A stretch of DNA of 64,000 bases from Arthrobacter cupressi (lineage in GTDB: Bacteria > Actinomycetota > Actinomycetes > Actinomycetales > Micrococcaceae), in assembly GCF_900099975.1 (NCBI RefSeq), contig NZ_FNEI01000002.1:159872-223871 (forward strand). The letters are read 5' to 3'. This document shows, piece after piece, positions 1 to 64,000 of this stretch. How positions within the stretch are numbered: position 1 is the first letter of the stretch; every line of letters begins with the position of its first letter. The notes under the pieces are model-generated. The model was given only the letters and a program-made list of their open reading frames with translations, searched no databases and was not told the origin of the DNA. The translations under genes were made by a program, and so were the position numbers.

Positions 1-851
1 AAGTTGGCTTCGATCAGGCCGTATGGGCGGTCCGCGGCGAAGAATACTTCGTTCGGGTTGTCCAGGCCGAAGGGGCTCAGGTCCACCACGAAGTGGTGCT
101 TGTTCGGGGTGGAGAAGCGCAGTTCGTCGATCTCCGGGTGGGCGTCCAGTACCTTCTGGGCCATCTGGTAGAGGGTCTCCTGCAGGGCCTTGGAATACTG
201 CTCGGAGAAGCCTTCCAGCAGGAGCGCCTTCACGGATTCGTAGGCGGCGTTGTAATCGATCCTGCCTTCGGCGACGGCGTCGTTGTTGTAGCGCCAGCGG
301 GCCGAGACTGCGGTGGCCAAGATGCGGTCCGAGGTTTCCTGCAGGGTAGTGTATTTGTCCTTCGGGTAGCCCTCGAAGCCGGACTGGGTGGACTTGAGGA
401 CCGTGAGGTCGCTCAGGCCGGAGATGACGTAGGTGGAATCGCCTTCGCGGACCACCACGGCGTTGCGGACTTCCTGGCCCTTGCGGACGAAGGAGTGGTC
501 GTGCTCCTTGCCGTTGGCGATGATCCGCTCCCAGGCGTACTGCTCGGCTTCCCAGCGGCCGCCGGTCACCCAGTCGAATTCGCTGGTGAAGTGCTTGGCC
601 AGGCGGAGCAGGAACTCCTCCGGGGAGCCGATGCCGTCGCGGGCGAAGGCGTAGACGGTGTTCTTCTGGGTGTCTGTGGGAACCACGCGGCCGTTGTCGC
701 CCTCGAAGTGGGCGGCGCTGAAGTCGCCGCGGAGCTGGGAAGTGACGTTGAGGTCTTCGATCTCGTGGCGGTCGGTGTCGCGGGTGATCTTGACGACGCG
801 ATTTTCCGCCTTGCCGTACTGGTTCTTGCCGAGGACGATCTTGCTGCTCAT
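1..851 (-). CDS. uox: Uricase (urate oxidase), 3' end beyond the window
   Basis: Uricase oxidises urate to 5-hydroxyisourate in purine breakdown. The 283 codons present start MSSKIVLGKNQYGKAENRVV and include DLNVTSQLRGDF, the conserved VVPTDTQKNTVYAFA segment (T-D pair of the active site), SGLSDLTVLKSTQSGFEGY and, at the window edge, AADRPYGLIEAN, all typical of T-fold uricases. About 20 C-terminal residues are missing because the window ends. The start at 851 gives the usual N terminus; its Shine-Dalgarno sequence is weak. A structured leader with an intrinsic-terminator-like hairpin lies upstream, and purine-regulon operators lie 300 bp further up. The family call is very secure. Confidence 0.96.
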   Translation of the reverse strand, partial: MSSKIVLGKNQYGKAENRVVKITRDTDRHEIEDLNVTSQLRGDFSAAHFEGDNGRVVPTDTQKNTVYAFARDGIGSPEEFLLRLAKHFTSEFDWVTGGRWEAEQYAWERIIANGKEHDHSFVRKGQEVRNAVVVREGDSTYVISGLSDLTVLKSTQSGFEGYPKDKYTTLQETSDRILATAVSARWRYNNDAVAEGRIDYNAAYESVKALLLEGFSEQYSKALQETLYQMAQKVLDAHPEIDELRFSTPNKHHFVVDLSPFGLDNPNEVFFAADRPYGLIEAN

Positions 852-940
852 GGTCTGTCTCAACTTTCCTGGTGGGCGGAGCCCGTCCACCGTGTGGTGT
901 CGTGCGCCGTGCGGCGCCTGTTTTGGCGGACGCCGGCAAC

Positions 941-972
941 AAAAAAGAGCCGGCATCCATCGATGCCAGCTC
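941..972 (-). terminator. Intrinsic terminator-like hairpin in the uox leader
   Basis: On the minus strand an 11-bp stem (GAGCTGGCATC with GATGCCGGCTC, one G-U pair, 4-nt loop) is followed directly by six T residues. It lies upstream of uox rather than behind a gene, so it either attenuates uox or ends a short leftward RNA. Confidence 0.7.
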
Positions 973-1070
973 ATTACGACCCTGCCTGCTGCTCCCAGGT
1001 TTCGTGACCTGAGTCACGAGTTGCTGAAAAGACTAGCGCGGGTTTCGGACCTTGTGAAGAGGTCCACGCA
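947..1070 (-). promoter_or_regulatory. Structured leader upstream of uox (candidate attenuator or riboswitch)
   Basis: In the leftward direction, the DNA between the purine promoter region and uricase holds three successive inverted repeats. These are GGACCT/AGGTCC (1047-1065), TCGTGAC/GTCACGA with a 4-nt loop (1002-1019), and a GC-rich hairpin followed by T residues (941-972) that ends about 90 bp before the uox start. No convincing gene occupies 852-1220. An early terminator in a folded leader is the usual layout of transcription attenuation, but I do not recognise a known riboswitch consensus. It could instead be a small RNA gene. Confidence 0.4.
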
Positions 1071-1127
1071 ATCAGCGGCAATTTTCCGAATGTGACCGGC
1101 CGGCACGGATCCGGCCGGGTCCGGCTC

Positions 1128-1192
1128 TTGACGGGCCACGGGAACCTGTTTACGATTTCCACATAACAATAAAAGTTTTCCGAAATACGGAA
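1128..1192 (+). promoter_or_regulatory. Promoter with two purine-regulon boxes 21 bp apart
   Basis: TTGACG (1128-1133), a 17-bp spacer and TACGAT (1151-1156) form a good sigma-70-type promoter facing right. Immediately downstream are two 15-bp boxes, TTCCACATAACAATA (1157-1171, left half conserved) and TTCCGAAATACGGAA (1178-1192, perfect TTCCG/CGGAA arms), with centres 21 bp apart. The arrangement recurs upstream of the NCS1 permease and of the dicarboxylate symporter. The position around the expected transcription start fits repression. Confidence 0.6.
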
Positions 1193-1220
1193 ACGATGGA
1201 CTGCGAACGAGGAGGAACAG

Positions 1221-1397
1221 ATGGACCAGCAGGAGAATAAGAACGTCGTGGAATTTCCGGCTCCCGGCCAGGAGCTGTACCTGCCGTTCGGCTCCACGGA
1301 CCCGGACTTCTACATTCCGGCCGACTGCGACCGCACCAAAGGCGGGTTCTCCCGGTGGCTGCGTGCGCTCCCGGTGTTCGGCCGGCAACGTCCCTGA
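1221..1397 (+). CDS. Small 58-residue protein of unknown function
   Basis: The frame begins ATG after a strong GGAGGAA site (1211-1217) and encodes 58 residues beginning MDQQENKNVVEFPAPG and ending in a basic, Trp-containing tail (GGFSRWLRALPVFGRQRP). There is no signal peptide or membrane segment and a single Cys. It stands alone between a recognisable promoter with two purine-regulon operator boxes and a strong intrinsic terminator, so it looks like a real monocistronic gene. I do not recognise the family. Its control region suggests that it responds to the same signal as the purine catabolic genes. Confidence 0.6.
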   Translation: MDQQENKNVVEFPAPGQELYLPFGSTDPDFYIPADCDRTKGGFSRWLRALPVFGRQRP

Positions 1398-1442
1398 GAT
1401 CCTGCCTTAGGAGACGTACGGACTCTGCGCAACAGAGCCATC

Positions 1443-1478
1443 AAGCGGGCGGTACCTGGGGAGGTGCCGCCCGCTTTT
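1443..1478. terminator. Bidirectional intrinsic terminator
   Basis: A 15-bp stem (AAGCGGGCGGTACCT paired with AGGTGCCGCCCGCTT, GGGG-type loop) ends in TTTT on the plus strand. It lies between the 58-residue gene and the convergent SRPBCC gene and can serve both. Confidence 0.85.
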
Positions 1479-1516
1479 CCGTGCCCGGAAGCCCGGCCGG
1501 TGCCGGGTGTGCCGGC

Positions 1517-1960
1517 TCAACGGCGTCCGGTCTCGAGGACCCGCTTGAGGTTGCTGAGAAAGCCCTCGTTACGCCTGCGCATCATTCCACCGGTAAACGG
1601 CGCCATGATCCTGAGCATCCCGTGTGGCTCCATGTCGAGGCGGCGGGTGATCCGCGAGCCGCCGCCGTCGGGCTCCACCGTGAGCGTCAGCACCGGCTCG
1701 AACTTGCCCATCCGCTCCGTGAGCACGACCCGACGCGGGGGTTCGTACGCCGTGATTGTGCCCGTCCCTTCGGACAGTCCCATGAACGGCTTGAACTTTG
1801 CCCGGAAGGCGGTACCGGTGGCGAGCGGTCCTGGCGCCTCGTATTCCGCCTCGAGGACGTCGGTGTGCCATTGCGGGTCGTTGCGTATGTCGGACACGAA
1901 CGCGAACACTTCCTCCGTGGGTCGGCCGATCCACTCGCTGCTCTCAATGCTGATCATCAC
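1517..1960 (-). CDS. SRPBCC-family (polyketide cyclase/dehydrase-like) protein
   Basis: The 147-residue product has the START/Bet v1-like pattern: an N-terminal strand followed by RPTEEVFAFVSDIRNDPQWHTDV, a middle TGTITAYEPPRRVVLTERM segment and a C-terminal amphipathic helix ending NLKRVLETGRR. Such proteins form a hydrophobic cavity that binds lipids or polyketide-like ligands; the ligand here cannot be told. The AGGAGGA site lies in the stop region of the upstream gene (1961-1969), so the two are translationally linked. The second Met (1957) has better spacing and may be the true start. Confidence 0.8.
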   Translation of the reverse strand: MMISIESSEWIGRPTEEVFAFVSDIRNDPQWHTDVLEAEYEAPGPLATGTAFRAKFKPFMGLSEGTGTITAYEPPRRVVLTERMGKFEPVLTLTVEPDGGGSRITRRLDMEPHGMLRIMAPFTGGMMRRRNEGFLSNLKRVLETGRR

Positions 1961-1966
1961 TCCTCC

Positions 1967-2356
1967 TTAGCGGACCGTGCTGCGGGTGAAGCCCGCCAAG
2001 TGTTCCGGAAGGTATCGTTCGGGGACGTGCGGGCTCGACCACGGCTCCAGGAGTTCGGCCAGCCGCGGCGACTTCTGGCCGTAGTACTGCTCGAGTTCGG
2101 TGGTGTCCATCCACTCCACGCCGTCTGAAAGGTGCTTGCTGATGAGCTGCATGTGAGTCGCCATGGAGTCTGCGTCCGGGTGGACCTGGACGCAGGTCAC
2201 GCGGCGGGTGTCCTCGTCGATGTAGAAGTTGAATGAAATGAGCCGCGGCTCGTTGATCTCGACAAAATCGGTGTGCTCAGACAGTGCCTTCCTCGCGTCC
2301 TCGACCCTGCCTTCCTTGATCGTCCAATTGCCGACGAATACGAATGTTCCATTCAT
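1967..2356 (-). CDS. Conserved hypothetical protein (ABM-like fold possible)
   Basis: I place the start at the Met preceded by AAGGAG (2356), giving 129 residues beginning MNGTFVFVGNWTIKEGRVED. An upstream in-frame extension to 2410 has no ribosome site. The N-terminal half (VFVGNWTIKEG...ALSEHTDFVEINEPRLISFNFYIDEDTRRVTCVQVHPDADSMATHMQ) resembles the dimeric alpha-beta barrel of antibiotic-biosynthesis-monooxygenase-like proteins, which is only a weak hint. It is the first gene of a two-gene operon with the SRPBCC protein and is divergent from the large AfsR-like regulator. Function unknown. Confidence 0.7.
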   Translation of the reverse strand: MNGTFVFVGNWTIKEGRVEDARKALSEHTDFVEINEPRLISFNFYIDEDTRRVTCVQVHPDADSMATHMQLISKHLSDGVEWMDTTELEQYYGQKSPRLAELLEPWSSPHVPERYLPEHLAGFTRSTVR

Positions 2357-2508
2357 GGTTCTCACTCCTTGCTCTCTCTTGTTGGGGGTCCCCTCTGGGG
2401 CTTTTTCCATGGTCCGCCCGGCCGCTAACGCCTCGCTAAAGCCGGATCCGGCCGGGATCCGGCGGTGCTAGATTGGTGCACGGGGCGATCTGGCGAAGGC
2501 GGCTGTCG

Positions 2509-5500
2509 GTGGAATTCCGCATCCTCGGACCGATGGAGGTTCGCGAAGGGACCCGGCGCCTCGACGTACCGGGCGGGCGGGCCCGTGCCCTCCTCGCGAT
2601 GCTGGTCCTGCATGCGGGTGACGCCGTCCCTTCCGAGCGTCTTGTCGACGAGCTGTGGGGCGAGCAGCCCCCTCCCACCGCTAACACCGTGGTGCAGATG
2701 CACGTCTTGAAGCTGCGCAAGCTGCTCGAGCCTGACCGCGAAGCCCTTGGCCACCCGACGCTGTTGGTCACTCAAGGAAGCGGCTACCGGCTGGCAATAA
2801 GTCCGGGGGACGTTGACGCCGGTCGTTTCAAGCAGCTCCTCGACCAGGCCGCCGGCCAGCCTGCGGAGCCGCGCTCCAGGCTCCTTACGGAGGCGCTGGC
2901 CCTCTGGCGCGGCCCGGCACTGGCCGACTTCGCTTTCCACCCGTTCGCCCAGGGCACCATCACCGCCTTGGAAGAACTGAGGCTGTCCGCGCTCGAGGCG
3001 CGCATCGAGGCAGACCTCGAGCTGGGCCGGAATCATGGTTTGGTCGCCGAGCTCGACCTGCTCGTCGCCGAGCACCCCTTCCGGGAGCGGCTCTCCGGCC
3101 TGCTGATGCTTGCCCTTTACCGTGCGGGCCGGCAGGCGGATGCGATCGCTGCCTACCGCGACGCCCGCAACCGTCTGGTGGACGAACTTGGCGTCGAGCC
3201 CGGCCCCGGGCTGCGTGAGATCGAAGCAGCGGTTCTCCGGCAGGATCCTTCGCTGGGGGAACGTTCCCCGACGCGGGTCGTGACCGAAGGCTGGCTGCCC
3301 CGTGAGCGCCGCATGGTCACGGTGGTCGGTCTTGAGATCGTGCCGGCGTCCGACGACGACGCGGACGCCGAAGCCCTGGCCGCAGCGGGTACGCGTGCCA
3401 ACGAGGTTGCCGCTGCGGTGCTGCGCACCCATGGCGCACGCGTGGAACAGGTCGTGGGTGGCCTGATGGTCGCGTTCTTCGGGTTCCCGGTGGCGCATGA
3501 GGACGACGCCGTGCGGGCCGTGCGTGCCGCCGTCGAGGTTTGCGACCGGCTCGCGACTGTCGACGAGCCCGTCGTTCGGCATGCCGCGCGGGCCGTCGTC
3601 GAGACCGGCGACATCGTGGTCAGCGGATCGGGCGGGTCGCTCGCTGACATGGTGTCGGGTCCGGCGGTCACCTCCGCTTTCCGGCTCCAGCGGCTCGTAC
3701 GCGACAGTGACGTCCTGGTGGGCCCGCGCACCCTGCAGCTCGTGCGCGGCGCGGCGGTTGTGGTATCCGTGCCAGGTGAGACCGCTGCGTGGCGGGTCAT
3801 CGGGATGATGGACGACTCCCGCGGCAGGCTCCGCTTTGATTCCACGACCGTGGGACGGGCGGAGGAGCTGGTCAGAATCCGTACCGCATTCCGGGCGGCC
3901 GGCCGGGCCGGTGTGCCGGGGCGCTTCACCGTGGTGGGGGAGGCCGGCATCGGCAAAACCCGGCTCGCCGCAGACTTCGCCGACAGCGTTGACGGCGAGG
4001 CCCTGGTGGCCTGGGGCCGCTGTGCGTCGTACGGCGAGGGCATCACGTTCCTGCCGCTCCGCGAGGCCCTCCTCGACGCCGCAGGCGAACGTGGCTGGCC
4101 GGCGCTTGCCGAGCTCGTGCCGGAAGACGCCGCGGTAGTGGCCGCCGGGCTGGGTCTGGCCGAGGGCACGGAGACTGTGCCCGCCATGTTGCGTGCAACG
4201 GTGCGGCTGCTGGAAGCACTCTCCGCCAGGCAACCCCTCCTGCTGGTGCTCGACGACCTGCACTGGGCGGAGCCGACACTGCTAGACCTCGTCGACCAGG
4301 CAGTAGGCTCCGGGAAAGGACGGCTGTTCGTGCTCTGCCTGGGGCGTCCCGAACTGCTGGACCAGCGGCCGGAATGGACCGATGCGCTCGTCCTCGAGCC
4401 GCTCCCCGCCGATGACGTGGCGGCGTTGCTGCGGGGCCGGGCACCCGGGATCGACGTCGAGGCCGTCACTGCCATCGTCGACCGCGCCCGTGGGAATCCG
4501 CTGTTCGCCGAACAACTCCTCGCGGCGCACGAGGAGGCGGACCTTGACGCGCTCCCGGATTCGCTCCGTGCCCTCCTCGCGGCGCGTCTGGACCGGCTCG
4601 GTCCCGGCGAGCGGGACCTGCTGAGAGTCGCGGCGGTGGCCGGTGACGACTGTGGCCGCGACGCGCTGGCGGCGCTGTTACCGGACGGGGCGCGGGCCTA
4701 CATTGAGCGGCATCTCTCCACTCTCAAGGCCCGGCGCCTGTTGACGGGTGGGAGCAACGGCGTGGTCCGCTTCGGACATGTGCTCATCCGCCTCGCGGCA
4801 TACCGCTCCATGACCCACCCGGACCGCGCCGCACTGCATCGGCGCTACGCCGAATGGCTCCAGGACGGCGGGCCGGAGCGGCCACCCGAGCTCGACGAGA
4901 TTGTGGGCTACCACCTGGAGCAGGCCGTACTCAGCCTTCGGGCTATCGGCGCCGGCGACGAGTCCCTGGCGGCCCGGGCGGGCGCGCACCTGTCCCGCGC
5001 GGGAGAACGCGCCGCCGCCAGATCCGATCAGACCGCGGCCCGGAATCTTCTGTCCCGGGCGCGGGCCATGATGGCCGGGGACGATTCCGCGAGCGGGACG
5101 CTTACCCAGCGCCTGGCCGAGGTCGATCTCGTGCTCGGCCGGTTCCCCGAGGCACAGCAACTCCTCCTGGAGTTGGCCCAGCGTTCAGCCGCCGCGGGCA
5201 ACGACGTCGCCGCACGGGCGGCACTCCTCGAGCACGCCCGCATCCAGTTCATCGTCGGTCCGGATCCCGTGCCGCTATCGTCGATCGGGCGGGAAGCCGC
5301 CGAGGCGGAGTCATTCTTCACCGCACACCATGACGACAGCGGCCGCTGCCGCGCGATCTTCCTGCAAGCCTGCGTCCGGGTGCGGCAGGGCCGCCTCACC
5401 GAGGCGGAGCGGGCTTTCCGGGCCAACATCGAACTTGCAGACCGGGCGAAGAGTGTCCGGGAACAAATGGCGAACCGTTGGTTGCTCGCGGAGGCGCTCG

Positions 5501-6174
5501 CCGCGGGCCCGGTACCGGTGCGGCAGTGCCTGCCGGAGATCGAGGCCATCGCCCTGCCGGGTGTTGAGCACCCCGGATTGTTGATCCACGCGGGTTGGCT
5601 TCACGCAATGGAGCGCCGCTTCGACGAGGGCCGGGAGCTGTTCGACCGGGCCCAACGAGCCGTGCAGGAAACCCTGCACGCACCGCGCCTCCTTATGTTC
5701 GTGGCCGCAGTCCGGGGAACTGCCGAGCTCCTCGCCGGCAATTTCCCCACCGCAGAGGCAGCCCTGCGGACCCAGCTCGACGCTGCCAGGCGTACTGGCG
5801 AGCGGCAAAACTTGCCGACGTCCGCCGCCCGCCTGTCGCTGCTGCTCCACGAGATGGGGCGTCCCGAAGAGGCTGCCGAGCTCGCCGCGCTGGCGGCCGC
5901 GACCGCACCTGCCGAGGGCGTGGAGGCCAGGGCCCTCTCGGCGGCGGCGTCTGCAATGGCCTCGAAAGATCCGGACAAGGCACTAGTCCTTGCCCTTGAG
6001 GCGCTTCGATGGGCGCCGGCCGAGATGCTGAACCTGCGCGGCGACGTGCACCGTACAGTGGCCGGCGTTTGCTTCGCCCGCGGCGACAGTGCCAGGGGTG
6101 ACGCCGCTCTGGCGGAAGCTGCGCGCTGCTATCGGGCCAAGGGAAACCTGGCCGCGATGGCTCATCTGCACTGA
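2509..6174 (+). CDS. Large AfsR/SARP-type regulator: BTAD, cyclase-like, AAA ATPase and helical repeats
   Basis: This is a multidomain transcriptional regulator of about 1221 residues. Residues 1-250 are an OmpR-type DNA-binding region plus bacterial transcriptional activation domain (starting VEFRILGPMEV; RLVDELWGEQPPPTANTVVQMHV is the recognition helix region). Residues about 265-430 resemble a degenerate class III nucleotide cyclase (RMVTVVGLEI, GGLMVAFFGFP). An AAA/NB domain follows with Walker A GEAGIGKT (near 477) and Walker B LLLVLDDLHWAE (near 578), then TPR-like helices. The GTG start at 2509 gives the canonical N terminus; upstream TTG/GTG codons are possible. The target genes are unknown. 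The divergent two-gene operon (2356-1517) is the nearest candidate. Confidence 0.88.
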   Translation: MEFRILGPMEVREGTRRLDVPGGRARALLAMLVLHAGDAVPSERLVDELWGEQPPPTANTVVQMHVLKLRKLLEPDREALGHPTLLVTQGSGYRLAISPGDVDAGRFKQLLDQAAGQPAEPRSRLLTEALALWRGPALADFAFHPFAQGTITALEELRLSALEARIEADLELGRNHGLVAELDLLVAEHPFRERLSGLLMLALYRAGRQADAIAAYRDARNRLVDELGVEPGPGLREIEAAVLRQDPSLGERSPTRVVTEGWLPRERRMVTVVGLEIVPASDDDADAEALAAAGTRANEVAAAVLRTHGARVEQVVGGLMVAFFGFPVAHEDDAVRAVRAAVEVCDRLATVDEPVVRHAARAVVETGDIVVSGSGGSLADMVSGPAVTSAFRLQRLVRDSDVLVGPRTLQLVRGAAVVVSVPGETAAWRVIGMMDDSRGRLRFDSTTVGRAEELVRIRTAFRAAGRAGVPGRFTVVGEAGIGKTRLAADFADSVDGEALVAWGRCASYGEGITFLPLREALLDAAGERGWPALAELVPEDAAVVAAGLGLAEGTETVPAMLRATVRLLEALSARQPLLLVLDDLHWAEPTLLDLVDQAVGSGKGRLFVLCLGRPELLDQRPEWTDALVLEPLPADDVAALLRGRAPGIDVEAVTAIVDRARGNPLFAEQLLAAHEEADLDALPDSLRALLAARLDRLGPGERDLLRVAAVAGDDCGRDALAALLPDGARAYIERHLSTLKARRLLTGGSNGVVRFGHVLIRLAAYRSMTHPDRAALHRRYAEWLQDGGPERPPELDEIVGYHLEQAVLSLRAIGAGDESLAARAGAHLSRAGERAAARSDQTAARNLLSRARAMMAGDDSASGTLTQRLAEVDLVLGRFPEAQQLLLELAQRSAAAGNDVAARAALLEHARIQFIVGPDPVPLSSIGREAAEAESFFTAHHDDSGRCRAIFLQACVRVRQGRLTEAERAFRANIELADRAKSVREQMANRWLLAEALAAGPVPVRQCLPEIEAIALPGVEHPGLLIHAGWLHAMERRFDEGRELFDRAQRAVQETLHAPRLLMFVAAVRGTAELLAGNFPTAEAALRTQLDAARRTGERQNLPTSAARLSLLLHEMGRPEEAAELAALAAATAPAEGVEARALSAAASAMASKDPDKALVLALEALRWAPAEMLNLRGDVHRTVAGVCFARGDSARGDAALAEAARCYRAKGNLAAMAHLH

Positions 6175-6223
6175 AACCTCATGTGCGCAGAAGGATCCGG
6201 ATCGCCGCTTTCGCAAGCACGGC

Positions 6224-7597
6224 CTAACCGGCGATGAGCTTCCGTGCCGCAGCCGTGTGCTTCGCCGCCAGTCCTGCCACGTCCAGGCCGGGGATGGCGC
6301 CGTCCACCACCCGCCAGGTTCCGCCGACCATCACCCGGTCCGCGCGGTCCGCGCCGCACAGCAACAGGGCCGCCACCGGATCGTGGCTGCCGGAAAACCG
6401 CAGCTCGTCCAGCGTGAACATGGCCACGTCCGCCTGCAGGCCCGGCGCCAGCTGCCCGATGTCCGCACGGCCCAGCACCGCCGCCGAACCCCGGGTGGCC
6501 CAGCCCAGCGCCCGCTCCACCGGAACGTCCGCGCCGTATCGCAGCCGTTGCAGGTACAGCGCCTGCCTGGCCTCCAGGACCATGTTCGACGCGTCGTTGG
6601 ATGCCGATCCGTCCACGCCCAGTCCCACCGGAACCCCGGCGGCCTCGAGTTCCAGCACCCGTGCGGTGCCGGACCCGAGCCGCATGTTCGACGTCGGGCA
6701 GTGCGCGACGGCGGTGCCCGCGGCTCCCAGCCGGGCGATCTCGCCGTCGTCGAAATGGATGCCGTGGCCCAGCCACGTGCGGCTGCCGAGCCAACCGACG
6801 CTCTCCAGGTAGTCCACGGTGCGCAGCCCGAACATTTCCCGGCAGAAGTCCTCCTCGTCCAGGGTTTCGGCCAGGTGCGTGTGCAGGCGGACGTCGTGCT
6901 TCTCAGCCAGGGCGGCGCTTTCGGCCATGATCTCCTTGGTGACCGAGAACGGGGAACATGGCGCCAGCGCAATCTGGATCACGGCGCCCTCGCCGGGCTC
7001 GTGGTACTGGCGGATGAGCCGTTCGCTGTCGGCCAGGATCGTCTCCGGGTCCTGCACCGTGGACCGCGGCGGCAGCCCGCCCTCGTCCTCGCCGAGCGTC
7101 ATGGAACCGCGGGTGAGGGTGGCCCGCATGCCCATGCGGCGCACCACGGCCGCTTCGACGTCGATGGCGTCCTGCAGGCCGGCGGGGAACAAATAGTGGT
7201 GGTCCGCTGCGGTGGTGCAGCCCGAGAGCAGCAGTTCCGCGAGGGCCACCTCGACGGCGAGTTCCAGGCTCTCGGGGGTCAGTCGCGCCCAGACGGGGTA
7301 GAGGTTCTGCAGCCAGGGGAAAAGCGGAGCGTTGGCCACCGGCCCCCAGGCGCGGGTGAGGGTCTGGTAGAAGTGGTGGTGCGTGTTGACCAGGCCCGGA
7401 AGCAGGACGTGCCGGCCGGCGTCGAAGGTCTCATCGCACGGCGCGGACGGCTGCCCGCCGGCGGGTACGAGTTCGGCGATTTTTCCCTCGCTGACCACCA
7501 GGCCGCCGCCGGCCTCGAGGCCGTTGGCGGTGAAAACGGCGAGCGGGTTCCTGATCCAGAGCCTGGACGGGGAAGGGACTGACGCGGTACGGGCCAT
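6224..7597 (-). CDS. 8-oxoguanine deaminase (amidohydrolase family)
   Basis: This 457-residue cytosolic metal-dependent deaminase has LPGLVNTHHHFYQTLTRA (His73-75), RLHTHLAE, LGHGIHFDD, HCPTSNMRLGSG and a GVDGSASND segment with the metal-binding Asp. The family removes the exocyclic amine of 8-oxoguanine, guanine or related rings. Overall resemblance and the purine neighbourhood favour 8-oxoguanine, giving urate for uricase, but the substrate is not proven by sequence. AAAGGAG precedes the ATG at 7597. It is divergent from guaD across a 349-bp control region. Confidence 0.82.
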   Translation of the reverse strand: MARTASVPSPSRLWIRNPLAVFTANGLEAGGGLVVSEGKIAELVPAGGQPSAPCDETFDAGRHVLLPGLVNTHHHFYQTLTRAWGPVANAPLFPWLQNLYPVWARLTPESLELAVEVALAELLLSGCTTAADHHYLFPAGLQDAIDVEAAVVRRMGMRATLTRGSMTLGEDEGGLPPRSTVQDPETILADSERLIRQYHEPGEGAVIQIALAPCSPFSVTKEIMAESAALAEKHDVRLHTHLAETLDEEDFCREMFGLRTVDYLESVGWLGSRTWLGHGIHFDDGEIARLGAAGTAVAHCPTSNMRLGSGTARVLELEAAGVPVGLGVDGSASNDASNMVLEARQALYLQRLRYGADVPVERALGWATRGSAAVLGRADIGQLAPGLQADVAMFTLDELRFSGSHDPVAALLLCGADRADRVMVGGTWRVVDGAIPGLDVAGLAAKHTAAARKLIAG

Positions 7598-7724
7598 GAG
7601 GGACTCCTTTTGGCTGTTGACGGTATGCGTTCCAGCTCAGTTAGGCCCTGTCTGCTGATCCAGGTGTACGGACAGCGTAGGGTCGCGCGCTCCTGTCTGC
7701 CTAGTGAGACCGGCGAAACAAAGA

Positions 7725-7760
7725 TTTCACATCGCGATATTTATTTTTCAAAAAACTATG
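7725..7760. promoter_or_regulatory. Weaker purine-regulon box pair in the 8-oxoguanine deaminase/guaD control region
   Basis: The 349-bp gap 7598-7946 carries no gene. It contains TTTCACATCGCGATA (7725-7739), close to the palindrome before the dicarboxylate symporter, and 21 bp further on a second element sharing only the left half (TTTCA at 7746-7750). The region is much more AT-rich than its surroundings (7740-7760). This pair is the least well conserved of the four loci that I group together. Confidence 0.45.
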
Positions 7761-7946
7761 GCGCGGCTCACAGCGTGGTGCTAATCTCTAACTGCCAAAG
7801 GCGGGCACCCGGTCTTCCGGGAAGCTATCTACCAGGCGTAACTCAACCTTCATCGCAAATGCTGAAGCCTGGTAACCGCGGCACAGTTCCGTTCCCTTGG
7901 TGTTTTTCGGTCGCCAGCGCTTCCACAGCAAAAGGAAGTCGCACAA

Positions 7947-8441
7947 ATGAGTACAACCGTCACGGCCGAAAAGTTCCTGGCCACCTCCATTGAATTGGCA
8001 ACTGCCAACGTCCTGAACAGCGGGGGCCCGTTCGGCGCCGTCGTGGTCAGCGCGGACGGCAGGGCCTTCGAAGGCGTCAACCGTGTCACGGCCAGCAACG
8101 ATCCCACGGCCCACGCTGAAGTCACCGCCATCCGCAACGCCTGCCGCGAACTCGGAACCTTCGATCTGAGCGGCGCCACCCTCTACACCAGCTGCGAGCC
8201 ATGCCCCATGTGCCTGGCTTCCGCGCTCTGGGCCCGCATCGACCGCGTGTTCTTCGCCGCGGACCGCCACGACGCCGCCTCCGTCGGCTTCGACGACGCC
8301 GTCTTCTACGAATACTTCGAGAATGACAACCGGGACGAACTGATGCCGGTCGCCCGGCTGGAACTCGGAGACACAGGGGCCCCGCCCGTCATCCAGCCGT
8401 TCACCACGTGGAACACCCTCGATTCCAGGATCGATTACTAG
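7947..8441 (+). CDS. guaD: Guanine deaminase (CDA-fold nucleoside deaminase)
   Basis: The 164-residue enzyme has the cytidine-deaminase-fold zinc site: HAE (His56, Glu58) and PCPMC (Cys86, Cys89). The N-terminal SGGPFGAVVV motif is typical of this guanine deaminase type, which converts guanine to xanthine plus ammonia. It supplies xanthine to the dehydrogenase encoded downstream. The NCS2 permease starts 6 bp after its stop, so the two form an operon. Related tRNA or other nucleoside deaminases share the motifs, but context favours guanine. Confidence 0.86.
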   Translation: MSTTVTAEKFLATSIELATANVLNSGGPFGAVVVSADGRAFEGVNRVTASNDPTAHAEVTAIRNACRELGTFDLSGATLYTSCEPCPMCLASALWARIDRVFFAADRHDAASVGFDDAVFYEYFENDNRDELMPVARLELGDTGAPPVIQPFTTWNTLDSRIDY

Positions 8442-8447
8442 GGCCCG

Positions 8448-10010
8448 GTGGCTGAAATGACAATCCTGGACAATTCCGCTGAAAAGCAGGCTGCGCTGCT
8501 CCCCAACGGGAACAACGGCGCAGAGCCCACAGCGGCACACGCAAAGCCCAAGACTTCGCACGCCGGTAACGGCAAGAAGCCGCCGGCCTTCCTGGACAAG
8601 TTCTTCCAGATCTCCAAGCGTGGGTCCACGCTGGCCCGCGAATTCCGCGGCGGCCTGGTCACGTTCTTCACCATGGCGTACATCGTCATCCTCAACCCGC
8701 TTATCCTGGGCGGCTTCTCGGCAGAGAACGCGCCCACGGATGTCGCCGGGGGTTGGCTCTCGGCCGCGCAGGTCGGCGCCGTCACAGGCCTTACCGCCGG
8801 GGTCATGACGATTGTTTTCGGCCTGGTAGCCAACCTGCCCTTCGGCCTCGCGGCCGGCCTGGGCATCAACTCCTTCCTCGCTGTCGCGGTGATCCAGGAG
8901 GTCACGTGGCCCGAAGCCATGGGCCTGGTGGTCATCAACGGCATCCTGATCGTCCTGTTCGGCGCTACGGGCGCCCGGACGGCGATCTTCAAGGCAGTGC
9001 CCAAGGAGCTCAAGGCCGCCATCACGGTCGGCATCGGCCTGTTCATCGCCTTCATCGGCTTCGTCGACTCCGGCTTCGTCCGTGCCACCAAGGGTGGCCC
9101 GCCGGTCCAGCTCGGCAACGATGGATCCATCACGTCCATCCCCACACTCGTTTTCATCGTCGGACTGCTGGTCATGGGTATCCTCGTGGCACGCAGGATC
9201 CAGGGCGGCCTGCTCATCGGCATCGTCGCTACAACCGTCCTCGCCGCCGTTGCCGAGGCCGTGTTCCGGATCGGTCCCGGCGGCGCGGACAACCCGGGCG
9301 GGTGGCACCTGAACACCCCGGTGCTCTCCGGTCACCTGGTGTCCGTCCCCGACCTGGGCCTGGTGGGCCAGTTCGACCCCTTCGGCTCGTTCGCCCGGAT
9401 CGGCGGCCTCGCCGCCACCATGCTGGTCTTCACCCTGGTGTTCACCAACTTCTTCGACGCCATGGGCACCATGACCGGCCTGGCCAAGAGCGCCGGCGTG
9501 GCGCACAAAGACGGCACGTTCCCCAAGCTGAAGTCGGCCTTCATCGTTGAGGGCATGGGCGCAGTGGTGGGCGGAGGAACCTCCGGCTCGTCCAACACCG
9601 TCTACATCGACTCCGCGGCCGGCATCGGCGAGGGCGCCCGCACGGGCCTGGCTTCCGTGGTCACCGGTGTTCTGTTCCTGGGCTCGATGTTCTTCACGCC
9701 GCTGACCTCCGTGGTTCCGCTGGAAGTTGCGGCGGCCGCCCTGGTGGTGGTCGGCGCGATGATGATGGCGCAGATCCGGGAGATCAAGTTCACCAAGTTC
9801 TCCATCGCGTTGCCGGCGTTCCTCACGATTGTGACCATGCCGCTGACCTATTCGATCGCCAACGGCATCGGCGTCGGTTTCATCTCCTTCGCAGTGGTCA
9901 ACGCGGCGTCGGGCAAGGCGAAAAAGGTTCATCCGCTCATGTGGGCGGTCACCGCCGGCTTCATCATCTACTTCGCCCGTGGTCCCATCAACTCGCTGAT
10001 GGGCATCTAG
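8448..10010 (+). CDS. NCS2-family (AzgA-like) purine permease
   Basis: The protein of about 520 residues has roughly a dozen hydrophobic segments. It carries the AzgA/PbuG-type landmarks FRGGLVTFFTMAYIVILNPLI, NLPFGLAAGLGINSFLAV, NFFDAMGTMTGLAKSAG and GTSGSSNTVYIDSAAGIGEGARTGL. Members import guanine, hypoxanthine or adenine with protons. It sits in the plasma membrane next to guanine deaminase, which suggests guanine or hypoxanthine uptake. GTG at 8448 and ATG at 8457 are both possible starts; neither has a strong ribosome site, so it may be translationally coupled to guaD. Confidence 0.9.
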   Translation: MAEMTILDNSAEKQAALLPNGNNGAEPTAAHAKPKTSHAGNGKKPPAFLDKFFQISKRGSTLAREFRGGLVTFFTMAYIVILNPLILGGFSAENAPTDVAGGWLSAAQVGAVTGLTAGVMTIVFGLVANLPFGLAAGLGINSFLAVAVIQEVTWPEAMGLVVINGILIVLFGATGARTAIFKAVPKELKAAITVGIGLFIAFIGFVDSGFVRATKGGPPVQLGNDGSITSIPTLVFIVGLLVMGILVARRIQGGLLIGIVATTVLAAVAEAVFRIGPGGADNPGGWHLNTPVLSGHLVSVPDLGLVGQFDPFGSFARIGGLAATMLVFTLVFTNFFDAMGTMTGLAKSAGVAHKDGTFPKLKSAFIVEGMGAVVGGGTSGSSNTVYIDSAAGIGEGARTGLASVVTGVLFLGSMFFTPLTSVVPLEVAAAALVVVGAMMMAQIREIKFTKFSIALPAFLTIVTMPLTYSIANGIGVGFISFAVVNAASGKAKKVHPLMWAVTAGFIIYFARGPINSLMGI

Positions 10011-10103
10011 CCGCCCCGGCCTTACATGCCCTGTCCCGCCTGCCTCAGTGCGCCTTCTTCCCAGAAACCAAGGGAAGAACAAGACTAGGGGCAGGATCGC
10101 GAA

Positions 10104-10135
10104 ACGTTCCGGGCGGGCCCTCCCGCCCGGAACGT
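10104..10135. terminator. Perfect 14-bp hairpin between the purine permease and xdhC
   Basis: ACGTTCCGGGCGGG pairs with CCCGCCCGGAACGT around a 4-nt loop. There is no T run, so it may be a weak terminator or an mRNA-stabilising or processing hairpin that separates permease expression from the downstream dehydrogenase operon. Confidence 0.55.
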
Positions 10136-10157
10136 CACGGTAAAGGAAGTGATTTCC

Positions 10158-11405
10158 ATGCTGGATCTGATGCCTTCACTGGGCAGCTGGCGGCCTGCGG
10201 TCTCCGGCCAACGATGCGCTGTGGCCACGATCGTGGGGACAGGCGGCTCCGTGCCGCGGCCCATGGGGACGTCCATGATGGTCTCCGAAGACGGCCAAAT
10301 ACTGGGCAGCTTGTCCGGCGGTTGCGTGGAAGGCGCCGTGGTTGAAGCGGCCCTGGAAGCAATGCGCGACGGCGGCCCCCGCCTTGAGTCGTTCGGCTAC
10401 AGCTCCGAGGACGCGTTCGCCGTCGGACTCACCTGTGGAGGGGAACTGGAGGTCCACATCCAGCCGCTCGTCGCAGGATCCAGCGAGCTTGCATTGATAA
10501 CCGGACAACCCAGCGAGGCCCCAACGGCCCTGGCCCTCATCCGCCGGCTCGATACCGGGGGAGGCGTGGTGGTGATCAACGATCCCGTGCGTTTCCGGGC
10601 CATGGAGTCGCCGGAACTCGCCAAACTGGTGGGCGACAATCCCGCAACCCTTTTCGCAGCAGCTGCGCAGGTGGAGCCGCTGCTTCAAGGCGGCCGCGCG
10701 GGCCTGATCCGGCTGGCGCCGCCTGAAGGCTGCATCGACGGCTGGGTCACTCTGGATCGCTGGGATAACCCCCGTGAGGAACCCGAACCGCAGCCCATCA
10801 CCTTGTTCGTCGAAAGCCGCTTGCCAGCTGCCCGCATGCTGGTCTTCGGTGCCAACGACTTCGGAGCCGCACTGCTCCCTGCCGGGCAATTGCTCGGTTA
10901 CAACGTGACCCTGTGCGATGCGCGCCCCGCGTTTGCACAGCAGAGCCGCTTCTCCGGTGCTGACCACGTCGTCACCGACTGGCCGCACCGCTACCTTGAG
11001 AGTGAAGCCGCTGCAGGACGCATCGATCACCGCACTGTTGTCTGCGTCCTGACCCACGACCCCAAATTCGATATCCCCTTGCTGGAAACAGCCCTGGGCC
11101 TCAAGCTCGCCTACGTCGGCGCGATGGGTTCGCGGCGCAGCCACCGGCAACGCATCGATGCCCTGCTGGACAAAGGTACCCCGGCGGAAGCCCTTGAACG
11201 CCTGCATTCACCCATCGGACTGGAGCTTGGAGCCGTTACTCCCGCCGAAGTCGCCGTTTCCATCACCGCGGAAATAGTGGCCGAACGGGGCAGCAGGGCC
11301 TGCGGCAGCAAACCAGGCTTCCGTTCCCTCAAGGACAGCTCCGGGCCCATCCACTCCGGGCCCCGCACCTCAGACTCTCTCACCCAGGAGGACTCATGGA
11401 CATGA
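10158..11405 (+). CDS. xdhC: XdhC/CoxI-family molybdenum-cofactor maturation protein
   Basis: XdhC proteins bind molybdenum cofactor, help install its terminal sulfido ligand and deliver it to xanthine dehydrogenase. The N-terminal domain shows ATIVGTGGSVPRPMGTSMMV and LSGGCVEGAVVEAAL. The C-terminal Rossmann domain has FGANDFGAALLPAGQLLGYNVTLCDARP and VGAMGSRRSHRQRIDALL. The ATG at 10158 follows AAAGGAAG at good spacing; an in-frame GTG nine bases earlier is less likely. The 3' end overlaps the next gene by 10 bp. It is the first gene of the dehydrogenase operon. Confidence 0.9.
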   Translation: MLDLMPSLGSWRPAVSGQRCAVATIVGTGGSVPRPMGTSMMVSEDGQILGSLSGGCVEGAVVEAALEAMRDGGPRLESFGYSSEDAFAVGLTCGGELEVHIQPLVAGSSELALITGQPSEAPTALALIRRLDTGGGVVVINDPVRFRAMESPELAKLVGDNPATLFAAAAQVEPLLQGGRAGLIRLAPPEGCIDGWVTLDRWDNPREEPEPQPITLFVESRLPAARMLVFGANDFGAALLPAGQLLGYNVTLCDARPAFAQQSRFSGADHVVTDWPHRYLESEAAAGRIDHRTVVCVLTHDPKFDIPLLETALGLKLAYVGAMGSRRSHRQRIDALLDKGTPAEALERLHSPIGLELGAVTPAEVAVSITAEIVAERGSRACGSKPGFRSLKDSSGPIHSGPRTSDSLTQEDSWT

Positions 11406-12340
11406 ACACCATCGAGGCCGTGGTACCGACCACGGACCCCGCACAGTGGCGCCCCGGAGACGCGTGGTTGGCCGGCGGTACTGTCCTCTTCTCCTACGGA
11501 AGCACCGTCCTGCGGCGCCTCTTGGACCTGGGCCAGGCCGGCTGGCCCGCCATCACCGTGACAGATGCCGGCATTGAACTCGCCGCCACGTGTACGGTTG
11601 CCGAGCTGTACGCCCTGCCGGACTCCGCGTCAGTGGCCGGCCGCGAATGGCCCGGCCTGGCTTTGATCCGGCCATGCTGCGACTCCTTCGTGGCCTCGTT
11701 CAAGGTGTGGAACATGTCCACCGTGGGCGGCAACATCTGCACCTCGCTGCCCGCCGGGCCCATGATCTCCCTGTGCGCCGGGCTCGACGCCACCGCCACC
11801 CTCCTCGGCCCCGGCGGTAGCACCCGCACGGTCCCGGTGGCAGACTTCGTCACCGGCGACGCCGCAAACTGCCTTGACCCGGGCGAGCTGCTGCGCAGCA
11901 TCTTCATCCCGGCAGCCGCGCTGTCCGCCAAGGTGGCGTTCCGGCGGCTCTCGCTAAGCAACCTCGGCCGCTCCGGTGTGCTGCTGACCGGGCGTCTTGA
12001 TCCCGACGGCGGCCTGGTCCTGACGGTCACGGCCGCCACCAAACGCCCGGTGCAGCTGCGGTTCGCCGCGGCGGAGCTGCCGGACGCGCAGCAGCTGGCT
12101 GCCGCCGTCGGGCACGCGATCCCTGCCGAGCTGTACCACGACGACATCCACGGCCTGCCCGCCTGGCGCCGCGACATGACATTCCGCCTGGCGGAGGAAA
12201 TCCGCGCCGAACTCCTGGGTGAAGGAACCCGGGTTTCCGGGGATTTCTGGAGCCCTTCCGGGAAACCGCACGCCACTTCCGCGCAGCCTTCCGCTGCACC
12301 GACTTCCGCCCCCACGAAGGAGGCCCCGAATGGCCATTGA
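11396..12340 (+). CDS. Xanthine-dehydrogenase-type FAD-binding subunit
   Basis: The 314-residue protein has the molybdopterin-dehydrogenase FAD domain: DAWLAGGTVLF near the N terminus, a conserved FKVWNMSTVGGNICTSLPAGPM segment (FAD pyrophosphate binding) and a C-terminal CO-dehydrogenase-flavoprotein-like part. It carries electrons from the Fe-S centres to NAD+ or another acceptor. An AGGAGGA site (11386-11392) serves the start inside the end of xdhC. Its own 3' end overlaps the next ATG by 11 bp, so the three genes are translationally coupled. The C-terminal 25 residues are Pro/Ala-rich. Confidence 0.88.
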   Translation: MDMNTIEAVVPTTDPAQWRPGDAWLAGGTVLFSYGSTVLRRLLDLGQAGWPAITVTDAGIELAATCTVAELYALPDSASVAGREWPGLALIRPCCDSFVASFKVWNMSTVGGNICTSLPAGPMISLCAGLDATATLLGPGGSTRTVPVADFVTGDAANCLDPGELLRSIFIPAAALSAKVAFRRLSLSNLGRSGVLLTGRLDPDGGLVLTVTAATKRPVQLRFAAAELPDAQQLAAAVGHAIPAELYHDDIHGLPAWRRDMTFRLAEEIRAELLGEGTRVSGDFWSPSGKPHATSAQPSAAPTSAPTKEAPNGH

Positions 12341-15107
12341 GATCAACGGAACCCCCGCGGCGGAAGGGCCGCGCCCGGGCCAGTGCCTGCGGACCTTCCT
12401 GCGCGAGCAGGGCAATTTCGGGGTCAAAAAAGGCTGCGACGGCGGCGACTGCGGCGCCTGCACCGTCCATGTGGACGGTACCCCGGTGCACAGCTGCATC
12501 TATCCGGCCGTGCGTGCGGAAGGGCATTCGGTGACCACCATCGAGGGCCTGGCAGCGTCCGCGGGCTGCGCCGAGGGGGAGCTGCATCCCGTGCAGGAAC
12601 AGTTCCTGGAGAACCAGGGCTTCCAGTGCGGCTTCTGCACGGCGGGCATGATGATGACGGCCGCCACTTTCGACGAGGAACAGAAAGCCAACCTGCCCCG
12701 CAGCCTCAAGGGCAACCTCTGCCGCTGCACCGGGTACCGTTCCATTGCCGACGCCGTCTGCGGCACGGCGGCGCACGCAGGTCCCGGGTCCGGCCAGCTG
12801 GGCGACAACGTTCCCGCCCCTGCCGGGCACGCAGTCGTCACCGGTACCGCCCGCTACACCCTCGACGTGCCGGCCGAACAGCTTCCCGGCCTGCTGCACC
12901 TGAAGCTGCTGCGCTCACCGCACGCGCATGCCCGGATCGTGTCCATCGACACGGCGGCCGCGCTGCGGGTGCCCGGCGTGGTGGCCGTCTTCACCCACGA
13001 GGACGCCCCGGCGCAGCTGTTCTCCACGGCCCAGCACGAGATGTACACCGACGACCCGGACGACACCCGGGTGCTGGATGACGTGGTGCGCTTCATCGGG
13101 CAGCGGGTGGCCGCCGTCGTCGCCGACTCGGTGGCCGCGGCGGAAGCCGGGGCCCGCGCTGTCGAGGTCGAGTACGAACTCCTGGACGCCGTCTTCACCC
13201 CGGCCCAGGCCCTGCAGCCGGGGGCGCCCGCCGTACACGGCGACAAGGACGGCGAGGTCAGCCGGATCTCCCGGCCCCTGGAAAACGTGGTGGCAGAGGT
13301 CCACTCCGAACTGGGTGACGTGGCCGCGGGCTTCGCCGCCGCGGACGTCATCCACGAAAAGACCTACCAAACCCAGCGTGTTCAGCACGTGGCGATGGAA
13401 ACGCATGCCTCGATCGCCTGGCTCGACGAGGAGGGCCGGCTGGTGGTCCGCAGCTCCAGCCAGGTGCCGTTCCTGGTCAAGCGGACCCTGGCCCGGGTCT
13501 TCGACCTGTCCGAGGATCGCGTCCGGGTGGTCGCCGGCCGGGTGGGCGGCGGCTTCGGCGGCAAGCAGGAGGTGCTCACGGAAGACCTCGTGGCCCTCGC
13601 GGCCCTGAAGCTGCGCCGCCCCGTGCAGGTGGAGTTCACCCGCACGGAGCAGTTCACCGCCACCACCACGCGCCACCCGTTCACCATCAAGCTCAAGGCG
13701 GGGGCCAACCGCGACGGCTTGCTCACCGCGCTGCAGCTGGACGTGGTCACGAACACCGGCGCCTACGGAAACCATGCGCCCGGGGTCATGTTCCACGGCT
13801 GCGGCGAATCCCTCGCGGTGTACAACTGCGACAACAAGAAGGTGGATGCCCGGGCCGTGTACACCAATACGGTCCCGGCGGGAGCGTTCCGCGGCTACGG
13901 GCTGAGCCAGATGGTCTTCGCGATCGAATCCGCCATCGACGAGCTGGCCGAGGGCATCGGCATGGACCCCCTCGATTTCCGGCTCAGGAACATGATCCGG
14001 CCCGGCGATGACATGCTCTCCACCCAACCGGAACCGGAAGAGGACGTGCTCTACGGCAGCTACGGCCTGGAACAATGCATCTCGCTGGTGCGCGACGCCC
14101 TCGGCCGCGGGGCGGAGCGGTACCGGAACGCCGGCCTGGAGGACCTGGGGCCCGAATGGGTCACGGGCACCGGTGCCGCCTTGTCCATGATCGACACCGT
14201 CCCGCCGCGCGGCCACTATGCCCACACGCGGCTGAGCCTGCTGCCGGACGGCAGGTACGACGCCGCCGTCGGGACCGCCGAATTCGGCAACGGCACCACC
14301 ACGGTGCACGCCCAGCTCGCGGCGACGGCACTGGGCACCCGGGCCGCCGAGGTGGCGGTGCGGCAGTCCGACACGGACCTCGTGGAGCACGACACCGGCG
14401 CGTTCGGCTCCGCCGGCACCGTGGTGGCCGGGCAGGCGACGCTGCTCGCCGCCCAGGAGCTGGCCCGCCGGATCCGCACCGTGGCTTCCGTTCTGAGCGG
14501 AGTCCCGGAGGCGGACTGCGTGCTCGACGGCGCAACTGTTGTGTGCGGCGGACGCAGCCTGCCGCTGGCGGAGGTGTACAGCGGGGCGCACCGGGCCGGC
14601 GTCGAACTGTCCGCCGAGGGCCGCTGGGGCGGTACCCCGCGTTCGGTCGCGTTCAACGTCCACGGCTTCCGGGTGGCCGTCAACACCGGCACCGGGGAGC
14701 TGCGGATCCTGCAGAGCGTGCAGGCCGCCGACGCCGGCGTGGTGGTCAATCCGCGGCAGTGCCGCGGGCAGATCGAGGGCGGGATCGCGCAGGCCCTCGG
14801 CGTCGCGCTGTACGAGGAAGTGAAAGTGGACGACGCCGGCCAGGTCACTACGGACATCCTGCGCCAGTATCATATCCCCTCCTTCGCGGACGTGCCGCGC
14901 AGCGAGGTGTACTTCGCCTCAACCAACGACGAGCTTGGCCCGCTGGGGGCGAAGTCGATGAGTGAAAGCCCCTTCAACCCGGTGGCGCCCGCGCTCGCGA
15001 ACGCCATCCGGAACGCCACGGGGGTGCGCTTCACCGAACTCCCGATCGCCCGGGACAAGATCTACCTGGGACTGAAGGAGCAGGCCCGGGAAGAGGTGGG
15101 CGTCTAG
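12330..15107 (+). CDS. Xanthine-dehydrogenase-type subunit: fused 2Fe-2S and molybdopterin domains
   Basis: The 925-residue chain fuses two normally separate parts. Residues 1-145 hold two [2Fe-2S] sites (Cys36, 41, 44, 56 and Cys100, 103, 131, 133). The rest is the molybdopterin subunit, with [22 protein letters not shown], the [11 protein letters not shown] pterin loop, EGGIAQALG and, near the C terminus, [20 protein letters not shown], whose Glu is at the position of the catalytic base. It would oxidise hypoxanthine or xanthine to urate in a purine cluster; other azaheterocycle substrates are possible. Compared with the three-domain fused enzyme, the FAD domain is a separate gene, immediately upstream. 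Confidence 0.9.
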
Positions 15108-15114
15108 GGAAAGT

Positions 15115-15723
15115 TCAGCCCAGCAGGTGCAGGTTTGCCTTCGTGTCCACGTCGCCGCCGTCGGCGAGGTCGCCGCAGTCCACCAGGTCCACCAGCCCGG
15201 GGTGGGCCTTGAGGAAGAGCCGGGCTCCGGCGTCGCCCGCTGCGGACTCCGCGGCCTCCTCCCGCAGTTCGGCGTCGATCACCAGGGGGTGGCCGCGGCG
15301 GAGCGTGCCTGAGAGCTCGGGGTAGGCGGCGGCGGTGATGCGGCCCGGGCGGTGCCGGGCAAGCAGCCGGGCCACGATTTCGGAACTGAGCCCGGGCTGG
15401 TCCACGAGCGCCACCATGACATTGTTCCCGGCGCTCGCCGCCATGATTCCGGCGCGGAAGGAACCGGACATGCCCTCCGCCCACTGCGGGTTGGTGAGCA
15501 CCCGGTGGCGGGCAAGCCCGGGGAGGGCTGCCACCTTCTCCGCCTCGGCGCCCAGCACCACGATGACCTCGGAGCAGCCGCCGGCCAGGAGCACGTCGGC
15601 GAGCTCTTCGACCAGGGTGCGGTCGCGGAAGGGCAGCAGTGCCTTGGGGCCGAGGCCGAGCCTGGTGCCGGCCCCCGCGGCGAGGAGCACGCCGATGGTT
15701 GGCTGTGTGGGCGAAGCGGACAT
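15115..15723 (-). CDS. MobA/MocA-like nucleotidyltransferase for molybdenum cofactor
   Basis: The N terminus TIGVLLAAGAGTRLGLGPKALLPF is the nucleotide-binding signature of MobA/MocA-type NTP transferases; VALVDQPGLSSE and RRGHPLVIDAE are also family features. MocA makes the cytosine dinucleotide form of molybdopterin used by xanthine-dehydrogenase-type enzymes. The gene converges on the dehydrogenase operon with only 7 bp between stops. The start is uncertain (15723, or 15735 with poor spacing). Substrate (CTP or GTP) cannot be read from the sequence. Confidence 0.8.
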   Translation of the reverse strand: MSASPTQPTIGVLLAAGAGTRLGLGPKALLPFRDRTLVEELADVLLAGGCSEVIVVLGAEAEKVAALPGLARHRVLTNPQWAEGMSGSFRAGIMAASAGNNVMVALVDQPGLSSEIVARLLARHRPGRITAAAYPELSGTLRRGHPLVIDAELREEAAESAAGDAGARLFLKAHPGLVDLVDCGDLADGGDVDTKANLHLLG

Positions 15724-15780
15724 GAGGCAAACCATACCCTCCGGACGGCCGATTGTGACCCGGGCGCGGTCCGGGCCACC

Positions 15781-15848
15781 TTGACGGGCAGGTGACCGGG
15801 GTCATATCGTTGTTTCACCATTCAAAAATTACATTCCGCTATGTGGAA
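15781..15848 (+). promoter_or_regulatory. Promoter and purine-regulon box pair before the NCS1 permease
   Basis: TTGACG (15781-15786) and TATCGT (15805-15810, 18-bp spacer) form a candidate promoter. Boxes TTTCACCATTCAAAA (15813-15827, left half conserved) and TTCCGCTATGTGGAA (15834-15848) follow, with centres 21 bp apart, the same geometry as at 1157-1192. The leader to the permease start is about 70 bp. The layout fits repression lifted when a ureide or purine intermediate accumulates. Confidence 0.6.
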
Positions 15849-15918
15849 ACTCTCAGTGAAGAGCGGTTCAGCCGTGGCGGAACTCCCCATGAAGCAACGT
15901 TAGAAGTGGAGACCCACG

Positions 15919-17487
15919 ATGAATTCGACGACCCCCGTCGGCAACGCATCGGCTCCGGAACAGGCGCTGTTGCCTGAAAGTTCCGCGCATCCCGCCGCAG
16001 GCAACGCGGCCCTCTGCGACGCTGCCTCGGCAGCGGCTGGCCGCGCCATCAGCCCCGCCCTGTACAACCTGGACCTGGCTCCCACCAAGAGGGAAGGACG
16101 CCGCTGGACTGGCTACAGCATCTTCACCCTCTGGGCCAACGACGTCCACAGCCTCGGCAACTACGCCTTTGCGGTGGGCCTCTTCTCCCTCGGCCTGGGC
16201 GGCTGGCAGATTCTCGTGGCGCTCGGCATCGGCGCCGCGCTGCTGTTCGCCCTGCTGAACTTCTCCGGCTTCATGGGCCACAAAACCGGCGTTCCCTTCC
16301 CGGTGATGAGCCGCATCAGCTTCGGCATCCGCGGCGCACAGCTTGCTAGCCTCGTCCGCGGTGCGGTGGCCGTGGCCTGGTTCGGCATCCAGACCTTCCT
16401 GGCGTCCGTGGTGTTCCGCGTCATGCTCGTGGCCATGTTCCCGGGCCTTAAGGAACTGGACGGCAACTCGATCCTGGGCCTGTCCACGCTCGGCTGGCTC
16501 ACCTTCGTGGCCCTCTGGATCATCCAGCTCGTCATCGTCAGCTTCGGTATGGAAATGATCCGCAAGTACGAGGCCTTCGCCGGCCCCGTCATCCTGGTGA
16601 CCATGGTCCTCCTGGCTGCCTGGGTCTTCTTCGAAGCGCACGGCTCCATCCAGTGGACCGGCATCAAGGGACTCGAAGGCGCCGAAATGTGGCGCACCAT
16701 CTTCGCCGGCGGCGCCCTGTGGGTCTCCATCTACGGCACCTTCGTCCTGAACTTCTGCGACTTCACCCGGTCCTCGGCCAGCAAGCAGTCGATCGTCCGC
16801 GGCAACTTCTGGGGCATCCCGATCAACATGCTCGTCTTCGGCGCCATCGTAGTGATCCTGGCCGGCGGCCAGTACAAGATCAACGGCACCGTCATCGAGA
16901 GCCCCTCGCAGATCATCGAAAGCATCCCCAACACCTTCCTGCTCGTGCTGGCCTGCCTCGCGGTCCTCATCCTCACCATCGCCGTGAACCTGATGGCGAA
17001 CTTCGTGGCCCCCGTCTACGCCCTGACCAACCTGTTCCCGAAGCACCTCGACTTCCGAAAGGCGGCGTGGGTCAGCGGCACCATCGGCCTGGTCATCCTG
17101 CCCTGGAACCTTTACAACAACCCGCTCGTGATCGTGTACTTCCTGGGCGGCCTCGGTGCCCTCCTCGGCCCGCTGTTCGGCGTGGTCATGGCCGACTACT
17201 GGCTGCTCCGCCGCGGCAAGGTGGACGTCCCAGCCCTCTACACCGAGGACCCGGACGGTGCCTACTTCTACAAGAAGGGCGTGAACCCCAAGGCAATCAC
17301 CGCCATGGTCCCCGCCGCCGCCGTCGCGATCCTCATCGCCTTCGTCCCGGCACTGGAAGCCGTGGCACCCTTCGCCTGGTTCTTCGGAGCGGGTGTGGCC
17401 GCCATTGCGTACTATCTGGTCTCGGACCGTGAGCAGCGCCACGCCGACGTCTCCGGCGAACCGATCGCCGTCGCCAGCACCCACTAA
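15919..17487 (+). CDS. NCS1-family allantoin/hydantoin/purine permease
   Basis: The 522-residue membrane protein has 12 predicted hydrophobic segments and the NCS1 landmarks FTLWANDVHSLGNYAFAVGL, GVPFPVMSRISFGIRG, DFTRSSASKQS and LLGPLFGVVMADYWLLRRGKVDV. NCS1 transporters of this branch (PucI, HyuP) take up allantoin or hydantoins. The following racemase-family and SDR genes have the same orientation and small gaps, so they form an operon, and the substrate is likely a ureide. The N-terminal 45 residues are a variable cytosolic tail. Allantoin is the favoured substrate by context only. Confidence 0.85.
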   Translation: MNSTTPVGNASAPEQALLPESSAHPAAGNAALCDAASAAAGRAISPALYNLDLAPTKREGRRWTGYSIFTLWANDVHSLGNYAFAVGLFSLGLGGWQILVALGIGAALLFALLNFSGFMGHKTGVPFPVMSRISFGIRGAQLASLVRGAVAVAWFGIQTFLASVVFRVMLVAMFPGLKELDGNSILGLSTLGWLTFVALWIIQLVIVSFGMEMIRKYEAFAGPVILVTMVLLAAWVFFEAHGSIQWTGIKGLEGAEMWRTIFAGGALWVSIYGTFVLNFCDFTRSSASKQSIVRGNFWGIPINMLVFGAIVVILAGGQYKINGTVIESPSQIIESIPNTFLLVLACLAVLILTIAVNLMANFVAPVYALTNLFPKHLDFRKAAWVSGTIGLVILPWNLYNNPLVIVYFLGGLGALLGPLFGVVMADYWLLRRGKVDVPALYTEDPDGAYFYKKGVNPKAITAMVPAAAVAILIAFVPALEAVAPFAWFFGAGVAAIAYYLVSDREQRHADVSGEPIAVASTH

Positions 17488-17514
17488 GCACCGCCGGGAA
17501 CCCAGGAGGAAACC

Positions 17515-18255
17515 ATGCGCATCCTTGTCGCCAACGTCAACACCACCCAGTCCATGACCGATTCCATCGCGGCCCAGGCAGCGGCCGCCGCGGCCCCGGG
17601 CACCGAGATCGTGGGGCTCACGCCGCGCTTCGGCGCCGACTCCTGCGAGGGCAACTTCGAAAGCTACCTCGCGGCGATCGCCGTCATGGACAAGGTGCTC
17701 AGCTACCCGGAACCGTACGACGCCGTCGTCCAGGCCGGCTACGGCGAGCACGGCCGCGAGGGGCTGCAGGAGCTCCTGGACGTCCCGGTCGTCGACATCA
17801 CCGAGGCCGCGGCCAGCACCGCCATGTTCCTGGGCCACAAATACTCGGTGGTCACCACCCTGGACCGTGCCGTCCCGCTGATCGAGGACCGCCTGAAGCT
17901 GGCCGGCCTCGACGCCCGCTGTGCCTCCGTGCGCGCCAGCGGCATGGCCGTCCTGGAGCTCGAGGAGCACCCGGACCGCGCCGTCGAAGCGATCGTGGAG
18001 CAGGCCGAACGGGCCGTCCGCGACGACAAGGCCGAGGTGATCGTGCTCGGCTGCGGCGGCATGGCGGGCCTCGACGAACAGATCCGCCGGCGCTGCGGCG
18101 TCCCGGTGGTCGACGGCGTCGCCGCCGCGGTGACCATCGCCGAGTCGCTCGTCCGGCTGGGCCTGTCCACCTCGAAGGTGCGCACCTACGCGGCGCCGCG
18201 GCCCAAGACTGTCGTAGGCTGGCCCCTGCTGGCGGAAGCCACCGCAGCACGCTGA
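17515..18255 (+). CDS. Asp/Glu/hydantoin racemase-family protein lacking the first catalytic Cys
   Basis: The 246-residue protein starts MRILVANVNTTQSMTDSI, as hydantoin and allantoin racemases do, and contains the second catalytic cysteine (Cys180 in VIVLGCGGMAGL). At the place of the first catalytic cysteine, usually ACFGDPG, it reads QAGYGEHG, with Gly75. This one-cysteine layout is the one known for arylmalonate decarboxylase (Gly74/Cys188), not for two-base racemases. The AGGAGG site (17505-17510) and 27-bp gap put it in the allantoin permease operon. Racemisation of allantoin should therefore not be assumed; decarboxylation, isomerisation or another lyase step is possible. Confidence 0.82.
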   Translation: MRILVANVNTTQSMTDSIAAQAAAAAAPGTEIVGLTPRFGADSCEGNFESYLAAIAVMDKVLSYPEPYDAVVQAGYGEHGREGLQELLDVPVVDITEAAASTAMFLGHKYSVVTTLDRAVPLIEDRLKLAGLDARCASVRASGMAVLELEEHPDRAVEAIVEQAERAVRDDKAEVIVLGCGGMAGLDEQIRRRCGVPVVDGVAAAVTIAESLVRLGLSTSKVRTYAAPRPKTVVGWPLLAEATAAR

Positions 18256-18285
18256 TCCTGCTCCGCAGCAGCCGGAAGGAACACC

Positions 18286-19044
18286 ATGACTGAACCACAG
18301 ACCCCGCGCGTCGCGGTCGTCACCGGAGCCGGTTCCGGCATCGGGCGGGCGGTGGCCCGGCTGATGCTCGCCGAGGGCTGGTCGGTCGCCCTGGCTGGCC
18401 GGCGGGAAGCTCCCCTTAAGGAGACCGCCGCCGGCCACCCGGAGGCCCTGGTGGTGCCCTGCGATGTGACACTGCCCGACGGCGTGACGCACCTTTTCGA
18501 AGAAACCCGCCGGCGCTGGGGGAGGGTGGATGTGCTGTTCAACAACGCGGGCATCTTCGGCCCCTCCGGCAGTGTGGATGAAATGGACCTGGCCGGCTGG
18601 GAGAACACCCTGGCCATCAACGTCACCGGCGCCATGCTCTGCGCGGCGGAAGCGGTCCGCACCATGAAGGCACAGGAACCGCAGGGCGGGCGCATCATCA
18701 ACAACGGCTCCATCTCGGCCCATTCGCCCCGGCCCCTTTCGGTGGCGTACACGGTGAGCAAGCATGCCATCAGCGGCCTGACCAAGAGCGTTGAGCTGGA
18801 CGGGCGCCCCTTCGGCATCAGCTGCGGGCAGATCGACATCGGCAACACCCGCACCGAAATCATGGACACCATCGGCGTCGGTTCCGGCGCCCTGCAGGCA
18901 GACGGCAGCCGCCGCGTGGAACCCATGTTCCCCGTGGAGGACGCCGCCCGTGCGGTGCTCCTGATGGCCGGCATGCCGCCGTCGGCCAACGTCGGCTCGC
19001 TGCTGGTGACCGCGGCCGGCATGCCGTTCATCGGACGCGGCTAG
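18286..19044 (+). CDS. Short-chain dehydrogenase/reductase
   Basis: This is a 252-residue classical SDR with the cofactor motif TGAGSGIG (13-20), NNAG (86-89), a Ser near 142-144 and YTVSK (Tyr155, Lys159). An acidic residue typical of NAD preference is not evident; a GRRE stretch after the second strand suggests NADP(H). It is the last gene of the permease-racemase-SDR operon. Its substrate is unknown; an oxidation or reduction of a ureide breakdown product would fit. Confidence 0.88.
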
Positions 19045-19071
19045 CGACCTTCGGAGGCAAACACCGCGGCC

Positions 19072-19989
19072 TCAGAAGATCGACCAGCCCGTCCGCATGG
19101 TGAGTGCGTCCAGGGCCGCGACGCCGGCCACCGAGTTGCCGGAGCGGTCCAGGCCCGGGCTCCAGACGCAGATCGTGCAGTTGTTGGGCATCACGGCGAT
19201 GATGCCGCCGCCCACTCCGCTCTTGCCGGGCAGCCCCACGCGGTAGGCGAATTCGCCCGCCGCGTCATAGGTACCGCAGGTCAGCATGACGGCGTTGATC
19301 CGTTTGGTCTGCGACGCCGACAGGAAGGAAGTGCCGTCGGCTTTCCTGCCGTTGCTGGCCAGGAACCTGGCCGCCAGTGCGAGGTCCGTGCAGTTCATCG
19401 CAATGGAGCACTGGGCGATGTAGGCATCGAGCACCGCGTCAACGCTGTTTTCCAGGTTGCCGTAGCTGGCCAGGAAGTGTGCCAGGGACGCGTTGCGGTG
19501 GCTGTTACGGGCTTCGGAAGCGGCAACCTCGGCATCGGACTCGATGCCGGGATTGCCGCTTTCGTCCCGCATGAAGCGGCGCACGGCCTCTGCCGCGGAG
19601 CCGTCCGTGGCGGTGAGCAGCCTGTCCGTGACCACCAGCGCCCCGGCGTTGATGAACGGGTTACGCGGTATCCCGTCCTCGTGCTCCAGCTGCACCAAGG
19701 AGTTGAAGGGGTTGCCCGACGGCTCGCGGAAGACGCGTTTCCAGATGCTGTCCCCGTTCCCGGCCAGGACCAGTGCCAGGGCAAACACCTTGGAGATGCT
19801 CTGGATCGAAAACGGCACTGTCGCGTCGCCGGAAGCATAGACCTCTCCGCCGCGGGTGGCGACGGCGATGCCGAACTGGTTGGTGTCCACCGCCGCAAGG
19901 CCAGGGATGTAATCCGCCGCCGCGCCGTGGCCGATGAGCGGCCGGATGTCCCCGACGACGTCGTCAAGGAGGTTCTGCAGGTCAATCAT
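19072..19989 (-). CDS. glsA: Glutaminase A
   Basis: The 305-residue enzyme hydrolyses glutamine to glutamate and ammonia. It has the serine-type active site SIQSISKVF (Ser64-x-x-Lys67), NPFINAGALVVTD, the Asn/Tyr segment ASYGNLENSVDAVLDAY and KSGVGGGIIAV, all typical of the YbaS/YneH-like family; length is normal. It lies 43 bp downstream of the PucR regulator on the same strand, so the two are probably co-transcribed. With the divergent amino-acid permease this forms a nitrogen-acquisition block. Confidence 0.95.
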   Translation of the reverse strand: MIDLQNLLDDVVGDIRPLIGHGAAADYIPGLAAVDTNQFGIAVATRGGEVYASGDATVPFSIQSISKVFALALVLAGNGDSIWKRVFREPSGNPFNSLVQLEHEDGIPRNPFINAGALVVTDRLLTATDGSAAEAVRRFMRDESGNPGIESDAEVAASEARNSHRNASLAHFLASYGNLENSVDAVLDAYIAQCSIAMNCTDLALAARFLASNGRKADGTSFLSASQTKRINAVMLTCGTYDAAGEFAYRVGLPGKSGVGGGIIAVMPNNCTICVWSPGLDRSGNSVAGVAALDALTMRTGWSIF

Positions 19990-20032
19990 CAGGTGGTGGC
20001 CTCGAATTGTTTGTTCACTGGGATGGTTTCGT

Positions 20033-21625
20033 TCACTTGGGTTGGTCGTTCAAGGGCGCCGTGGAGTGGGTCCACAGCCGGATCTGCAGGTGCGCCAACA
20101 GCCGTTGGTCGGGATCCTGCAGGTCGATGCCGCTCAACTCGCAGGCGCGGCGGAGCCTGTAATGCACGGTGTTCCGGTGGACCGCAAGCTCCTCGGCGCA
20201 CCGGTTCACGTCCCCGAAGAACTCCAGGTACGCGAGGATCGTGGCAGCGAACTCGGGATACCGGCTGCAGAGCAGCGCGACGCCGTCGTGCCGCAGCCGG
20301 GTCCTGGACCCCAGGAGGCCAAAGAGCTCCCGCGTGAGCACTTTGGTCTCCACGTCACTGTAGGAAGCGACGCTGATGGACGGCGTATCCCCCAGGACCT
20401 CCAGCACGCTGCGGACGTGCCCCAGCGTGCTGTGGAGTTCGTCAAGGCGGTTGACGACCGGACCTACCGCCGCTTGCACCTGGCAGTTCAGGTGTACGCG
20501 GGCATCCCGGACGATGGCGTTGACCAGGCGATTGATGGCCGGAGGCGACTTCACTGGATCAAGGTCCGGCAGGATCATCGCGATCTCGAGTCCGATGGCC
20601 CCTACCACCGCGCCGGGCCGATAGGCAGCAGCGTGGATCGATGCGATGTTGGCCAGCTCGCCGCGCCGCAGCTGCAGGCCAGAGGCCGTGCCGTCGTCGC
20701 CCTTGGCCGAGATGAGCACCAAGGCTGCCGGCCTGGCCGGATCGATGCCCGCCGACTGGGCCTGCGAATGGATTTGCGGCGTGCCGCTGAGCAAGCTGGA
20801 AATCCGGTCCCGCCGCAGCGCCTGGGATTGTTCGTTGCGGTGCCTGACCAGCTCGATTGCAGCATGCCGTGCCGCGCCCACGAGGATGCGGTCCGTGTTG
20901 GCGGCCAGGGGCTCGGTTCCTTCCTGCAACCAGATGTACCCGAGCACCCGGCGTCCGGCATGGATCCCGATGGCGACCCGCTCCCGGAGGCCTTCCTCCG
21001 GATTGGCTGCCATGTGCACAGGAGTTTCAGATGCCTGCAGGTGCCGGTACACGCCGGATTCCTTGAGGAGCTTTTGGTACCGTTCCGGTCCCCGCCGGCC
21101 AAGAATGGACAGCCTGCGCAGTTCGTCGACGTCGTTTGAGGCCGGCGAGTAGGCCAGCACCCGGTTGGCCGGATCCTCGATGACCACATGGCCGTTGGCC
21201 AACGTGGCCGTGGTCGCGGCGATTGCGAACAGGTCCCGGTGCATGACGTCCGATGCTTCCACGGAGAGGCCCGGCTCCTGGATGCGGTCCTTGGCGATGC
21301 CTTCGAAGGCGTCCCACCGCATGGCCGAAGGCACGGCGATCAGCCCGGTGCCCACGGGACGCAGGAGCTCTGCGATGGGCTCAAGCTCGGCCTCGGTGCC
21401 CTTGACCGCAATCGCCACAGGCCGCCAGGGGAGCAGCCTGCGAACTGCCGGGAGGGCTGCGCGGCCCCGGGCGCCGATCAGCAGGACCAGGGTTTCCGGC
21501 TGGAGGGGTTCGTCGTCCTCTGCGTCCGCGATGACCGTTTCGCGGACGGTGCCGTTATCCGCGGCCGGGGCGACCACCAAGCGTCCGTGGTCGACTCCAA
21601 TGTCTTCAAGTATGTCGCTGAGCAT
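20033..21625 (-). CDS. PucR-family transcriptional regulator
   Basis: I start at the Met giving [20 protein letters not shown], the usual beginning of the PucR N-terminal domain; AAAGG lies just upstream. An in-frame extension to 21751 is less likely. The about 530-residue protein ends with a PucR-type helix-turn-helix ([35 protein letters not shown]). Such regulators activate purine, amino-acid or polyamine catabolic operons. The divergent APC permease and decarboxylase, the co-directional glutaminase and its own promoter are plausible targets. An inverted repeat GGAGGTA/TACCTCC (about 21681-21718) lies in the intergenic region. Confidence 0.88.
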
Positions 21626-21871
21626 GGCGCCTTTGACATGCTCAGCAGTTTTGTGGGGTGCCACTGCTTTTCTTTCTCTGAGGAGGTATCCGGCCAAGAA
21701 CATTACTCCCCGTACCTCCGGGTGGATTTGTCTCGCCGGCACAACCAGCATGGCGCGAATTTAGCGGCACGGACAGTTTCTTGGTCCGGGCCGGAACCTA
21801 GAGTGGTCTACCGTGCGCCGGGCAATGGGGCCGGGTGCATGGATTCGATGGAGTCAAAGGAGACCCCAGGA

Positions 21872-23425
21872 ATGAAAAACACACAGTTCGATCCCGCGGA
21901 TGCGGTGGAAAACGCCCGGGAACTGCTCGGCGACAGGACCGCCGCAGCGCAGGACTTCTCCAGCGAAGAGGCGGGCTACCACAAGACCCTCAAACCCCGG
22001 CAGATCCAGATGATCGCCATCGGGGGAGCCATTGGGACCGGCCTCTTTATGGGTGCGGGCGGCCGCCTGAATGCCTCCGGGCCGGCGCTGATCCTGGTCT
22101 ACGCGATTTGCGGATTCTTCGCTTTCCTCATCCTGCGGGCCCTGGGCGAACTGGTTCTGCACCGGCCGTCGTCCGGCTCATTCGTTTCCTACGCCCGGGA
22201 GTTCTACGGCGAAAAGATGGCGTACGCCGCCGGATGGCTCTACTTCCTCAACTGGGCCATGACCTCGATCGTGGACGTCACCGCCGTCGCGCTGTACATC
22301 AAGTTCTGGGGCCAGTTCTGGGAACCGCTGCAGTCCATCCCGCAGTGGCTCATCGCACTCGCGGCCCTCGTCGTCGTCCTGGCCCTGAACCTGGTCTCCG
22401 TGAAGATTTTCGGTGAGATGGAATTCTGGTTCGCACTCATCAAGGTGGCGGCCCTCGTGGCCTTCCTCGTCGTCGGGGTCTGCTTCATCATCTTCGGCGG
22501 CCGGACGGACATCGGCGCCCCTGGCGTGAACATCATCCTGGACCACGGTGGCGCATTCCCGGCCGGCGCGGTGGCGCCACTGCTCGCCATCAGCGGCGTC
22601 GTGTTCGCCTACGCAGCCATAGAACTGGTCGGAACCGCCGCGGGGGAGACCGCCCAGCCGCAGAAGGTCATGCCCAAGGCCGTGAACACGGTGGTTTTCC
22701 GCATCGCCATCTTCTACGTGGGTTCCGTGCTGCTGCTGTCCCTGCTCCTGCCCTTCACTGCCTATGAGTCCGGGGAATCGCCGTTCGTCACGTTCTTCTC
22801 CCATCTGGGCGATCCGCAGGCCGGAGCGATCTCCGCCTCGGTAATGAACTTCGTGGTCCTCACGGCTGCCTTGTCCAGCCTCAACGCCGGCCTGTACTCC
22901 ACCGGACGCATCCTGCGTTCCATGGCGGTCAATGGTTCCGCCCCGCAGTTCACCGCCCGCATCAGCGCCTCGGGCGTCCCGTACGGCGGGATCCTGCTCA
23001 CGGCTGTCATCACGCTGCTCGGCGTCGGCCTGAACGCCCTGGTCCCGTCCCAGGTGTTCGAAATCGTCCTCGAAGTCTCCGCCATCGGCATCATCGGCGG
23101 CTGGGCCACCATCATGCTGTGCCACATCAGGCTGCAGTCCTGGGTGCGGCAAGGAAGAGTTGAGCGGCCTTCGTTCCGCCTCTTCGGCGCACCTTTCACG
23201 TCCTACCTGACCCTCGGATTCCTGGCGTTTGTGCTGGTCACCATGGGCTTCTCGGAAACCGGCCGCTGGGTCCTGGCCTCGGTTGTGGTCCTCGTACCGC
23301 TGCTCGTGGCCGGGTGGTTCGGCTCCCGGAGGCGCATCCTCGCCGCCGCCGAGGAACGTCTCGGCCACACCGGCGTCTTCCCGGTGATCGCCGAGCGCCC
23401 CGCCCAGGCGGGACGGCGGCCCTGA
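21872..23425 (+). CDS. APC-family amino acid permease
   Basis: The 517-residue protein contains the APC signature [29 protein letters not shown] in the first membrane helix and 12 hydrophobic segments, like the AroP/AnsP/GabP/CycA group. The ATG at 21872 follows AAAGGAG. It is divergent from pucR and 124 bp upstream of a basic-amino-acid decarboxylase, so arginine, lysine, ornithine or a related amine-forming amino acid is a reasonable but unproven substrate. Confidence 0.9.
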
Positions 23426-23475
23426 CCTCCTCCGATCAGCCGGATCACCAGTCCCGAACCGGCAGCCCGCAACCC

Positions 23476-23531
23476 AACCAACACGCACCCGAACCAACAA
23501 GCACCCAAACCAACAAGCACCCGAACCAACA
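23476..23531. repeat. 16-bp tandem repeat between permease and decarboxylase
   Basis: Three full copies of AACCAACAAGCACCCG (23476-23491, 23492-23507, 23508-23523; two single-base variants) are followed by a half copy ending at 23531, just before the decarboxylase start. The unit is not a multiple of three and its composition (A and C only, apart from G) is unlike the surroundings. It may be unstable and affect translation of the downstream gene. Confidence 0.85.
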
Positions 23532-23549
23532 TTGGAAAACAAGACAACA

Positions 23550-26327
23550 GTGAATATCGAAGCTGCCCCGAAAGACGTTGGCACCCCCAGCAGTGCCTGG
23601 CGCTCCCGCGCGGACGCCTGGGAGTTCCTGGGCTACGCCTTCAAGCAACTGGCCAAAAGCCGCACGGGAACAGGGGGCAAAACGGCCAACGCCGCCCTGG
23701 CGGAACAGGCGGCCCGCGCACTCAGCCTGCTGCACGCCGTCGAGATCTATTGGGCGGCCCCGGGGCAGACGGCCGTGCGGCAGCTGCGGGCTGCCCTGGA
23801 CGCCGGTGACTTCCGGACGGGACTCGAGTTGCTCCGTGGCCTGGCGCCAATGGTGCCGGGCCACGGGGGAGCCGCGCCCCTGCCCTCGCGGGGGCACGGC
23901 CCTGCGGGGACGGGCGATGCGGAAGACGACGGCGGCGGCCAGGCTCCCGACGACGGCGAACGGCCCCGGTTCGACGTGCTGGTGGTTGATGACCTGACGG
24001 CCGAGGAAGCAGATTCCCTGAAGGCAGACCTCCTGGCCCAGAGGCGGCCCGGGGACGCGTTCACGTACGAGCTTGTGGTGGTCCCCAGCTATGAGGACGC
24101 CCTGGTGGCCCTGCTGCTGAACCCCGCCATCCAGGCGTGCATCCTTCGTCCCGGCCTTGTCGCGGAGAGCGGGCAGCCGCTCGGCAGGGATCTTCGGGCC
24201 TATCTGTCCACTCATACCGCTGCGGCGCCGGCCGGCGCACGTCCCCTGCAACTGATCCTCGCCTTGGCGGAGCAACTTACGGCATTGCGCCCGGAAGTGG
24301 ATGTCTACTTGACCGCGGGTGTGTCCATCGAGAGCCTGGCCGGGTCGCTGAGCAGGCGCTTCCGGAGGATCTTCCGCAAGCAGGACCATCTCGACCTGCA
24401 TTTGTCCCTCCTGTCCGGCGTGGCGGAGCGCTTCCGAACGCCCTTCTTCACCGCCCTGCAGGAGTACAGCCGCCGGCCCGCCAGCGTGTTCCACGCGCTG
24501 CCGGTGTCCCGGGGCGGCTCGGTGGTGGGTTCCCCGTGGATCCGCGACATGGCCGATTTCTACGGGCTCAACCTGCTCATGGCGGAAACCTCCGCAACCT
24601 CGGGCGGACTGGATTCGCTCCTGGACCCGCATGGCTCCATCAAGGAGGCCCAGGACCTGGCGGCGCGGGCGTTCGGATCGCATCAGACGTTCTTCGTTAC
24701 CAACGGCACGTCCACGGCCAACAAGGTGGTCCACCAATCCATCCTGGCTCCGGGCGTTGTGGTCCTCGTGGACCGCAACTGCCACAAGTCCCACCACTAC
24801 GCCTTCGCGCTCGCCGGGGCGCAGGTGAGCTACCTGGATGCCTACCCGCTGGACCGCTACGCCTTCTACGGTGCTGTGCCGCTGGCCTCCATCAAGGCCA
24901 GGCTCTTGGAGTACCGCAGGGCAGGGCGGCTGGACGAAGTCAAGATGATCACGCTCACCAACTGCACCTTCGACGGGATCGTGTACGACGTGGAGCGCGT
25001 CATGGAGGAGTGCCTGGCCATCAAGCCGGACCTGGTGTTCCTCTGGGACGAGGCCTGGTTCGCGTTCGCCCGCTCCCACCCGGTTTTCCGCCGCCGCACC
25101 GCCATGGCGGCGGCCCGGAAACTCGTAGCGTCCTTCGGCGATCCTTACTACCGGGACCGCCACGCCGAACAGGCCGCCCAGCTGTGGGACCCGGTGACGG
25201 GACGCCCGGCGGACGATGAGGCCTGGCTGCAGACCCGCCTGGTCCCGGACCCCGCCAGGGCGCGCGTCCGGGTCTACGCCACGCAGTCCACCCACAAGAC
25301 GTTGACGTCGCTCCGGCAGGGGTCCATGATCCACGTCTTCGACCAGGACTTCGAGGAACGGAACCGGGAGTCGTTCCGCGAGGCGTACATGACCCACACG
25401 TCCACCTCGCCCAACTACCAGATCCTCGCCTCCCTGGACGTCGGACGCCGGCAGGTGGAACTCGAAGGCTTCGGCCTCGTCCAGCGCCAGGCCGACCTCG
25501 CCACCAGCGTTGCGCAGGCCGTTGCCCGGCATCCCCTCCTCAAGAAGTACTTCCGCGTCCTCACCTCGCGGGACCTCATTGAGGCGCCCTTCCGGAAGAC
25601 CGGCCCGGCCATGCCGCACCGCGACGGTCTCGCCGCGCTCGCGGACGCCTGGGAGCACGACGAATTCGTCGTGGATCCCAGCCGCCTCACGCTGGACATC
25701 AGCCGGACCGGGATCGACGGCGACACCTTCCGCCACCGCTACCTCGCCGACGGCCACGGCATCCAGGTCAACAAAACCTCGCGCAACACCGTGCTGTTCA
25801 TGACCAACATCGGCACCTCCCGCAGTTCGGTCGCCTACTTGATCGAAGTCCTGGTCAAGCTCGCGGAGTCGTTCGAGGAGCACCGTTCGACGACGGCGGG
25901 CGCCGGGCGTCGTCGGACACCGGCAGCGTCCGACGACGGCGGGACGCCGCCGCTGCCTGACTTCAGCCGGTTCGCGGACCGCTTCCGCCGGGACGCGCTG
26001 TGCCCCGACGGCGACGTCCGGGCCGCCTACTTCGAAGGCTACAAGGACGGTTCCACCGAATACCTGTTCGCGGAGGAACTGGGCGCCAGGATCGACGCCG
26101 GGCTGGACGTAGTGTCCGCGGGATTCGTCACCCCGTACCCGCCGGGTTTCCCGATCCTGGTGCCGGGCCAGGTCATCACGCGCAAGACGCTGGAGTTCAT
26201 GGCTGCCCTCGACACGAAGGAAGTCCACGGCTTCGATCCGGAGAGAGGGTACAGGGTGTTCGCGGAACCGGAACCGGCGATAGCCCGGACGGCCGGCCCG
26301 GAGAGAGGTGAGTCACAATTGGTTTAG
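23550..26327 (+). CDS. Orn/Lys/Arg decarboxylase (PLP fold type I), large form
   Basis: The 925-residue protein has the aspartate-aminotransferase-like decarboxylase core: FFVTNGTSTANKVV, DRNCHKSHHYAFALAGA, FLWDEAWFAF and the PLP lysine in ATQSTHKTLTSLRQGSM. A N-terminal receiver-like wing domain precedes it, interrupted by a Gly/Pro/Asp-rich linker near residues 115-140; the C-terminal domain contains PYPPGFPILVPGQVI. It decarboxylates arginine, lysine or ornithine; which one is not evident. TTG (23532) and GTG (23550) are possible starts. The permease upstream probably supplies substrate or exchanges product. Confidence 0.9.
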   Translation: MNIEAAPKDVGTPSSAWRSRADAWEFLGYAFKQLAKSRTGTGGKTANAALAEQAARALSLLHAVEIYWAAPGQTAVRQLRAALDAGDFRTGLELLRGLAPMVPGHGGAAPLPSRGHGPAGTGDAEDDGGGQAPDDGERPRFDVLVVDDLTAEEADSLKADLLAQRRPGDAFTYELVVVPSYEDALVALLLNPAIQACILRPGLVAESGQPLGRDLRAYLSTHTAAAPAGARPLQLILALAEQLTALRPEVDVYLTAGVSIESLAGSLSRRFRRIFRKQDHLDLHLSLLSGVAERFRTPFFTALQEYSRRPASVFHALPVSRGGSVVGSPWIRDMADFYGLNLLMAETSATSGGLDSLLDPHGSIKEAQDLAARAFGSHQTFFVTNGTSTANKVVHQSILAPGVVVLVDRNCHKSHHYAFALAGAQVSYLDAYPLDRYAFYGAVPLASIKARLLEYRRAGRLDEVKMITLTNCTFDGIVYDVERVMEECLAIKPDLVFLWDEAWFAFARSHPVFRRRTAMAAARKLVASFGDPYYRDRHAEQAAQLWDPVTGRPADDEAWLQTRLVPDPARARVRVYATQSTHKTLTSLRQGSMIHVFDQDFEERNRESFREAYMTHTSTSPNYQILASLDVGRRQVELEGFGLVQRQADLATSVAQAVARHPLLKKYFRVLTSRDLIEAPFRKTGPAMPHRDGLAALADAWEHDEFVVDPSRLTLDISRTGIDGDTFRHRYLADGHGIQVNKTSRNTVLFMTNIGTSRSSVAYLIEVLVKLAESFEEHRSTTAGAGRRRTPAASDDGGTPPLPDFSRFADRFRRDALCPDGDVRAAYFEGYKDGSTEYLFAEELGARIDAGLDVVSAGFVTPYPPGFPILVPGQVITRKTLEFMAALDTKEVHGFDPERGYRVFAEPEPAIARTAGPERGESQLV

Positions 26328-26333
26328 TCCTAC

Positions 26334-26369
26334 TTTCACAATGTGAAATTTCAATTCCCTCTTGTGGAA
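26334..26369. promoter_or_regulatory. Operator pair before the dicarboxylate symporter
   Basis: TTTCACAATGTGAAA (26334-26348) is a perfect 7-1-7 palindrome. TTCCCTCTTGTGGAA (26355-26369) has the TTCC-N7-GGAA form seen at 1178 and 15834. Their centres are 21 bp apart, as at the two purine promoters. This is the best-conserved pair and puts the symporter in the same putative regulon. Confidence 0.65.
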
Positions 26370-26439
26370 TAGTGTGATCTGGAATACGTTGAGAGTGTCC
26401 CCGGCAACCGGGGAGTTCTCTAATGATTGGTTCAGATCA

Positions 26440-27930
26440 ATGAAGATCCCAGACTCCGCGGCGCTGAAGGCGAGTTCGGCCCCGCAGAAGAAGAAGCCCC
26501 TGTACAGGTCGCTCTTCTTCCAAATTCTGATCGCCGTCGTCGCAGGTGTGCTGATCGGCCATTTCTGGCCGAACATCGGCTCCACCCTCCGGCCTTTGGG
26601 CGATGGATTCATTCAACTCATCAAGATGATCATTGCCCCGCTGATCTTCCTCGTGATCGTCACGGGGATTTCGGCGGTCGGCGACGTCAAGGCGGTCGGA
26701 AGAGTCGGGGTCAAGGCCCTGCTGTACTTCACCGCAGCAACCCTGTTCGCGCTGGTGTTCGGCCTGGTGGTCGGCAACATCGTCCAGCCAGGTGCCGGCC
26801 TGAACATCGATCCCGCCACGCTGTCCCAGGACGCCGTGGACGCGAAGACCGGCCACGCCGTCCCGAAGGACGCGGCGGCCTTCCTGCTCGATGTCATTCC
26901 CACCAGCGTGATCGGGGCTTTCGCCAACAACAGCCTGCTGCAGGTGCTGTTCTTCTCCGTGTTCTTCGGCGCGGCCATCGTGGTGATCGGGCGCCAGCGC
27001 TGCATGCCGGTCATCAGCCTCATGGAGACTGTGCTTGAGCTGATCTTCAAGATCATGTCCTGGATCATGAAGGTGGCCCCCGTCGGCGCCTTCGGTGCCA
27101 TGGCGTTCATCATTGGGCAGTACGGCCTGGACACGCTGGGCACCTACGCCCTGCTGATCGCGGCCTGCTACGGCGCCGCGGTGGTCTTCATCGGCCTGCT
27201 GTTCGCGGTGGCCTGGGGCTTCGCCCGGGTGCCGCTGTGGCAGTTCCTGAAGTACACCCGGGAGGAATTCCTCCTCGCGCTGGGCACCGCGTCCACGGAA
27301 GCCGTGATGCCGCGCATCATGACCAAGCTGACGAACGCCGGCTGCTCCCGGGCCACCACCGGCCTGGTGGTTCCCACGGGGTACTCCTTCAACCTGGACG
27401 GCGCCGCGATCTACCTGTCCATTTCGCTGCTGTTCCTGGCCCAGGCCTTCGGCCACCATCTCGACCTTGGGCAGCAACTTGCCGCCCTGGGCGTGCTGCT
27501 GCTGACCTCCAAGGGCATGGCCGGCGTTCCCGGGTCCTCGTTCCTGGCGCTGTCCGCTACGGCCGCTGCACTCGGCATCTTCCCGGTGGCCGGCGTAGCG
27601 CTCCTCCTGGGCGCGGACCGGCTCATGGACTCCATGCGCGTGGTGGTGAACCTGCTGGGCAACTGCGTGGCGACCTTCGTGGTGGCCAAGTGGGAAGGCC
27701 AGTTCGACCGCGGTGTCATGGTCCGCGCCTTCCGGGGTGAAATCACCAACGAGGATTCGGCCATCATGCTGGGCAAGGAAGAGGTCTACGAGGAGCAGGA
27801 GCTCGAGCGCCTCAGTGAGGGCCAGGAGCCGTCGCCGAAGTTCCGCGGCGGCCCGACGGCGGACAACATCCCGCAGTTCGAAATGAGCCGGCCGGGCCAG
27901 CGCCAGGAAACGCCGATTTCCCCCGACTAG
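26440..27930 (+). CDS. dctA: DctA-type C4-dicarboxylate:cation symporter
   Basis: The 496-residue membrane protein of the dicarboxylate/amino-acid:cation symporter family has the motifs LGTASTEAVMPRIM, PTGYSFNLDGAAIYL and SKGMAGVPGSSFLAL and ends in a charged cytosolic tail (EEVYEEQELERLSEG). It imports succinate, fumarate, malate or similar acids. The Met at 26440 gives the expected N terminus; a longer frame from 26362 would begin inside the operator. The Shine-Dalgarno sequence is weak. Control by the putative purine regulon suggests uptake of a carbon acid or ureide-derived acid together with nitrogen use. Confidence 0.88.
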   Translation: MKIPDSAALKASSAPQKKKPLYRSLFFQILIAVVAGVLIGHFWPNIGSTLRPLGDGFIQLIKMIIAPLIFLVIVTGISAVGDVKAVGRVGVKALLYFTAATLFALVFGLVVGNIVQPGAGLNIDPATLSQDAVDAKTGHAVPKDAAAFLLDVIPTSVIGAFANNSLLQVLFFSVFFGAAIVVIGRQRCMPVISLMETVLELIFKIMSWIMKVAPVGAFGAMAFIIGQYGLDTLGTYALLIAACYGAAVVFIGLLFAVAWGFARVPLWQFLKYTREEFLLALGTASTEAVMPRIMTKLTNAGCSRATTGLVVPTGYSFNLDGAAIYLSISLLFLAQAFGHHLDLGQQLAALGVLLLTSKGMAGVPGSSFLALSATAAALGIFPVAGVALLLGADRLMDSMRVVVNLLGNCVATFVVAKWEGQFDRGVMVRAFRGEITNEDSAIMLGKEEVYEEQELERLSEGQEPSPKFRGGPTADNIPQFEMSRPGQRQETPISPD

Positions 27931-27951
27931 GCGCCCGTTCCCGCAGCAAGC

Positions 27952-27990
27952 AAGGCGGCCGTTCCGGTGATCCGGAACGGCCGCCTTTTT
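27952..27990. terminator. Bidirectional intrinsic terminator after dctA
   Basis: A 16-bp stem (AAGGCGGCCGTTCCGG with its exact complement, 4-nt loop) is followed by TTTTT on the plus strand, between the convergent dctA and sterol-carrier-family genes. Confidence 0.92.
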
Positions 27991-28018
27991 CATGGACCGT
28001 AAGTGACCCCGCGTTGGG

Positions 28019-28390
28019 CTAGAACGGCAGCAGCTCCGCCAGATCGGCGCGCAGCCCGGACGCGGCGACCCGGCCGGCGTCGACGGCGTCCGCCCAGGCC
28101 AGCCGGCCGCTCACCAGGGCCAGCCAGGTGGCGGCGTCGCACTCGATCACGTTCGGCGGGGTCCCGCGGGTGTGGCGGGGGCCTTCCACGCACTGCGCGA
28201 CGCCGAATGGCGGCACCCGCACCTCCACGGAGTTGCCGGGGGCGCGGGCGGTGAGCTCCTCAAGGGTGTAGCGGACCGCGGTGGCAAGGGTCGCGCGGGC
28301 CAGGCCCGCGTCCGCCTCGCCCTGTTCCTGCCATGCCGCCAGGGCGGCGCGGCCTTCCTCAAGGGGTACCCGACGGCGGGCAACAGCCAT
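28019..28390 (-). CDS. Sterol-carrier-family protein
   Basis: The 123-residue protein resembles the short actinobacterial sterol-carrier-family proteins: an N-terminal helical part (ARRRVPLEEGRAALAAW) then a single SCP-like half-fold with NSVEVRVPPFGVAQCVEGPRHTRGTPPNVIECDAATWLALVSGRL. Its role is unknown; a hydrophobic ligand is likely from the fold. It follows asparaginase on the same strand with a 32-bp gap and has AGGAAAGG upstream, so it is probably co-transcribed. Confidence 0.8.
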   Translation of the reverse strand: MAVARRRVPLEEGRAALAAWQEQGEADAGLARATLATAVRYTLEELTARAPGNSVEVRVPPFGVAQCVEGPRHTRGTPPNVIECDAATWLALVSGRLAWADAVDAGRVAASGLRADLAELLPF

Positions 28391-28422
28391 GCTTGAAAGC
28401 CTTTCCTGTGGTGATGGGGAGG

Positions 28423-29439
28423 TTAGTCCAGCAGCGAGAGCAGTGCCTTGCCGAGGCGGATCCGCCCCACCGGATGTCCGCCGCCCAGCACTGGGTCCAC
28501 CACTTTCTCGAGCACGCTGGAGACCTCAGGGACGTCGACGGCGCCGCTCACCGCGAGCAGGGTCAGCCCCACGAGCGTGGTGGCGCGCAGGTTGCCGTCC
28601 AGCATCTTGACGGCAACGGTGGCGCCCGTGGGCGTGGCGAGGACCAGGACGCCTTCGGCGCCGATTTTGGCGAGGATGCCTAGCTCGTCCATGACCACGG
28701 TGTTTGCCTCGCCGCGGCCCTGGACCGCCCAGGGGTAGTCCAGCATGGAGGTGGCGACGGTGGCGGCGCGGGCGTTGGAGTTCGGATCCCTGGGCGCTTT
28801 GGCCAACTGTGAATAGGCGCGGGCGAGGCCCGTCAGCGAAATCGCCGCCACGGGAGCACCGCAGCCATCGATGCCCAGGTGGGCGATGGCCTCGCCGCTG
28901 TACTCCTCGATTGCCGAGCGGACCCTTTGCTGCAGGGGGTGGTTTGGCTCGAGGTAGCTGCGCGTGTCCCAGCCGTTCTCGGTGCAGGCCCACAGGAATG
29001 CCGCGTGCTTGCCCGAACAGTTGAACGCGAGTTTGGACTTGCCCCGTTCGGAGCGGATTAGCCAGTTCCGGGCGGTCTCGTCCCGGGGCCAGTCGGCCGG
29101 ACACTGCAGTTGCTCTTCCCGGACGCCGGCGGCCTTGAGCATGCCCTCCACTACGTCCATGTGGTCCAGGGATCCCGTGTGGCTCGCGCAGGCGAGGGCC
29201 ACCTGGGCGCCGCGCAGCGGAACGCCGGACTGCATTGATGCCAGCGCCTGGAACGGTTTGAGGGTGGAGCGGGCGTAGATCGGGGAGGCGATGTCGCCCA
29301 GTTCCTGCACCACGCTGCCATCCCCGGCCAGCACCACGGCCGAGCCGATGTGCCGGGATTCGATGAAGCCGCTGCGCTCGATGACGGCCAGTTCCACGGC
29401 GGACTCGGCCGCGAAGGTTTCGTGCGGAGACAAGGGCAT
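28423..29439 (-). CDS. Asparaginase (PF06089-type)
   Basis: The 338-residue product starts MPLSPHETFAAESAVELAVIERSGFIESRH and contains SPIYARSTLKPFQALA, ALACASHTGSLDHMDVVEGML, KLAFNCSGKHAAFLWACTENGW and GIDGCGAPV, matching the thermolabile-asparaginase-like family seen in Rhizobium etli and Actinobacteria. It converts asparagine to aspartate and ammonia. The earlier in-frame Met at 29514 lacks family similarity, so I use 29439. No clear Shine-Dalgarno sequence precedes it, so it may be leaderless. It starts an operon with the sterol-carrier-family gene. Confidence 0.88.
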   Translation of the reverse strand: MPLSPHETFAAESAVELAVIERSGFIESRHIGSAVVLAGDGSVVQELGDIASPIYARSTLKPFQALASMQSGVPLRGAQVALACASHTGSLDHMDVVEGMLKAAGVREEQLQCPADWPRDETARNWLIRSERGKSKLAFNCSGKHAAFLWACTENGWDTRSYLEPNHPLQQRVRSAIEEYSGEAIAHLGIDGCGAPVAAISLTGLARAYSQLAKAPRDPNSNARAATVATSMLDYPWAVQGRGEANTVVMDELGILAKIGAEGVLVLATPTGATVAVKMLDGNLRATTLVGLTLLAVSGAVDVPEVSSVLEKVVDPVLGGGHPVGRIRLGKALLSLLD

Positions 29440-29618
29440 GCAGCTAAGCCTAGTCCCCGGCGCCTCCCTCCCCTTGCTTCGCTTCGGGAAGGAACCCGGG
29501 CGCCGCGGGCCCACGCGAGGGCCCCGAACTGAGCGAAGCGAAGTTTTGGGAGCGGGCTTGGCGCCAGGGCCCGCAGCGGGCCGCTTCGCGGAGGCCGCGG
29601 ACCGCGCCGAAAACCTCC

Positions 29619-29648
29619 TGTAGACAAGCTGTATACAACTGGTCTACA
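29619..29648. promoter_or_regulatory. Symmetric 30-bp operator region before the MHS transporter
   Basis: The 359-bp gap 29440-29798 has no gene. It contains TGTAGAC (29619-29625), TGTATACA (29630-29637) and GTCTACA (29642-29648), spaced 4 bp each side, so the whole 30 bp is nearly a perfect dyad. A related CTATACAG lies at 29654-29661. TGTAGACA recurs at 31198-31205, just before the GntR regulator gene. This is a strong candidate for the binding region of the GntR/FCD regulator encoded at 31280. Confidence 0.6.
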
Positions 29649-29752
29649 GTTTCTATACAGCTTCCCGTGAGGCGCATCACGGAAGCGGCCAAGACGTCTG
29701 GCGGCATGGACCCGGATGGCGCGCAAACGCCGGGACCGCCCAGTGAAAAAAT

Positions 29753-29788
29753 GTTCCGTTCAATTCGAGCTGTTCCGTTCAAATCGAG
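29753..29788 (+). repeat. Direct repeat upstream of the MHS transporter
   Basis: GTTCCGTTCAATTCGAG (29753-29769) and GTTCCGTTCAAATCGAG (29772-29788) differ at one base with a period of 19 bp. The second copy ends in the GAGGA ribosome-binding site of the transporter gene. It could be a regulator half-site pair or a small duplication in the leader. Confidence 0.6.
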
Positions 29789-29798
29789 GACTTCCCTA

Positions 29799-31196
29799 AT
29801 GAGCAAAGTGTTTGAAAAGGGCCGGGGCGTGCGGAAGCACACCTCGCTCCCTGCCGTGGCTGCATCAAGCCTCGCCGGCACCGCGGTGGAGTGGTACGAC
29901 TTCTTCCTCTACGGCACCGCAGCCGCGCTGGTCTTCAACAAACTGTTCTTCCCCAGTGCCGATCCCTTCGTCGGCACCATGCTCGCCCTCGGCACCTTCG
30001 CCGCGGGCTTCATCGCACGCCCCCTGGGCGCCGTCGTCCTGGGCCACCTCGGCGACAAGCACGGCCGCAAGTCCACGCTGGTTGCCAGCCTCCTCCTGAT
30101 GGGCGTCGCCACGGCGCTCATCGCCCTGATCCCGCCGTACGCCAGCATCGGCATCATGGCGCCCCTGATCCTGCTCTTCCTGCGCCTGGTGCAGGGCTTT
30201 GCGCTCGGCGGCGAATGGGGCGGAGCGGTGCTGCTGGTGTCCGAATACAGCGACGACAGCACCAAGCGAGCGTTCTGGGCCTCCTGGCCGAACGTGGGCC
30301 CGCCGCTGGGCAACCTCATGGCTGCCGGCGTCCTGGCCCTGCTTTCGGCAACGATGCCGCAGGCGGAGTTCCTGGCCTGGGGCTGGCGCATCGCCTTCGG
30401 ACTGTCCGCGCTGCTGGTGGTTATCGGACTGATCCTGCGGCTCTACGTCCAGGAAACCCCGCTCTTCCAGGCCTCCCAGGCCAAGGCCGACGCCGAGCAC
30501 GCCACGCGCACCAAGCTGCCGCTGGCTGAACTCTTCCGTGGGAACTGGCGTGAGATCCTCATCGCCACCGGCAGCCGCATGGGCGAAAATGCCGGTTTCT
30601 ACATCTACTCCCTGTTCCTGATCACCTACGTGACGGACATCCTCAAGATCGACCGCCAGACGGGGCTCACGGCCGTCATGATCGGCCAGGGCGTAGCCGT
30701 AGTGGCGATCCCGCTGCTGGCGATCTTCGCCGACAGGATCGGACGCAAGCCCATGATGATCGCCGCCTCCGTGGCGACGGTGGTGTGGGGCTTCGCCTTC
30801 TTCGCCCTGCTGGACACCCGGCAGCCCGCCGCCATCATCCTGGCCGCGGTGGGCGGGCTCCTGATCTTCGCCGCGTACAGCTCGGTGATCGGTGCCTTCT
30901 TCTCCGAACTTTTCCCCACGAAGGTTCGCTACAGCGGCACCTCGGTGGCCTACAACGTGGCCTCCCTGATCGCCGGCTCGCTCTCGCCGATCATCGCCCT
31001 GGCCCTGTACAAGGCCTTCGGCACGGGGCAGGCGATCGCCCTGTACCTGGTGGGCATGGGCCTGATCTCCATCCTCTCTGTTTCCTTCGCCAAGGAAACC
31101 AAGAACATCAAGCTCAGCGACCTGGACCTCGCGTCCGGCCAGGAACGCGGGTGGAAGAGTGACGCCACGCCCGGCCAGAAGGTGGCACAGTCTTGA
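29799..31196 (+). CDS. MHS-family MFS transporter
   Basis: The 465-residue protein has 12 hydrophobic segments and the metabolite:H+ symporter landmarks AGTAVEWYDFFLYGTAAALVF, RPLGAVVLGHLGDKHGRKSTL and RLVQGFALGGEWGGAVLLVSEY. Family members import organic acids, shikimate or aromatic acids with protons. GAGGA lies 8 bases before the ATG at 29799. It is first in line with the GntR, hydrolase and monooxygenase genes and is presumed to import the substrate that they degrade. Confidence 0.9.
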   Translation: MSKVFEKGRGVRKHTSLPAVAASSLAGTAVEWYDFFLYGTAAALVFNKLFFPSADPFVGTMLALGTFAAGFIARPLGAVVLGHLGDKHGRKSTLVASLLLMGVATALIALIPPYASIGIMAPLILLFLRLVQGFALGGEWGGAVLLVSEYSDDSTKRAFWASWPNVGPPLGNLMAAGVLALLSATMPQAEFLAWGWRIAFGLSALLVVIGLILRLYVQETPLFQASQAKADAEHATRTKLPLAELFRGNWREILIATGSRMGENAGFYIYSLFLITYVTDILKIDRQTGLTAVMIGQGVAVVAIPLLAIFADRIGRKPMMIAASVATVVWGFAFFALLDTRQPAAIILAAVGGLLIFAAYSSVIGAFFSELFPTKVRYSGTSVAYNVASLIAGSLSPIIALALYKAFGTGQAIALYLVGMGLISILSVSFAKETKNIKLSDLDLASGQERGWKSDATPGQKVAQS

Positions 31197-31204
31197 TGTA
31201 GACA

Positions 31205-31238
31205 CTGTCCGTGGCGGCCTGCCCGCCGCCACGGACAG
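31205..31238. terminator. Perfect 13-bp hairpin between transporter and GntR gene
   Basis: CTGTCCGTGGCGG and CCGCCACGGACAG pair exactly around an 8-nt loop, 8 bp after the transporter stop, with no T run. It may reduce read-through or stabilise the transporter mRNA. Confidence 0.5.
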
Positions 31239-31279
31239 CGGCCAGACCAGTTGTTGAGGCATTCAGAAATGAGGAACAC

Positions 31280-31936
31280 GTGAGCATCTTCCAGAAGCCG
31301 GCCCCCACGGCACCGGAGACCGCCTACCTTTGGCTGCGCAAGGAGATTTCCTCCCTGCCCTGGGACCAGGAAGCCTTCCTCAGCGAGAATGCCATCGCCG
31401 AAGCCGCCGGGGTCTCCCGGACCCCGGTGCGCGAAGCCCTCCTCCGGCTGGAGGCGGCCGGCCTGCTGCGCCGGGTCCCGCACAAGGGCGCCTACGTCCC
31501 GGCCCTCACCCCGCAGGACATCGACAGCATGATGGAGGTCCGCCAGGTCATCGAGGACTGGGCGGTCCGCAAGGTCACCGCCAACGGCCACCTCGGCCCG
31601 GAACTCGAGCAGCTCCTGCACACCCAGGAGGAAAGCCTCGCCGATCCCGTCGCCTTCATCGAGTGGGACATCAGCTTCCACAAGCAGATTGTGCACGCCG
31701 CGGGCAACCCCGCCCTGGAGGAGCTCTACGATTCCCAGCGCTTCAAGCAGCAGCGCATGGGCGTCAAGGCCGTCCAGGACAGCCAGGGCCGCAGCGACCA
31801 CGTGGTGGAGGAGCACCGCGCCATCGTCGAGGCGATCCGAAGCAAGGACTCCCAGCAGGCATCGGCGGCCGTCCGGAACCACCTGGATTCCACCCTCACC
31901 GTCCTCAAAGCCATACCCACACGTATTCAACGCTGA
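31280..31936 (+). CDS. GntR-family regulator, FCD type
   Basis: The 218-residue protein has a winged helix (FLSENAIAEAAGVSRTPVREALLRLEAAGLLRRVPHKGAYV, about residues 33-73) and a C-terminal all-helical FCD ligand domain with the metal-binding residues in EWDISFHKQIVHAAGN and VVEEHRAIVEAI. FCD regulators bind organic acids and usually repress neighbouring catabolic genes. The GTG at 31280 follows GAGGAAC. It lies between the transporter and the degradative genes and is the likely reader of the TGTAGACA/TGTATACA elements. Confidence 0.9.
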   Translation: MSIFQKPAPTAPETAYLWLRKEISSLPWDQEAFLSENAIAEAAGVSRTPVREALLRLEAAGLLRRVPHKGAYVPALTPQDIDSMMEVRQVIEDWAVRKVTANGHLGPELEQLLHTQEESLADPVAFIEWDISFHKQIVHAAGNPALEELYDSQRFKQQRMGVKAVQDSQGRSDHVVEEHRAIVEAIRSKDSQQASAAVRNHLDSTLTVLKAIPTRIQR

Positions 31937-31975
31937 CCCCCGCAGGGGAGCAGCGCCGAGAAACAGGAGCAACCC

Positions 31976-32794
31976 ATGGACATCGCTCTCGTCCAGTTGT
32001 CCAGCCCGGACAGCGAGACGCAGGCCCAACGCATCGAGCGGGCGGAAGCCCTGCTGCGCGAACAGCGCGGCGCGGACCTCATCGTCCTGCCCGAGCTGTG
32101 GAGCGCCGGCTACTTCCACTTCGACCAGTACCCGGAGCTTTCCGAAACGGTCGACGGCGTCACGGTAGCGATGTGCGCGGCCGTCGCCAAGGAGCTGGGA
32201 GCTTACGTCCATGTCGGCAGCATCGTCGAGCGTGCCGCAGGCGCCGCCGGGAAAGATGGCAACCCCCCTGTCCTCCGCAACACCTCCATCCTCGTGGACC
32301 CGCAGGGCGATGTGGCCCACAAGTACTCCAAGCTGCACGTCTTCGGCTACAAATCCCTCGAAGCCGAACTACTCACCCCCGGCGACTCCCTGGCCGTGGC
32401 CGGCACCCCCTTCGGGCAGATCGCCGGCACCACCTGCTACGACCTCCGCTTCCCGGGCCTCTGGTCCGAACTGAGCGTCCGGGGCGCCGAAATCGTGGTG
32501 GTTCCCGCAGCCTGGCCGGCCGCCCGCCGGGAGCACTGGCGCCTGCTCACCTCCGCACGCGCCGTCGAACACCAGGTCTTCGTGCTCGCCTGCAACGCCG
32601 CAGGCGTCCAGGAAGGCGTGGAACTGGGCGGCGCCAGCCGCGTGGTGGATCCCGCCGGCCGCCTCCTGGCCGAGGCCGGCGACGGCGAAGAGGTGCTCCG
32701 CGTGGGCATCGACCCTTCAGCAGTCCAGGCCGTCCGCAATGAATTCCCGGTCATCGCCGACCGCCTCGCGGACTACTCGGGCCTCGCCCGCTGA
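31976..32794 (+). CDS. Nitrilase-superfamily carbon-nitrogen hydrolase
   Basis: The 272-residue enzyme has the complete Glu-Lys-Cys triad: Glu40 in LIVLPELW, Lys119 in YSKLHVFGY and Cys154 in GTTCYDLRFP. Such enzymes hydrolyse amides, N-carbamoyl compounds or nitriles; resemblance to omega-amidase/N-carbamoyl-type amidases is general only. AGGAGCAACC precedes the start. It opens the degradative part of the operon, so an amide or ureido bond is probably cut from the imported compound or an intermediate. Confidence 0.88.
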   Translation: MDIALVQLSSPDSETQAQRIERAEALLREQRGADLIVLPELWSAGYFHFDQYPELSETVDGVTVAMCAAVAKELGAYVHVGSIVERAAGAAGKDGNPPVLRNTSILVDPQGDVAHKYSKLHVFGYKSLEAELLTPGDSLAVAGTPFGQIAGTTCYDLRFPGLWSELSVRGAEIVVVPAAWPAARREHWRLLTSARAVEHQVFVLACNAAGVQEGVELGGASRVVDPAGRLLAEAGDGEEVLRVGIDPSAVQAVRNEFPVIADRLADYSGLAR

Positions 32795-32837
32795 ATCAGA
32801 CCACTGACTATGAACACCTGAGCAGGAAAGACCACCC

Positions 32838-33521
32838 ATGAAGACCCACACCCAAACGCTGGCGTTCGACGTCGCGGGCACCGGTGAGACGATCGAGCTC
32901 ACCGACTTCGCCGCCGTCGTCGCCGGATACACCGGCCGCGACGCCGCCGCCGTCCAGCACCACATCGACGAACTCGCCGCGATCGGCGTGGCCCCGCCGC
33001 CCGCCGTCCCCATGTTCTACCCGGTGGAGAGCGTCACTGTCAGCCCGGCAGCGGCGCTGGACGTCGCGGGGGAGAAGACCTCCGGCGAGATCGAGCCGCT
33101 CTACATCCGGCACGGCGGCCGCTACTACCTCGGCATCGCCTCGGACCACACGGACCGGCACGTCGAAACCATCGACATCGGTGACTCGAAGCGCGCCTGC
33201 CCCAAGCCGGTGGCGGGCACCGTCGTCGCGATCCCCGAACTCGAGAGCCTTTCGCTGGACGAATGCCGCGCCCGGAGCTGGGTGGACGGCCGCCTCTACC
33301 AGGACGGCACGCTGGACAACCTCCGGACGCCGGCCAACGTCGTCGAACTGCTGCTGGAGCGCAGCGACATCGGCGACGGCGACTTCGTCTGCCTCGGCGG
33401 GACCCTGCCGGTGATTGGCGGCGAGTTCGTCTACGGGCGCGAATGGCGCATCGAACTGACCTTCCCCGACGGAAACACCATCGACCACACGTACATCATC
33501 ACGAAAGGACAGCAGTCATGA
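32838..33521 (+). CDS. DUF2848 protein
   Basis: The 227-residue protein matches my recollection of DUF2848: an N-terminal VVAGYTGRDAAAVQHHIDELAAIGVAPP segment, YLGIASDHTDRHVE, DSKRACPKPVAG and a C-terminal GGEFVYGREWRIELTF. The family has no assigned function that I know; the order of motifs recalls fumarylacetoacetate-hydrolase-like C-C hydrolases, which is only an impression. AGGAAAG precedes the ATG. Its TGA overlaps the ATG of the monooxygenase gene, so the two are translationally coupled. Confidence 0.75.
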   Translation: MKTHTQTLAFDVAGTGETIELTDFAAVVAGYTGRDAAAVQHHIDELAAIGVAPPPAVPMFYPVESVTVSPAAALDVAGEKTSGEIEPLYIRHGGRYYLGIASDHTDRHVETIDIGDSKRACPKPVAGTVVAIPELESLSLDECRARSWVDGRLYQDGTLDNLRTPANVVELLLERSDIGDGDFVCLGGTLPVIGGEFVYGREWRIELTFPDGNTIDHTYIITKGQQS

Positions 33522-34984
33522 GGACCGGAGACGAGTACATCAAGACGCTCAACGACGGGCGCACGGTATTGATTGACGGCGCGGTAGTCGACAACGTCGC
33601 CGAACACCCCGCCTTCCGCAACGTGGCCCGCACCATCGCCGAACTCTTCGACATCGCGGCGGACCCGGCCAACGGCATGCAGTACCACAGCGAGGAAATC
33701 AACGGCACGGCCAACCGGGTCTTCAGCATCCCGCGCAGCGCCGAGGAACTGAAGCTCCGCCGCCTGGCCGTGGAGCGCTGGGCCAAGCACACCCACGGCT
33801 GGGTGGGCCGCAGCCCCGACCACGTGGGCACCTTCTTCGCCGCCTTCGGCGCCCACCCGGAGGTCTTCGCCAGCGAGGAACGCGACTACGCCGGCAACCT
33901 CACCCGCTACTACGAGCGGATCCTGCGGGAAGACCTGTACGTCTCCTACGCGATCATCCCGCCGCAGTATTCACGCGCGACGACGGCGTCCGGCTGGGAG
34001 GGCGACAACATCCAGGTGGGCGTGGTGGGGGAGACCGAAGAGGGCCTGATCGTGCGCGGCTCGCAGATGCTCGCCACCGGCGGCGCGATCGCCGACGAAG
34101 TGTTCGTCACCTGCATCAAGCCGCTGGGCCCGGACGATGTGGACTTCGCCGTCAGCTTCGCGCTGCCGGCCGCCACCAAGGGCCTGAAGTTCCTCTGCCG
34201 CCGCCCCTACGCCACGAGCACCACCAGCGAATTCGACTACCCGCTCACCAGCCGCTACGACGAATCCGACGCCCTGGTGATCTTCGACGACGTCCTGGTG
34301 CCGTGGGAGCGCGTGTTCATCAACCGGAACATCGACACCCTGCGCCGGCAGTTCTTCGACACCGGCGCCCACGCCCTGGGCAACTGGCAGGCCCAGACCC
34401 GCCTGACGGTCAAGCTGCAGTTCATCGCCGCCGTCGCCCGCAAGATCGCCGCCGTCAACGGCACGGACAAGATCCCCGGCGTTCAGGAGAAGCTCGGCGA
34501 ACTCGCCGCGCTGGTGTCCTCCGTGGAATCCGCACTCCTTGCCGCCGAATACAGCGCCGAAGCCGATGACTCCGGCATGCTGGTCCCGGGCAAGCGCGCC
34601 CTCTACGGCATCATGGGCCTGCAGTCCGAGACCTACCCGCGCGTCATCCAGATCCTGCGCGACCTGGCCGGCGGCGGCGTGCTCCAGCTGCCCTCCGGCG
34701 TGGTGGACATGAAGAGCGAGGTGACCGCGGCCGACGTCGAGAAGTACGTGGCGTCACCGAACGTCAGCAGCGAGGAACGCATCAAGCTCTTCCGCCTGGC
34801 GTGGGACATCATCGGCACCGAGTTCGGCGGCCGCCACCAGCAGTACGAGCTGTTCTACGCAGGCGCCCCGTTCGTGGTGAAGGGCGCCTACACCTACCGC
34901 AACTACGGATACGAAAAGCACGTGGCCGAGCTGGACGAGTTCCTGGCCGGCTACGACGTGGACGGCCGCAAGGAGGACAACTAG
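33518..34984 (+). CDS. HpaB-like FADH2-dependent monooxygenase
   Basis: The 488-residue protein belongs to the 4-hydroxyphenylacetate 3-monooxygenase large-subunit family: MRTGDEYIKTLNDGRTVLIDG at the start, NLTRYYERILREDLYVSYAIIPPQ, GSQMLATGGAIADEVFV, FDDVLVPWERVFINRNID and GTEFGGRHQQYELFYAG. It hydroxylates a phenol-like or heteroaromatic ring using reduced flavin from a partner reductase, encoded two genes downstream. AAAGGA precedes the start. The true substrate is unknown; no known homoprotocatechuate pathway genes are nearby, so 4-hydroxyphenylacetate is unlikely to be assured. Confidence 0.88.
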   Translation: MRTGDEYIKTLNDGRTVLIDGAVVDNVAEHPAFRNVARTIAELFDIAADPANGMQYHSEEINGTANRVFSIPRSAEELKLRRLAVERWAKHTHGWVGRSPDHVGTFFAAFGAHPEVFASEERDYAGNLTRYYERILREDLYVSYAIIPPQYSRATTASGWEGDNIQVGVVGETEEGLIVRGSQMLATGGAIADEVFVTCIKPLGPDDVDFAVSFALPAATKGLKFLCRRPYATSTTSEFDYPLTSRYDESDALVIFDDVLVPWERVFINRNIDTLRRQFFDTGAHALGNWQAQTRLTVKLQFIAAVARKIAAVNGTDKIPGVQEKLGELAALVSSVESALLAAEYSAEADDSGMLVPGKRALYGIMGLQSETYPRVIQILRDLAGGGVLQLPSGVVDMKSEVTAADVEKYVASPNVSSEERIKLFRLAWDIIGTEFGGRHQQYELFYAGAPFVVKGAYTYRNYGYEKHVAELDEFLAGYDVDGRKEDN

Positions 34985-34986
34985 CC

Positions 34987-35343
34987 ATGGCCAAGCCGGA
35001 GTTCGAATTCACCCCCACCTCCTCGGTGGAGTTCACCCCGTGCACCCCGCACATCGAGGGCCTGTCTGAGGCCATCCTGGCCCGGGACGACTCCAACGAT
35101 TCCGTCACGCGGATCCTCAAGTTCGAGCCGGGCACGGACACCTCGCCCAACGGCGCCCTGACCCACGATTTCTGGGAAGAGGTCTTCATCTTCGAAGGCT
35201 CCTTCGTGGACCAGCGCCTGGGCAGGACCTTCAAGGCCGGCGACTGGGCCACCCGCCCGCCGGGCATGGAACACGGACCGTGGATCTCCGAGAACGGAGC
35301 CAAGATGTTCGAAGTGCGTTACTACCAGGACGGAAAGAACTGA
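34987..35343 (+). CDS. Small cupin-domain protein
   Basis: The 118-residue single cupin has GALTHDFWEEVFIFEGSFVD (first motif, with His and Glu) and DWATRPPGMEHGPWISENGAKMFEVRYY (second motif, with His), like ChrR-type cupins. It starts 2 bp after the monooxygenase stop and ends 1 bp before the flavin reductase. It may be a metal-dependent dioxygenase or isomerase acting on the hydroxylated ring product, or a ligand-binding accessory protein. Function unproven. Confidence 0.82.
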   Translation: MAKPEFEFTPTSSVEFTPCTPHIEGLSEAILARDDSNDSVTRILKFEPGTDTSPNGALTHDFWEEVFIFEGSFVDQRLGRTFKAGDWATRPPGMEHGPWISENGAKMFEVRYYQDGKN

Positions 35344-35344
35344 C

Positions 35345-35869
35345 ATGGTCACTCCAGCAGTCTTCGCCGAGCCCGACGGCCTGGCCATGCGCCGGACCAT
35401 GGGCCGCTTCCTCACCGGCGTGGCCGTGGTGACCACGGAGCACGACGGCGAGCAGTACGGCATGACCATCAACTCGCTCACCTCCATCAGCCTGGATCCG
35501 CCGATCCTGATGATTTCGCTGAACTTCAACACCCGCACGGGGGACGCCGTACTGGCCAGCGGAAGGTTCGCCATCTCCATCCTCGGTGCCAAGCAGGAAG
35601 CCGTGGCCCGGCAGTTCGCCACCCGCGGCGGAGCCCGCTTCGAAGCCGGGTCCTTCGACACCACCGCGGGCGGGCTGTCCGTGGTGGCCGGGGCGCTCTC
35701 GCAGGCCGAGTGCAAGGTGGTCCACCAGTACGACATCGGCGACCACCAGGTCTTCTTCGGCCAGGTGGTCTCCTGCCGGGACCGCGACGGCGAAGGGCTC
35801 GCGTTCAATGCGGGCAAGTTCGGCTCGTTCCGCGACTTCAACCACGACGCCATGCCCTGGACGTTCTAG
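35345..35869 (+). CDS. HpaC-like flavin reductase
   Basis: The 174-residue protein has the flavin-reductase-like FMN-binding pattern MRRTMGRFLTGVAVVTTEHDG, YGMTINSLTSISLDPPILMISLN and a C-terminal FFGQVVSCRDRDGEGLAFNAGKFGSF. It reduces flavin with NAD(P)H and hands FADH2 or FMNH2 to the HpaB-like oxygenase encoded upstream. It is the last gene of the operon and is followed by an intrinsic terminator. Confidence 0.92.
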   Translation: MVTPAVFAEPDGLAMRRTMGRFLTGVAVVTTEHDGEQYGMTINSLTSISLDPPILMISLNFNTRTGDAVLASGRFAISILGAKQEAVARQFATRGGARFEAGSFDTTAGGLSVVAGALSQAECKVVHQYDIGDHQVFFGQVVSCRDRDGEGLAFNAGKFGSFRDFNHDAMPWTF

Positions 35870-35899
35870 GGCCCGGGACGTTCCAAGGCCCTGCCACGC

Positions 35900-35944
35900 C
35901 GAAGGCCGCCGCTCTTCCGGATTCCGGGAGGGCGGCGGCCTTCG
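35900..35944. terminator. Intrinsic terminator of the monooxygenase operon
   Basis: A 12-bp GC-rich stem (CGAAGGCCGCCG with CGGCGGCCTTCG) plus an inner CCGGA/TCCGG stem lies between the flavin reductase and the convergent GntR gene. The T run is poor (CTGTT). Confidence 0.7.
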
Positions 35945-35993
35945 CTGTTAACCCGCACATGTTAAATTACGACGGCGGCCCGCCGCCGGTGGA

Positions 35994-36707
35994 TCAGGCC
36001 GCGCGCGTGCGCGCCACGAAACGGAAGCGGTCCCCGCAGAAGCGGCCGACGGTCCACTCCACCACCCTGCCGCCGTCGTCGTATCCCGTGCGGTCGATCC
36101 GCAGGAGCGGCGAGCCCATCTCCACTTTGAGGAGCCGCGCCTCCTCGGGGCCCGCCAAGTAGGTCTCGACGCCGTCCTCCACCTCCGTGATCCGGATGCC
36201 GAAGTCCTCGCGGAGGGTCGCGTACAGGGAGCCGCGCTCGCGCAGGTGCTCGCCAAAGCCCGGGAGCTCGCCGGGGATGCAGGCGGTTTCCAGGCCCAGC
36301 GGCTCGCCGTTGCCGAGCCGCACGCGCCGTACCCGCACGAAGGGATCGCCGGCCGCCAGGCCCATGTGTCCGGCCTCCACTGCGTGGCTGCCGTCCACCC
36401 GGAGCTGTTCGATCTCCAGGATTTCCGAGGATGGGGTGTAGCCGATAGCCTGCGCGTCCTCGGTGAAGGAGGTCAGCTGGCGCACGTGCGTGATCTTGGG
36501 CCCGCCGGTGTAGGTGCCTGAACCCTGGGTGCGGGTGAGCCTGCCCTCCGCGACGAGCTCGCCGATGGCCTTGCGGATGGTGGTGCGGGACGTGCCGAAG
36601 TCCAGCGCGAGGGCGCGTTCGGTGGGGATGAGGGAGCCCGGGGGCAGGTCCGCGATCATCTCGATGATGCGCATTTTGTAGAGGTAGTACTTCGGCAGTT
36701 CGCTCAC
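35994..36707 (-). CDS. GntR-family regulator, HutC/UTRA type
   Basis: The 237-residue protein has an N-terminal winged helix (GSLIPTERALALDFGTSRTTIRKAIGELVAEGRLTRTQGSGTYTGG) and a UTRA ligand domain (LTSFTEDAQAIGYTPSSEILEIE, VRVRRVRLGNGEPLGLETACIPGELPGFGE). It is divergent from the sugar porter. Two matching operators lie between them, so local repression relieved by a sugar or sugar phosphate is likely. The start is GTG with AGGA upstream. Confidence 0.9.
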   Translation of the reverse strand: MSELPKYYLYKMRIIEMIADLPPGSLIPTERALALDFGTSRTTIRKAIGELVAEGRLTRTQGSGTYTGGPKITHVRQLTSFTEDAQAIGYTPSSEILEIEQLRVDGSHAVEAGHMGLAAGDPFVRVRRVRLGNGEPLGLETACIPGELPGFGEHLRERGSLYATLREDFGIRITEVEDGVETYLAGPEEARLLKVEMGSPLLRIDRTGYDDGGRVVEWTVGRFCGDRFRFVARTRAA

Positions 36708-36734
36708 CGTCCGATCCTAGCGCTTGACGGCGAG

Positions 36735-36775
36735 ATTGGTCTATGCCAATCTTGGGCAAGTTGGTCTACACCAAT
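36735..36775. promoter_or_regulatory. Two GntR operators before the sugar porter
   Basis: ATTGGTCTATGCCAAT (36735-36750) and GTTGGTCTACACCAAT (36760-36775) are near-identical dyads, centres 25 bp apart, in the 101-bp region shared by the UTRA regulator and the transporter. The GGTCTA(n)ACC core is typical of GntR/HutC operators. Confidence 0.75.
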
Positions 36776-36808
36776 TCAGCCCCTGTCTCCCAGACCCAGA
36801 GGACACCG

Positions 36809-38251
36809 ATGTCTCTCCTGAACGACCTGCGCAGCACACCGCGGCTTGGCCTCCTGATCGGCGCGACGGCGGCCGCCGTCGGCGTGATCTACGGCTACGA
36901 TCTGTCCAACATCGCCGGCGCCCTGCTCTTTCTGACCAAGGAATTCCACCTCTCCACGAGCGACCAGGAGATGGTGACCACCGCCGTCGTCGTCGGCGAG
37001 GTGCTCGGCGCCTTGGTGGGCGGCTGGCTCTCCAACCGCATCGGCCGCAAAGCGTCCATGGTGGCCGTCGCCGCGTCCTACGCAGCCTTCGCCCTGCTGA
37101 GCGCGTTCGCCCCGGGCATTCCGGTCCTCATGATCGCCCGCCTGTTCCTCGGCCTGACCATCGGCATTTCCGTGGTGGTGGTCCCGGTCTTCGTCGCCGA
37201 GAGTTCGCCGGCCAAGGTGCGCGGCGCCATGCTCGTCGCCTACCAGGTGGCCACCGTCATCGGCATCATCCTGGGCTACATCGCCTCCTGGGCGCTGTCC
37301 TCCACCGGCGAATGGCGCTGGATGCTGGGCCTGGCCGCCCTGCCCGCGGCGGCCGTGCTCGCCATCCTCCTCAAGCTTCCCGACACCCCGCGCTGGTACG
37401 TCATGAAGGGCCGCTTCGAGGAAGCCCGCCGCACCCTCGCCACGATCGAACCTGACTCCGACATCGACGCCGAGATCGAGGGCATGCGCGCCGCCCTCGC
37501 CGAGGAATCCGGCGGACGGAAGTCCGGCGCCGCCAAGGAAATGCTCCGCAAACCGTTCCTTCGCGCCACCATCTTCGTGGTGGGCCTGGGCTTCTTCATC
37601 CAGATCACCGGCATCAACGCCGTGGTGTACTACAGTCCGCGCATCTTCGAAGCCATGGGCTTCAGCGGCAATGAGGCCCTGCTCCTCCTGCCGGCCCTGG
37701 TCCAGGCCGCGTCCCTGGTGGCCGTTTTCGTTTCCCTCGCCCTGGTCGACAAGGTGGGCCGGCGGCCGATCCTGCTTGGCGGTATCGGCATGATGGTGGT
37801 GGCCAATGCGCTGCTGATCGGCGTCTTCCTGGTCGGGCAGTCCTTCGGCGGCGCGCTCACCGTGCTCGGCTTCCTCGGCGTCCTGCTCTTCACCGTAGGC
37901 TTCACCTTCGGCTTCGGCGCCCTGGTGTGGGTCTACGCCGGCGAAAGCTTCCCCGCCCGCCTGCGCTCCCTCGGCGCGAGCACCATGCTCACCTCGGACC
38001 TGATCGCCAACGTAGTGGTTTCCGCCTTCTTCCTCACCATGCTCCAGCGCCTCGGTGGCGCCGGCACCTTCGCCGTCTTTGGCGCCCTGGCCGTGGCCGC
38101 GTTCTTCTTCGTGCGCCGCCTGGCGCCCGAAACCAAAGGCCGCAACCTGGAGGACATCAGGATCTTCTGGGAGAACGGCGGCCGCTGGGAACCCCGCGAG
38201 GTTCCCGCCGTTCGCAGCGAGGTTCCCGCATCCGGCCGCGACACCGCTTAG
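36809..38251 (+). CDS. Sugar-porter MFS transporter
   Basis: The 480-residue protein has 12 hydrophobic segments and sugar-porter motifs: GWLSNRIGRKASM in loop 2-3, ARLFLGLTIGISVVVVPVFVAESSPAKVRGAM, FFIQITGINAVVYYSPRIF, DKVGRRPILL and RRLAPETKGRNLEDI. It probably imports a sugar or polyol with protons. AGAGGA lies before the ATG at 36809. It is controlled by the divergent GntR gene through the operator pair; no catabolic enzyme is adjacent, so the substrate is open. Confidence 0.92.
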   Translation: MSLLNDLRSTPRLGLLIGATAAAVGVIYGYDLSNIAGALLFLTKEFHLSTSDQEMVTTAVVVGEVLGALVGGWLSNRIGRKASMVAVAASYAAFALLSAFAPGIPVLMIARLFLGLTIGISVVVVPVFVAESSPAKVRGAMLVAYQVATVIGIILGYIASWALSSTGEWRWMLGLAALPAAAVLAILLKLPDTPRWYVMKGRFEEARRTLATIEPDSDIDAEIEGMRAALAEESGGRKSGAAKEMLRKPFLRATIFVVGLGFFIQITGINAVVYYSPRIFEAMGFSGNEALLLLPALVQAASLVAVFVSLALVDKVGRRPILLGGIGMMVVANALLIGVFLVGQSFGGALTVLGFLGVLLFTVGFTFGFGALVWVYAGESFPARLRSLGASTMLTSDLIANVVVSAFFLTMLQRLGGAGTFAVFGALAVAAFFFVRRLAPETKGRNLEDIRIFWENGGRWEPREVPAVRSEVPASGRDTA

Positions 38252-38286
38252 GTCCGGGAAGGGCGCACAAAGTACCCTTGGAGACT

Positions 38287-39594
38287 GTGAAGGTACTCGT
38301 CATTGGCCCCGGCGGCCGCGAACACGCCATTGTCCGCTCCCTGCTCGAAGATCCCAACGTGTCCGAGGTCCACGCGGCTCCGGGCAACGCCGGCATCGCC
38401 AAGCTGGTTCCCACGCACGCCATCAACGGCAACGATCCCGCCGCCGTCGCGCAGCTCGCCCTGAAGCTCGCGGTGGACCTGGTGGTGGTCGGCCCCGAGG
38501 CTCCGCTTGCCGCCGGCGTGTCCGACGCCGTGCGCGAAGCCGGCATCCCGGTGTTTGGCCCCAGCAAGGCCGCAGCCCAGCTCGAGGCTTCCAAGGCTTT
38601 CGCCAAGGAGGTCATGGCCGAAGCCGGCGTGCCCACCGCGATGGCCCGCGTGGCCACCAATGCCGAGGAAGCCGCAGACGCCCTGGACACCTTCGGTGCC
38701 CCGCACGTGGTCAAGGACGACGGCCTGGCCGCCGGCAAGGGCGTCGTAGTCACCAATGACCGCGCCGAGGCCCTGGCGCACGCCCAGGCCTGCTTCGACG
38801 CCGGCGGATCCGTGGTGATCGAGGAATTCCTGGACGGCCCCGAGGTCTCCCTCTTCGTCCTCTGCGACGGCCGCACCACCGTGCCGCTGTCCCCGGCACA
38901 GGACTTCAAGCGCATCTTCGACAACGACGAAGGCCCCAACACCGGCGGCATGGGCGCCTACACCCCGCTGGACTGGGCCCCCGAAGGCCTGGTCCAGGAA
39001 GTCATCGACCGCGTGGCCCAGCCCACCGTGGATGAGATGGCCCGCCGTGGCACCCCGTTCGTCGGTGTGCTGTACTGCGGACTGGCCCTGACCTCCCGCG
39101 GCACCCGCGTCATCGAATTCAACGCCCGCTTCGGCGACCCCGAAACCCAGGCCGTCCTCGCCCGGCTCAAGACCCCGCTCGGTTCGCTGATGCTGGCAGC
39201 CGCCAAGGGCGAACTGGACAACGTCGACGAGCTGCGCTGGTCGCGGGATTCCGCGGTCGCCGTCGTCGTCGCCGCTGAAAACTACCCGGACACTCCGCGC
39301 ACCGGAGACCGCATCACCGGACTGAAGAAGGCCGAAAGCCTCGAAGGCGTCCACGTCATCCACGCCGGCACCAAGCTGGACGAGGAAGGCAAGGTTGTCT
39401 CGGCCGGCGGCCGCGTGCTCGCCGTGGTGGCGCTCGGCAGTGACCTCGTGGAGGCCCGTGAACGGGCGTACGACGGCGTGGAGCTGGTGCAGCTCGAAGG
39501 CAGCCAGTACCGCACGGACATCGCAGGCAAGGCAGCCCGCGGCGAGATCCGGGTGTCCCCGACCACCGGCACCATCCCGGCGGTGAAGGGCTGA
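38287..39594 (+). CDS. purD: Phosphoribosylamine-glycine ligase
   Basis: The 435-residue enzyme catalyses the ATP-dependent joining of phosphoribosylamine and glycine in purine synthesis. It starts VKVLVIGPGGREHAIVRSL (GTG) and contains the ATP-grasp features PHVVKDDGLAAGKGVVV, GPNTGGMGAYTP and EFNARFGDPETQAVL. Length is normal. The GTG has GGAG close by. The gene starts 35 bp after the sugar porter stop but belongs functionally with purC, which follows after 2 bp. Confidence 0.97.
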   Translation: MKVLVIGPGGREHAIVRSLLEDPNVSEVHAAPGNAGIAKLVPTHAINGNDPAAVAQLALKLAVDLVVVGPEAPLAAGVSDAVREAGIPVFGPSKAAAQLEASKAFAKEVMAEAGVPTAMARVATNAEEAADALDTFGAPHVVKDDGLAAGKGVVVTNDRAEALAHAQACFDAGGSVVIEEFLDGPEVSLFVLCDGRTTVPLSPAQDFKRIFDNDEGPNTGGMGAYTPLDWAPEGLVQEVIDRVAQPTVDEMARRGTPFVGVLYCGLALTSRGTRVIEFNARFGDPETQAVLARLKTPLGSLMLAAAKGELDNVDELRWSRDSAVAVVVAAENYPDTPRTGDRITGLKKAESLEGVHVIHAGTKLDEEGKVVSAGGRVLAVVALGSDLVEARERAYDGVELVQLEGSQYRTDIAGKAARGEIRVSPTTGTIPAVKG

Positions 39595-39596
39595 TC

Positions 39597-40532
39597 ATGA
39601 CCGAAGTCAACGCCGGCGGTTTCGCCGCCGAAACGATCGACCTTCCGGGCTGGACCCACGTCTACTCGGGCAAGGTCCGCGACCTCTACGTCCCGGCCGA
39701 CGAATCCATCAGGGAAAAGATGGGCCAGGACTGCGTCCTGGTGGTGGCCAGCGACCGCATCAGCGCCTACGACCACGTGCTCTCCAGCGAAATCCCGGAC
39801 AAGGGGCGCATCCTCACCCAGCTGAGCCTGTGGTGGTTCGAGCAGCTCGGCGTGGAGCACCACGTGCTGGCCTCCACCGTGGCCGGCGGTGTTCCCGAAG
39901 CCGTGGATGGCCGGGCCATGATCTGCAAGAAGCTGGACATGTTCCCGGTGGAATGCATCGCCCGCGGCTATCTCACCGGCTCCGGCCTGGCCGAATACAA
40001 GCAGTCCCGCACCGTGTGCAGCATCCCACTGCCGGAAGGCCTGGTTGACGGTTCCCGCCTGGACGAGGCCATCTTCACGCCCTCCGCCAAGGCCGAGGTG
40101 GGCGAGCACGACGAAAACATTACCTTCGAGGCCGTGGTGGACGCCGTCGGTCCGGACGTCGCCGAACGGCTGCGCGAACTCACCCTCGCCATCTACACCA
40201 AGGCCGAGGAGATCGCCCGCGGCCGCGGCATCATCCTGGCCGACACCAAAGTGGAGTTCGGCGTGGACGCGGCCAGCGGCGTCATCACCCTGGGCGACGA
40301 GGTCCTCACCCCGGACTCCTCGCGCTTCTGGGATGCCGCCAGCTACGAGCCGGGCAAGGCGCAGCCGTCCTTCGACAAGCAGTACGTCCGCGACTGGCTG
40401 ACTTCCGCCGAATCCGGTTGGGACCGCGCCTCCGACACGCCGCCGCCCGCGCTGCCGGCCGACGTCGTGGAACGCACCCGCGCCCGCTACGTCGAGGCCT
40501 ACGAGAAGCTCACCGGACGCACCTTCGTCTGA
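39597..40532 (+). CDS. purC: SAICAR synthase (phosphoribosylaminoimidazole-succinocarboxamide synthase)
   Basis: The 311-residue enzyme adds aspartate to CAIR in purine synthesis. It shows YSGKVRDLYVP, VVASDRISAYDHVLSSEIPDKG, KKLDMFPVECIARGYLTGSG and ILADTKVEFG, all family hallmarks. It is co-transcribed with purD and ends at a strong terminator shared with the convergent XRE-TPR gene. Confidence 0.97.
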   Translation: MTEVNAGGFAAETIDLPGWTHVYSGKVRDLYVPADESIREKMGQDCVLVVASDRISAYDHVLSSEIPDKGRILTQLSLWWFEQLGVEHHVLASTVAGGVPEAVDGRAMICKKLDMFPVECIARGYLTGSGLAEYKQSRTVCSIPLPEGLVDGSRLDEAIFTPSAKAEVGEHDENITFEAVVDAVGPDVAERLRELTLAIYTKAEEIARGRGIILADTKVEFGVDAASGVITLGDEVLTPDSSRFWDAASYEPGKAQPSFDKQYVRDWLTSAESGWDRASDTPPPALPADVVERTRARYVEAYEKLTGRTFV

Positions 40533-40548
40533 CGCGTCCGCAACTGCG

Positions 40549-40582
40549 GCAGAGGGCCCGAAGCCGGCTTCGGGCCCTCTGC
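40549..40582. terminator. Bidirectional terminator between purC and the XRE-TPR gene
   Basis: A perfect 17-bp arm GCAGAGGGCCCGAAGCC and its complement form an uninterrupted hairpin (tetraloop within CCGG) located between two convergent stop codons. Confidence 0.85.
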
Positions 40583-40592
40583 GGTATCAGTC

Positions 40593-41870
40593 TTACTTGC
40601 CGGAGTTCGCCGTATGGCTGGCTGCCTGGGCGCGCCGTTCGGCAAGACGGATTTCCAGCAGCGAGTCCATGGCCTGCTGGACGCGGTCGGCAGCGCCCGC
40701 GGCGGTGAAGTCGGCCTGGGCTTCCTCCAGGTACACCAGGGCGTCCGCGTTTTCGCCGGCGGCCTTGAGCGCCTTGCCGAGGAGGAAGGACACCTCGCCG
40801 GCGGTGTGCCGGGCCAGCTCGGCGCGGTCCGCGTGGATTTCCCGGAGCTTGGCGACGGCAGCCAGGATGTCCCCCGTGAGGTAAAGCCAGCGGGCCCGGA
40901 TGAACGCCACTTCCAGTTGGTCGGTCTTGTTGCCGCCCACGATCGACAAGGCAAGTTCGGCGCGTTCGATTGCCGACAGTGTTTCGGGTTCCACGATGCC
41001 CGAGGACAGCCGCACGGCCGCCGAGGCCTTGTTGAATCGGGCCCAGAGTTCGATGTCATTCGCGGGGGAGAGCAGCTTTGCCGCGCGCTCGTGGTGCTTG
41101 ATGCCCTCGGCGTAGTCGTGCCGCATGAACGCCACGTTGCCCACCACCCAGGCGACCTCGCCGGCGAGCTGGGACATGGAGTGCTCGTCCATCTGCGCCA
41201 TCATGGATTCGCAATACTTCCAGGCCTCGTCCAGCTTGCCGCTTTCGGCCAGCGCACCGATGAGCGCCCGGTGGGCGCCGATGATGAGCGTGGAGCCTTT
41301 GGGGAGCTGCAGGCTGAGCTGGACGGCCTCGGTGGCGTGTTCGACGGCGGTGGCCAGCTGCCCCTGCCCATGGCAGACCGCCGCGAGCATCTGACGGGCA
41401 CGAACCCCGAGGCCCGCGGATTCGGTGGCCATGGGGTGCTCCAGGAGGTGCTGGATGATCTTCTGGCACTCCTTGAGCTGGCCCTGCTTCATGACGCATT
41501 CGGCCTGCATATAGGTCATGTTCCACCACGCGCTGGTGTTGCGGGCTTCCAAGGCGATCTGCGCCGCGGCGGCGGCGTGGCTGGCGGCCAAGGGGTAGTC
41601 CCTAAGGTCCCAGGCTTGCCGGGCGTAGAGGCCGGCGAGAACATACTCGGCGTCGCTGACGGATACGGGATGGCTCCAGGCTTCCAGCGCCTTGGGCGCC
41701 AGCTCGAGCCGGCGGGCCAGTTCTTCAATGACCTCGGCAGTGGGTTCGCGGCGGCCGGTTTCCAGGAGGGAAATATAACTGGGAGAATAGAGGTCCTTGC
41801 CGAGCTCGGCCTGGGTCAGACCTCGTTCGAGCCGCTCGGCACGGAGCTTTTCTCCGAATCCGTTGCCCAC
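40593..41870 (-). CDS. XRE-family regulator with C-terminal TPR repeats (RRNPP-like)
   Basis: The 425-residue protein has an N-terminal helix-turn-helix (FGEKLRAERLERGLTQAELGKDLYSPSYISLLETGRREP, about 6-43) followed by helical repeats of TPR type over the remaining 350 residues (for example GQLATAVEHATEAVQLSLQLP, YAEGIKHHERAAKLLS, NADALVYLEEAQADF). HTH plus TPR and the length match the peptide-responsive RRNPP regulators such as NprR. The GTG start has AGGAGG at good distance. It is divergent, across 140 bp, from a small secreted repeat-peptide gene, its probable target and ligand source. RRNPP assignment is by architecture, not by alignment. Confidence 0.88.
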   Translation of the reverse strand: MGNGFGEKLRAERLERGLTQAELGKDLYSPSYISLLETGRREPTAEVIEELARRLELAPKALEAWSHPVSVSDAEYVLAGLYARQAWDLRDYPLAASHAAAAAQIALEARNTSAWWNMTYMQAECVMKQGQLKECQKIIQHLLEHPMATESAGLGVRARQMLAAVCHGQGQLATAVEHATEAVQLSLQLPKGSTLIIGAHRALIGALAESGKLDEAWKYCESMMAQMDEHSMSQLAGEVAWVVGNVAFMRHDYAEGIKHHERAAKLLSPANDIELWARFNKASAAVRLSSGIVEPETLSAIERAELALSIVGGNKTDQLEVAFIRARWLYLTGDILAAVAKLREIHADRAELARHTAGEVSFLLGKALKAAGENADALVYLEEAQADFTAAGAADRVQQAMDSLLEIRLAERRAQAASHTANSGK

Positions 41871-41918
41871 CGCGTCCTCCTAGATATGCCGCTTTAGCGC
41901 CGTCTTTCCGGGTGACCC

Positions 41919-41958
41919 TTGACAGCCTCTGTGGAAAACATTTTACAATGTGTGTCAA
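41919..41958. promoter_or_regulatory. Promoter and candidate operator of the repeat-peptide gene
   Basis: TTGACA (41919-41924) and TACAAT (41944-41949), with a long 19-bp spacer, form a promoter facing the peptide gene. The dyad ACATTTTACAATGT (41938-41951) overlaps the -10 element, and TTGACA/TGTCAA (41919-41924 and 41953-41958) form an outer inverted repeat. A long spacer plus dyads is what one expects of a promoter that needs a regulator; the XRE-TPR protein is the obvious candidate. Confidence 0.55.
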
Positions 41959-42010
41959 CAGGGACCGCACTAATTTCCATAACGAATCCGACTCGCATCG
42001 AGGGAAAACC

Positions 42011-42262
42011 ATGTTCAAGAAGATCGCTGCATCTGTCGCCTTGGCGGGCGCACTTGCATTCACGGCCGCGGCTCCGGCCGTCATCTCTGCAGCCCCTGTA
42101 GCAGACGCTGTCCATACGGTACTCAGCATCGGAAACTGGCCCGATCCCATGCGCACCCAGGCTATCGGCAACTGGCCTGATCCGATGCGCGCGCAGGCTA
42201 TCGGGAACTGGCCTGATCCGATGCGCGTTTCGGCCATCGGCAACTGGCCTGACCCCATGTAA
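42011..42262 (+). CDS. Secreted pre-propeptide with four IGNWPDPM repeats (putative peptide pheromone precursor)
   Basis: The 83-residue product has a Sec signal peptide (MFKKIAASVALAGALAFTAAAPA, cleavage likely after residue 27 or 34). Four identical octapeptides IGNWPDPM follow at 40-47, 52-59, 64-71 and 76-83, separated by RTQA, RAQA and RVSA; the last copy ends exactly at the stop codon. Each copy is preceded by a small-x-small tripeptide (VLS, TQA, AQA, VSA) that fits signal-peptidase-like cleavage, and followed by Arg, which fits trypsin-like cleavage. GAGGGA precedes the ATG. No enzyme domain is possible. With the divergent XRE-TPR regulator it looks like a signalling peptide precursor; a repeat bacteriocin or adhesive peptide is the alternative. 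Confidence 0.85.
   Translation: MFKKIAASVALAGALAFTAAAPAVISAAPVADAVHTVLSIGNWPDPMRTQAIGNWPDPMRAQAIGNWPDPMRVSAIGNWPDPM
42128..42259 (+). repeat. Four 36-bp tandem repeats encoding IGNWPDPM
   Basis: Copies begin at 42128, 42164, 42200 and 42236 (the last only 24 bp). They differ at third codon positions: Gly GGA/GGC/GGG/GGC, first Pro CCC/CCT/CCT/CCT, Asp GAT/GAT/GAT/GAC, second Pro CCC/CCG/CCG/CCC, with no amino-acid change in the octapeptide, whereas the linkers do change residues. Confidence 0.95.
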
Positions 42263-42278
42263 TATTCAAATCATTTGA

Positions 42279-42319
42279 GAAATCACCCCGGCGTCTGGGC
42301 GCCGGGGTGATTTCTTTTT
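42279..42319 (+). terminator. Intrinsic terminator of the peptide gene
   Basis: A 15-bp stem GAAATCACCCCGGCG with its exact complement, 6-nt loop, followed by TTTTT, 17 bp after the stop. The short monocistronic transcript should be about 350 nt. Confidence 0.93.
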
Positions 42320-42425
42320 GCCTTCGGTGGGGTGGAGTGCAAATGCTAAAACCGGTCAAAGGAATGTTTCTGCCGATAGAAAGCAGGTGGTTGGAAAACC
42401 GGACAGCGAATTGTTTTGCTTAAAG

Positions 42426-42457
42426 CAGCAGGGCCTCCCAAATGGAAGGCCCTGCTG
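42426..42457 (-). terminator. Terminator of tRNA-Pro
   Basis: An 11-bp stem (CAGCAGGGCCT with AGGCCCTGCTG) lies 5 bp beyond the tRNA 3' end in the leftward direction and is followed by CTTTAAG. The 106 bp between this and the peptide-gene terminator contain nothing that I can assign. Confidence 0.75.
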
Positions 42458-42461
42458 TAAT

Positions 42462-42538
<77 letters not shown>

Positions 42539-42639
42539 ATCCGCTGCAAAAGCAACGTGTTCAAGGATACCGGATCCCTGCCCCGGATGCGAAATCGGGG
42601 GGCGGCGCGGCGGTCCGCGGTGGTCCCAGCCCCGGACAG

Positions 42640-44469
42640 CTAGACGAGTGACTCCCGCCAGGCCCCGTGCAGGGCAGCGAAGCGTCCCCCGCTGCTGATC
42701 AGTTCGGCCGGAGTTCCGTCTTCCACGACTTTCCCGTCGTGGATGACGAGCACCCGGTCCGCCGACTCCACGGTGGAAAGCCGGTGGGCGATAATGATCG
42801 CTGTCCGTGCGGACCGCGCCTCCGTCCCGGTGCCGGCGAGCAGGCTGGACAACCCGGCCTGCACCAGGCGTTCCGACGGGATGTCCAGGGAGGAGGTGGC
42901 TTCGTCGAGGATGAGCACCGCGGGCGCGGCAAGGAACGCCCTGGCAAAGCTGATCAGTTGGCGCTGCCCGGCGGACACGCGCCCGCCGCGCTTGTTGACG
43001 TCCGTGTCATACCCCTCGGGCAGGGCCGCGATGAACTCATGGGCGCCGACGGCGCGGGCCGCCGCTTCGATCTCGCCGCGCGAGGCGCCCGGGCGCCCCA
43101 GGGCGATGTTGTCCGCCACGGAACCGCTGAACAGGAACGCCTCCTGGGTGACCATGACGACGGCGCGGCGCAGCTCGGCGCCGTCCAGGTCCCGCAGCTC
43201 CACGCCGTCGAGCGTCAGGGAACCGGAGGTGACATCGTAGAAACGGGCAATCAGCTTGGCCAGCGTCGACTTGCCCGCGCCGGTCTGGCCCACCAGGGCC
43301 ACGGTCTGGCCGGCCGGAATGTGTAGGTTCAGCCGGGGCACCACCACAGTTCCGGCGCCGTAGCCGAACTCCACGTCGCGGAAGGCGATCTCGCCGCGGG
43401 CATGGGGGAGCGGCACGGGATTCTTCGGCGGCCGCACCGTGGGAACCTCCTCCAGCAACCCGGACACCTTCTCGAGCGCGGCCTGGGCGCTTTGGAAGGA
43501 GTTGTAGAACATGGCCATCTGGTCCACCGGCTGGAAGAAGCGCTTGGTGGACAGGATCAGGGCCAGGAGCACGCCGACGGCGAGATCGCCGCCCAGCACC
43601 CGGAAACCGCCGAACAGCAGCACGACGGCGACGCACACGTTGCCGATCAGCACCAGGCCGGGCTGGAAGATGCCGTTGAGGTTGATCGAGCGCACCGTGA
43701 CCCTGCGGTAGTCCTCGGAGAGCTCGCCGTAGCGCTGTGCGTTCTCCTTCTCCTTGCGGAAGGCCTTGACGGCGCGGATGCCGGTCATGGTCTCGACGAA
43801 ATGCACGATCAGGCGCGCGGAGACCACCCTGGACTCCCGGAAGGCGATCTGCGAATGCTTCTGGTACCAGCGGGCCAGGAAGAACATCGGGATGCCCGCT
43901 GCCAGCATGATGAGGCCGCTGCGCCAGTCGAGGGCGAAGACGGTGATGGCCGTGAACACCATGAACAGCAGCCCGGACGCGAGCGAGCTGACGCCGGAAT
44001 CCAGCAGTTCGCGCAGGGCCTCGAGGTCCGAGGTCTGACGGGCGATGATCCGGCCCGAGGTGTACTTTTCGTGGAACTCAAGGCTGAGCCGCTGGGTGTG
44101 GCGGAACACCCGAAGGCGGAGGTCCAGGAGCATCGCCTGGCTCAGCCGGGCAGTGGAGGTGACGTAGAGGGCGGTGAGGGCCGCGGTCGCCACTGCTGCC
44201 GCGAGGTAGAGGGCCCCTGCGAGCACGAGCGGTCCATTGCTGCCCGCCTGCAGCGCCGGCAGGGCGTGGTCGATCCCGAAGGCGATGATGGCCGGGCCCG
44301 CCACACGGGTGGCCTGGGAAAGGACCACCATGGCCAGCGTGAGCCAGAAGCGGACGCGCACGGGCCTGATCAGGGAGCCCAGCAGCGCGAGCGAGCGGCG
44401 TCGGACGGCTTTGCTGTCGGAGCGGCTGAGGTGTGCGTTGTCCTCGTTGGAAGTGCCGAAGGTGCTCAT
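42640..44469 (-). CDS. ABC exporter half-transporter, catalytic-site subunit
   Basis: The 609-residue protein has an N-terminal six-helix ABC exporter domain (about 30-330) and a nucleotide-binding domain with Walker A GQTGAGKS (394-401), Q-loop TQEAFLF and Walker [14 protein letters not shown] with the catalytic Glu523. Its signature is VSAGQ (498-502) rather than LSGGQ. The start at 44469 overlaps the stop of the partner gene by ATGA. With the partner it forms a heterodimeric exporter of lipids, drugs or peptides; the substrate is unknown. Confidence 0.92.
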
Positions 44470-46295
44470 CGCCGTGCTTCCCCTGCTTCTTCCATTTCGT
44501 CCAGTTCGCGTTCGAGTTCGCTGTCCAGGTCCTTCGGGCATTCGTCGAGGCTCGCGATCACGAAACGGTAGTGCTGGTTGCGTGCCAGCAGCTCGGTGTG
44601 GGTTCCGACGTCGGAGATCCTGCCGTCCTCCAGCAGTGCCACCCGGTCGGCGAGGGCCACGGTGGAGGGCCGGTGCGCCACGATCAGCGTGGTCGTGTCC
44701 TTGAGCACTTCCCGGAGCCGGGCTTCGACCAGTTCCTCGGTGTTGACATCCAGGGCGGAGAGCGGATCGTCCAGCACCAGGACCCGCGGCTTGGCGGCAA
44801 TCGCCCGGGCCAAGGCGATGCGCTGGCGCTGCCCGCCGGAAAGGCTGAGCCCTTCCTCGCCGATCAGGGTGTCCACACCGTCCGGCAGGGAGTAGGCGAA
44901 ATGCGCCTGGGCCACGTCCAGTGCTTCATCCAGGGCGGCTTCCGTGGGTTCCGGGGCGCCGAGGAGTACGTTCTCCCGCACCGAACTGGAAAACAGGGTG
45001 GTGTCTTCGAAGGCCACGGCCACCACGGTCCGCAACTCCTCCACGCTGAAGTCCCGCACGTCCACACCGTCGATCCGGACCGCGCCGCCGGTTCGTTCCG
45101 CGCCGCCGGAGACGTCGTAGAGGCGGGGCACCAGCTGGAGCAGGGCGCTCTTGCCGCTGCCCGTCACGCCCACCAGCGCCATCGTCTCGCCCGGACGGAT
45201 GTCCAGGGTGATGTCGTGCAAGAGGGGGCCGCCGTCGTCGAACGCAAAGGAGGCCTGCTCGAAACGCAAGCCGCCACGCAGCTCGCGCGGATGCTGCGGC
45301 GCGGACGGGCTGGTGATGGTGTTGGCGGTGTCCATGACCTCGAAATGGCGATCCAGGGCGGACTTGGCCGTCAGGGCCATGGCGAGCAGCATCCCGGAGA
45401 ATTCCACCGGTGCCGCCACCACGGCGGCCGTGGCAAAGAACGCCACCAGGGAGCCGATACTCAGCTCCCCCGTGGATGCCAGCAGGATGCCCGCCACGAG
45501 TCCGACGCCGAGGGCCAGCTCCGGCAGCAGGGTCACCACCAGGCTGAACTCGGCCTGCTGCTTGGCCTTGGCGATCTCGGTCTGCCGCAGTTCCTCGGCC
45601 TGGCCGTTGAAGTTCTCCAGGGCTTCGCGGCTGCGGCCGAAGGCCTTCAGGACGCGGATGCCATGGACGGATTCCTCCACGGTGGTGGCGAGATCGCCGG
45701 CCTGGTCCTGGCTGAGCCGGGTGACCAGGCTGAAGCGGCGCCGGAACCGGAAGGAGTAGACCATGATCGGCAGGGCCGCGGCCAGGAAGATCAGCGCCAG
45801 CTGCCAGCTCATCGTGAACATGACGCCGACGCCGATCGCCACGGTCAAGGTGGTGACCACCAGCATGATTGCGCCGAAAGCCATCCAGCGGCGCAGGAAG
45901 TTCAGGTCGCTCATGGCCCGCGACAGCAACTGGCCCGAGCCCCAGCGGTCGTGGAAGGCCACGGTGAGGTCCTGCAGGTGGCCGTAGAGGGAGACCCGCA
46001 TCCGGGTCTCCACGGTGGTGGCGGGGTTGATGACGAACTGGCGGCGCAGTGCCACCAGCCCGGCCTCGGCGATGCCGAGCACCAGGATCACGACGGCGGA
46101 AATCCAGACGGCGCTTCCGGCGCCACCGGGCTTGAGGAAGTCGTTGACGAGGACCCGCAGGACTTGCGGGATGGACAGGGCCACGACGCTGGCGAGCAGG
46201 GCGCTGAGCAGGCCCAGGACGAGCCGGGGGAGGATCGGCCTGACATGGGGGTAGAGGCGTTTGATGGAAGTAAAGAACGACGTTTGCTTGGACAT
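44466..46295 (-). CDS. ABC exporter half-transporter, degenerate-site subunit
   Basis: The 609-residue half-transporter has Walker A GVTGSGKS (376-383), a canonical signature LSGGQ (485-489), but Walker [14 protein letters not shown], with Asp510 in place of the catalytic Glu, and a Q-loop reading AFEDTTLF without Gln. The His switch LIVAHR is kept. This is the expected partner of the next gene: one full ATP site forms from the partner's Walker motifs and this LSGGQ, and one site is degenerate. Genes overlap by 4 bp. Confidence 0.92.
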
Positions 46296-46460
46296 GCCCG
46301 CTTCTCAACAGCTGGATCTTAGACGGTGGAGGTGGTTTCCTTCAGCAACTACCCTATGCCATGCGTGATTCCCTTCACAGGAAAAAGGCAGGTGGTGGTG
46401 AAATGTTTTACCACTTATCGCGATCCGTAATCGCGGTGGACGGATCATCCGGTGAAACAG

Positions 46461-46494
46461 GAATGCCGTCCCCGGTATTCCGGGGACGGCATTC
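46461..46494 (-). terminator. Intrinsic terminator of the phosphoesterase operon
   Basis: A perfect 15-bp stem (GAATGCCGTCCCCGG with its complement, 4-nt loop) lies 20 bp downstream of the phosphoesterase stop. The T run in the leftward direction is interrupted (CCTGTTTC). Confidence 0.8.
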
Positions 46495-46514
46495 TTCTGT
46501 GCGGGCCGGCGGCC

Positions 46515-47462
46515 CTAGGCCTGCGGGCTTAGCGTCAGCAGCACGGCCTCCGGTCGGCAGGCGATACGGACCGGCGCATAGCGCGAAGTGCCGATCCCGC
46601 CGGAGACGTTGACCGGCGTCGTGCGTCCGTTGCTTTCCCAGTCGTTCAGGCCCCTGGCGCGCCAGGTGGGCAGGTCGCAATTGGCGACCAATGCGCCGTA
46701 TCCGGGGACGCAGACCTGTCCGCCGTGGGTGTGGCCGGCCAGGATCAGGTCTGCCTCCGCCTCGGTGAAGTGGTCCAGCACGCGCTGGTAGGGAGCATGG
46801 ATGACGGCGACGCGCAGGTGCGGGCGCTTGTCCTGCCCGGCGGTGCCGCGGGGCCAGCCGGCGTAGCGTTCGCGCTTGAGGTGCGGATCGTCGACGCCGG
46901 AGAAATCCAGGCGGATACCGTTCAGCGGAACGGACTGGTGCCGGTTGGTGAGGTCGATCCAACCGGACATTCCGAAGCCGGAACGCAGCCGCGGCCAGTC
47001 CAGCTTGATCGGTTCCTTGCGCAGCCGGCTGGGGCCCAGGAAGTAACTGAGCGGGTTCTTCAGGGTGGGCGCGTAGTAGTCGTTGGACCCCGGGACGAAC
47101 ACGCCGGGCAGCCCCAACAGGGGGCGGAGCGCCTCAAGGAGCGGATCGACGGCCTTGGGGTGGCTGAGGTTGTCGCCGGTGTTGACCACGAGGTCCGGCT
47201 TCAGCTCCGCGAGGGAATGGAGCCAGGCCGCTTTCTTGTCCTGACCGGGGACGAAGTGGATGTCGCTCAGGTGCAGCACCCGCATCGGCGCGGAACCTGG
47301 CGGAAGAATCGCAAGGGTCTCCTCGCGCACCGTGAACTGGTCCTTCTCCCACCAGCCATAGGCGGCGGCAGCCGCGCCCAGCGTGGCGCCGGCGGCGGTG
47401 GTGACGGCGAGGCCGCGCCCGAAATCACGGACGCGGCCTGCCAGATGCCCATTAGCGGTCAT
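46515..47462 (-). CDS. Metallophosphoesterase, membrane-anchored
   Basis: The 315-residue protein has an N-terminal hydrophobic segment (VTTAAGATLGAAAAAYGWW) and the calcineurin-like metal motifs LSDIHF, NTGDNLSH, GSNDYY (Asn-Asp in place of the usual GNHD), VIHAPY and GHTHGGQ. It resembles YkuE/Rv3683-type enzymes acting on phospholipid or nucleotide phosphodiesters near the membrane. It follows the PonA2-type gene after 3 bp, the same pair as ponA2-Rv3683 in mycobacteria as I recall it. Confidence 0.9.
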   Translation of the reverse strand: MTANGHLAGRVRDFGRGLAVTTAAGATLGAAAAAYGWWEKDQFTVREETLAILPPGSAPMRVLHLSDIHFVPGQDKKAAWLHSLAELKPDLVVNTGDNLSHPKAVDPLLEALRPLLGLPGVFVPGSNDYYAPTLKNPLSYFLGPSRLRKEPIKLDWPRLRSGFGMSGWIDLTNRHQSVPLNGIRLDFSGVDDPHLKRERYAGWPRGTAGQDKRPHLRVAVIHAPYQRVLDHFTEAEADLILAGHTHGGQVCVPGYGALVANCDLPTWRARGLNDWESNGRTTPVNVSGGIGTSRYAPVRIACRPEAVLLTLSPQA

Positions 47463-47465
47463 CGA

Positions 47466-49760
47466 TTATTTGTCCTTCGGGTCGTTGCCCTTGTTGTCTG
47501 AGCCGGTATCGGAACCTGTGTCGGAGCCGTTGTCGTCGCTCTTGGAGTCGTCCTTTGTTTCCTTGGGTTTGGGAGCGGGTTCGACATACGCCAGGTTGGA
47601 CGGCGGTTCCGGGAACGGATCCGTGCCGTAGCGCGGGGCCACCTGCAGCATGTAGTTGGCGAACTGCGGGCCGGCGATCATGTAGCCGTCGATGTTCGAG
47701 TAGAACTTGCCGTTGACGGTGATGTTCCGGCCGTACCGCCCCTGGTCACCCAGCGGATCGCCGAACCACGTGGCGGTGGCCAGGCCGGTGGTGTAGCCGA
47801 CCACCCACGTGGAACCGTTGGAGTTGTTGGTACCGGTCTTGGCGGCCACCGGGAAGTTGGTGCTCGTGGAGATGCGCGGCTGGATCCAGAAGCCCGAGCC
47901 CTTGTTCAGGACCTCCTGCAGGCCCTTGCTGACACCGTGCGCGACTTCCGGGGAGACGGCGTCGCGGCAGTTGCTGGACTGCGCCGGCAGCTTGTTGCCC
48001 GACGAATCGGTCACGGACTCGATGGCAATCGGTTCGCAATACCGGCCGTCGTTCGCGAAGGTGGCGAAGGCGCTGGCCATGGTCAGCGGCGCGGTCTGCC
48101 GGGAGCCCAGCAGGTTGGCCAGGGTGGTCATCGGGATCTGCGGGTTGGGGTCGGTGACTTTGCCGTCCCCGTCGCGGGCCGGCAGGCCTTCGTGGATGCC
48201 CACGGCGTCCACGATCTTCTGGATGCCGCAGAGGTCAAGCTGGGCCGCGGACGCGAAGGTGGCGGTGTTGATCGAGTTGGCCAGGCCGTACAGCACGCTC
48301 ATCGGGCGGTAGTAGCCCTCTTCGGCGTTCTGCAGGTCGTTGCTGCCGTCGACGTTGCTGTCGTACCAGCCGGTGGTCGGCGTGGAGCAGGTGTTCCGCC
48401 AGGGGAAGTCGATGGGGTACTTGCGGACCGCGGCGTTGATGGTGGTGTTCATCGATTTGCCCTCGTTGAGCCATTCCGCGAACGTGAAGGGCTTCATCGT
48501 GGAACCGGTCTGGAACCCGCCCAGGCCGTTAAGGTCGTTGCCCTTGGCGTCCAGCACGTCCACGTTGAAATTCTGCTCGGCTTGGAACTTGCCCGGTGCG
48601 GGCAGCCACACCGTGTTCTGCGCCATCGAGATGATCTTGCCGGTCTTCGGTTGCACGGAGACGAGGGCGGCACCCCACTTGTCCGGGTTCGCGCCGGCGG
48701 AGGCGTTGACCTGCTCCTGGGCCACCGCCTGGGCCTTCGGGTCCAGGGTGGTCTTGATGGTGAGGCCGCCGCGCATCACCCGGTTGGTGCGCTCGTCAGG
48801 CGTGGCACCGTAGGCCGGGTTGTTCAGCAGCAGGTGCAGCACGTAGTCGCAGAAGTACGGTGCCGAGGTGGCGTAGGCACAACCCTGGCGGGCGGGGGTC
48901 ACCTTGGTCTTGACCGGGGTGGCCACGGCCTTGTCGTACTCGGCCTTCTTGATCTTGCCCTGGTTCAGCATGAGCTGCAGGACGAGGTCGCGGCGGGCCT
49001 TGGCGTGGTCCGGGTTGGTGATGGGGTCGTAGTAGGACGGGCTGTTCACGACGCCGGCCAGGAGGGCGGCCTGGGGAAGGGTGAGGTTCTTGGCCGTGGT
49101 GCTGAAGAAGAACCGGGAGGCAGCTTCGATGCCGTAGGCGTCCCGATTGAAGAAGACGATGTTGAGGTAGCCCTCGAGGATCTGCTCCTTGGAGAACTTC
49201 TTCTCCAGGGCGATCGCGAGCTTCATTTCACGGAGCTTGTCCCCGACGCCCTTGTTAACACCGTTGAGCTTGACGTCGCCTTCCTTGCCCTGGGAGACAA
49301 GGGATTCATTGATGACGTTGTTCACGTACTGCTGCGTAATGGTGGAAGCGCCCTGCTTCTGGCCACGGGCGGTGCTGACCACGGCGCGCAGGATGCCGGT
49401 GGTGTCGATGCCGCCGTGCTCATAGAAACGGCTGTCTTCCACCGCGACCACTGCGTCCTTGATATAGGGACTCATCTGGTCCAGCGGCACCCGGGTGCGG
49501 TTCTCCTTGTAGATCGACGCGATCTTGGAGCCGTCGCTGGCCAGGATGGTGGTGGACTGGCTGGGCGGGTTCACCTGGAGCTCCGCCGGCAGCGTGTCGA
49601 AGAACTGGATCGAGCCGCTGGCCGTGCTGCCCGAAAGGGCGGCCGCGGGGACCAGCAGGCCTGCCACCAGGACACCGCAAACGGCACTCACGCCGAGGAA
49701 TGCGATGATCTTTCCCAGGGTGGTGGCAGTATCGAATATGGGGTTCTTGCGAGTCACCAT
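47466..49760 (-). CDS. ponA: PonA2-type class A penicillin-binding protein
   Basis: The 764-residue bifunctional peptidoglycan synthase has a short cytosolic N terminus, one membrane helix (about 17-44), a GT51 transglycosylase domain (VVAVEDSRFYEHGGIDTTGILRA, GASTITQQYVNN, EGYLNIVFF) and a transpeptidase domain with GSTMKPF, NSIN and KTGT. It ends in an Asp/Ser/Lys-rich tail (KPKETKDDSKSDDNGSDTG). Starting at MVTRKNPIFD (49760) gives the usual N terminus. It acts in cell-wall synthesis outside the membrane. Confidence 0.93.
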   Translation of the reverse strand: MVTRKNPIFDTATTLGKIIAFLGVSAVCGVLVAGLLVPAAALSGSTASGSIQFFDTLPAELQVNPPSQSTTILASDGSKIASIYKENRTRVPLDQMSPYIKDAVVAVEDSRFYEHGGIDTTGILRAVVSTARGQKQGASTITQQYVNNVINESLVSQGKEGDVKLNGVNKGVGDKLREMKLAIALEKKFSKEQILEGYLNIVFFNRDAYGIEAASRFFFSTTAKNLTLPQAALLAGVVNSPSYYDPITNPDHAKARRDLVLQLMLNQGKIKKAEYDKAVATPVKTKVTPARQGCAYATSAPYFCDYVLHLLLNNPAYGATPDERTNRVMRGGLTIKTTLDPKAQAVAQEQVNASAGANPDKWGAALVSVQPKTGKIISMAQNTVWLPAPGKFQAEQNFNVDVLDAKGNDLNGLGGFQTGSTMKPFTFAEWLNEGKSMNTTINAAVRKYPIDFPWRNTCSTPTTGWYDSNVDGSNDLQNAEEGYYRPMSVLYGLANSINTATFASAAQLDLCGIQKIVDAVGIHEGLPARDGDGKVTDPNPQIPMTTLANLLGSRQTAPLTMASAFATFANDGRYCEPIAIESVTDSSGNKLPAQSSNCRDAVSPEVAHGVSKGLQEVLNKGSGFWIQPRISTSTNFPVAAKTGTNNSNGSTWVVGYTTGLATATWFGDPLGDQGRYGRNITVNGKFYSNIDGYMIAGPQFANYMLQVAPRYGTDPFPEPPSNLAYVEPAPKPKETKDDSKSDDNGSDTGSDTGSDNKGNDPKDK

Positions 49761-49797
49761 GTTTTCCACTTTACCGGCAAGGGCTACGCTTTCTCTC

Positions 49798-49953
49798 ATG
49801 ACCAAATGGGAGTACGCGACGATTCCGCTCATTATTCACGCCACGAAACAGATCCTCGACACCTGGGGTGAGGACGGTTGGGAACTCGTCCAGGTAGTCC
49901 CCGGTCCCGATGGAAACGGCCTGGTGGCCTACCTTAAGAGGGAGAAGCAGTAA
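49798..49953 (+). CDS. DUF4177-type small protein
   Basis: The 51-residue protein MTKWEYATIPLIIHATKQIL... GWELVQVVPGPDGNGLVAYLKR has the DUF4177 pattern (WEY near the start, DGWELV, then a strand). No Shine-Dalgarno sequence is seen and TACGCT lies about 10 bases upstream of the ATG, so it may be leaderless. It lies 2 bp before the RidA gene, a pairing common in Actinobacteria. Function unknown. Confidence 0.85.
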   Translation: MTKWEYATIPLIIHATKQILDTWGEDGWELVQVVPGPDGNGLVAYLKREKQ

Positions 49954-49955
49954 CT

Positions 49956-50492
49956 ATGACGAGCCCCGCAGAAACCACGTCTGGCGCGGAAACACCGGCA
50001 CCGGCATCTGCCGTCGAACAGCGCCTGGCAGAGCTTGGACTCGCCCTTCCGGAAGTGGCGGCGCCCGTGGCCGCCTACGTTCCGGCAGTCGTCTCCGGCA
50101 ACTACGTGTACACCTCCGGCCAGCTGCCGTTTGTTAATGGCAAACTCCCAGCTACGGGGAAGGTCTCCACCGGCGAGGAAGGACAGTCCGAGGAAGCCAC
50201 GGTTGCTCCGGAAGACGCGAAGGTCTACGCCGAAGTGTGTGCCATCAACGCCCTGGCCGCGGTCAAGAGTGTCATCGGCGACCTCGACCGCATCACCCGG
50301 ATCGTCAAGGTGGTCGGCTTCGTTTCCTCCGACCCGTCCTTCACCGGTCAGCCGGGCGTCATCAACGGCGCCTCCGAACTTCTCGGAAAGGTCTTCGGCG
50401 ACGCCGGCATCCACGCACGCTCCGCCGTCGGCGTTGCGGTCCTGCCGCTCGACTCTCCCGTAGAAGTCGAACTGATCGCCGAATTCAGCTGA
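49956..50492 (+). CDS. RidA-family protein
   Basis: The 178-residue protein has a variable 25-residue N terminus and a YjgF/YER057c/UK114 fold with VSGNYVYTSGQLPF, AINALAAVKSVIGDLDRITRIVKVVGFV and ARSAVGVAVLPLDSPVEVELIAEF. The arginine that binds the imine carboxylate in RidA is replaced here by the ARSAVGV context (Arg in HARSAVG), as in the Rid7-like actinobacterial branch. Reactive enamine/imine deamination is possible; in this branch it is not proven. Confidence 0.9.
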   Translation: MTSPAETTSGAETPAPASAVEQRLAELGLALPEVAAPVAAYVPAVVSGNYVYTSGQLPFVNGKLPATGKVSTGEEGQSEEATVAPEDAKVYAEVCAINALAAVKSVIGDLDRITRIVKVVGFVSSDPSFTGQPGVINGASELLGKVFGDAGIHARSAVGVAVLPLDSPVEVELIAEFS

Positions 50493-50526
50493 TCGCAGAA
50501 GCCAAGCAAGGAACCGGTCACAGCAA

Positions 50527-51438
50527 TTGCCTCAGCTAGCCCGACGCCTGTTCGTGTTGCCCCCTGAACTTGAGGGGGCAGCACGTAACTGGCTCCAGCT
50601 CGGCGAACGGAGTCCCCGCGCCGCGCGATACGCATCATCAGTGGTCCTGCTCCGTGACGCCCCCGGCGGCCTGGAGACCTGGATGGGGTACCGTCCGGGG
50701 ACTTCCCCGCTGGGCGTGGTTTCCTTTCCGGGCGGTTCGCTGGAAAGCAGCGACGACGACCCCGTCGGCTGGCTGGGCCCTTCGCCCCAGCAATGGGCCG
50801 AGGCGCTCGGAACCACCGACGTCGGGCTGACCCGCCGCCACGTGGTGGGAGCCATCCGCGAACTGTTCGAAGAAACCGGCGTCCTCCTTGCCGGCCCGGA
50901 CCTGTCCTCCACCGTCGAAGCAACCTCCACCCCGGAATGGATGAAGGCCCGCGTGGCCGTCGCCAACCAGGACAAGTCCTTCACCGACGTCCTGGCCAAG
51001 CGTGGCCTCTCCCTGCGCACCGACCTGCTCAAGCCGCTGGTCAACTGGCTCAGCCCGGACTTCGCCCACTTCCGCTTCAATACCCGCTACTTCGCAGCCA
51101 CCGTCCCCGTGGGCCAAAGCCCGTCCCTCCTGGAAAGCAAGGGAATCTGGGGACGCTGGGTCCGCGCCTTCGAGCTCGTGGCCGAACGCGACACCACTGC
51201 CCTCGGCGACGAGATCGGCCAGGAAAACACCGTAGGACTCACCCTCGGCCAGCTCGTGGTCCCGGGCACGGAAATCATGCTCGAAAAGATGGCCGCCGCC
51301 CAGGGCTGCATCGCCTACCTCAGCTACAAGCGCAAGCACCACGTCTACCAGCCCCGCCTGGTCGAGGAAAACGGTGTGCTGATGCTCGAAGTCGAAGCCG
51401 CCCGCGCGGTCGCAGGGGAGCCGCAGCGGGAGCGCTGA
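50527..51438 (+). CDS. Nudix hydrolase
   Basis: The 303-residue protein has a Nudix-type core: PLGVVSFPGGSLESSDDD, then VVGAIRELFEETGVLLAG (the REXXEEXG part of the box). The long insertion after the box and the C-terminal RFNTRYFAATVPVGQ resemble CoA- or acyl-CoA-directed Nudix proteins. The start is uncertain: TTG at 50527 is the most upstream; GTG at about 50554 is an alternative, and AAGGAA lies at 50507. It follows RidA in the conserved actinobacterial block. Confidence 0.85.
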   Translation: MPQLARRLFVLPPELEGAARNWLQLGERSPRAARYASSVVLLRDAPGGLETWMGYRPGTSPLGVVSFPGGSLESSDDDPVGWLGPSPQQWAEALGTTDVGLTRRHVVGAIRELFEETGVLLAGPDLSSTVEATSTPEWMKARVAVANQDKSFTDVLAKRGLSLRTDLLKPLVNWLSPDFAHFRFNTRYFAATVPVGQSPSLLESKGIWGRWVRAFELVAERDTTALGDEIGQENTVGLTLGQLVVPGTEIMLEKMAAAQGCIAYLSYKRKHHVYQPRLVEENGVLMLEVEAARAVAGEPQRER

Positions 51439-51461
51439 GTTTTCGCTCCAGTCACACTTGG

Positions 51462-51785
51462 TGTGGTCGCCTGAGACGCAGACAACGGCCCTCCGCCGTC
51501 GCTTAGACACGACACATAGGGAGCGCGCCGGTCGCTGAGCGACCTCTGCCCTCCGATGTGCCGCGATGCGCTCCTCTGCGGAGACCCGCAGTCTGCTTGC
51601 CGGACGTCTAGTTGCGCTTCACGCAACCAGGCACCCCGGTGAGCTTCATGGCGGACGGCGGTCCTTCCGAAAGGAGCGCATCGCGGTCGATCGCGTCGTG
51701 TAGGTCGCCCAGCGACCGAAGCGTCGCCTATCGGCCGTGTCTAAGCGACGCGGAAGGGCCGTCTCCGCCACCCAAGGCGACCACA
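51462..51785. repeat. 324-bp gapless imperfect palindrome
   Basis: The 438-bp gap 51439-51876 has no gene. Two arms of at least 113 bp (51462-51574 and 51673-51785) are colinear inverted copies about the centre 51623.5: TGTGGTCGCCT, CGGCCCT, GTCGCTTAGACACG, CGGTCGCTGAGCGACC and CGCGATGCGCTCC each find their complement at the exactly mirrored position. Weaker symmetry continues inward. The middle holds a small hairpin (GTTGCG/CGCAAC, 51611-51627). It may be a MITE-like repeat, a transposon remnant or a structured RNA. Confidence 0.85.
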
Positions 51786-51830
51786 ACGAAGGCGACCACA
51801 ACGAACGTGACCACAGAAGGCGAGCACAAG
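51774..51830. repeat. 15-bp tandem repeats at the right edge of the palindrome
   Basis: AAGGCGACCACAACG occurs at 51774-51788 and 51789-51803, followed by degenerate units (AACGTGACCACAG, AAGGCGAGCACAAG). The left arm has only one inverted copy of the unit, so the expansion is on one side only. Confidence 0.75.
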
Positions 51831-51831
51831 A

Positions 51832-51863
51832 AAGGCCGGTTCCGAGGCATCGGAACCGGCCTT
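51832..51863 (-). terminator. Intrinsic terminator of crp
   Basis: A perfect 14-bp stem (AAGGCCGGTTCCGA with its complement, 4-nt loop) followed leftward by TTTCTTG, 13 bp after the stop of the Crp gene. Confidence 0.9.
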
Positions 51864-51876
51864 CTCGTTATGAGGC

Positions 51877-52554
51877 TTAGCGGGAGCGCTGGCGCAGGCG
51901 CTGCATGTCCAGGATGACCACCGCGCGGGCCTCCAGGCGGAGCCAGCCGCGCTGGACGAACTCGGCGAGGGCCTTGTTCACCGTTTCGCGGGATGCGCCG
52001 ACCAACTGGGCCAGTTCTTCCTGGGTGAGCTCGTGGGCTACGAGGACGCCGTCGGTGGCGGGGCGGCCGAAGCGGTCTGCCAGGTCCAGCAGGGCCTTGG
52101 CAACGCGGCCGGGAACGTCCGAGAAGACGAGGTCGGACAAGGAGTCGTTGGTGCGGCGCAGGCGGCGGGCCAGGGCCTGCAGGAGCTGGGCAGAGACCTC
52201 GGGGCGGGTGCGCAGCAGGGTGTTGAGGCTTTCGTTCTTCAGGCCGGCCAGTCGGGTTTCCGAAACGGCGGTGGCCGTGGCAGTGCGCGGGCTGGGATCG
52301 AAGAGAGCCATTTCGCCGAAGAGTTCGCCCGGGCCGAGGATGGCGAGCAAGGACTCGCGGCCGTCGGGGGAGGTGCGGCCAAGCTTCACCTTGCCGGACA
52401 CGATGAAGTAGAGCTGGTCACCCTGGTCGCCTTCGCGGAACACGGAAGCCCCGCGGGAAAGGTCCACTTCGGTCAGCTCGTCCGTGAGCAGCCGGAAGGC
52501 GTCGTCGTCAAGGGTCGCGAAGAGGGGTGCGCGGCGCAGTACCTCGATGTCCAT
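51877..52554 (-). CDS. crp: Crp/Fnr-family regulator (GlxR/Crp-type)
   Basis: The 225-residue protein starts MDIEVLRRAPLFATLDDDAFRLL after AGGAGAATTC. It has a cyclic-nucleotide-binding domain (GDQLYFIVSGKVKLGRTSPDGRESLLAILGPGELFGEMALFDPSPRTATATA, including the GE and RTA cAMP-contact residues) and a Crp helix-turn-helix (LTQEELAQLVGASRETVNKALAEFVQRGWLRLE). It corresponds to the global cAMP-responsive regulator of Actinobacteria. A longer frame to 52743 has no family similarity and is not used. Confidence 0.95.
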   Translation of the reverse strand: MDIEVLRRAPLFATLDDDAFRLLTDELTEVDLSRGASVFREGDQGDQLYFIVSGKVKLGRTSPDGRESLLAILGPGELFGEMALFDPSPRTATATAVSETRLAGLKNESLNTLLRTRPEVSAQLLQALARRLRRTNDSLSDLVFSDVPGRVAKALLDLADRFGRPATDGVLVAHELTQEELAQLVGASRETVNKALAEFVQRGWLRLEARAVVILDMQRLRQRSR

Positions 52555-52780
52555 GAATTCTCCTGAGTAAAAGTTCGGCAATGGCGCTTCAGTCATTGTT
52601 CCAGAATTTTTCGGGCTCTGTGACGTACTTGGCAGCCGAAACGCCCGAAATTCAGCGGATTTGAACCAAATCAGCCCGCTTGGTGAGGGAGGCCACGGGC
52701 TGCCGCGGGGTCCGGACTCACGGCTGGGTGTCAGGGTGCCCACTTACAATTGGGGCTTACCCCGGCTGTGAGGAGCATTG

Positions 52781-53965
52781 GTGTTCGGCTTGACCATCCT
52801 GGATCTGGCGTTGATTCTGACGCTCCTGTCCTACCTGATCTATGGCCTGCGCAATGGTTTCCTGGTCACATTGGGCGGCGTGGCCGGCTTTGCCGCCGGG
52901 GCGATGGCCGCCGTCGTCGCGGTTCCCCTAGTGGGCGAGTGGGTGCCGGACAGCGGCTGGCGGCTGACCGCCATCGTCGCCACCGCCCTCGTGCTGATCG
53001 TGCTGGGGCACGGCCTGGGCACCTGGGTGGGGCACAAGATCCGCCAGGCGGTGCGGGTCAAGCCGCTGCACGCCCTGGACCGGCTGCTGGGCGGGTTCGC
53101 CAGCGTGGCCGTGGCGGCGCTGGTGATGTCCATGCTTTCGGTGAGCATCGCGGCGCTCGGTGTGCCGTTCGTCTCGCAGCAGCTGGCCGAGTCCAAGGTG
53201 ATCCGTTCCATCGACGCGCTGACCCCCAACCCGGTCAAGTCCGCCGTCGCGCAGTTGCGTTCGGCGATGATGGGGAACGGGATACCCAAAATCATTGAGG
53301 GGATCGGTCCGGTGGCTCCGGTCCCGGTGCCGGACGCCAGTACCGACACCCCTGCCCTGAACAACGCCGCCCGCTCGGTACTGAAGATCGCCGGCACCGC
53401 CTACCAGTGCGGCCAGAACCAAACCGGCACCGGATTCGTGGTGTCGCCCGGGCGCGTCGTGACCAACGCCCACGTGGTGGCTGGCGTGCCGCAGCCTGTG
53501 GTGGAAACGCCCGACGGCGGTGCGATGCCGGGCCGTGTGGTGTATTTCGACAGCAAGCGGGACCTCGCCGTCGTCGCGGTTGAGGGTCTGCCCACCGCGC
53601 CGCTGCAGCTGGGGCCGGACCTGCCCGCCGGCTCGTCCGCGGCCTTTGCCGGGTACCCGCACGGCGGGCCGTTCCAGTCCAAGCCTGCGGCGGTCCAGGG
53701 CGTGTCCACCCTGCTGGTGCCGGACATTTACGGAAACAACCCCGCACCCGAAGAGGTCTACAAGCTCGCCGGCGATGTGCAGCCGGGCAACTCGGGCGGA
53801 CCGCTGCTGTCCCAGCAGGGGCGGGTGGCCGGCGTCATTTTCGCCAAGACCACCTCGGACGTAGCGGTCGGCTATGCCCTGACCATGGAGGACCTCGCTC
53901 CGGTGGCGGCCCGGGCGCCGTCGCTGAGCGCGGCGGTATCGCCCGGGCAGTGCACGCGGAAGTAG
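52781..53965 (+). CDS. MarP-like membrane serine protease
   Basis: The 394-residue protein has four N-terminal membrane helices of the colicin-V-production type (about 1-125) and an extracytoplasmic trypsin-like domain with His in VVTNAHVVAG, Asp in SKRDLAVVAV and Ser in PGNSGGPLLS. Two Cys flank the domain (AYQCGQNQ and GQCTRK). This matches mycobacterial MarP (Rv3671c), a periplasmic protease needed for acid and oxidative stress resistance. The GTG at 52781 follows TGAGGAG; the gene is divergent from crp. Confidence 0.93.
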   Translation: MFGLTILDLALILTLLSYLIYGLRNGFLVTLGGVAGFAAGAMAAVVAVPLVGEWVPDSGWRLTAIVATALVLIVLGHGLGTWVGHKIRQAVRVKPLHALDRLLGGFASVAVAALVMSMLSVSIAALGVPFVSQQLAESKVIRSIDALTPNPVKSAVAQLRSAMMGNGIPKIIEGIGPVAPVPVPDASTDTPALNNAARSVLKIAGTAYQCGQNQTGTGFVVSPGRVVTNAHVVAGVPQPVVETPDGGAMPGRVVYFDSKRDLAVVAVEGLPTAPLQLGPDLPAGSSAAFAGYPHGGPFQSKPAAVQGVSTLLVPDIYGNNPAPEEVYKLAGDVQPGNSGGPLLSQQGRVAGVIFAKTTSDVAVGYALTMEDLAPVAARAPSLSAAVSPGQCTRK

Positions 53966-53970
53966 CCCCG

Positions 53971-54516
53971 TTAGGCCAGCCGCGCCAGCACGCCGTCCAG
54001 GCGTCGCCGGAACTCGGGTGCCAGGACGTCCGGCAGGGCGGCCAAGGGGAACCAGCGGACGGCCTCGGATTCCTCGCTGACCGTGGGCTCCGGCGTTCCC
54101 TCCGTGAAAACCGCGACGCCGATGTCCAGGTGCGAACGGCAGTGGCCGAACGCCCCGGGCAGGGCATGGCGGTCGAGGTCGACCACCCGGGCGTCCGCCA
54201 GGAACTCCCGCGGAAGCCCGGTTTCCTCGATGGTTTCGCGGAGCGCGGCTTCCGTGACGGCGGTGTCCCCGTCTTCCAAATGTCCCCCCGGCTGGACCCA
54301 GAACCTGGCCTTGCCGTGGAAGACCAGGAGGATGTTTTCTAGGGCTGCGTCGAAGACGAAGGCGCTTGCGGTCAGATGCGAGGGCAATGGATGGCGGCTG
54401 AGGATGTCGGCGCCGCGTGCCAGGGCCGCGAGAAAATCGTGTTTCCCGGCCGCCTCCCGCGTGCTGAGTGGTTCCCAGGAAACAATGGCGTCTTCGGCGG
54501 ACACAAGCAGGCTCAT
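53971..54516 (-). CDS. Nudix hydrolase (small)
   Basis: The 181-residue protein starts MSLLVSAEDAIVSWEPLST and has the Nudix box region FWVQPGGHLEDGDTAVTEAALRETIEETGL, with the REXXEEXG metal-binding part intact. Substrate unknown; a nucleoside diphosphate derivative is likely. It follows aroQ by 4 bp on the same strand and converges on the MarP-like gene. Confidence 0.9.
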   Translation of the reverse strand: MSLLVSAEDAIVSWEPLSTREAAGKHDFLAALARGADILSRHPLPSHLTASAFVFDAALENILLVFHGKARFWVQPGGHLEDGDTAVTEAALRETIEETGLPREFLADARVVDLDRHALPGAFGHCRSHLDIGVAVFTEGTPEPTVSEESEAVRWFPLAALPDVLAPEFRRRLDGVLARLA

Positions 54517-54520
54517 GCGG

Positions 54521-54985
54521 CTAGGAAACCGCGCCGGCCAGGAAATCGATGGCCAGCTTGTAGCCCTGCACGCCTGCGCCCACAATCACCGCGGTGCACA
54601 CGGGGGACAGGTAGGAGTGGTGCCGGAATTCCTCGCGCTTGTGCACATTGGTGATGTGGACCTCGACGGCCGGGAGTTCGACCGCAGCCAGTGCGTCACG
54701 CAGTGCCACCGACGTGTGCGTGTAGGCGCCGGCGTTGATGACGATTCCGGCGGCAGTGCCGCGGGCTGCGTGGATGGCGTCCAGGAGATCGCCTTCGTGG
54801 TTGGACTGGACGCAATCCACGGTGAAACCGTGCGCGGCGGCGGCGTCCATGGCGATCTGTTCGACGTCGGCCAGCGTGGAGGTGCCGTACTTTTCAGGCT
54901 CGCGCGTCCCCAGCAGGTTCAGGTTGGGACCATTCAGGACAAGGATGGTGCGGCCGGCAGCGGTGGCGGATGTAGCGTCAGTCAT
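54521..54985 (-). CDS. aroQ: Type II 3-dehydroquinate dehydratase
   Basis: The 154-residue enzyme converts 3-dehydroquinate to 3-dehydroshikimate. It has [21 protein letters not shown] (with the catalytic Arg and Tyr), [58 protein letters not shown] and a C-terminal [14 protein letters not shown], all family hallmarks. It is usually not in one operon with other shikimate genes; here it pairs with a Nudix gene. Confidence 0.97.
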
Positions 54986-55154
54986 GCCTGCAATCTATCG
55001 CGTCGAAGGGTCCAGCCAAGGAGCGGGGCCCCAGGGTTACGTTCTGGTGGTGGGTTTGGGGCTGGGGCTGACCCGGGCTTCGGCCGCGCGGGGGAGGGCG
55101 GCAGGTGGGATTGAGCGGCGGTACACGATCATGGGCATTGCTACCGATGCCTGA

Positions 55155-55469
55155 TCAGGACCTCTCCCAGTGGATGCGGATGGCTTCGGCAATCGCCCCG
55201 GTGGCCACATCCACCTTGAAAGCCACCGGCGCCTTGCCGGTCTCCTCGACCGCGGCGTCGCTGTAGACCCGCCCGCACGACGGGCAGAGGGTGTAGAGAT
55301 CCTCATCGGTAGGCCAGGGTGCCAGGCCTGGGGGAACGTCGTCGCCTGCGTAAATCGGGATGCCCCGCGAGTTCGCCTGGATCAGGCCTTCCTTGCTGAC
55401 GGTGTTTCCGCAGACGCAGGTAATGGTCGTGACATCGTGGCCCTCGACGGCGGCGTATTCAGTGTCCAT
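55155..55469 (-). CDS. Small zinc-ribbon-like hypothetical protein
   Basis: Starting at the ATG after GGAGG (55469), the 104-residue protein has two Cys pairs, ITCVCGNTVSKEG and LYTLCPSCGRVYSD, spaced as a four-Cys zinc ribbon about 45 residues apart, and a C-terminal helix AIAEAIRIHWERS. It carries no signal peptide or membrane segment. I do not recognise a named family; a nucleic-acid or metal-binding role is possible. The 169 bp between it and aroQ hold nothing clear. Confidence 0.75.
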   Translation of the reverse strand: MDTEYAAVEGHDVTTITCVCGNTVSKEGLIQANSRGIPIYAGDDVPPGLAPWPTDEDLYTLCPSCGRVYSDAAVEETGKAPVAFKVDVATGAIAEAIRIHWERS

Positions 55470-55536
55470 GGCAGCCTCCAAATGGCGAAGGACTACTTAA
55501 GACACAGGGTACGCCTTGCAGGGCATGGCGAGGATG

Positions 55537-55595
55537 TTGTGAGGCCCGCTCCACGCGCTTTGCACGTCGCAACGAACGTAGAACGGGCCTCACAA
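55537..55595. repeat. 12-bp perfect inverted repeat with a 35-bp loop
   Basis: TTGTGAGGCCCG (55537-55548) and CGGGCCTCACAA (55584-55595) flank a GC-rich loop, between the zinc-ribbon gene and the alpha-galactosidase stop. It could act as a terminator of the galactoside operon, but the loop is long and no T run follows. Confidence 0.6.
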
Positions 55596-55608
55596 CGCGG
55601 CGAAAAAG

Positions 55609-57798
55609 CTAGACCGCGGTGACTTTCAGCAGCAGGGCGTGCTCAGGACGCAGCACGGGCAGCGGCAGGCCAACTTCGGCGAGGAAGCGGCCGCTGGCGG
55701 TCAGGCCGCCGTCGAGCCATCCGGGAGGGGCGATCTGTACGTAAGGGCTTTCGCCGACGTCCTCCGCGGTGGGCATGATCGCCTCCACCCGGTACGTCCG
55801 TTCCGGGTCTAGGCCCGGCACGCCAACCCGGCCGGGCATCTCGGACGCCAGCGAGGCCATGACGACGGCGGCGAACAGGGCCTCGGAGCGGTCCTGCGCC
55901 ACCACGCCGTGCAGGCGCAGGTTCGGCTCGCCGAGGTCGGCGTTGACGCGCACTCCGGAGTGGAGGAGACCGCGGTGCTGTTTGTAGACGCCGATCGTCC
56001 GGCGGAGCACGGCCCGTTCATGGTCCGTGGCCTGGCGGATGTCCCACTCCATGCCGAAGTGGCCGAACAGCGCGGTGATGGCCCGGAAGGTGATGCTGTG
56101 CGTGCGGCCGGTGGTGTGCGAATGCGTGGGCCCGACGTGGGCGCCCACCAGTTCCGGCGGGAGGACGGCCTGGGTCCAGCGCTGGATGGTCTGGCGTTCC
56201 AGGGCGTCGTTGCAGTCCGAGGCCCACACACGGTCCGTCCGCTGCAGGATGCCCAGGTCCACGCGGGCGCCGCCGGAGGAGCACGACTCGATCTCCACCT
56301 GCGGGTGCGCAGCCTTCAACGCGTCGAACAGCCGGTAGGCGGCGAGGGTCTGTTCGTGCACCGAGGGCCGGCCATGGTGGCCGTGCTCGGTGAGGTCCCG
56401 GTTCTGGTCCCACTTGAGGTAGGCGATGTTGTTTTCGCGCAGCAGGGCATCGATGCGGTCGTAGATGTACTGCCAGGCCTGAGGGTTGGCGAGGTCGATG
56501 ATGTGCTGGTTCCGCCACTCCAGCGGCAGCCGGCCGCCGTCCTTGTGCGAGGCCGCGGCCGGGCCGACAATCCAGTCCGGGTGCGCGCGGGCGACGTCGG
56601 TATCCAGGTTCACCATCTCCGGCTCCACCCACAGGCCGAACTCCATGCCGCGGGAGGTGACGGCATCGATCAGCGGTGTCAGGCCTTCGGGCCAGACCGC
56701 CTCATCCACATACCAGTCGCCCAGCCCGGCGTGGTCGTCGCGGCGCCCGCGGAACCAGCCGTCGTCGAGCACGAAACGCTCCACGCCCAGCTCCGCGGCG
56801 GACTCGGCCAGCTCGATGAGCGGCTCGATCCTGTGGTCGAAGTAGACGGCCTCCCAGGTGTTCAGGACCACCGGGCGGGCCTTGCCCGAACCGCCCGCGG
56901 AATCCTGGGTGCGCACGTGCTGCGGGCGGGCCCGGAACCAGTCGTAGAAGCGCTCCGTGACGCCGTCCAGGCCGTGCTCCGAGTACGCCGCGTACAACAC
57001 CGGAGTGGTGTACGCGGCACCGGGCGCGAGCACAATTTCGCCGGAGCCAAGCAGTTCGGCGGCGCCGAGCATGCGGCGGCCTTCGCCCAGGGTGTCGAGG
57101 TACTGTTCGTGGTTTCCGGACCAGCCGAAATGCACGGCCCAGACCCGGCCGGAACGGTTGGCGAAACCGGCCGTGCCGGCGGCCACCAGCAGGGAGGAGT
57201 CGTGCCCGGTGCGGCCGTGCCGGCCCGAACGCACCCAAGTGCCTTGGGTGATCGGGTGGCGCTGCGGGTGGTTTTCGCGGCACCAGCGGCCGGTGAGGTC
57301 GAGGAGTTCGACGGCGTCGCCCGGCACCGGGAGCACCAGGCCGAGTTCCTCGAGCTGGTAAGGGGTGGCGCCCGTGTTGGTCAGGGTGTGGCTGAGTTCC
57401 AGCAGGCCGCCGGGGTTCAGGCGGACGGTGGTGCGGACTTCGATGCCCGCGTCCGGGTCCGTTTGGAGCACGACGGCGGTGTTCCCGCCGTCGGAATCTG
57501 CGGACACCACCCGCAGGGCGGGGGAAAAGCCGAAACCAGGCGTGCCGGCTTCCGAACGGTGCCCGCGCAGGCCGGGGCGGCCGAGCCAGCCCGAGGAGGC
57601 CTGGGGGAGCAGGCCGCCGATGACGGGGGTGTCGAGGGCCGAGTGCGGCACCGGCGCGGCGAGGAGTTTCAGGTCCGGCAGGGCTTCGCCAAGATCGGCG
57701 CCCCAATGGACTATCTGGGCCTCACCGGTGTGGAAGGCCAGCAGCAGGCTCGTACCGGAGGAGCGCAGGTGCAGGGGGTGCAGGTCCAGGGGGTCCAT
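55609..57798 (-). CDS. Alpha-galactosidase (GH36)
   Basis: The 729-residue enzyme releases terminal alpha-galactose from oligosaccharides such as raffinose or melibiose. It has the GH36 N-terminal beta-supersandwich and the catalytic barrel with ERFVLDDGWFRGRRDDHAGLGDW, LWVEPEMVN, YLKWDQNRDLTEHG (nucleophile Asp464) and CSSGGARVDLGIL followed by ASDCNDALERQ (acid/base Asp528). No signal peptide is present, so it acts inside the cell on imported sugars. It is the last gene of the ABC operon, after a hairpin. The ATG at 57798 has AAAGAGA upstream. Confidence 0.95.
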   Translation of the reverse strand: MDPLDLHPLHLRSSGTSLLLAFHTGEAQIVHWGADLGEALPDLKLLAAPVPHSALDTPVIGGLLPQASSGWLGRPGLRGHRSEAGTPGFGFSPALRVVSADSDGGNTAVVLQTDPDAGIEVRTTVRLNPGGLLELSHTLTNTGATPYQLEELGLVLPVPGDAVELLDLTGRWCRENHPQRHPITQGTWVRSGRHGRTGHDSSLLVAAGTAGFANRSGRVWAVHFGWSGNHEQYLDTLGEGRRMLGAAELLGSGEIVLAPGAAYTTPVLYAAYSEHGLDGVTERFYDWFRARPQHVRTQDSAGGSGKARPVVLNTWEAVYFDHRIEPLIELAESAAELGVERFVLDDGWFRGRRDDHAGLGDWYVDEAVWPEGLTPLIDAVTSRGMEFGLWVEPEMVNLDTDVARAHPDWIVGPAAASHKDGGRLPLEWRNQHIIDLANPQAWQYIYDRIDALLRENNIAYLKWDQNRDLTEHGHHGRPSVHEQTLAAYRLFDALKAAHPQVEIESCSSGGARVDLGILQRTDRVWASDCNDALERQTIQRWTQAVLPPELVGAHVGPTHSHTTGRTHSITFRAITALFGHFGMEWDIRQATDHERAVLRRTIGVYKQHRGLLHSGVRVNADLGEPNLRLHGVVAQDRSEALFAAVVMASLASEMPGRVGVPGLDPERTYRVEAIMPTAEDVGESPYVQIAPPGWLDGGLTASGRFLAEVGLPLPVLRPEHALLLKVTAV

Positions 57799-57857
57799 GG
57801 GTGGTGTCTCTTTCAGGTGGTGCGTTGAGTGTACGGGAAGGGCAGGCGGGATTGGTG

Positions 57858-57889
57858 CCTGGGGGCCCGGCCGTACCCGGGCCCCCAGG
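57858..57889 (-). terminator. GC-rich hairpin between binding protein and alpha-galactosidase
   Basis: CCTGGGGGCCCGG and CCGGGCCCCCAGG form a perfect 13-bp stem 4 bp after the binding-protein stop. There is no T run, so it probably protects the abundant binding-protein mRNA or partly reduces read-through into the glycosidase gene. Confidence 0.65.
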
Positions 57890-57893
57890 GGTC

Positions 57894-59249
57894 TTACTTG
57901 GCGAAGAGGGCGTTTACCTGCTCGTTGGCCGCGGTCAGCGAGCTGGCGGGGGTCTTGCCGGCCACCACGCCGTCCATGGCGGGCTTCATGATGCCGGATA
58001 CCTTGGCTGCGTTGTCGGTGATCGGCAGCATGAAGGTGGTCTTGTCCTTCACATGCTGGGTGAAGGCATTGACGTCCACGCCCTTGGCCTTGAACGCGGC
58101 TGCGGCTTTGTCTGTGGAACCCTTGATGGCGGGGAAGACGACGGCCTTTGCGGCCACGACGTCCTGGCAGGCGGCGGAGCCGAGGTACTCAACCCACTTG
58201 ATGGCGGCGTCCTTCTTCTTGGTGCCTGCCCAGATGGAGTCGGCCAGGCCGTTGAACATGGAGGCGCGCTTGCCGTCGGGGCCGGCCGGGGTCGGGGCGA
58301 TTCCGACGTTGATGCCCTTGTAGCCCGTGTACTGGCCGATCATCCAGGAACCGGAGGAGTTGATGGCGGCCTTGCCGGCGCCGAAGTTGTCAGCGGCGTT
58401 GGCGCCAACCGTGGTTTCCAGCTTGGGCATGTAGCCCTTTTCGGCCAGGGAGGCCCACCACGCGATGGTGTCCTGGAGCCGCTTGTCGTCGTAGTTGTAG
58501 TGGGTGCCCCACGGGTTCTTGTCCGTGGTGGTCCAGCCGGTGGTGGCGGCCAGGAAGCTCCACTGGGTCTGCCCGGCGTTCTCGCCGCCAGAGGATTCCA
58601 GGCCCAGACCGTAGATGGCCACGTTGTTCTTGTCGAAGCCGGGCTCGTCGCCGCGCTTGCCGCTCTTGTCCACGGTGAGGCGGGCGATCGCCTTCTCGTA
58701 CGTGCCGCCGTCCTGCGGGTTCCAGCTCAGGGATCCCATCTGCTCCGCGGTGAGCCCGGCGTCGGCTGCCATCTTCTTGTTGTAGAACAGCGCGATAGTG
58801 TCCCAGTCCTTGGGCAGGCCGTAGCGCTTGCCGTCCTGGCCAACCCACAGGTCGGCGAGGCCTTCGTTGTACTGGCCGAGGTCAACCTTGTCATTGGCGA
58901 CGGCGTCATCAAGGGCCACCAGCTGCTTGGTCTTGATGAAGTCCGGGTACTTGGCCAGGTGGTTGGTGAAAACGTCCGGGGCGGTCCCCGAAGCCATGCC
59001 GTTGGTGATCTTGCCCCAGTAGTCGTCCCAACCGGTCTGGGTGATCTTCACCTTGATGTCCGGGTTGGCTTTCTGGAAGTCCGTGGCGCACTGCTGGTAC
59101 GCCGGGAGCTGGTTGGCGTCCCAGAGCCAGTAGCTGATCTCGCCCTTGGCGGATTCCGCGCCTCCGCTGGCGCCGCCTCCGCAGGCGGTGAGGGCCAGGG
59201 CAGCAGCAGCGGCGACCGCGACGGCGCCGATTGCCTTCTTGTTCATCAT
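57894..59249 (-). CDS. ABC sugar-binding lipoprotein
   Basis: The 451-residue protein has a lipoprotein signal with lipobox LTAC (Cys23) and a family-1 extracellular solute-binding fold (EISYWLWDANQLPAYQQCATDFQKANPDIKVKITQTGWDDYWGKITNGMASGTAPDVFTNH). It captures the sugar outside the membrane for the two permeases encoded upstream in the operon. AAAGGA precedes the start. An alpha-galactoside ligand is inferred from the neighbouring GH36 enzyme. No ATPase gene is in the cluster, so a shared MsiK-like ATPase is expected elsewhere. Confidence 0.93.
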   Translation of the reverse strand: MMNKKAIGAVAVAAAAALALTACGGGASGGAESAKGEISYWLWDANQLPAYQQCATDFQKANPDIKVKITQTGWDDYWGKITNGMASGTAPDVFTNHLAKYPDFIKTKQLVALDDAVANDKVDLGQYNEGLADLWVGQDGKRYGLPKDWDTIALFYNKKMAADAGLTAEQMGSLSWNPQDGGTYEKAIARLTVDKSGKRGDEPGFDKNNVAIYGLGLESSGGENAGQTQWSFLAATTGWTTTDKNPWGTHYNYDDKRLQDTIAWWASLAEKGYMPKLETTVGANAADNFGAGKAAINSSGSWMIGQYTGYKGINVGIAPTPAGPDGKRASMFNGLADSIWAGTKKKDAAIKWVEYLGSAACQDVVAAKAVVFPAIKGSTDKAAAAFKAKGVDVNAFTQHVKDKTTFMLPITDNAAKVSGIMKPAMDGVVAGKTPASSLTAANEQVNALFAK

Positions 59250-59313
59250 GGTGGGTCCTTTCGGGGACGGCTTTGAGCCGGGTGGTGATGTTGTTGCGGG
59301 GAGGGAGGGAAAG

Positions 59314-60261
59314 CTATTTGGTGCCGTTGAAGCCGATGGAGTTGACGATCTTCTTGCCGAAGATGGCGAAGAGGATCAGCACCGGGGTGGCCGACACGAG
59401 GGTGGCGGCCATGAGGCCGGACCAGTCGGGGGCGCCCTGCGGCGCCTGGGACTTGAAGACGCCCAAGCCCACCGTGAGCACCCGGGTTTCCTCGGTGGTG
59501 CCCACCAACAGCGGCCAGAAGTATTCGTTCCACTGGCCCATGAAGGTCAGCAGGGCGAGGGTGGCGATGGGGGCGGCGGCGTTCGGCATGACGATCTGGA
59601 AAAAGATCCGCCAGTGCTTGGCGCCGTCGAGCATGGCCGCCTCTTCCACTTCACGGGACATGTTCAGGAAGAACTGGCGCATGAAGAAGATGGCAAACGG
59701 TGTCATGAACAGGTAGGGCAGCACCATGCCGAGCATGGAGTTGAGCAGGCCCAGGTTCTTCACGAGCAGGAAGTTCGGCAGTGCGGTGAAGATCGGCGGG
59801 ACCAGCATGGTGCCCAGGAAGAGGGAGAAGACGCCGTCGCGGCCCTTCCAGCGAAGCCGGGCGAAGGCATAGGCGGCCATCGAGCTGAAGAAGACGGCGC
59901 CGGCGGTGGTGATGCTGGAAAACAGCAGCGAATTCCAGAGGTACTGCCAGAAGTTGATGGACGCACCGGACCCGCCCTCGGCGATGGCTTCTTCAGCGGT
60001 CTGGAGGCCGAAGACGCGTTTAAAGGCACCGAGGTTGAAATCGGCCGGCAGCAGGCTTGTGGAGTTCGCGGCGAGGGAACCGTTGGTGGACAGTGCCGTG
60101 CGGAGGACCCAGTAGAAGGGCAGGATGCTGACGGCGATGGCCACGCCGAGCAGGACCCAGGCGATGGCGCGGCGCCAGTTGAAGGGACGGTTCCCTGTGG
60201 AACGGTTCCCGGTGAATGGACGACGGCGGTTGTCGGCCGGGCGGGTGGCTGTGGTGGTCAT
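59314..60261 (-). CDS. ABC sugar permease (MalG-type)
   Basis: The 315-residue inner-membrane component has six helices and the EAA loop EEAAMLDGAKHWRIFFQIVMPNAAAPI that docks with the ATPase. The N-terminal 30 residues are basic and variable. It starts 9 bp after the stop of the partner permease. CUT1 family by order and length. Confidence 0.93.
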   Translation of the reverse strand: MTTTATRPADNRRRPFTGNRSTGNRPFNWRRAIAWVLLGVAIAVSILPFYWVLRTALSTNGSLAANSTSLLPADFNLGAFKRVFGLQTAEEAIAEGGSGASINFWQYLWNSLLFSSITTAGAVFFSSMAAYAFARLRWKGRDGVFSLFLGTMLVPPIFTALPNFLLVKNLGLLNSMLGMVLPYLFMTPFAIFFMRQFFLNMSREVEEAAMLDGAKHWRIFFQIVMPNAAAPIATLALLTFMGQWNEYFWPLLVGTTEETRVLTVGLGVFKSQAPQGAPDWSGLMAATLVSATPVLILFAIFGKKIVNSIGFNGTK

Positions 60262-60270
60262 GGGGTGTCC

Positions 60271-61230
60271 TTAGTCCAGGTCCGACTGGTTGCCGCGGAG
60301 GAACTTCATCTGGATGAAGGCCACGAGGGCGAGGATGACGAAGAGGATGACGGCCAGGGCCGAGCCGTAGCCGAAGTCCTGTTCGTTGAAGGCACGCTGG
60401 TAGATGTAGAACTGCAGCACGCGGGTGGCGTTGACGGGACCGCCGGCGGTGGTGACGGCCACGGTGTCGAAGACCTGGAAGGAACCGATCACGGTGACCA
60501 CCAGGACCAGCACGAGGACCGGGCGGAGCAGCGGCAGCGTGATCCGCCAGAACGTGCTGACGGCCCTGGAGCCGTCGATGCTGGCGGCCTCGTAGACGCT
60601 GTTGGGAATGGCCTGCAGGCCGGCGAAGATCAGCAGGGCGGTGTAGCCCATGTGGCGCCAGGTGTTGATCAGTGCCTGGGTGGGGATGGCCCATTGTTCG
60701 CTGCCGAAGAAGGCCACGCGGGGCAGGCCCACCCATTCGATGAGCTGGTTGACGATGCCGATCTGGTAGTCCAGCATCCAGAACCAGAGCAGGGCGGCGA
60801 TCACGTTGGCCATCAGGTACGGCATGAGCAGAGCCCCGCGGACGAGCGTGGACTTCGCCACCCGGTGCATCAGGAGCGCAATGCCCAGGGCCAGGGCCGT
60901 CTGGAGGGCGATGTTGATGATGACGTACTGGGTGGTGACCCCGAGGGCGTTCCAGAACAGCGGGTCCTTGGCGATGCGTTCGTAGTTCCGGGTGCCGATC
61001 CATTCGGGGTCGCCGAGGATGCTGTATTCGGTGAAGCTCAGGTAGATCCCGCGGATGCTGGGGACCAGGTAGAAGAGCACGAAGCCGAGCATGGCCGGCG
61101 CGATGAAGAAGAGTGCGATCTTGAGGTCGCCCGTGCCCCGGAACTCCGCGGCGGTCTTTCCCCGTTTTCGCGGTTTCTGCGGCCCGCCGGCCGCGAGGCC
61201 AGGGCCCGGTTGTTTGGTGAGCGTGGTCAT
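60271..61230 (-). CDS. ABC sugar permease (MalF-type)
   Basis: The 319-residue permease has a charged N terminus, helices from about residue 38 and an EAA loop YEAASIDGSRAVSTFWRITLPLLRPVL. The Met at 61230, after GGAAAGG, is preferred over an in-frame upstream Met. It is the first gene of the four-gene operon (permease, permease, binding protein, alpha-galactosidase) and starts 42 bp from a LacI-type operator. Confidence 0.93.
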   Translation of the reverse strand: MTTLTKQPGPGLAAGGPQKPRKRGKTAAEFRGTGDLKIALFFIAPAMLGFVLFYLVPSIRGIYLSFTEYSILGDPEWIGTRNYERIAKDPLFWNALGVTTQYVIINIALQTALALGIALLMHRVAKSTLVRGALLMPYLMANVIAALLWFWMLDYQIGIVNQLIEWVGLPRVAFFGSEQWAIPTQALINTWRHMGYTALLIFAGLQAIPNSVYEAASIDGSRAVSTFWRITLPLLRPVLVLVLVVTVIGSFQVFDTVAVTTAGGPVNATRVLQFYIYQRAFNEQDFGYGSALAVILFVILALVAFIQMKFLRGNQSDLD

Positions 61231-61271
61231 CTTCGACCTTTCCAGGTGTGACGTGACTAACAACTGCAGCG

Positions 61272-61366
61272 AATCTACACGAGTAGATTTTGGTGGGTCA
61301 AGAGGTTTTGTGAAATTTTGTGAGAATTTCTTTTATTTCTTTCGTTTTTGTTGACTCGAGTAGATG
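61272..61366. promoter_or_regulatory. Two LacI-type operators in the divergent galactoside control region
   Basis: AATCTACACGAGTAGATT (61272-61289) is an almost perfect 18-bp dyad with a central CG, as expected for a LacI-family site. A second copy, TTGACTCGAGTAGATG (61351-61366), keeps the right half exactly and overlaps a TTGACT -35-like element. They lie 79 bp apart between the permease operon and the dehydrogenase-lacI genes; loop formation between them is possible. Confidence 0.75.
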
Positions 61367-61421
61367 CCGCTGGGAGACTCGGATCGTCCAGTCCCGTATA
61401 GGCCCAAGGAGGAGCCGAACA

Positions 61422-62654
61422 ATGACGTTTTCACTCGGCGTGGTAGGTGCCGGCCAGTTTTCCGGCCAGTTCACCAAGCTGTTCAATGCCCACCCCCGCA
61501 TCTCGGAGGTGTATGTCACTGACGTGCTGCCGGAGCGGGCATCTGCGCTGGTGGAACGGCAGCACCTTGCCGGCACCTTCGCCAGCTTCGAGGAACTGCT
61601 GGCCAGTGACGTGGACGCCGTTGCCATCTTCACCCAGCGCTGGACGCACGGACCCCTGGTGGTCCAGGCACTCCGCGCCGGGAAGCACGTCTACTCCGCC
61701 GTGCCGATGGCCATCAGCGAGGAGGAGATCGCGGCGATCATCGAGGCCGTCCGCGAGACCGGGCTGACCTACATGATGGGGGAGACCAGCTACTACAACC
61801 CCGCCACCATCTACGCGCGGCGGCAGAAGGACGCCGGCGCCTTCGGCCGCATCTTCTATGCCGAGGGCGACTACGTCCACGACATGGACCTCGGCTTCTA
61901 CGCCGCCTACCAGTACAGCGGCGGCGAGGAATGGAAGAAGACCGCCAGCTACCCGCCCATGCTCTATCCGACGCACTCGATCGGCGGCGTGCTCGGCGGA
62001 ATCGGCGGGCACCTCACCAGCGTGAGCTGCATCGGCGTCCGGGACGACCGAGGGGACGGCGTCTTCGACAAGGACATCAGCATGTTCGGTAACGATTTCT
62101 CCAACGCCACCGCCCTCTTCGAACTCGACGGCGGCGGCAGCGTCCGCATCAACGAGTTCCGCCGGGTGGGTTTCCCGTGCCACATCAGGGAAAGTCGCTT
62201 CCGCTACTTCGGCACCGAGGGCAGCTTCGAACAGCTCGTGGAAGCCACCGTCTGGCAGGACAAGGAAGGCTTCGTGGACGTCAGCGAGCAGATCAAGACC
62301 CTCCCCGGTATCCCGCTCGACGATCCGTCCCTGGCGGACGTGGACCCTGCCCTGCGGGACGCCTTCGTCTCGGGCCTGGCGCCGGTCCATGACGCCTCCA
62401 GGCTGCCGGAAGAGCTGCGCGCCCTGCCCAGCGGGCACGAAGGCAGCCACAGCTTCCTGGTGGACGACTTCGCGAACGCCGTGGACACCGGAACCCTGCC
62501 GCCGGTCAATGCCTGGGTAGCCGCCCGCTACACCTTGCCCGGAATCGTGGCCCATCAGTCGGCCCTGCGCGGCGGCGAACGCCTGGCCATCCGGGACTTC
62601 GGCGACGCCCCCGCCAGCCTCGCGGCACCGCGGGCGGAAACAGTCCGCAACTAA
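61422..62654 (+). CDS. Gfo/Idh/MocA-family dehydrogenase
   Basis: The 410-residue NAD(P)-dependent oxidoreductase starts MTFSLGVVGAGQFSGQFTKLF (GxGxxG dinucleotide motif) after AAGGAGGAG. It contains the family motif AGKHVYSAVPMA (EKP-type loop, here AVP) and MLYPTHSIGGVLGG with the catalytic His. It probably oxidises a sugar or inositol derivative released from the imported galactoside. The lacI gene follows after 1 bp, divergent from the transporter operon. Confidence 0.9.
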   Translation: MTFSLGVVGAGQFSGQFTKLFNAHPRISEVYVTDVLPERASALVERQHLAGTFASFEELLASDVDAVAIFTQRWTHGPLVVQALRAGKHVYSAVPMAISEEEIAAIIEAVRETGLTYMMGETSYYNPATIYARRQKDAGAFGRIFYAEGDYVHDMDLGFYAAYQYSGGEEWKKTASYPPMLYPTHSIGGVLGGIGGHLTSVSCIGVRDDRGDGVFDKDISMFGNDFSNATALFELDGGGSVRINEFRRVGFPCHIRESRFRYFGTEGSFEQLVEATVWQDKEGFVDVSEQIKTLPGIPLDDPSLADVDPALRDAFVSGLAPVHDASRLPEELRALPSGHEGSHSFLVDDFANAVDTGTLPPVNAWVAARYTLPGIVAHQSALRGGERLAIRDFGDAPASLAAPRAETVRN

Positions 62655-62655
62655 G

Positions 62656-63690
62656 ATGTTGGCTATGCCGGACCTCTCCGCTTCCGCCCGTCCCGTCGTC
62701 ACGCGCAAGGACGTCGCCCGCCTCGCGGGCGTCAGCACCGCCGTCGTGAGCTACGTGGTCAACGGCGGGCCCAAGAACGTGGCTCCGGCCACGCAGGAGA
62801 AGGTCCGGCAGGCCATCACGGCGCTCGGTTACCGGCCCAACGTCACTGCCCGGGCGCTGAAGATGGGGTCATCGCGCATCCTGGGCATGGTGGTGCCGAA
62901 GATCAGCAGCCCCTTTTTCGCGAGCCTGGCCCAGGCCGTAGAACAGGCCGCGGAGCAGGAGGGCTATGCCATGCTGCTCGGTGACTCCCGTGACTCCCTC
63001 ACGGTGGAACGTCGCCACCTCAGCAATTTCGCGGACAGGCAGGTGGACGGAGTGTTTCTCTGCTCCGTCGTGAACCACCGCCCGGAGGTCAGCGAACTCG
63101 ATGGCCGGGGCATCAGGACGGTCCTGCTCAACTTTTCCGAGTACCCCCTGGAGGTCGATGCGATCGGCCCCGAATTCGTGGGCAGTTCCCGGCGGGCCGT
63201 GGAACACCTGGCCAGCCATGGCCACCGTGACATTGCCCTGGTCCAAGGCTTCGTCACGGGCAACACCCTTGACGGCCGTGAATTCGGTTGGCGTGAGGCG
63301 CTCAAGGGCATGGGCGCGTCCGAGGGGCGGATCTTCCGCTGTTCCTTCGACAGGGCCGGCGGGTATGACGCCGGCCGGAGGTTTCTTGCGCTGACGGAGC
63401 GGCCGACAGCGGTCTTCATCACGTCCGATGAACAGGCTGTTGGCTTCCTGCGGGCGCTGCATGAAGCCGGCCTGCGGGTTCCGGAGGATGTTGCCGTTAT
63501 GTCTTTCGACGGCTCGGAAGAATCCGAATTCTCCTGGCCTCCGTTGAGTACGGTGCGGCAGCCGGTCCAACAGATGGCCGAAGCCGGAGTCCGGGCCATC
63601 ATCGGCACCGGGCGGGACGAGCCTCCGCGCACTCAGGTGTTCGACTGCGAGCTGGTCCTGCGCCGCTCCTGCGGCTGTGACGAACCATAA
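62656..63690 (+). CDS. LacI-family regulator
   Basis: The 344-residue protein has an N-terminal LacI headpiece ([54 protein letters not shown]) and a periplasmic-binding-protein-like sugar domain ([28 protein letters not shown]). It probably represses the galactoside operon and its own operon through the two operators. The first Met (62656) and Met4 (62665) are both possible starts. It ends in a Cys-containing tail (RRSCGCDEP), common in this subfamily. Confidence 0.93.
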
Positions 63691-63722
63691 GTTTTGAATC
63701 CCAACTCCCCTCGAAGGAACCC

Positions 63723-64000
63723 ATGAGAATTCTTGTTACCGGTGGCACGGGCTATATCGGTTCGCATACGGTGCTGTCCCTGCTGGAGTCCGGCCACGAG
63801 GTCATCGTGGTGGACAATCTGGCCAATTCGTCCGAGGAGTCCTTGCGCCGGGTCGCGGAACTGGCCGGCCGTCCGGCGGTGTTCGTGCAGGCGGACCTGC
63901 TGGACGAACCGGCCCTGGAAGAGGTGTTCAGCGCCCACCCGGTGGACGCGGTGATCCATTTCGCCGGGCTCAAGGCCGTGGGCGAGTCGGTGCAGGAACC
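63723..64000 (+). CDS. galE: UDP-glucose 4-epimerase, 3' end beyond the window
   Basis: The 92 codons present start [33 protein letters not shown], with the Rossmann GxxGxxG (residues 7-13), and include [16 protein letters not shown], the usual GalE NAD-binding segments. AAGGAA precedes the ATG. GalE interconverts UDP-galactose and UDP-glucose, so it would channel galactose freed by the alpha-galactosidase into central metabolism (Leloir pathway). The catalytic Tyr-x-x-x-Lys lies outside the window. Confidence 0.95.

Follow-up and report, generated by a model that had tools for sequence, protein, structure and literature searches.

A candidate peptide-pheromone unit in Arthrobacter cupressi: an HTH-TPR regulator divergent from a four-copy GNWPDPM precursor

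In the RRNPP(A) systems of Bacillota (PlcR-PapR, NprR-NprX, Rgg-SHP and AimR-AimP), a small propeptide is encoded next to a TPR receptor that often has an N-terminal HTH, and the pair of genes described here has the same layout. The available part of one survey delimits RRNPP systems by a propeptide of 10-100 aa, Sec export, a receptor of 250-500 aa, TPRs and adjacent genes; according to that partial text, the survey covered Firmicutes and viruses only, and actinobacterial signals are typically small molecules (PMC10075063). RRNPP pheromones of 5-10 aa, and Bacillota propeptides with one to four pheromone repeats such as Rap3T/Phr3T, are described in the accessible portion of PMC11343458. Multiple copies alone are therefore not novel, which corrects a first-pass annotation of this DNA that took such precursors usually to carry one peptide. 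Leaderless communication peptides are also known from Firmicutes, in the LCP-RopB system (PMC10518010, accessible portion). For actinobacteria, the Arthrobacter entry in the available part of a 2016 quorum-sensing review lists LuxR-like, AAA and REC domains, not peptides (PMC4748050), and a word search of PMC9765709 and PMC12700828 found no mention of actinobacteria. In the literature searched, which included few subscription papers and no bioRxiv preprints, we found no description of an actinobacterial RRNPP-type member, of this GxWP code or of a pheromone both exported and made in leaderless form; the first-pass annotation likewise named no described actinobacterial system with this peptide.

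The regulator and precursor genes of the window

The pair lies in the window, the stretch of 64,000 nucleotides of A. cupressi DNA that was analysed; it is flanked by purC (39597-40532, our own reading of the gene) on one side and by a gene for tRNA-Pro (42462-42538) on the other. The features are:

40593..41870, minus strand: HTH-TPR regulator, likely peptide receptor; 425 aa, GTG start (profile matches and structure model)
41676..41864, minus strand: HTH domain, residues 3-65 (profile matches and structure model)
40698..41660, minus strand: TPR superhelix, residues 71-391, predicted peptide-binding region; eight helix pairs (our own count) and a capping helix
41919..41958, no strand: operator-like inverted repeat TTGACA-N28-TGTCAA (conservation across loci)
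41938..41951, no strand: inner palindrome, sequence ACATTTTACAATGT; the putative -10 of the peptide gene overlaps it
42011..42262, plus strand: precursor gene, ATG start, 83 aa; signal-peptide-like start and four cores
42011..42094, plus strand: presumed signal peptide, residues 1-28 (judged by eye)
42128..42151, plus strand: core 1, IGNWPDPM, exact
42164..42187, plus strand: core 2, IGNWPDPM, exact
42200..42223, plus strand: core 3, IGNWPDPM, exact
42236..42259, plus strand: core 4, IGNWPDPM, exact; the final M is the C-terminus
42277..42316, plus strand: terminator-like hairpin of 18 pairs, 3' of the precursor gene (structure scan)

The precursor begins with a basic-hydrophobic stretch that by eye resembles a signal peptide, and its 83 residues carry four exact copies of IGNWPDPM, so that its description as a four-copy precursor with a signal-peptide-like start was confirmed. 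It had also been said to consist of a signal peptide, four octapeptides and nothing else. The octapeptides and a signal-peptide-like start are there, but a linker of about 11 residues separates the presumed cleavage site from the repeats, and four-residue spacers (RTQA, RAQA and RVSA) lie between the cores. The four cores differ from one another by synonymous changes only (pS 0.58, pN 0), which, together with the 0 matches of the reversed GNWPDPM pattern in 295 genomes, argues that they are more than chance. No Pfam or NCBIfam model matched the precursor at cut-off. The first-pass annotation gave the gene its own promoter and terminator; a terminator-like hairpin follows it (two terminator-like sites in the stretch scanned, against 0.9 +/- 0.9 in shuffles), and the scan for a standard sigma-70 promoter returned 0 (shuffles 0.5). 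TTGACA and TACAAT are both present, but 19 nt apart by our own count.

The coordinates and length of the divergent 425-residue HTH plus TPR regulator, and the 140 nt between the two start codons, were all reproduced. The protein matched HTH_31 (45.6 bits) and HTH_3 (43.2), and fell just below the cut-off with TPR_12 (29.7 bits, cut-off 30.1). Its structure model (pLDDT 89.2) shows an HTH and a TPR superhelix, as in the RRNPP(A) receptors; the PDB matches of the model, solved TPR proteins, include NprR, RapI and PlcR, and animal TPRs outscore NprR among them. RNPP_C scored 12.8 bits against a cut-off of 26.5, that is, no sequence-level RRNPP match. The likeness to RRNPP regulators proposed earlier is one of architecture and length (425 aa, HTH plus TPR fold); homology to them is not evident by sequence. 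Four of the five features given in the partial text of PMC10075063 were found here (propeptide of 83 aa, receptor of 425 aa, TPRs, adjacent divergent genes), and Sec export was judged by eye. The Arthrobacter pair differs from RRNPP(A) in belonging to another phylum, with no more than generic HTH/TPR homology recognisable by sequence, and in the GxWP core, an inverted repeat with arms 34 nt apart and leaderless copies at separate loci.

Pairing, core code and intergenic element in relatives

A protein search with the precursor gave 396 relatives at E<=10, of which the best 120 were listed; the named organisms among the matches listed are Arthrobacter, Pseudarthrobacter, Paenarthrobacter and Sinomonas. 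By eye, GNWPDPM is near-invariant among these relatives whereas the spacers vary. One of them, P0101 of Arthrobacter sp. 92, is an 80-aa protein with four IGNWPDPMRAR-like units in which we saw no signal peptide by eye. The precursor of L063, from genus g7, is identical to P0088 of Sinomonas atrocyanea, and we therefore take g7 to be Sinomonas.

The linkage check in family genomes supported the pairing. The exact GNWPDPM pattern occurred in 36 of 295 family genomes and adjoined an orthologous regulator in 36/36, and a regulator homologue at E<=1e-30 was present in 136 of the 295. A search from the regulator side found a divergent precursor at 80/80 named Arthrobacter, Pseudarthrobacter and Paenarthrobacter regulator loci, with a signal-peptide-like N-terminus by eye in all 80 (the best 80 of 295 candidates). 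Copies at the 80 named loci were counted as exact G[NW]WP, so that L153, with three GIWPDPM and one GNWPDPM, scored 1.

For the comparison of receptor types we used a working set of 101 regulator homologues (89 HTH-TPR and 12 TPR-only), a sample of profile-search matches from which six duplicate loci were excluded. We discarded a spurious script match in L131 and assigned the peptides of L094, L126 and L135 by hand. A detectable peptide gene accompanied 50 of the 89 HTH-TPR rows and was absent from 39; with the 12/12 TPR-only rows that have one, the regulator is not consistently found without a peptide neighbour, the outcome that had been named as speaking against the system. In the 101-row tree, the 39 peptide-less rows form one well-supported clade of 19 (L097, L098, L100, L103, L104, L106, L111, L115-L124, L129 and L139) and 20 paralogues or distant rows. 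The clade of 19 looks like one loss, judging from the tree, and its members are possibly solo receptors, eavesdroppers or degenerate. In genus g32, 4/4 sampled regulator rows lack a peptide. Among fetched regulators at least 53% identical to the window protein, 41 have a peptide and two do not (L101 and L102, the latter shortened). The peptides of L126 and L128 lack a clear signal peptide. The regulator-peptide family is narrow: a regulator turned up in 13/198 order-sample genomes at E<=1e-30 and, at E<=1e-25, in 4/396 genomes sampled across the phylum. L247, the sole same-class phylum match outside the order, showed no repeat peptide among the ORFs listed.

Conservation is concentrated in the core. 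Taken without any motif requirement, the last eight residues of 81 precursors (the window's and those of the named loci, the 80 best among 295 candidates) read xGNWPDPx in 77/81 and TGIWPDPM in one, with no terminal core in three, and the corresponding codons gave pS 0.61 and pN 0.10. Repeat-like stretches other than GNWPDP occur in 8/81 precursors, indicating some core decay. Cores compared within genes gave pS 0.546 and pN 0.005, a low pN that is partly built in because the GNWPDP motif served to choose the stretches. For the three codons that follow the first core, pN/pS was 1.29; they are not aligned homologues, and the value shows only spacer freedom. Spacers between cores are 2 to 24 residues long. 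A conserved core amid free spacers would be expected of a precursor whose core is excised for use and whose spacers are lost.

The core also changes with the regulator. At about 67% regulator identity, we found VGNWPDP with S, A, T or F as the next residue; at 60%, VGIWPNS; at 53-57%, VGNWPDA, TGNWPN, PGIWPD, PGNWPD and VWIWPD; and at 38-48%, VGEWPH, VGNWPDR and VGDWPH, the last in as many as eight copies. In the 101-row regulator tree core types largely track branches, and GNWPD recurs on several. Tandem copies are shared with Phr propeptides such as Rap3T/Phr3T, for which the available part of PMC11343458 gives one to four; unlike those, the precursors described here are actinobacterial and reach eight copies (L112, L113). 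In another family of the same order (f17), L234 of genome G369 has a signal-like precursor with three TVGGSWPT that faces a distant regulator, whose place in the tree is unsure.

Between the divergent genes, the inverted repeat TTGACA-N28-TGTCAA surrounds TTTACAAT. It is exact in 80/80 named loci (the top 80 among 295 candidates), and within 2 mismatches it is present in 46/50 HTH-TPR rows with a peptide, 1/39 HTH-TPR rows without one, 0/12 TPR-only rows and about 0.5% of shuffled sequence. The inner palindrome ACATTTTACAATGT was exact at 56/80 of the same named loci (again the top 80 among 295 candidates), with one mismatch at 23 and two at one. The inverted repeat thus accompanies HTH and peptide where the two occur together. 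As it overlaps the putative -10 of the precursor promoter, it probably serves the regulator as operator. At up to 2 mismatches ACATTTTACAATGT has a single place in the window genome (the reversed control also gave 1), and at up to 1 mismatch it occurs in 92/101 genus genomes, once in 87 and twice in 5. These searches revealed no regulon beyond the system's own promoter, and no second conserved copy of the inverted-repeat element was seen.

TPR-only receptors and leaderless copies of the core

Some homologues of the regulator consist of the TPR part alone. They were listed by the start position of the profile match and then checked against Pfam, which gave no HTH match in 11/11 scanned. A peptide gene lies alongside in 12/12 working-set rows and in 5/5 further cases (L305-L309); at L135 it is located between two tandem TPR-only genes. 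The peptides are short, secreted-looking by eye and usually of the form GWWP[NHD]. The window genome has such a pair outside the window (L142, G000:C19:104038-105021 region), a TPR-only gene with a signal-like precursor carrying GGWWPH, GGWWPH and GGWWPN; this paralogue matched nothing in Pfam at E<=0.1. The HTH-less receptor beside a secreted-looking peptide recalls Rap-Phr. The TPR-only branch has its homologues, however, in the HTH-TPR receptors described here; its likeness to Rap is one of architecture, and no sequence link to Rap was seen. That TPR-only genes keep a peptide gene argues for the TPR domain as the peptide's receptor, since without a DNA-binding domain there is no gene-regulatory reason for the association; the tracking of pairs with both HTH and peptide by the inverted repeat argues in the same direction.

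Away from the regulator, 13/36 pattern-bearing genomes carry GNWPDPM as well, at 16 places in total. By eye, 12 of these are small ORFs without a signal peptide, three, in g7, have a signal-like start, and L069 is unclear; the latter adjoins a masked stretch and was left out. Two leaderless ORFs have just 11 codons (MYSIGNWPDPM and MSSIGNWPDPM). In g7, the mini-ORFs at L077:3317 and L080:3276 (MSSIGNWPDPM, MYSIGNWPDPM) lie near a putative isocitrate dehydrogenase gene (our own reading), and L078, L079 and L081, single-copy GNWPDPM ORFs with a signal-like start away from the regulator, have a similar upstream stretch (cattgaaact..., gaggcggctgggag...). The off-locus ORFs L067, L068 and L078 are near genes that by eye resemble those of PRC-barrel stress proteins.

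Within the window's own genus, the leaderless ORF often starts 77-91 nt after a gene whose product has the C-terminal tail FDPGSSPD; the Shine-Dalgarno stretch CAGTCAGGAGAA is present in most cases. A search with the FDPGSSPD tail, in which the peptide was not used as query, found the tail in 20/121 genomes and a leaderless [IV]GNWPDPM ORF in 20/20. The protein itself, encoded outside the window (L066:4416-5408, minus strand; L248-L267), is proline-rich and signal-like, with an oddly conserved tail, and the own-genome copy matched nothing in Pfam at E<=0.1. In the leaderless ORFs the codons flanking the core vary freely; the cores gave pS 0.613 and pN 0.032, a low pN again partly built in by picking stretches by motif.

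The residue before GNWPDPM agreed between the leaderless ORF and the same genome's precursor in 19/19 FDPGSSPD genomes (13 I/I, 6 V/V), the precursor of the twentieth, G958, being outside this count; the chance of such agreement is 4e-5 if the genomes were independent, which, being related, they are not. Concordance also extends to G887 (T, mixed cores), G244, G217 and G009, and one g7 leaderless ORF, L076, is discordant (V, against I in the precursor). A search for GNWPDPA matched 27/206 genomes, and of five off-locus matches inspected, four lay in no plausible ORF, serving as a chance control, and one was the leaderless ORF of G887 (L323), with the cores VGNWPDPA, TGNWPDPM and TGNWPNH; the precursor of that genome has TGNWPDPM. 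In three genomes a leaderless ORF carries a GWWP motif, the last residue of which is that of the genome's own TPR-only peptide in 3/3 (G957 H/H, G244 D/D, G123 N/N). These agreements show one peptide code maintained at two separate loci. Judging from this pattern, the leaderless ORFs are likely an internal ligand source tied to expression of the proline-rich protein; an antagonist role is equally plausible. In LCP-RopB, the leaderless peptide gene adjoins the receptor gene. The leaderless GNWPDPM ORFs, unlike it, are away from the receptor gene and follow another protein gene, and they duplicate a peptide that is also made with a signal-peptide precursor.

Mechanism and alternatives

Pairing, core conservation, the TPR-only branch and the inverted repeat all support the peptide-pheromone system that the first-pass annotation had put forward as a candidate. 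We consider it probable that the divergent pair is a pheromone unit working like the RRNPP systems of Bacillota, with a cytoplasmic peptide source in addition. On this model, secretion and cleavage of the precursor would release about four copies of (I)GNWPDPM, a peptide of 7-8 residues; cells would take it up again, e.g. by an OppA-like route, and the TPR domain of the neighbouring HTH regulator would bind it. Nine OppA-like SBP_bac_5 proteins are encoded in the window genome; the family is common, being present in 11/14 control genomes. The predicted site of action of the regulator is TTGACA-N28-TGTCAA, from which it would govern the precursor promoter; the peptide would be the switch, activating or repressing. 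The leaderless mini-ORFs after the FDPGSSPD gene would feed the receptor from inside.

Possibly, the peptide is instead a secreted effector on other cells, an antimicrobial or a community signal, whose gene the HTH-TPR protein controls without itself being a receptor for the peptide. The peptide promoter is the only strong operator-like place, as such a reading would have it, and 39/89 HTH-TPR rows have no peptide. However, the HTH-less homologues keep their peptide gene (12/12 and 5/5), leaderless copies bear the genome's own pheromone residues and core types track regulator branches in part, and we regard an effector as unlikely. The leaderless ORF that follows the FDPGSSPD gene in 20/20 genomes could also be the whole source of ligand, the TPR protein binding GNWPDPM made in the cytoplasm and the exported precursor mainly removing or storing peptide. 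Against this, the receptor-linked gene is signal-peptide-like by eye in 80/80 (the best 80 of 295 candidates) and off-locus GNWPDPM occurs in only 13/36 pattern-bearing genomes, which makes it a quite improbable arrangement. Short ORFs that stop at the core, including two of 11 codons, would suit a ribosome-arrest or leader peptide acting in cis on translation. Such a role is hardly credible: terminator-like hairpins follow the precursor and, by eye, several leaderless ORFs, leaving no evident target gene downstream, and tandem copies and linkage to TPR genes would be unexplained.

On the reading as a pheromone unit, the Micrococcaceae may have an RRNPP-like language of their own, with HTH-TPR and Rap-like TPR-only receptors, each with a GxWP pheromone, and with public exported and private leaderless channels; we give this wider picture an even chance. 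Sensing of pheromones inside the cell by TPR receptors is known from Bacillota, and here it would extend to a coherent actinobacterial family in common soil bacteria. The readable peptide codes offer ready synthetic peptides, receptors and operators for testing. If true, the encoding of one pheromone in an exported and in an internal form would be a new signalling logic.
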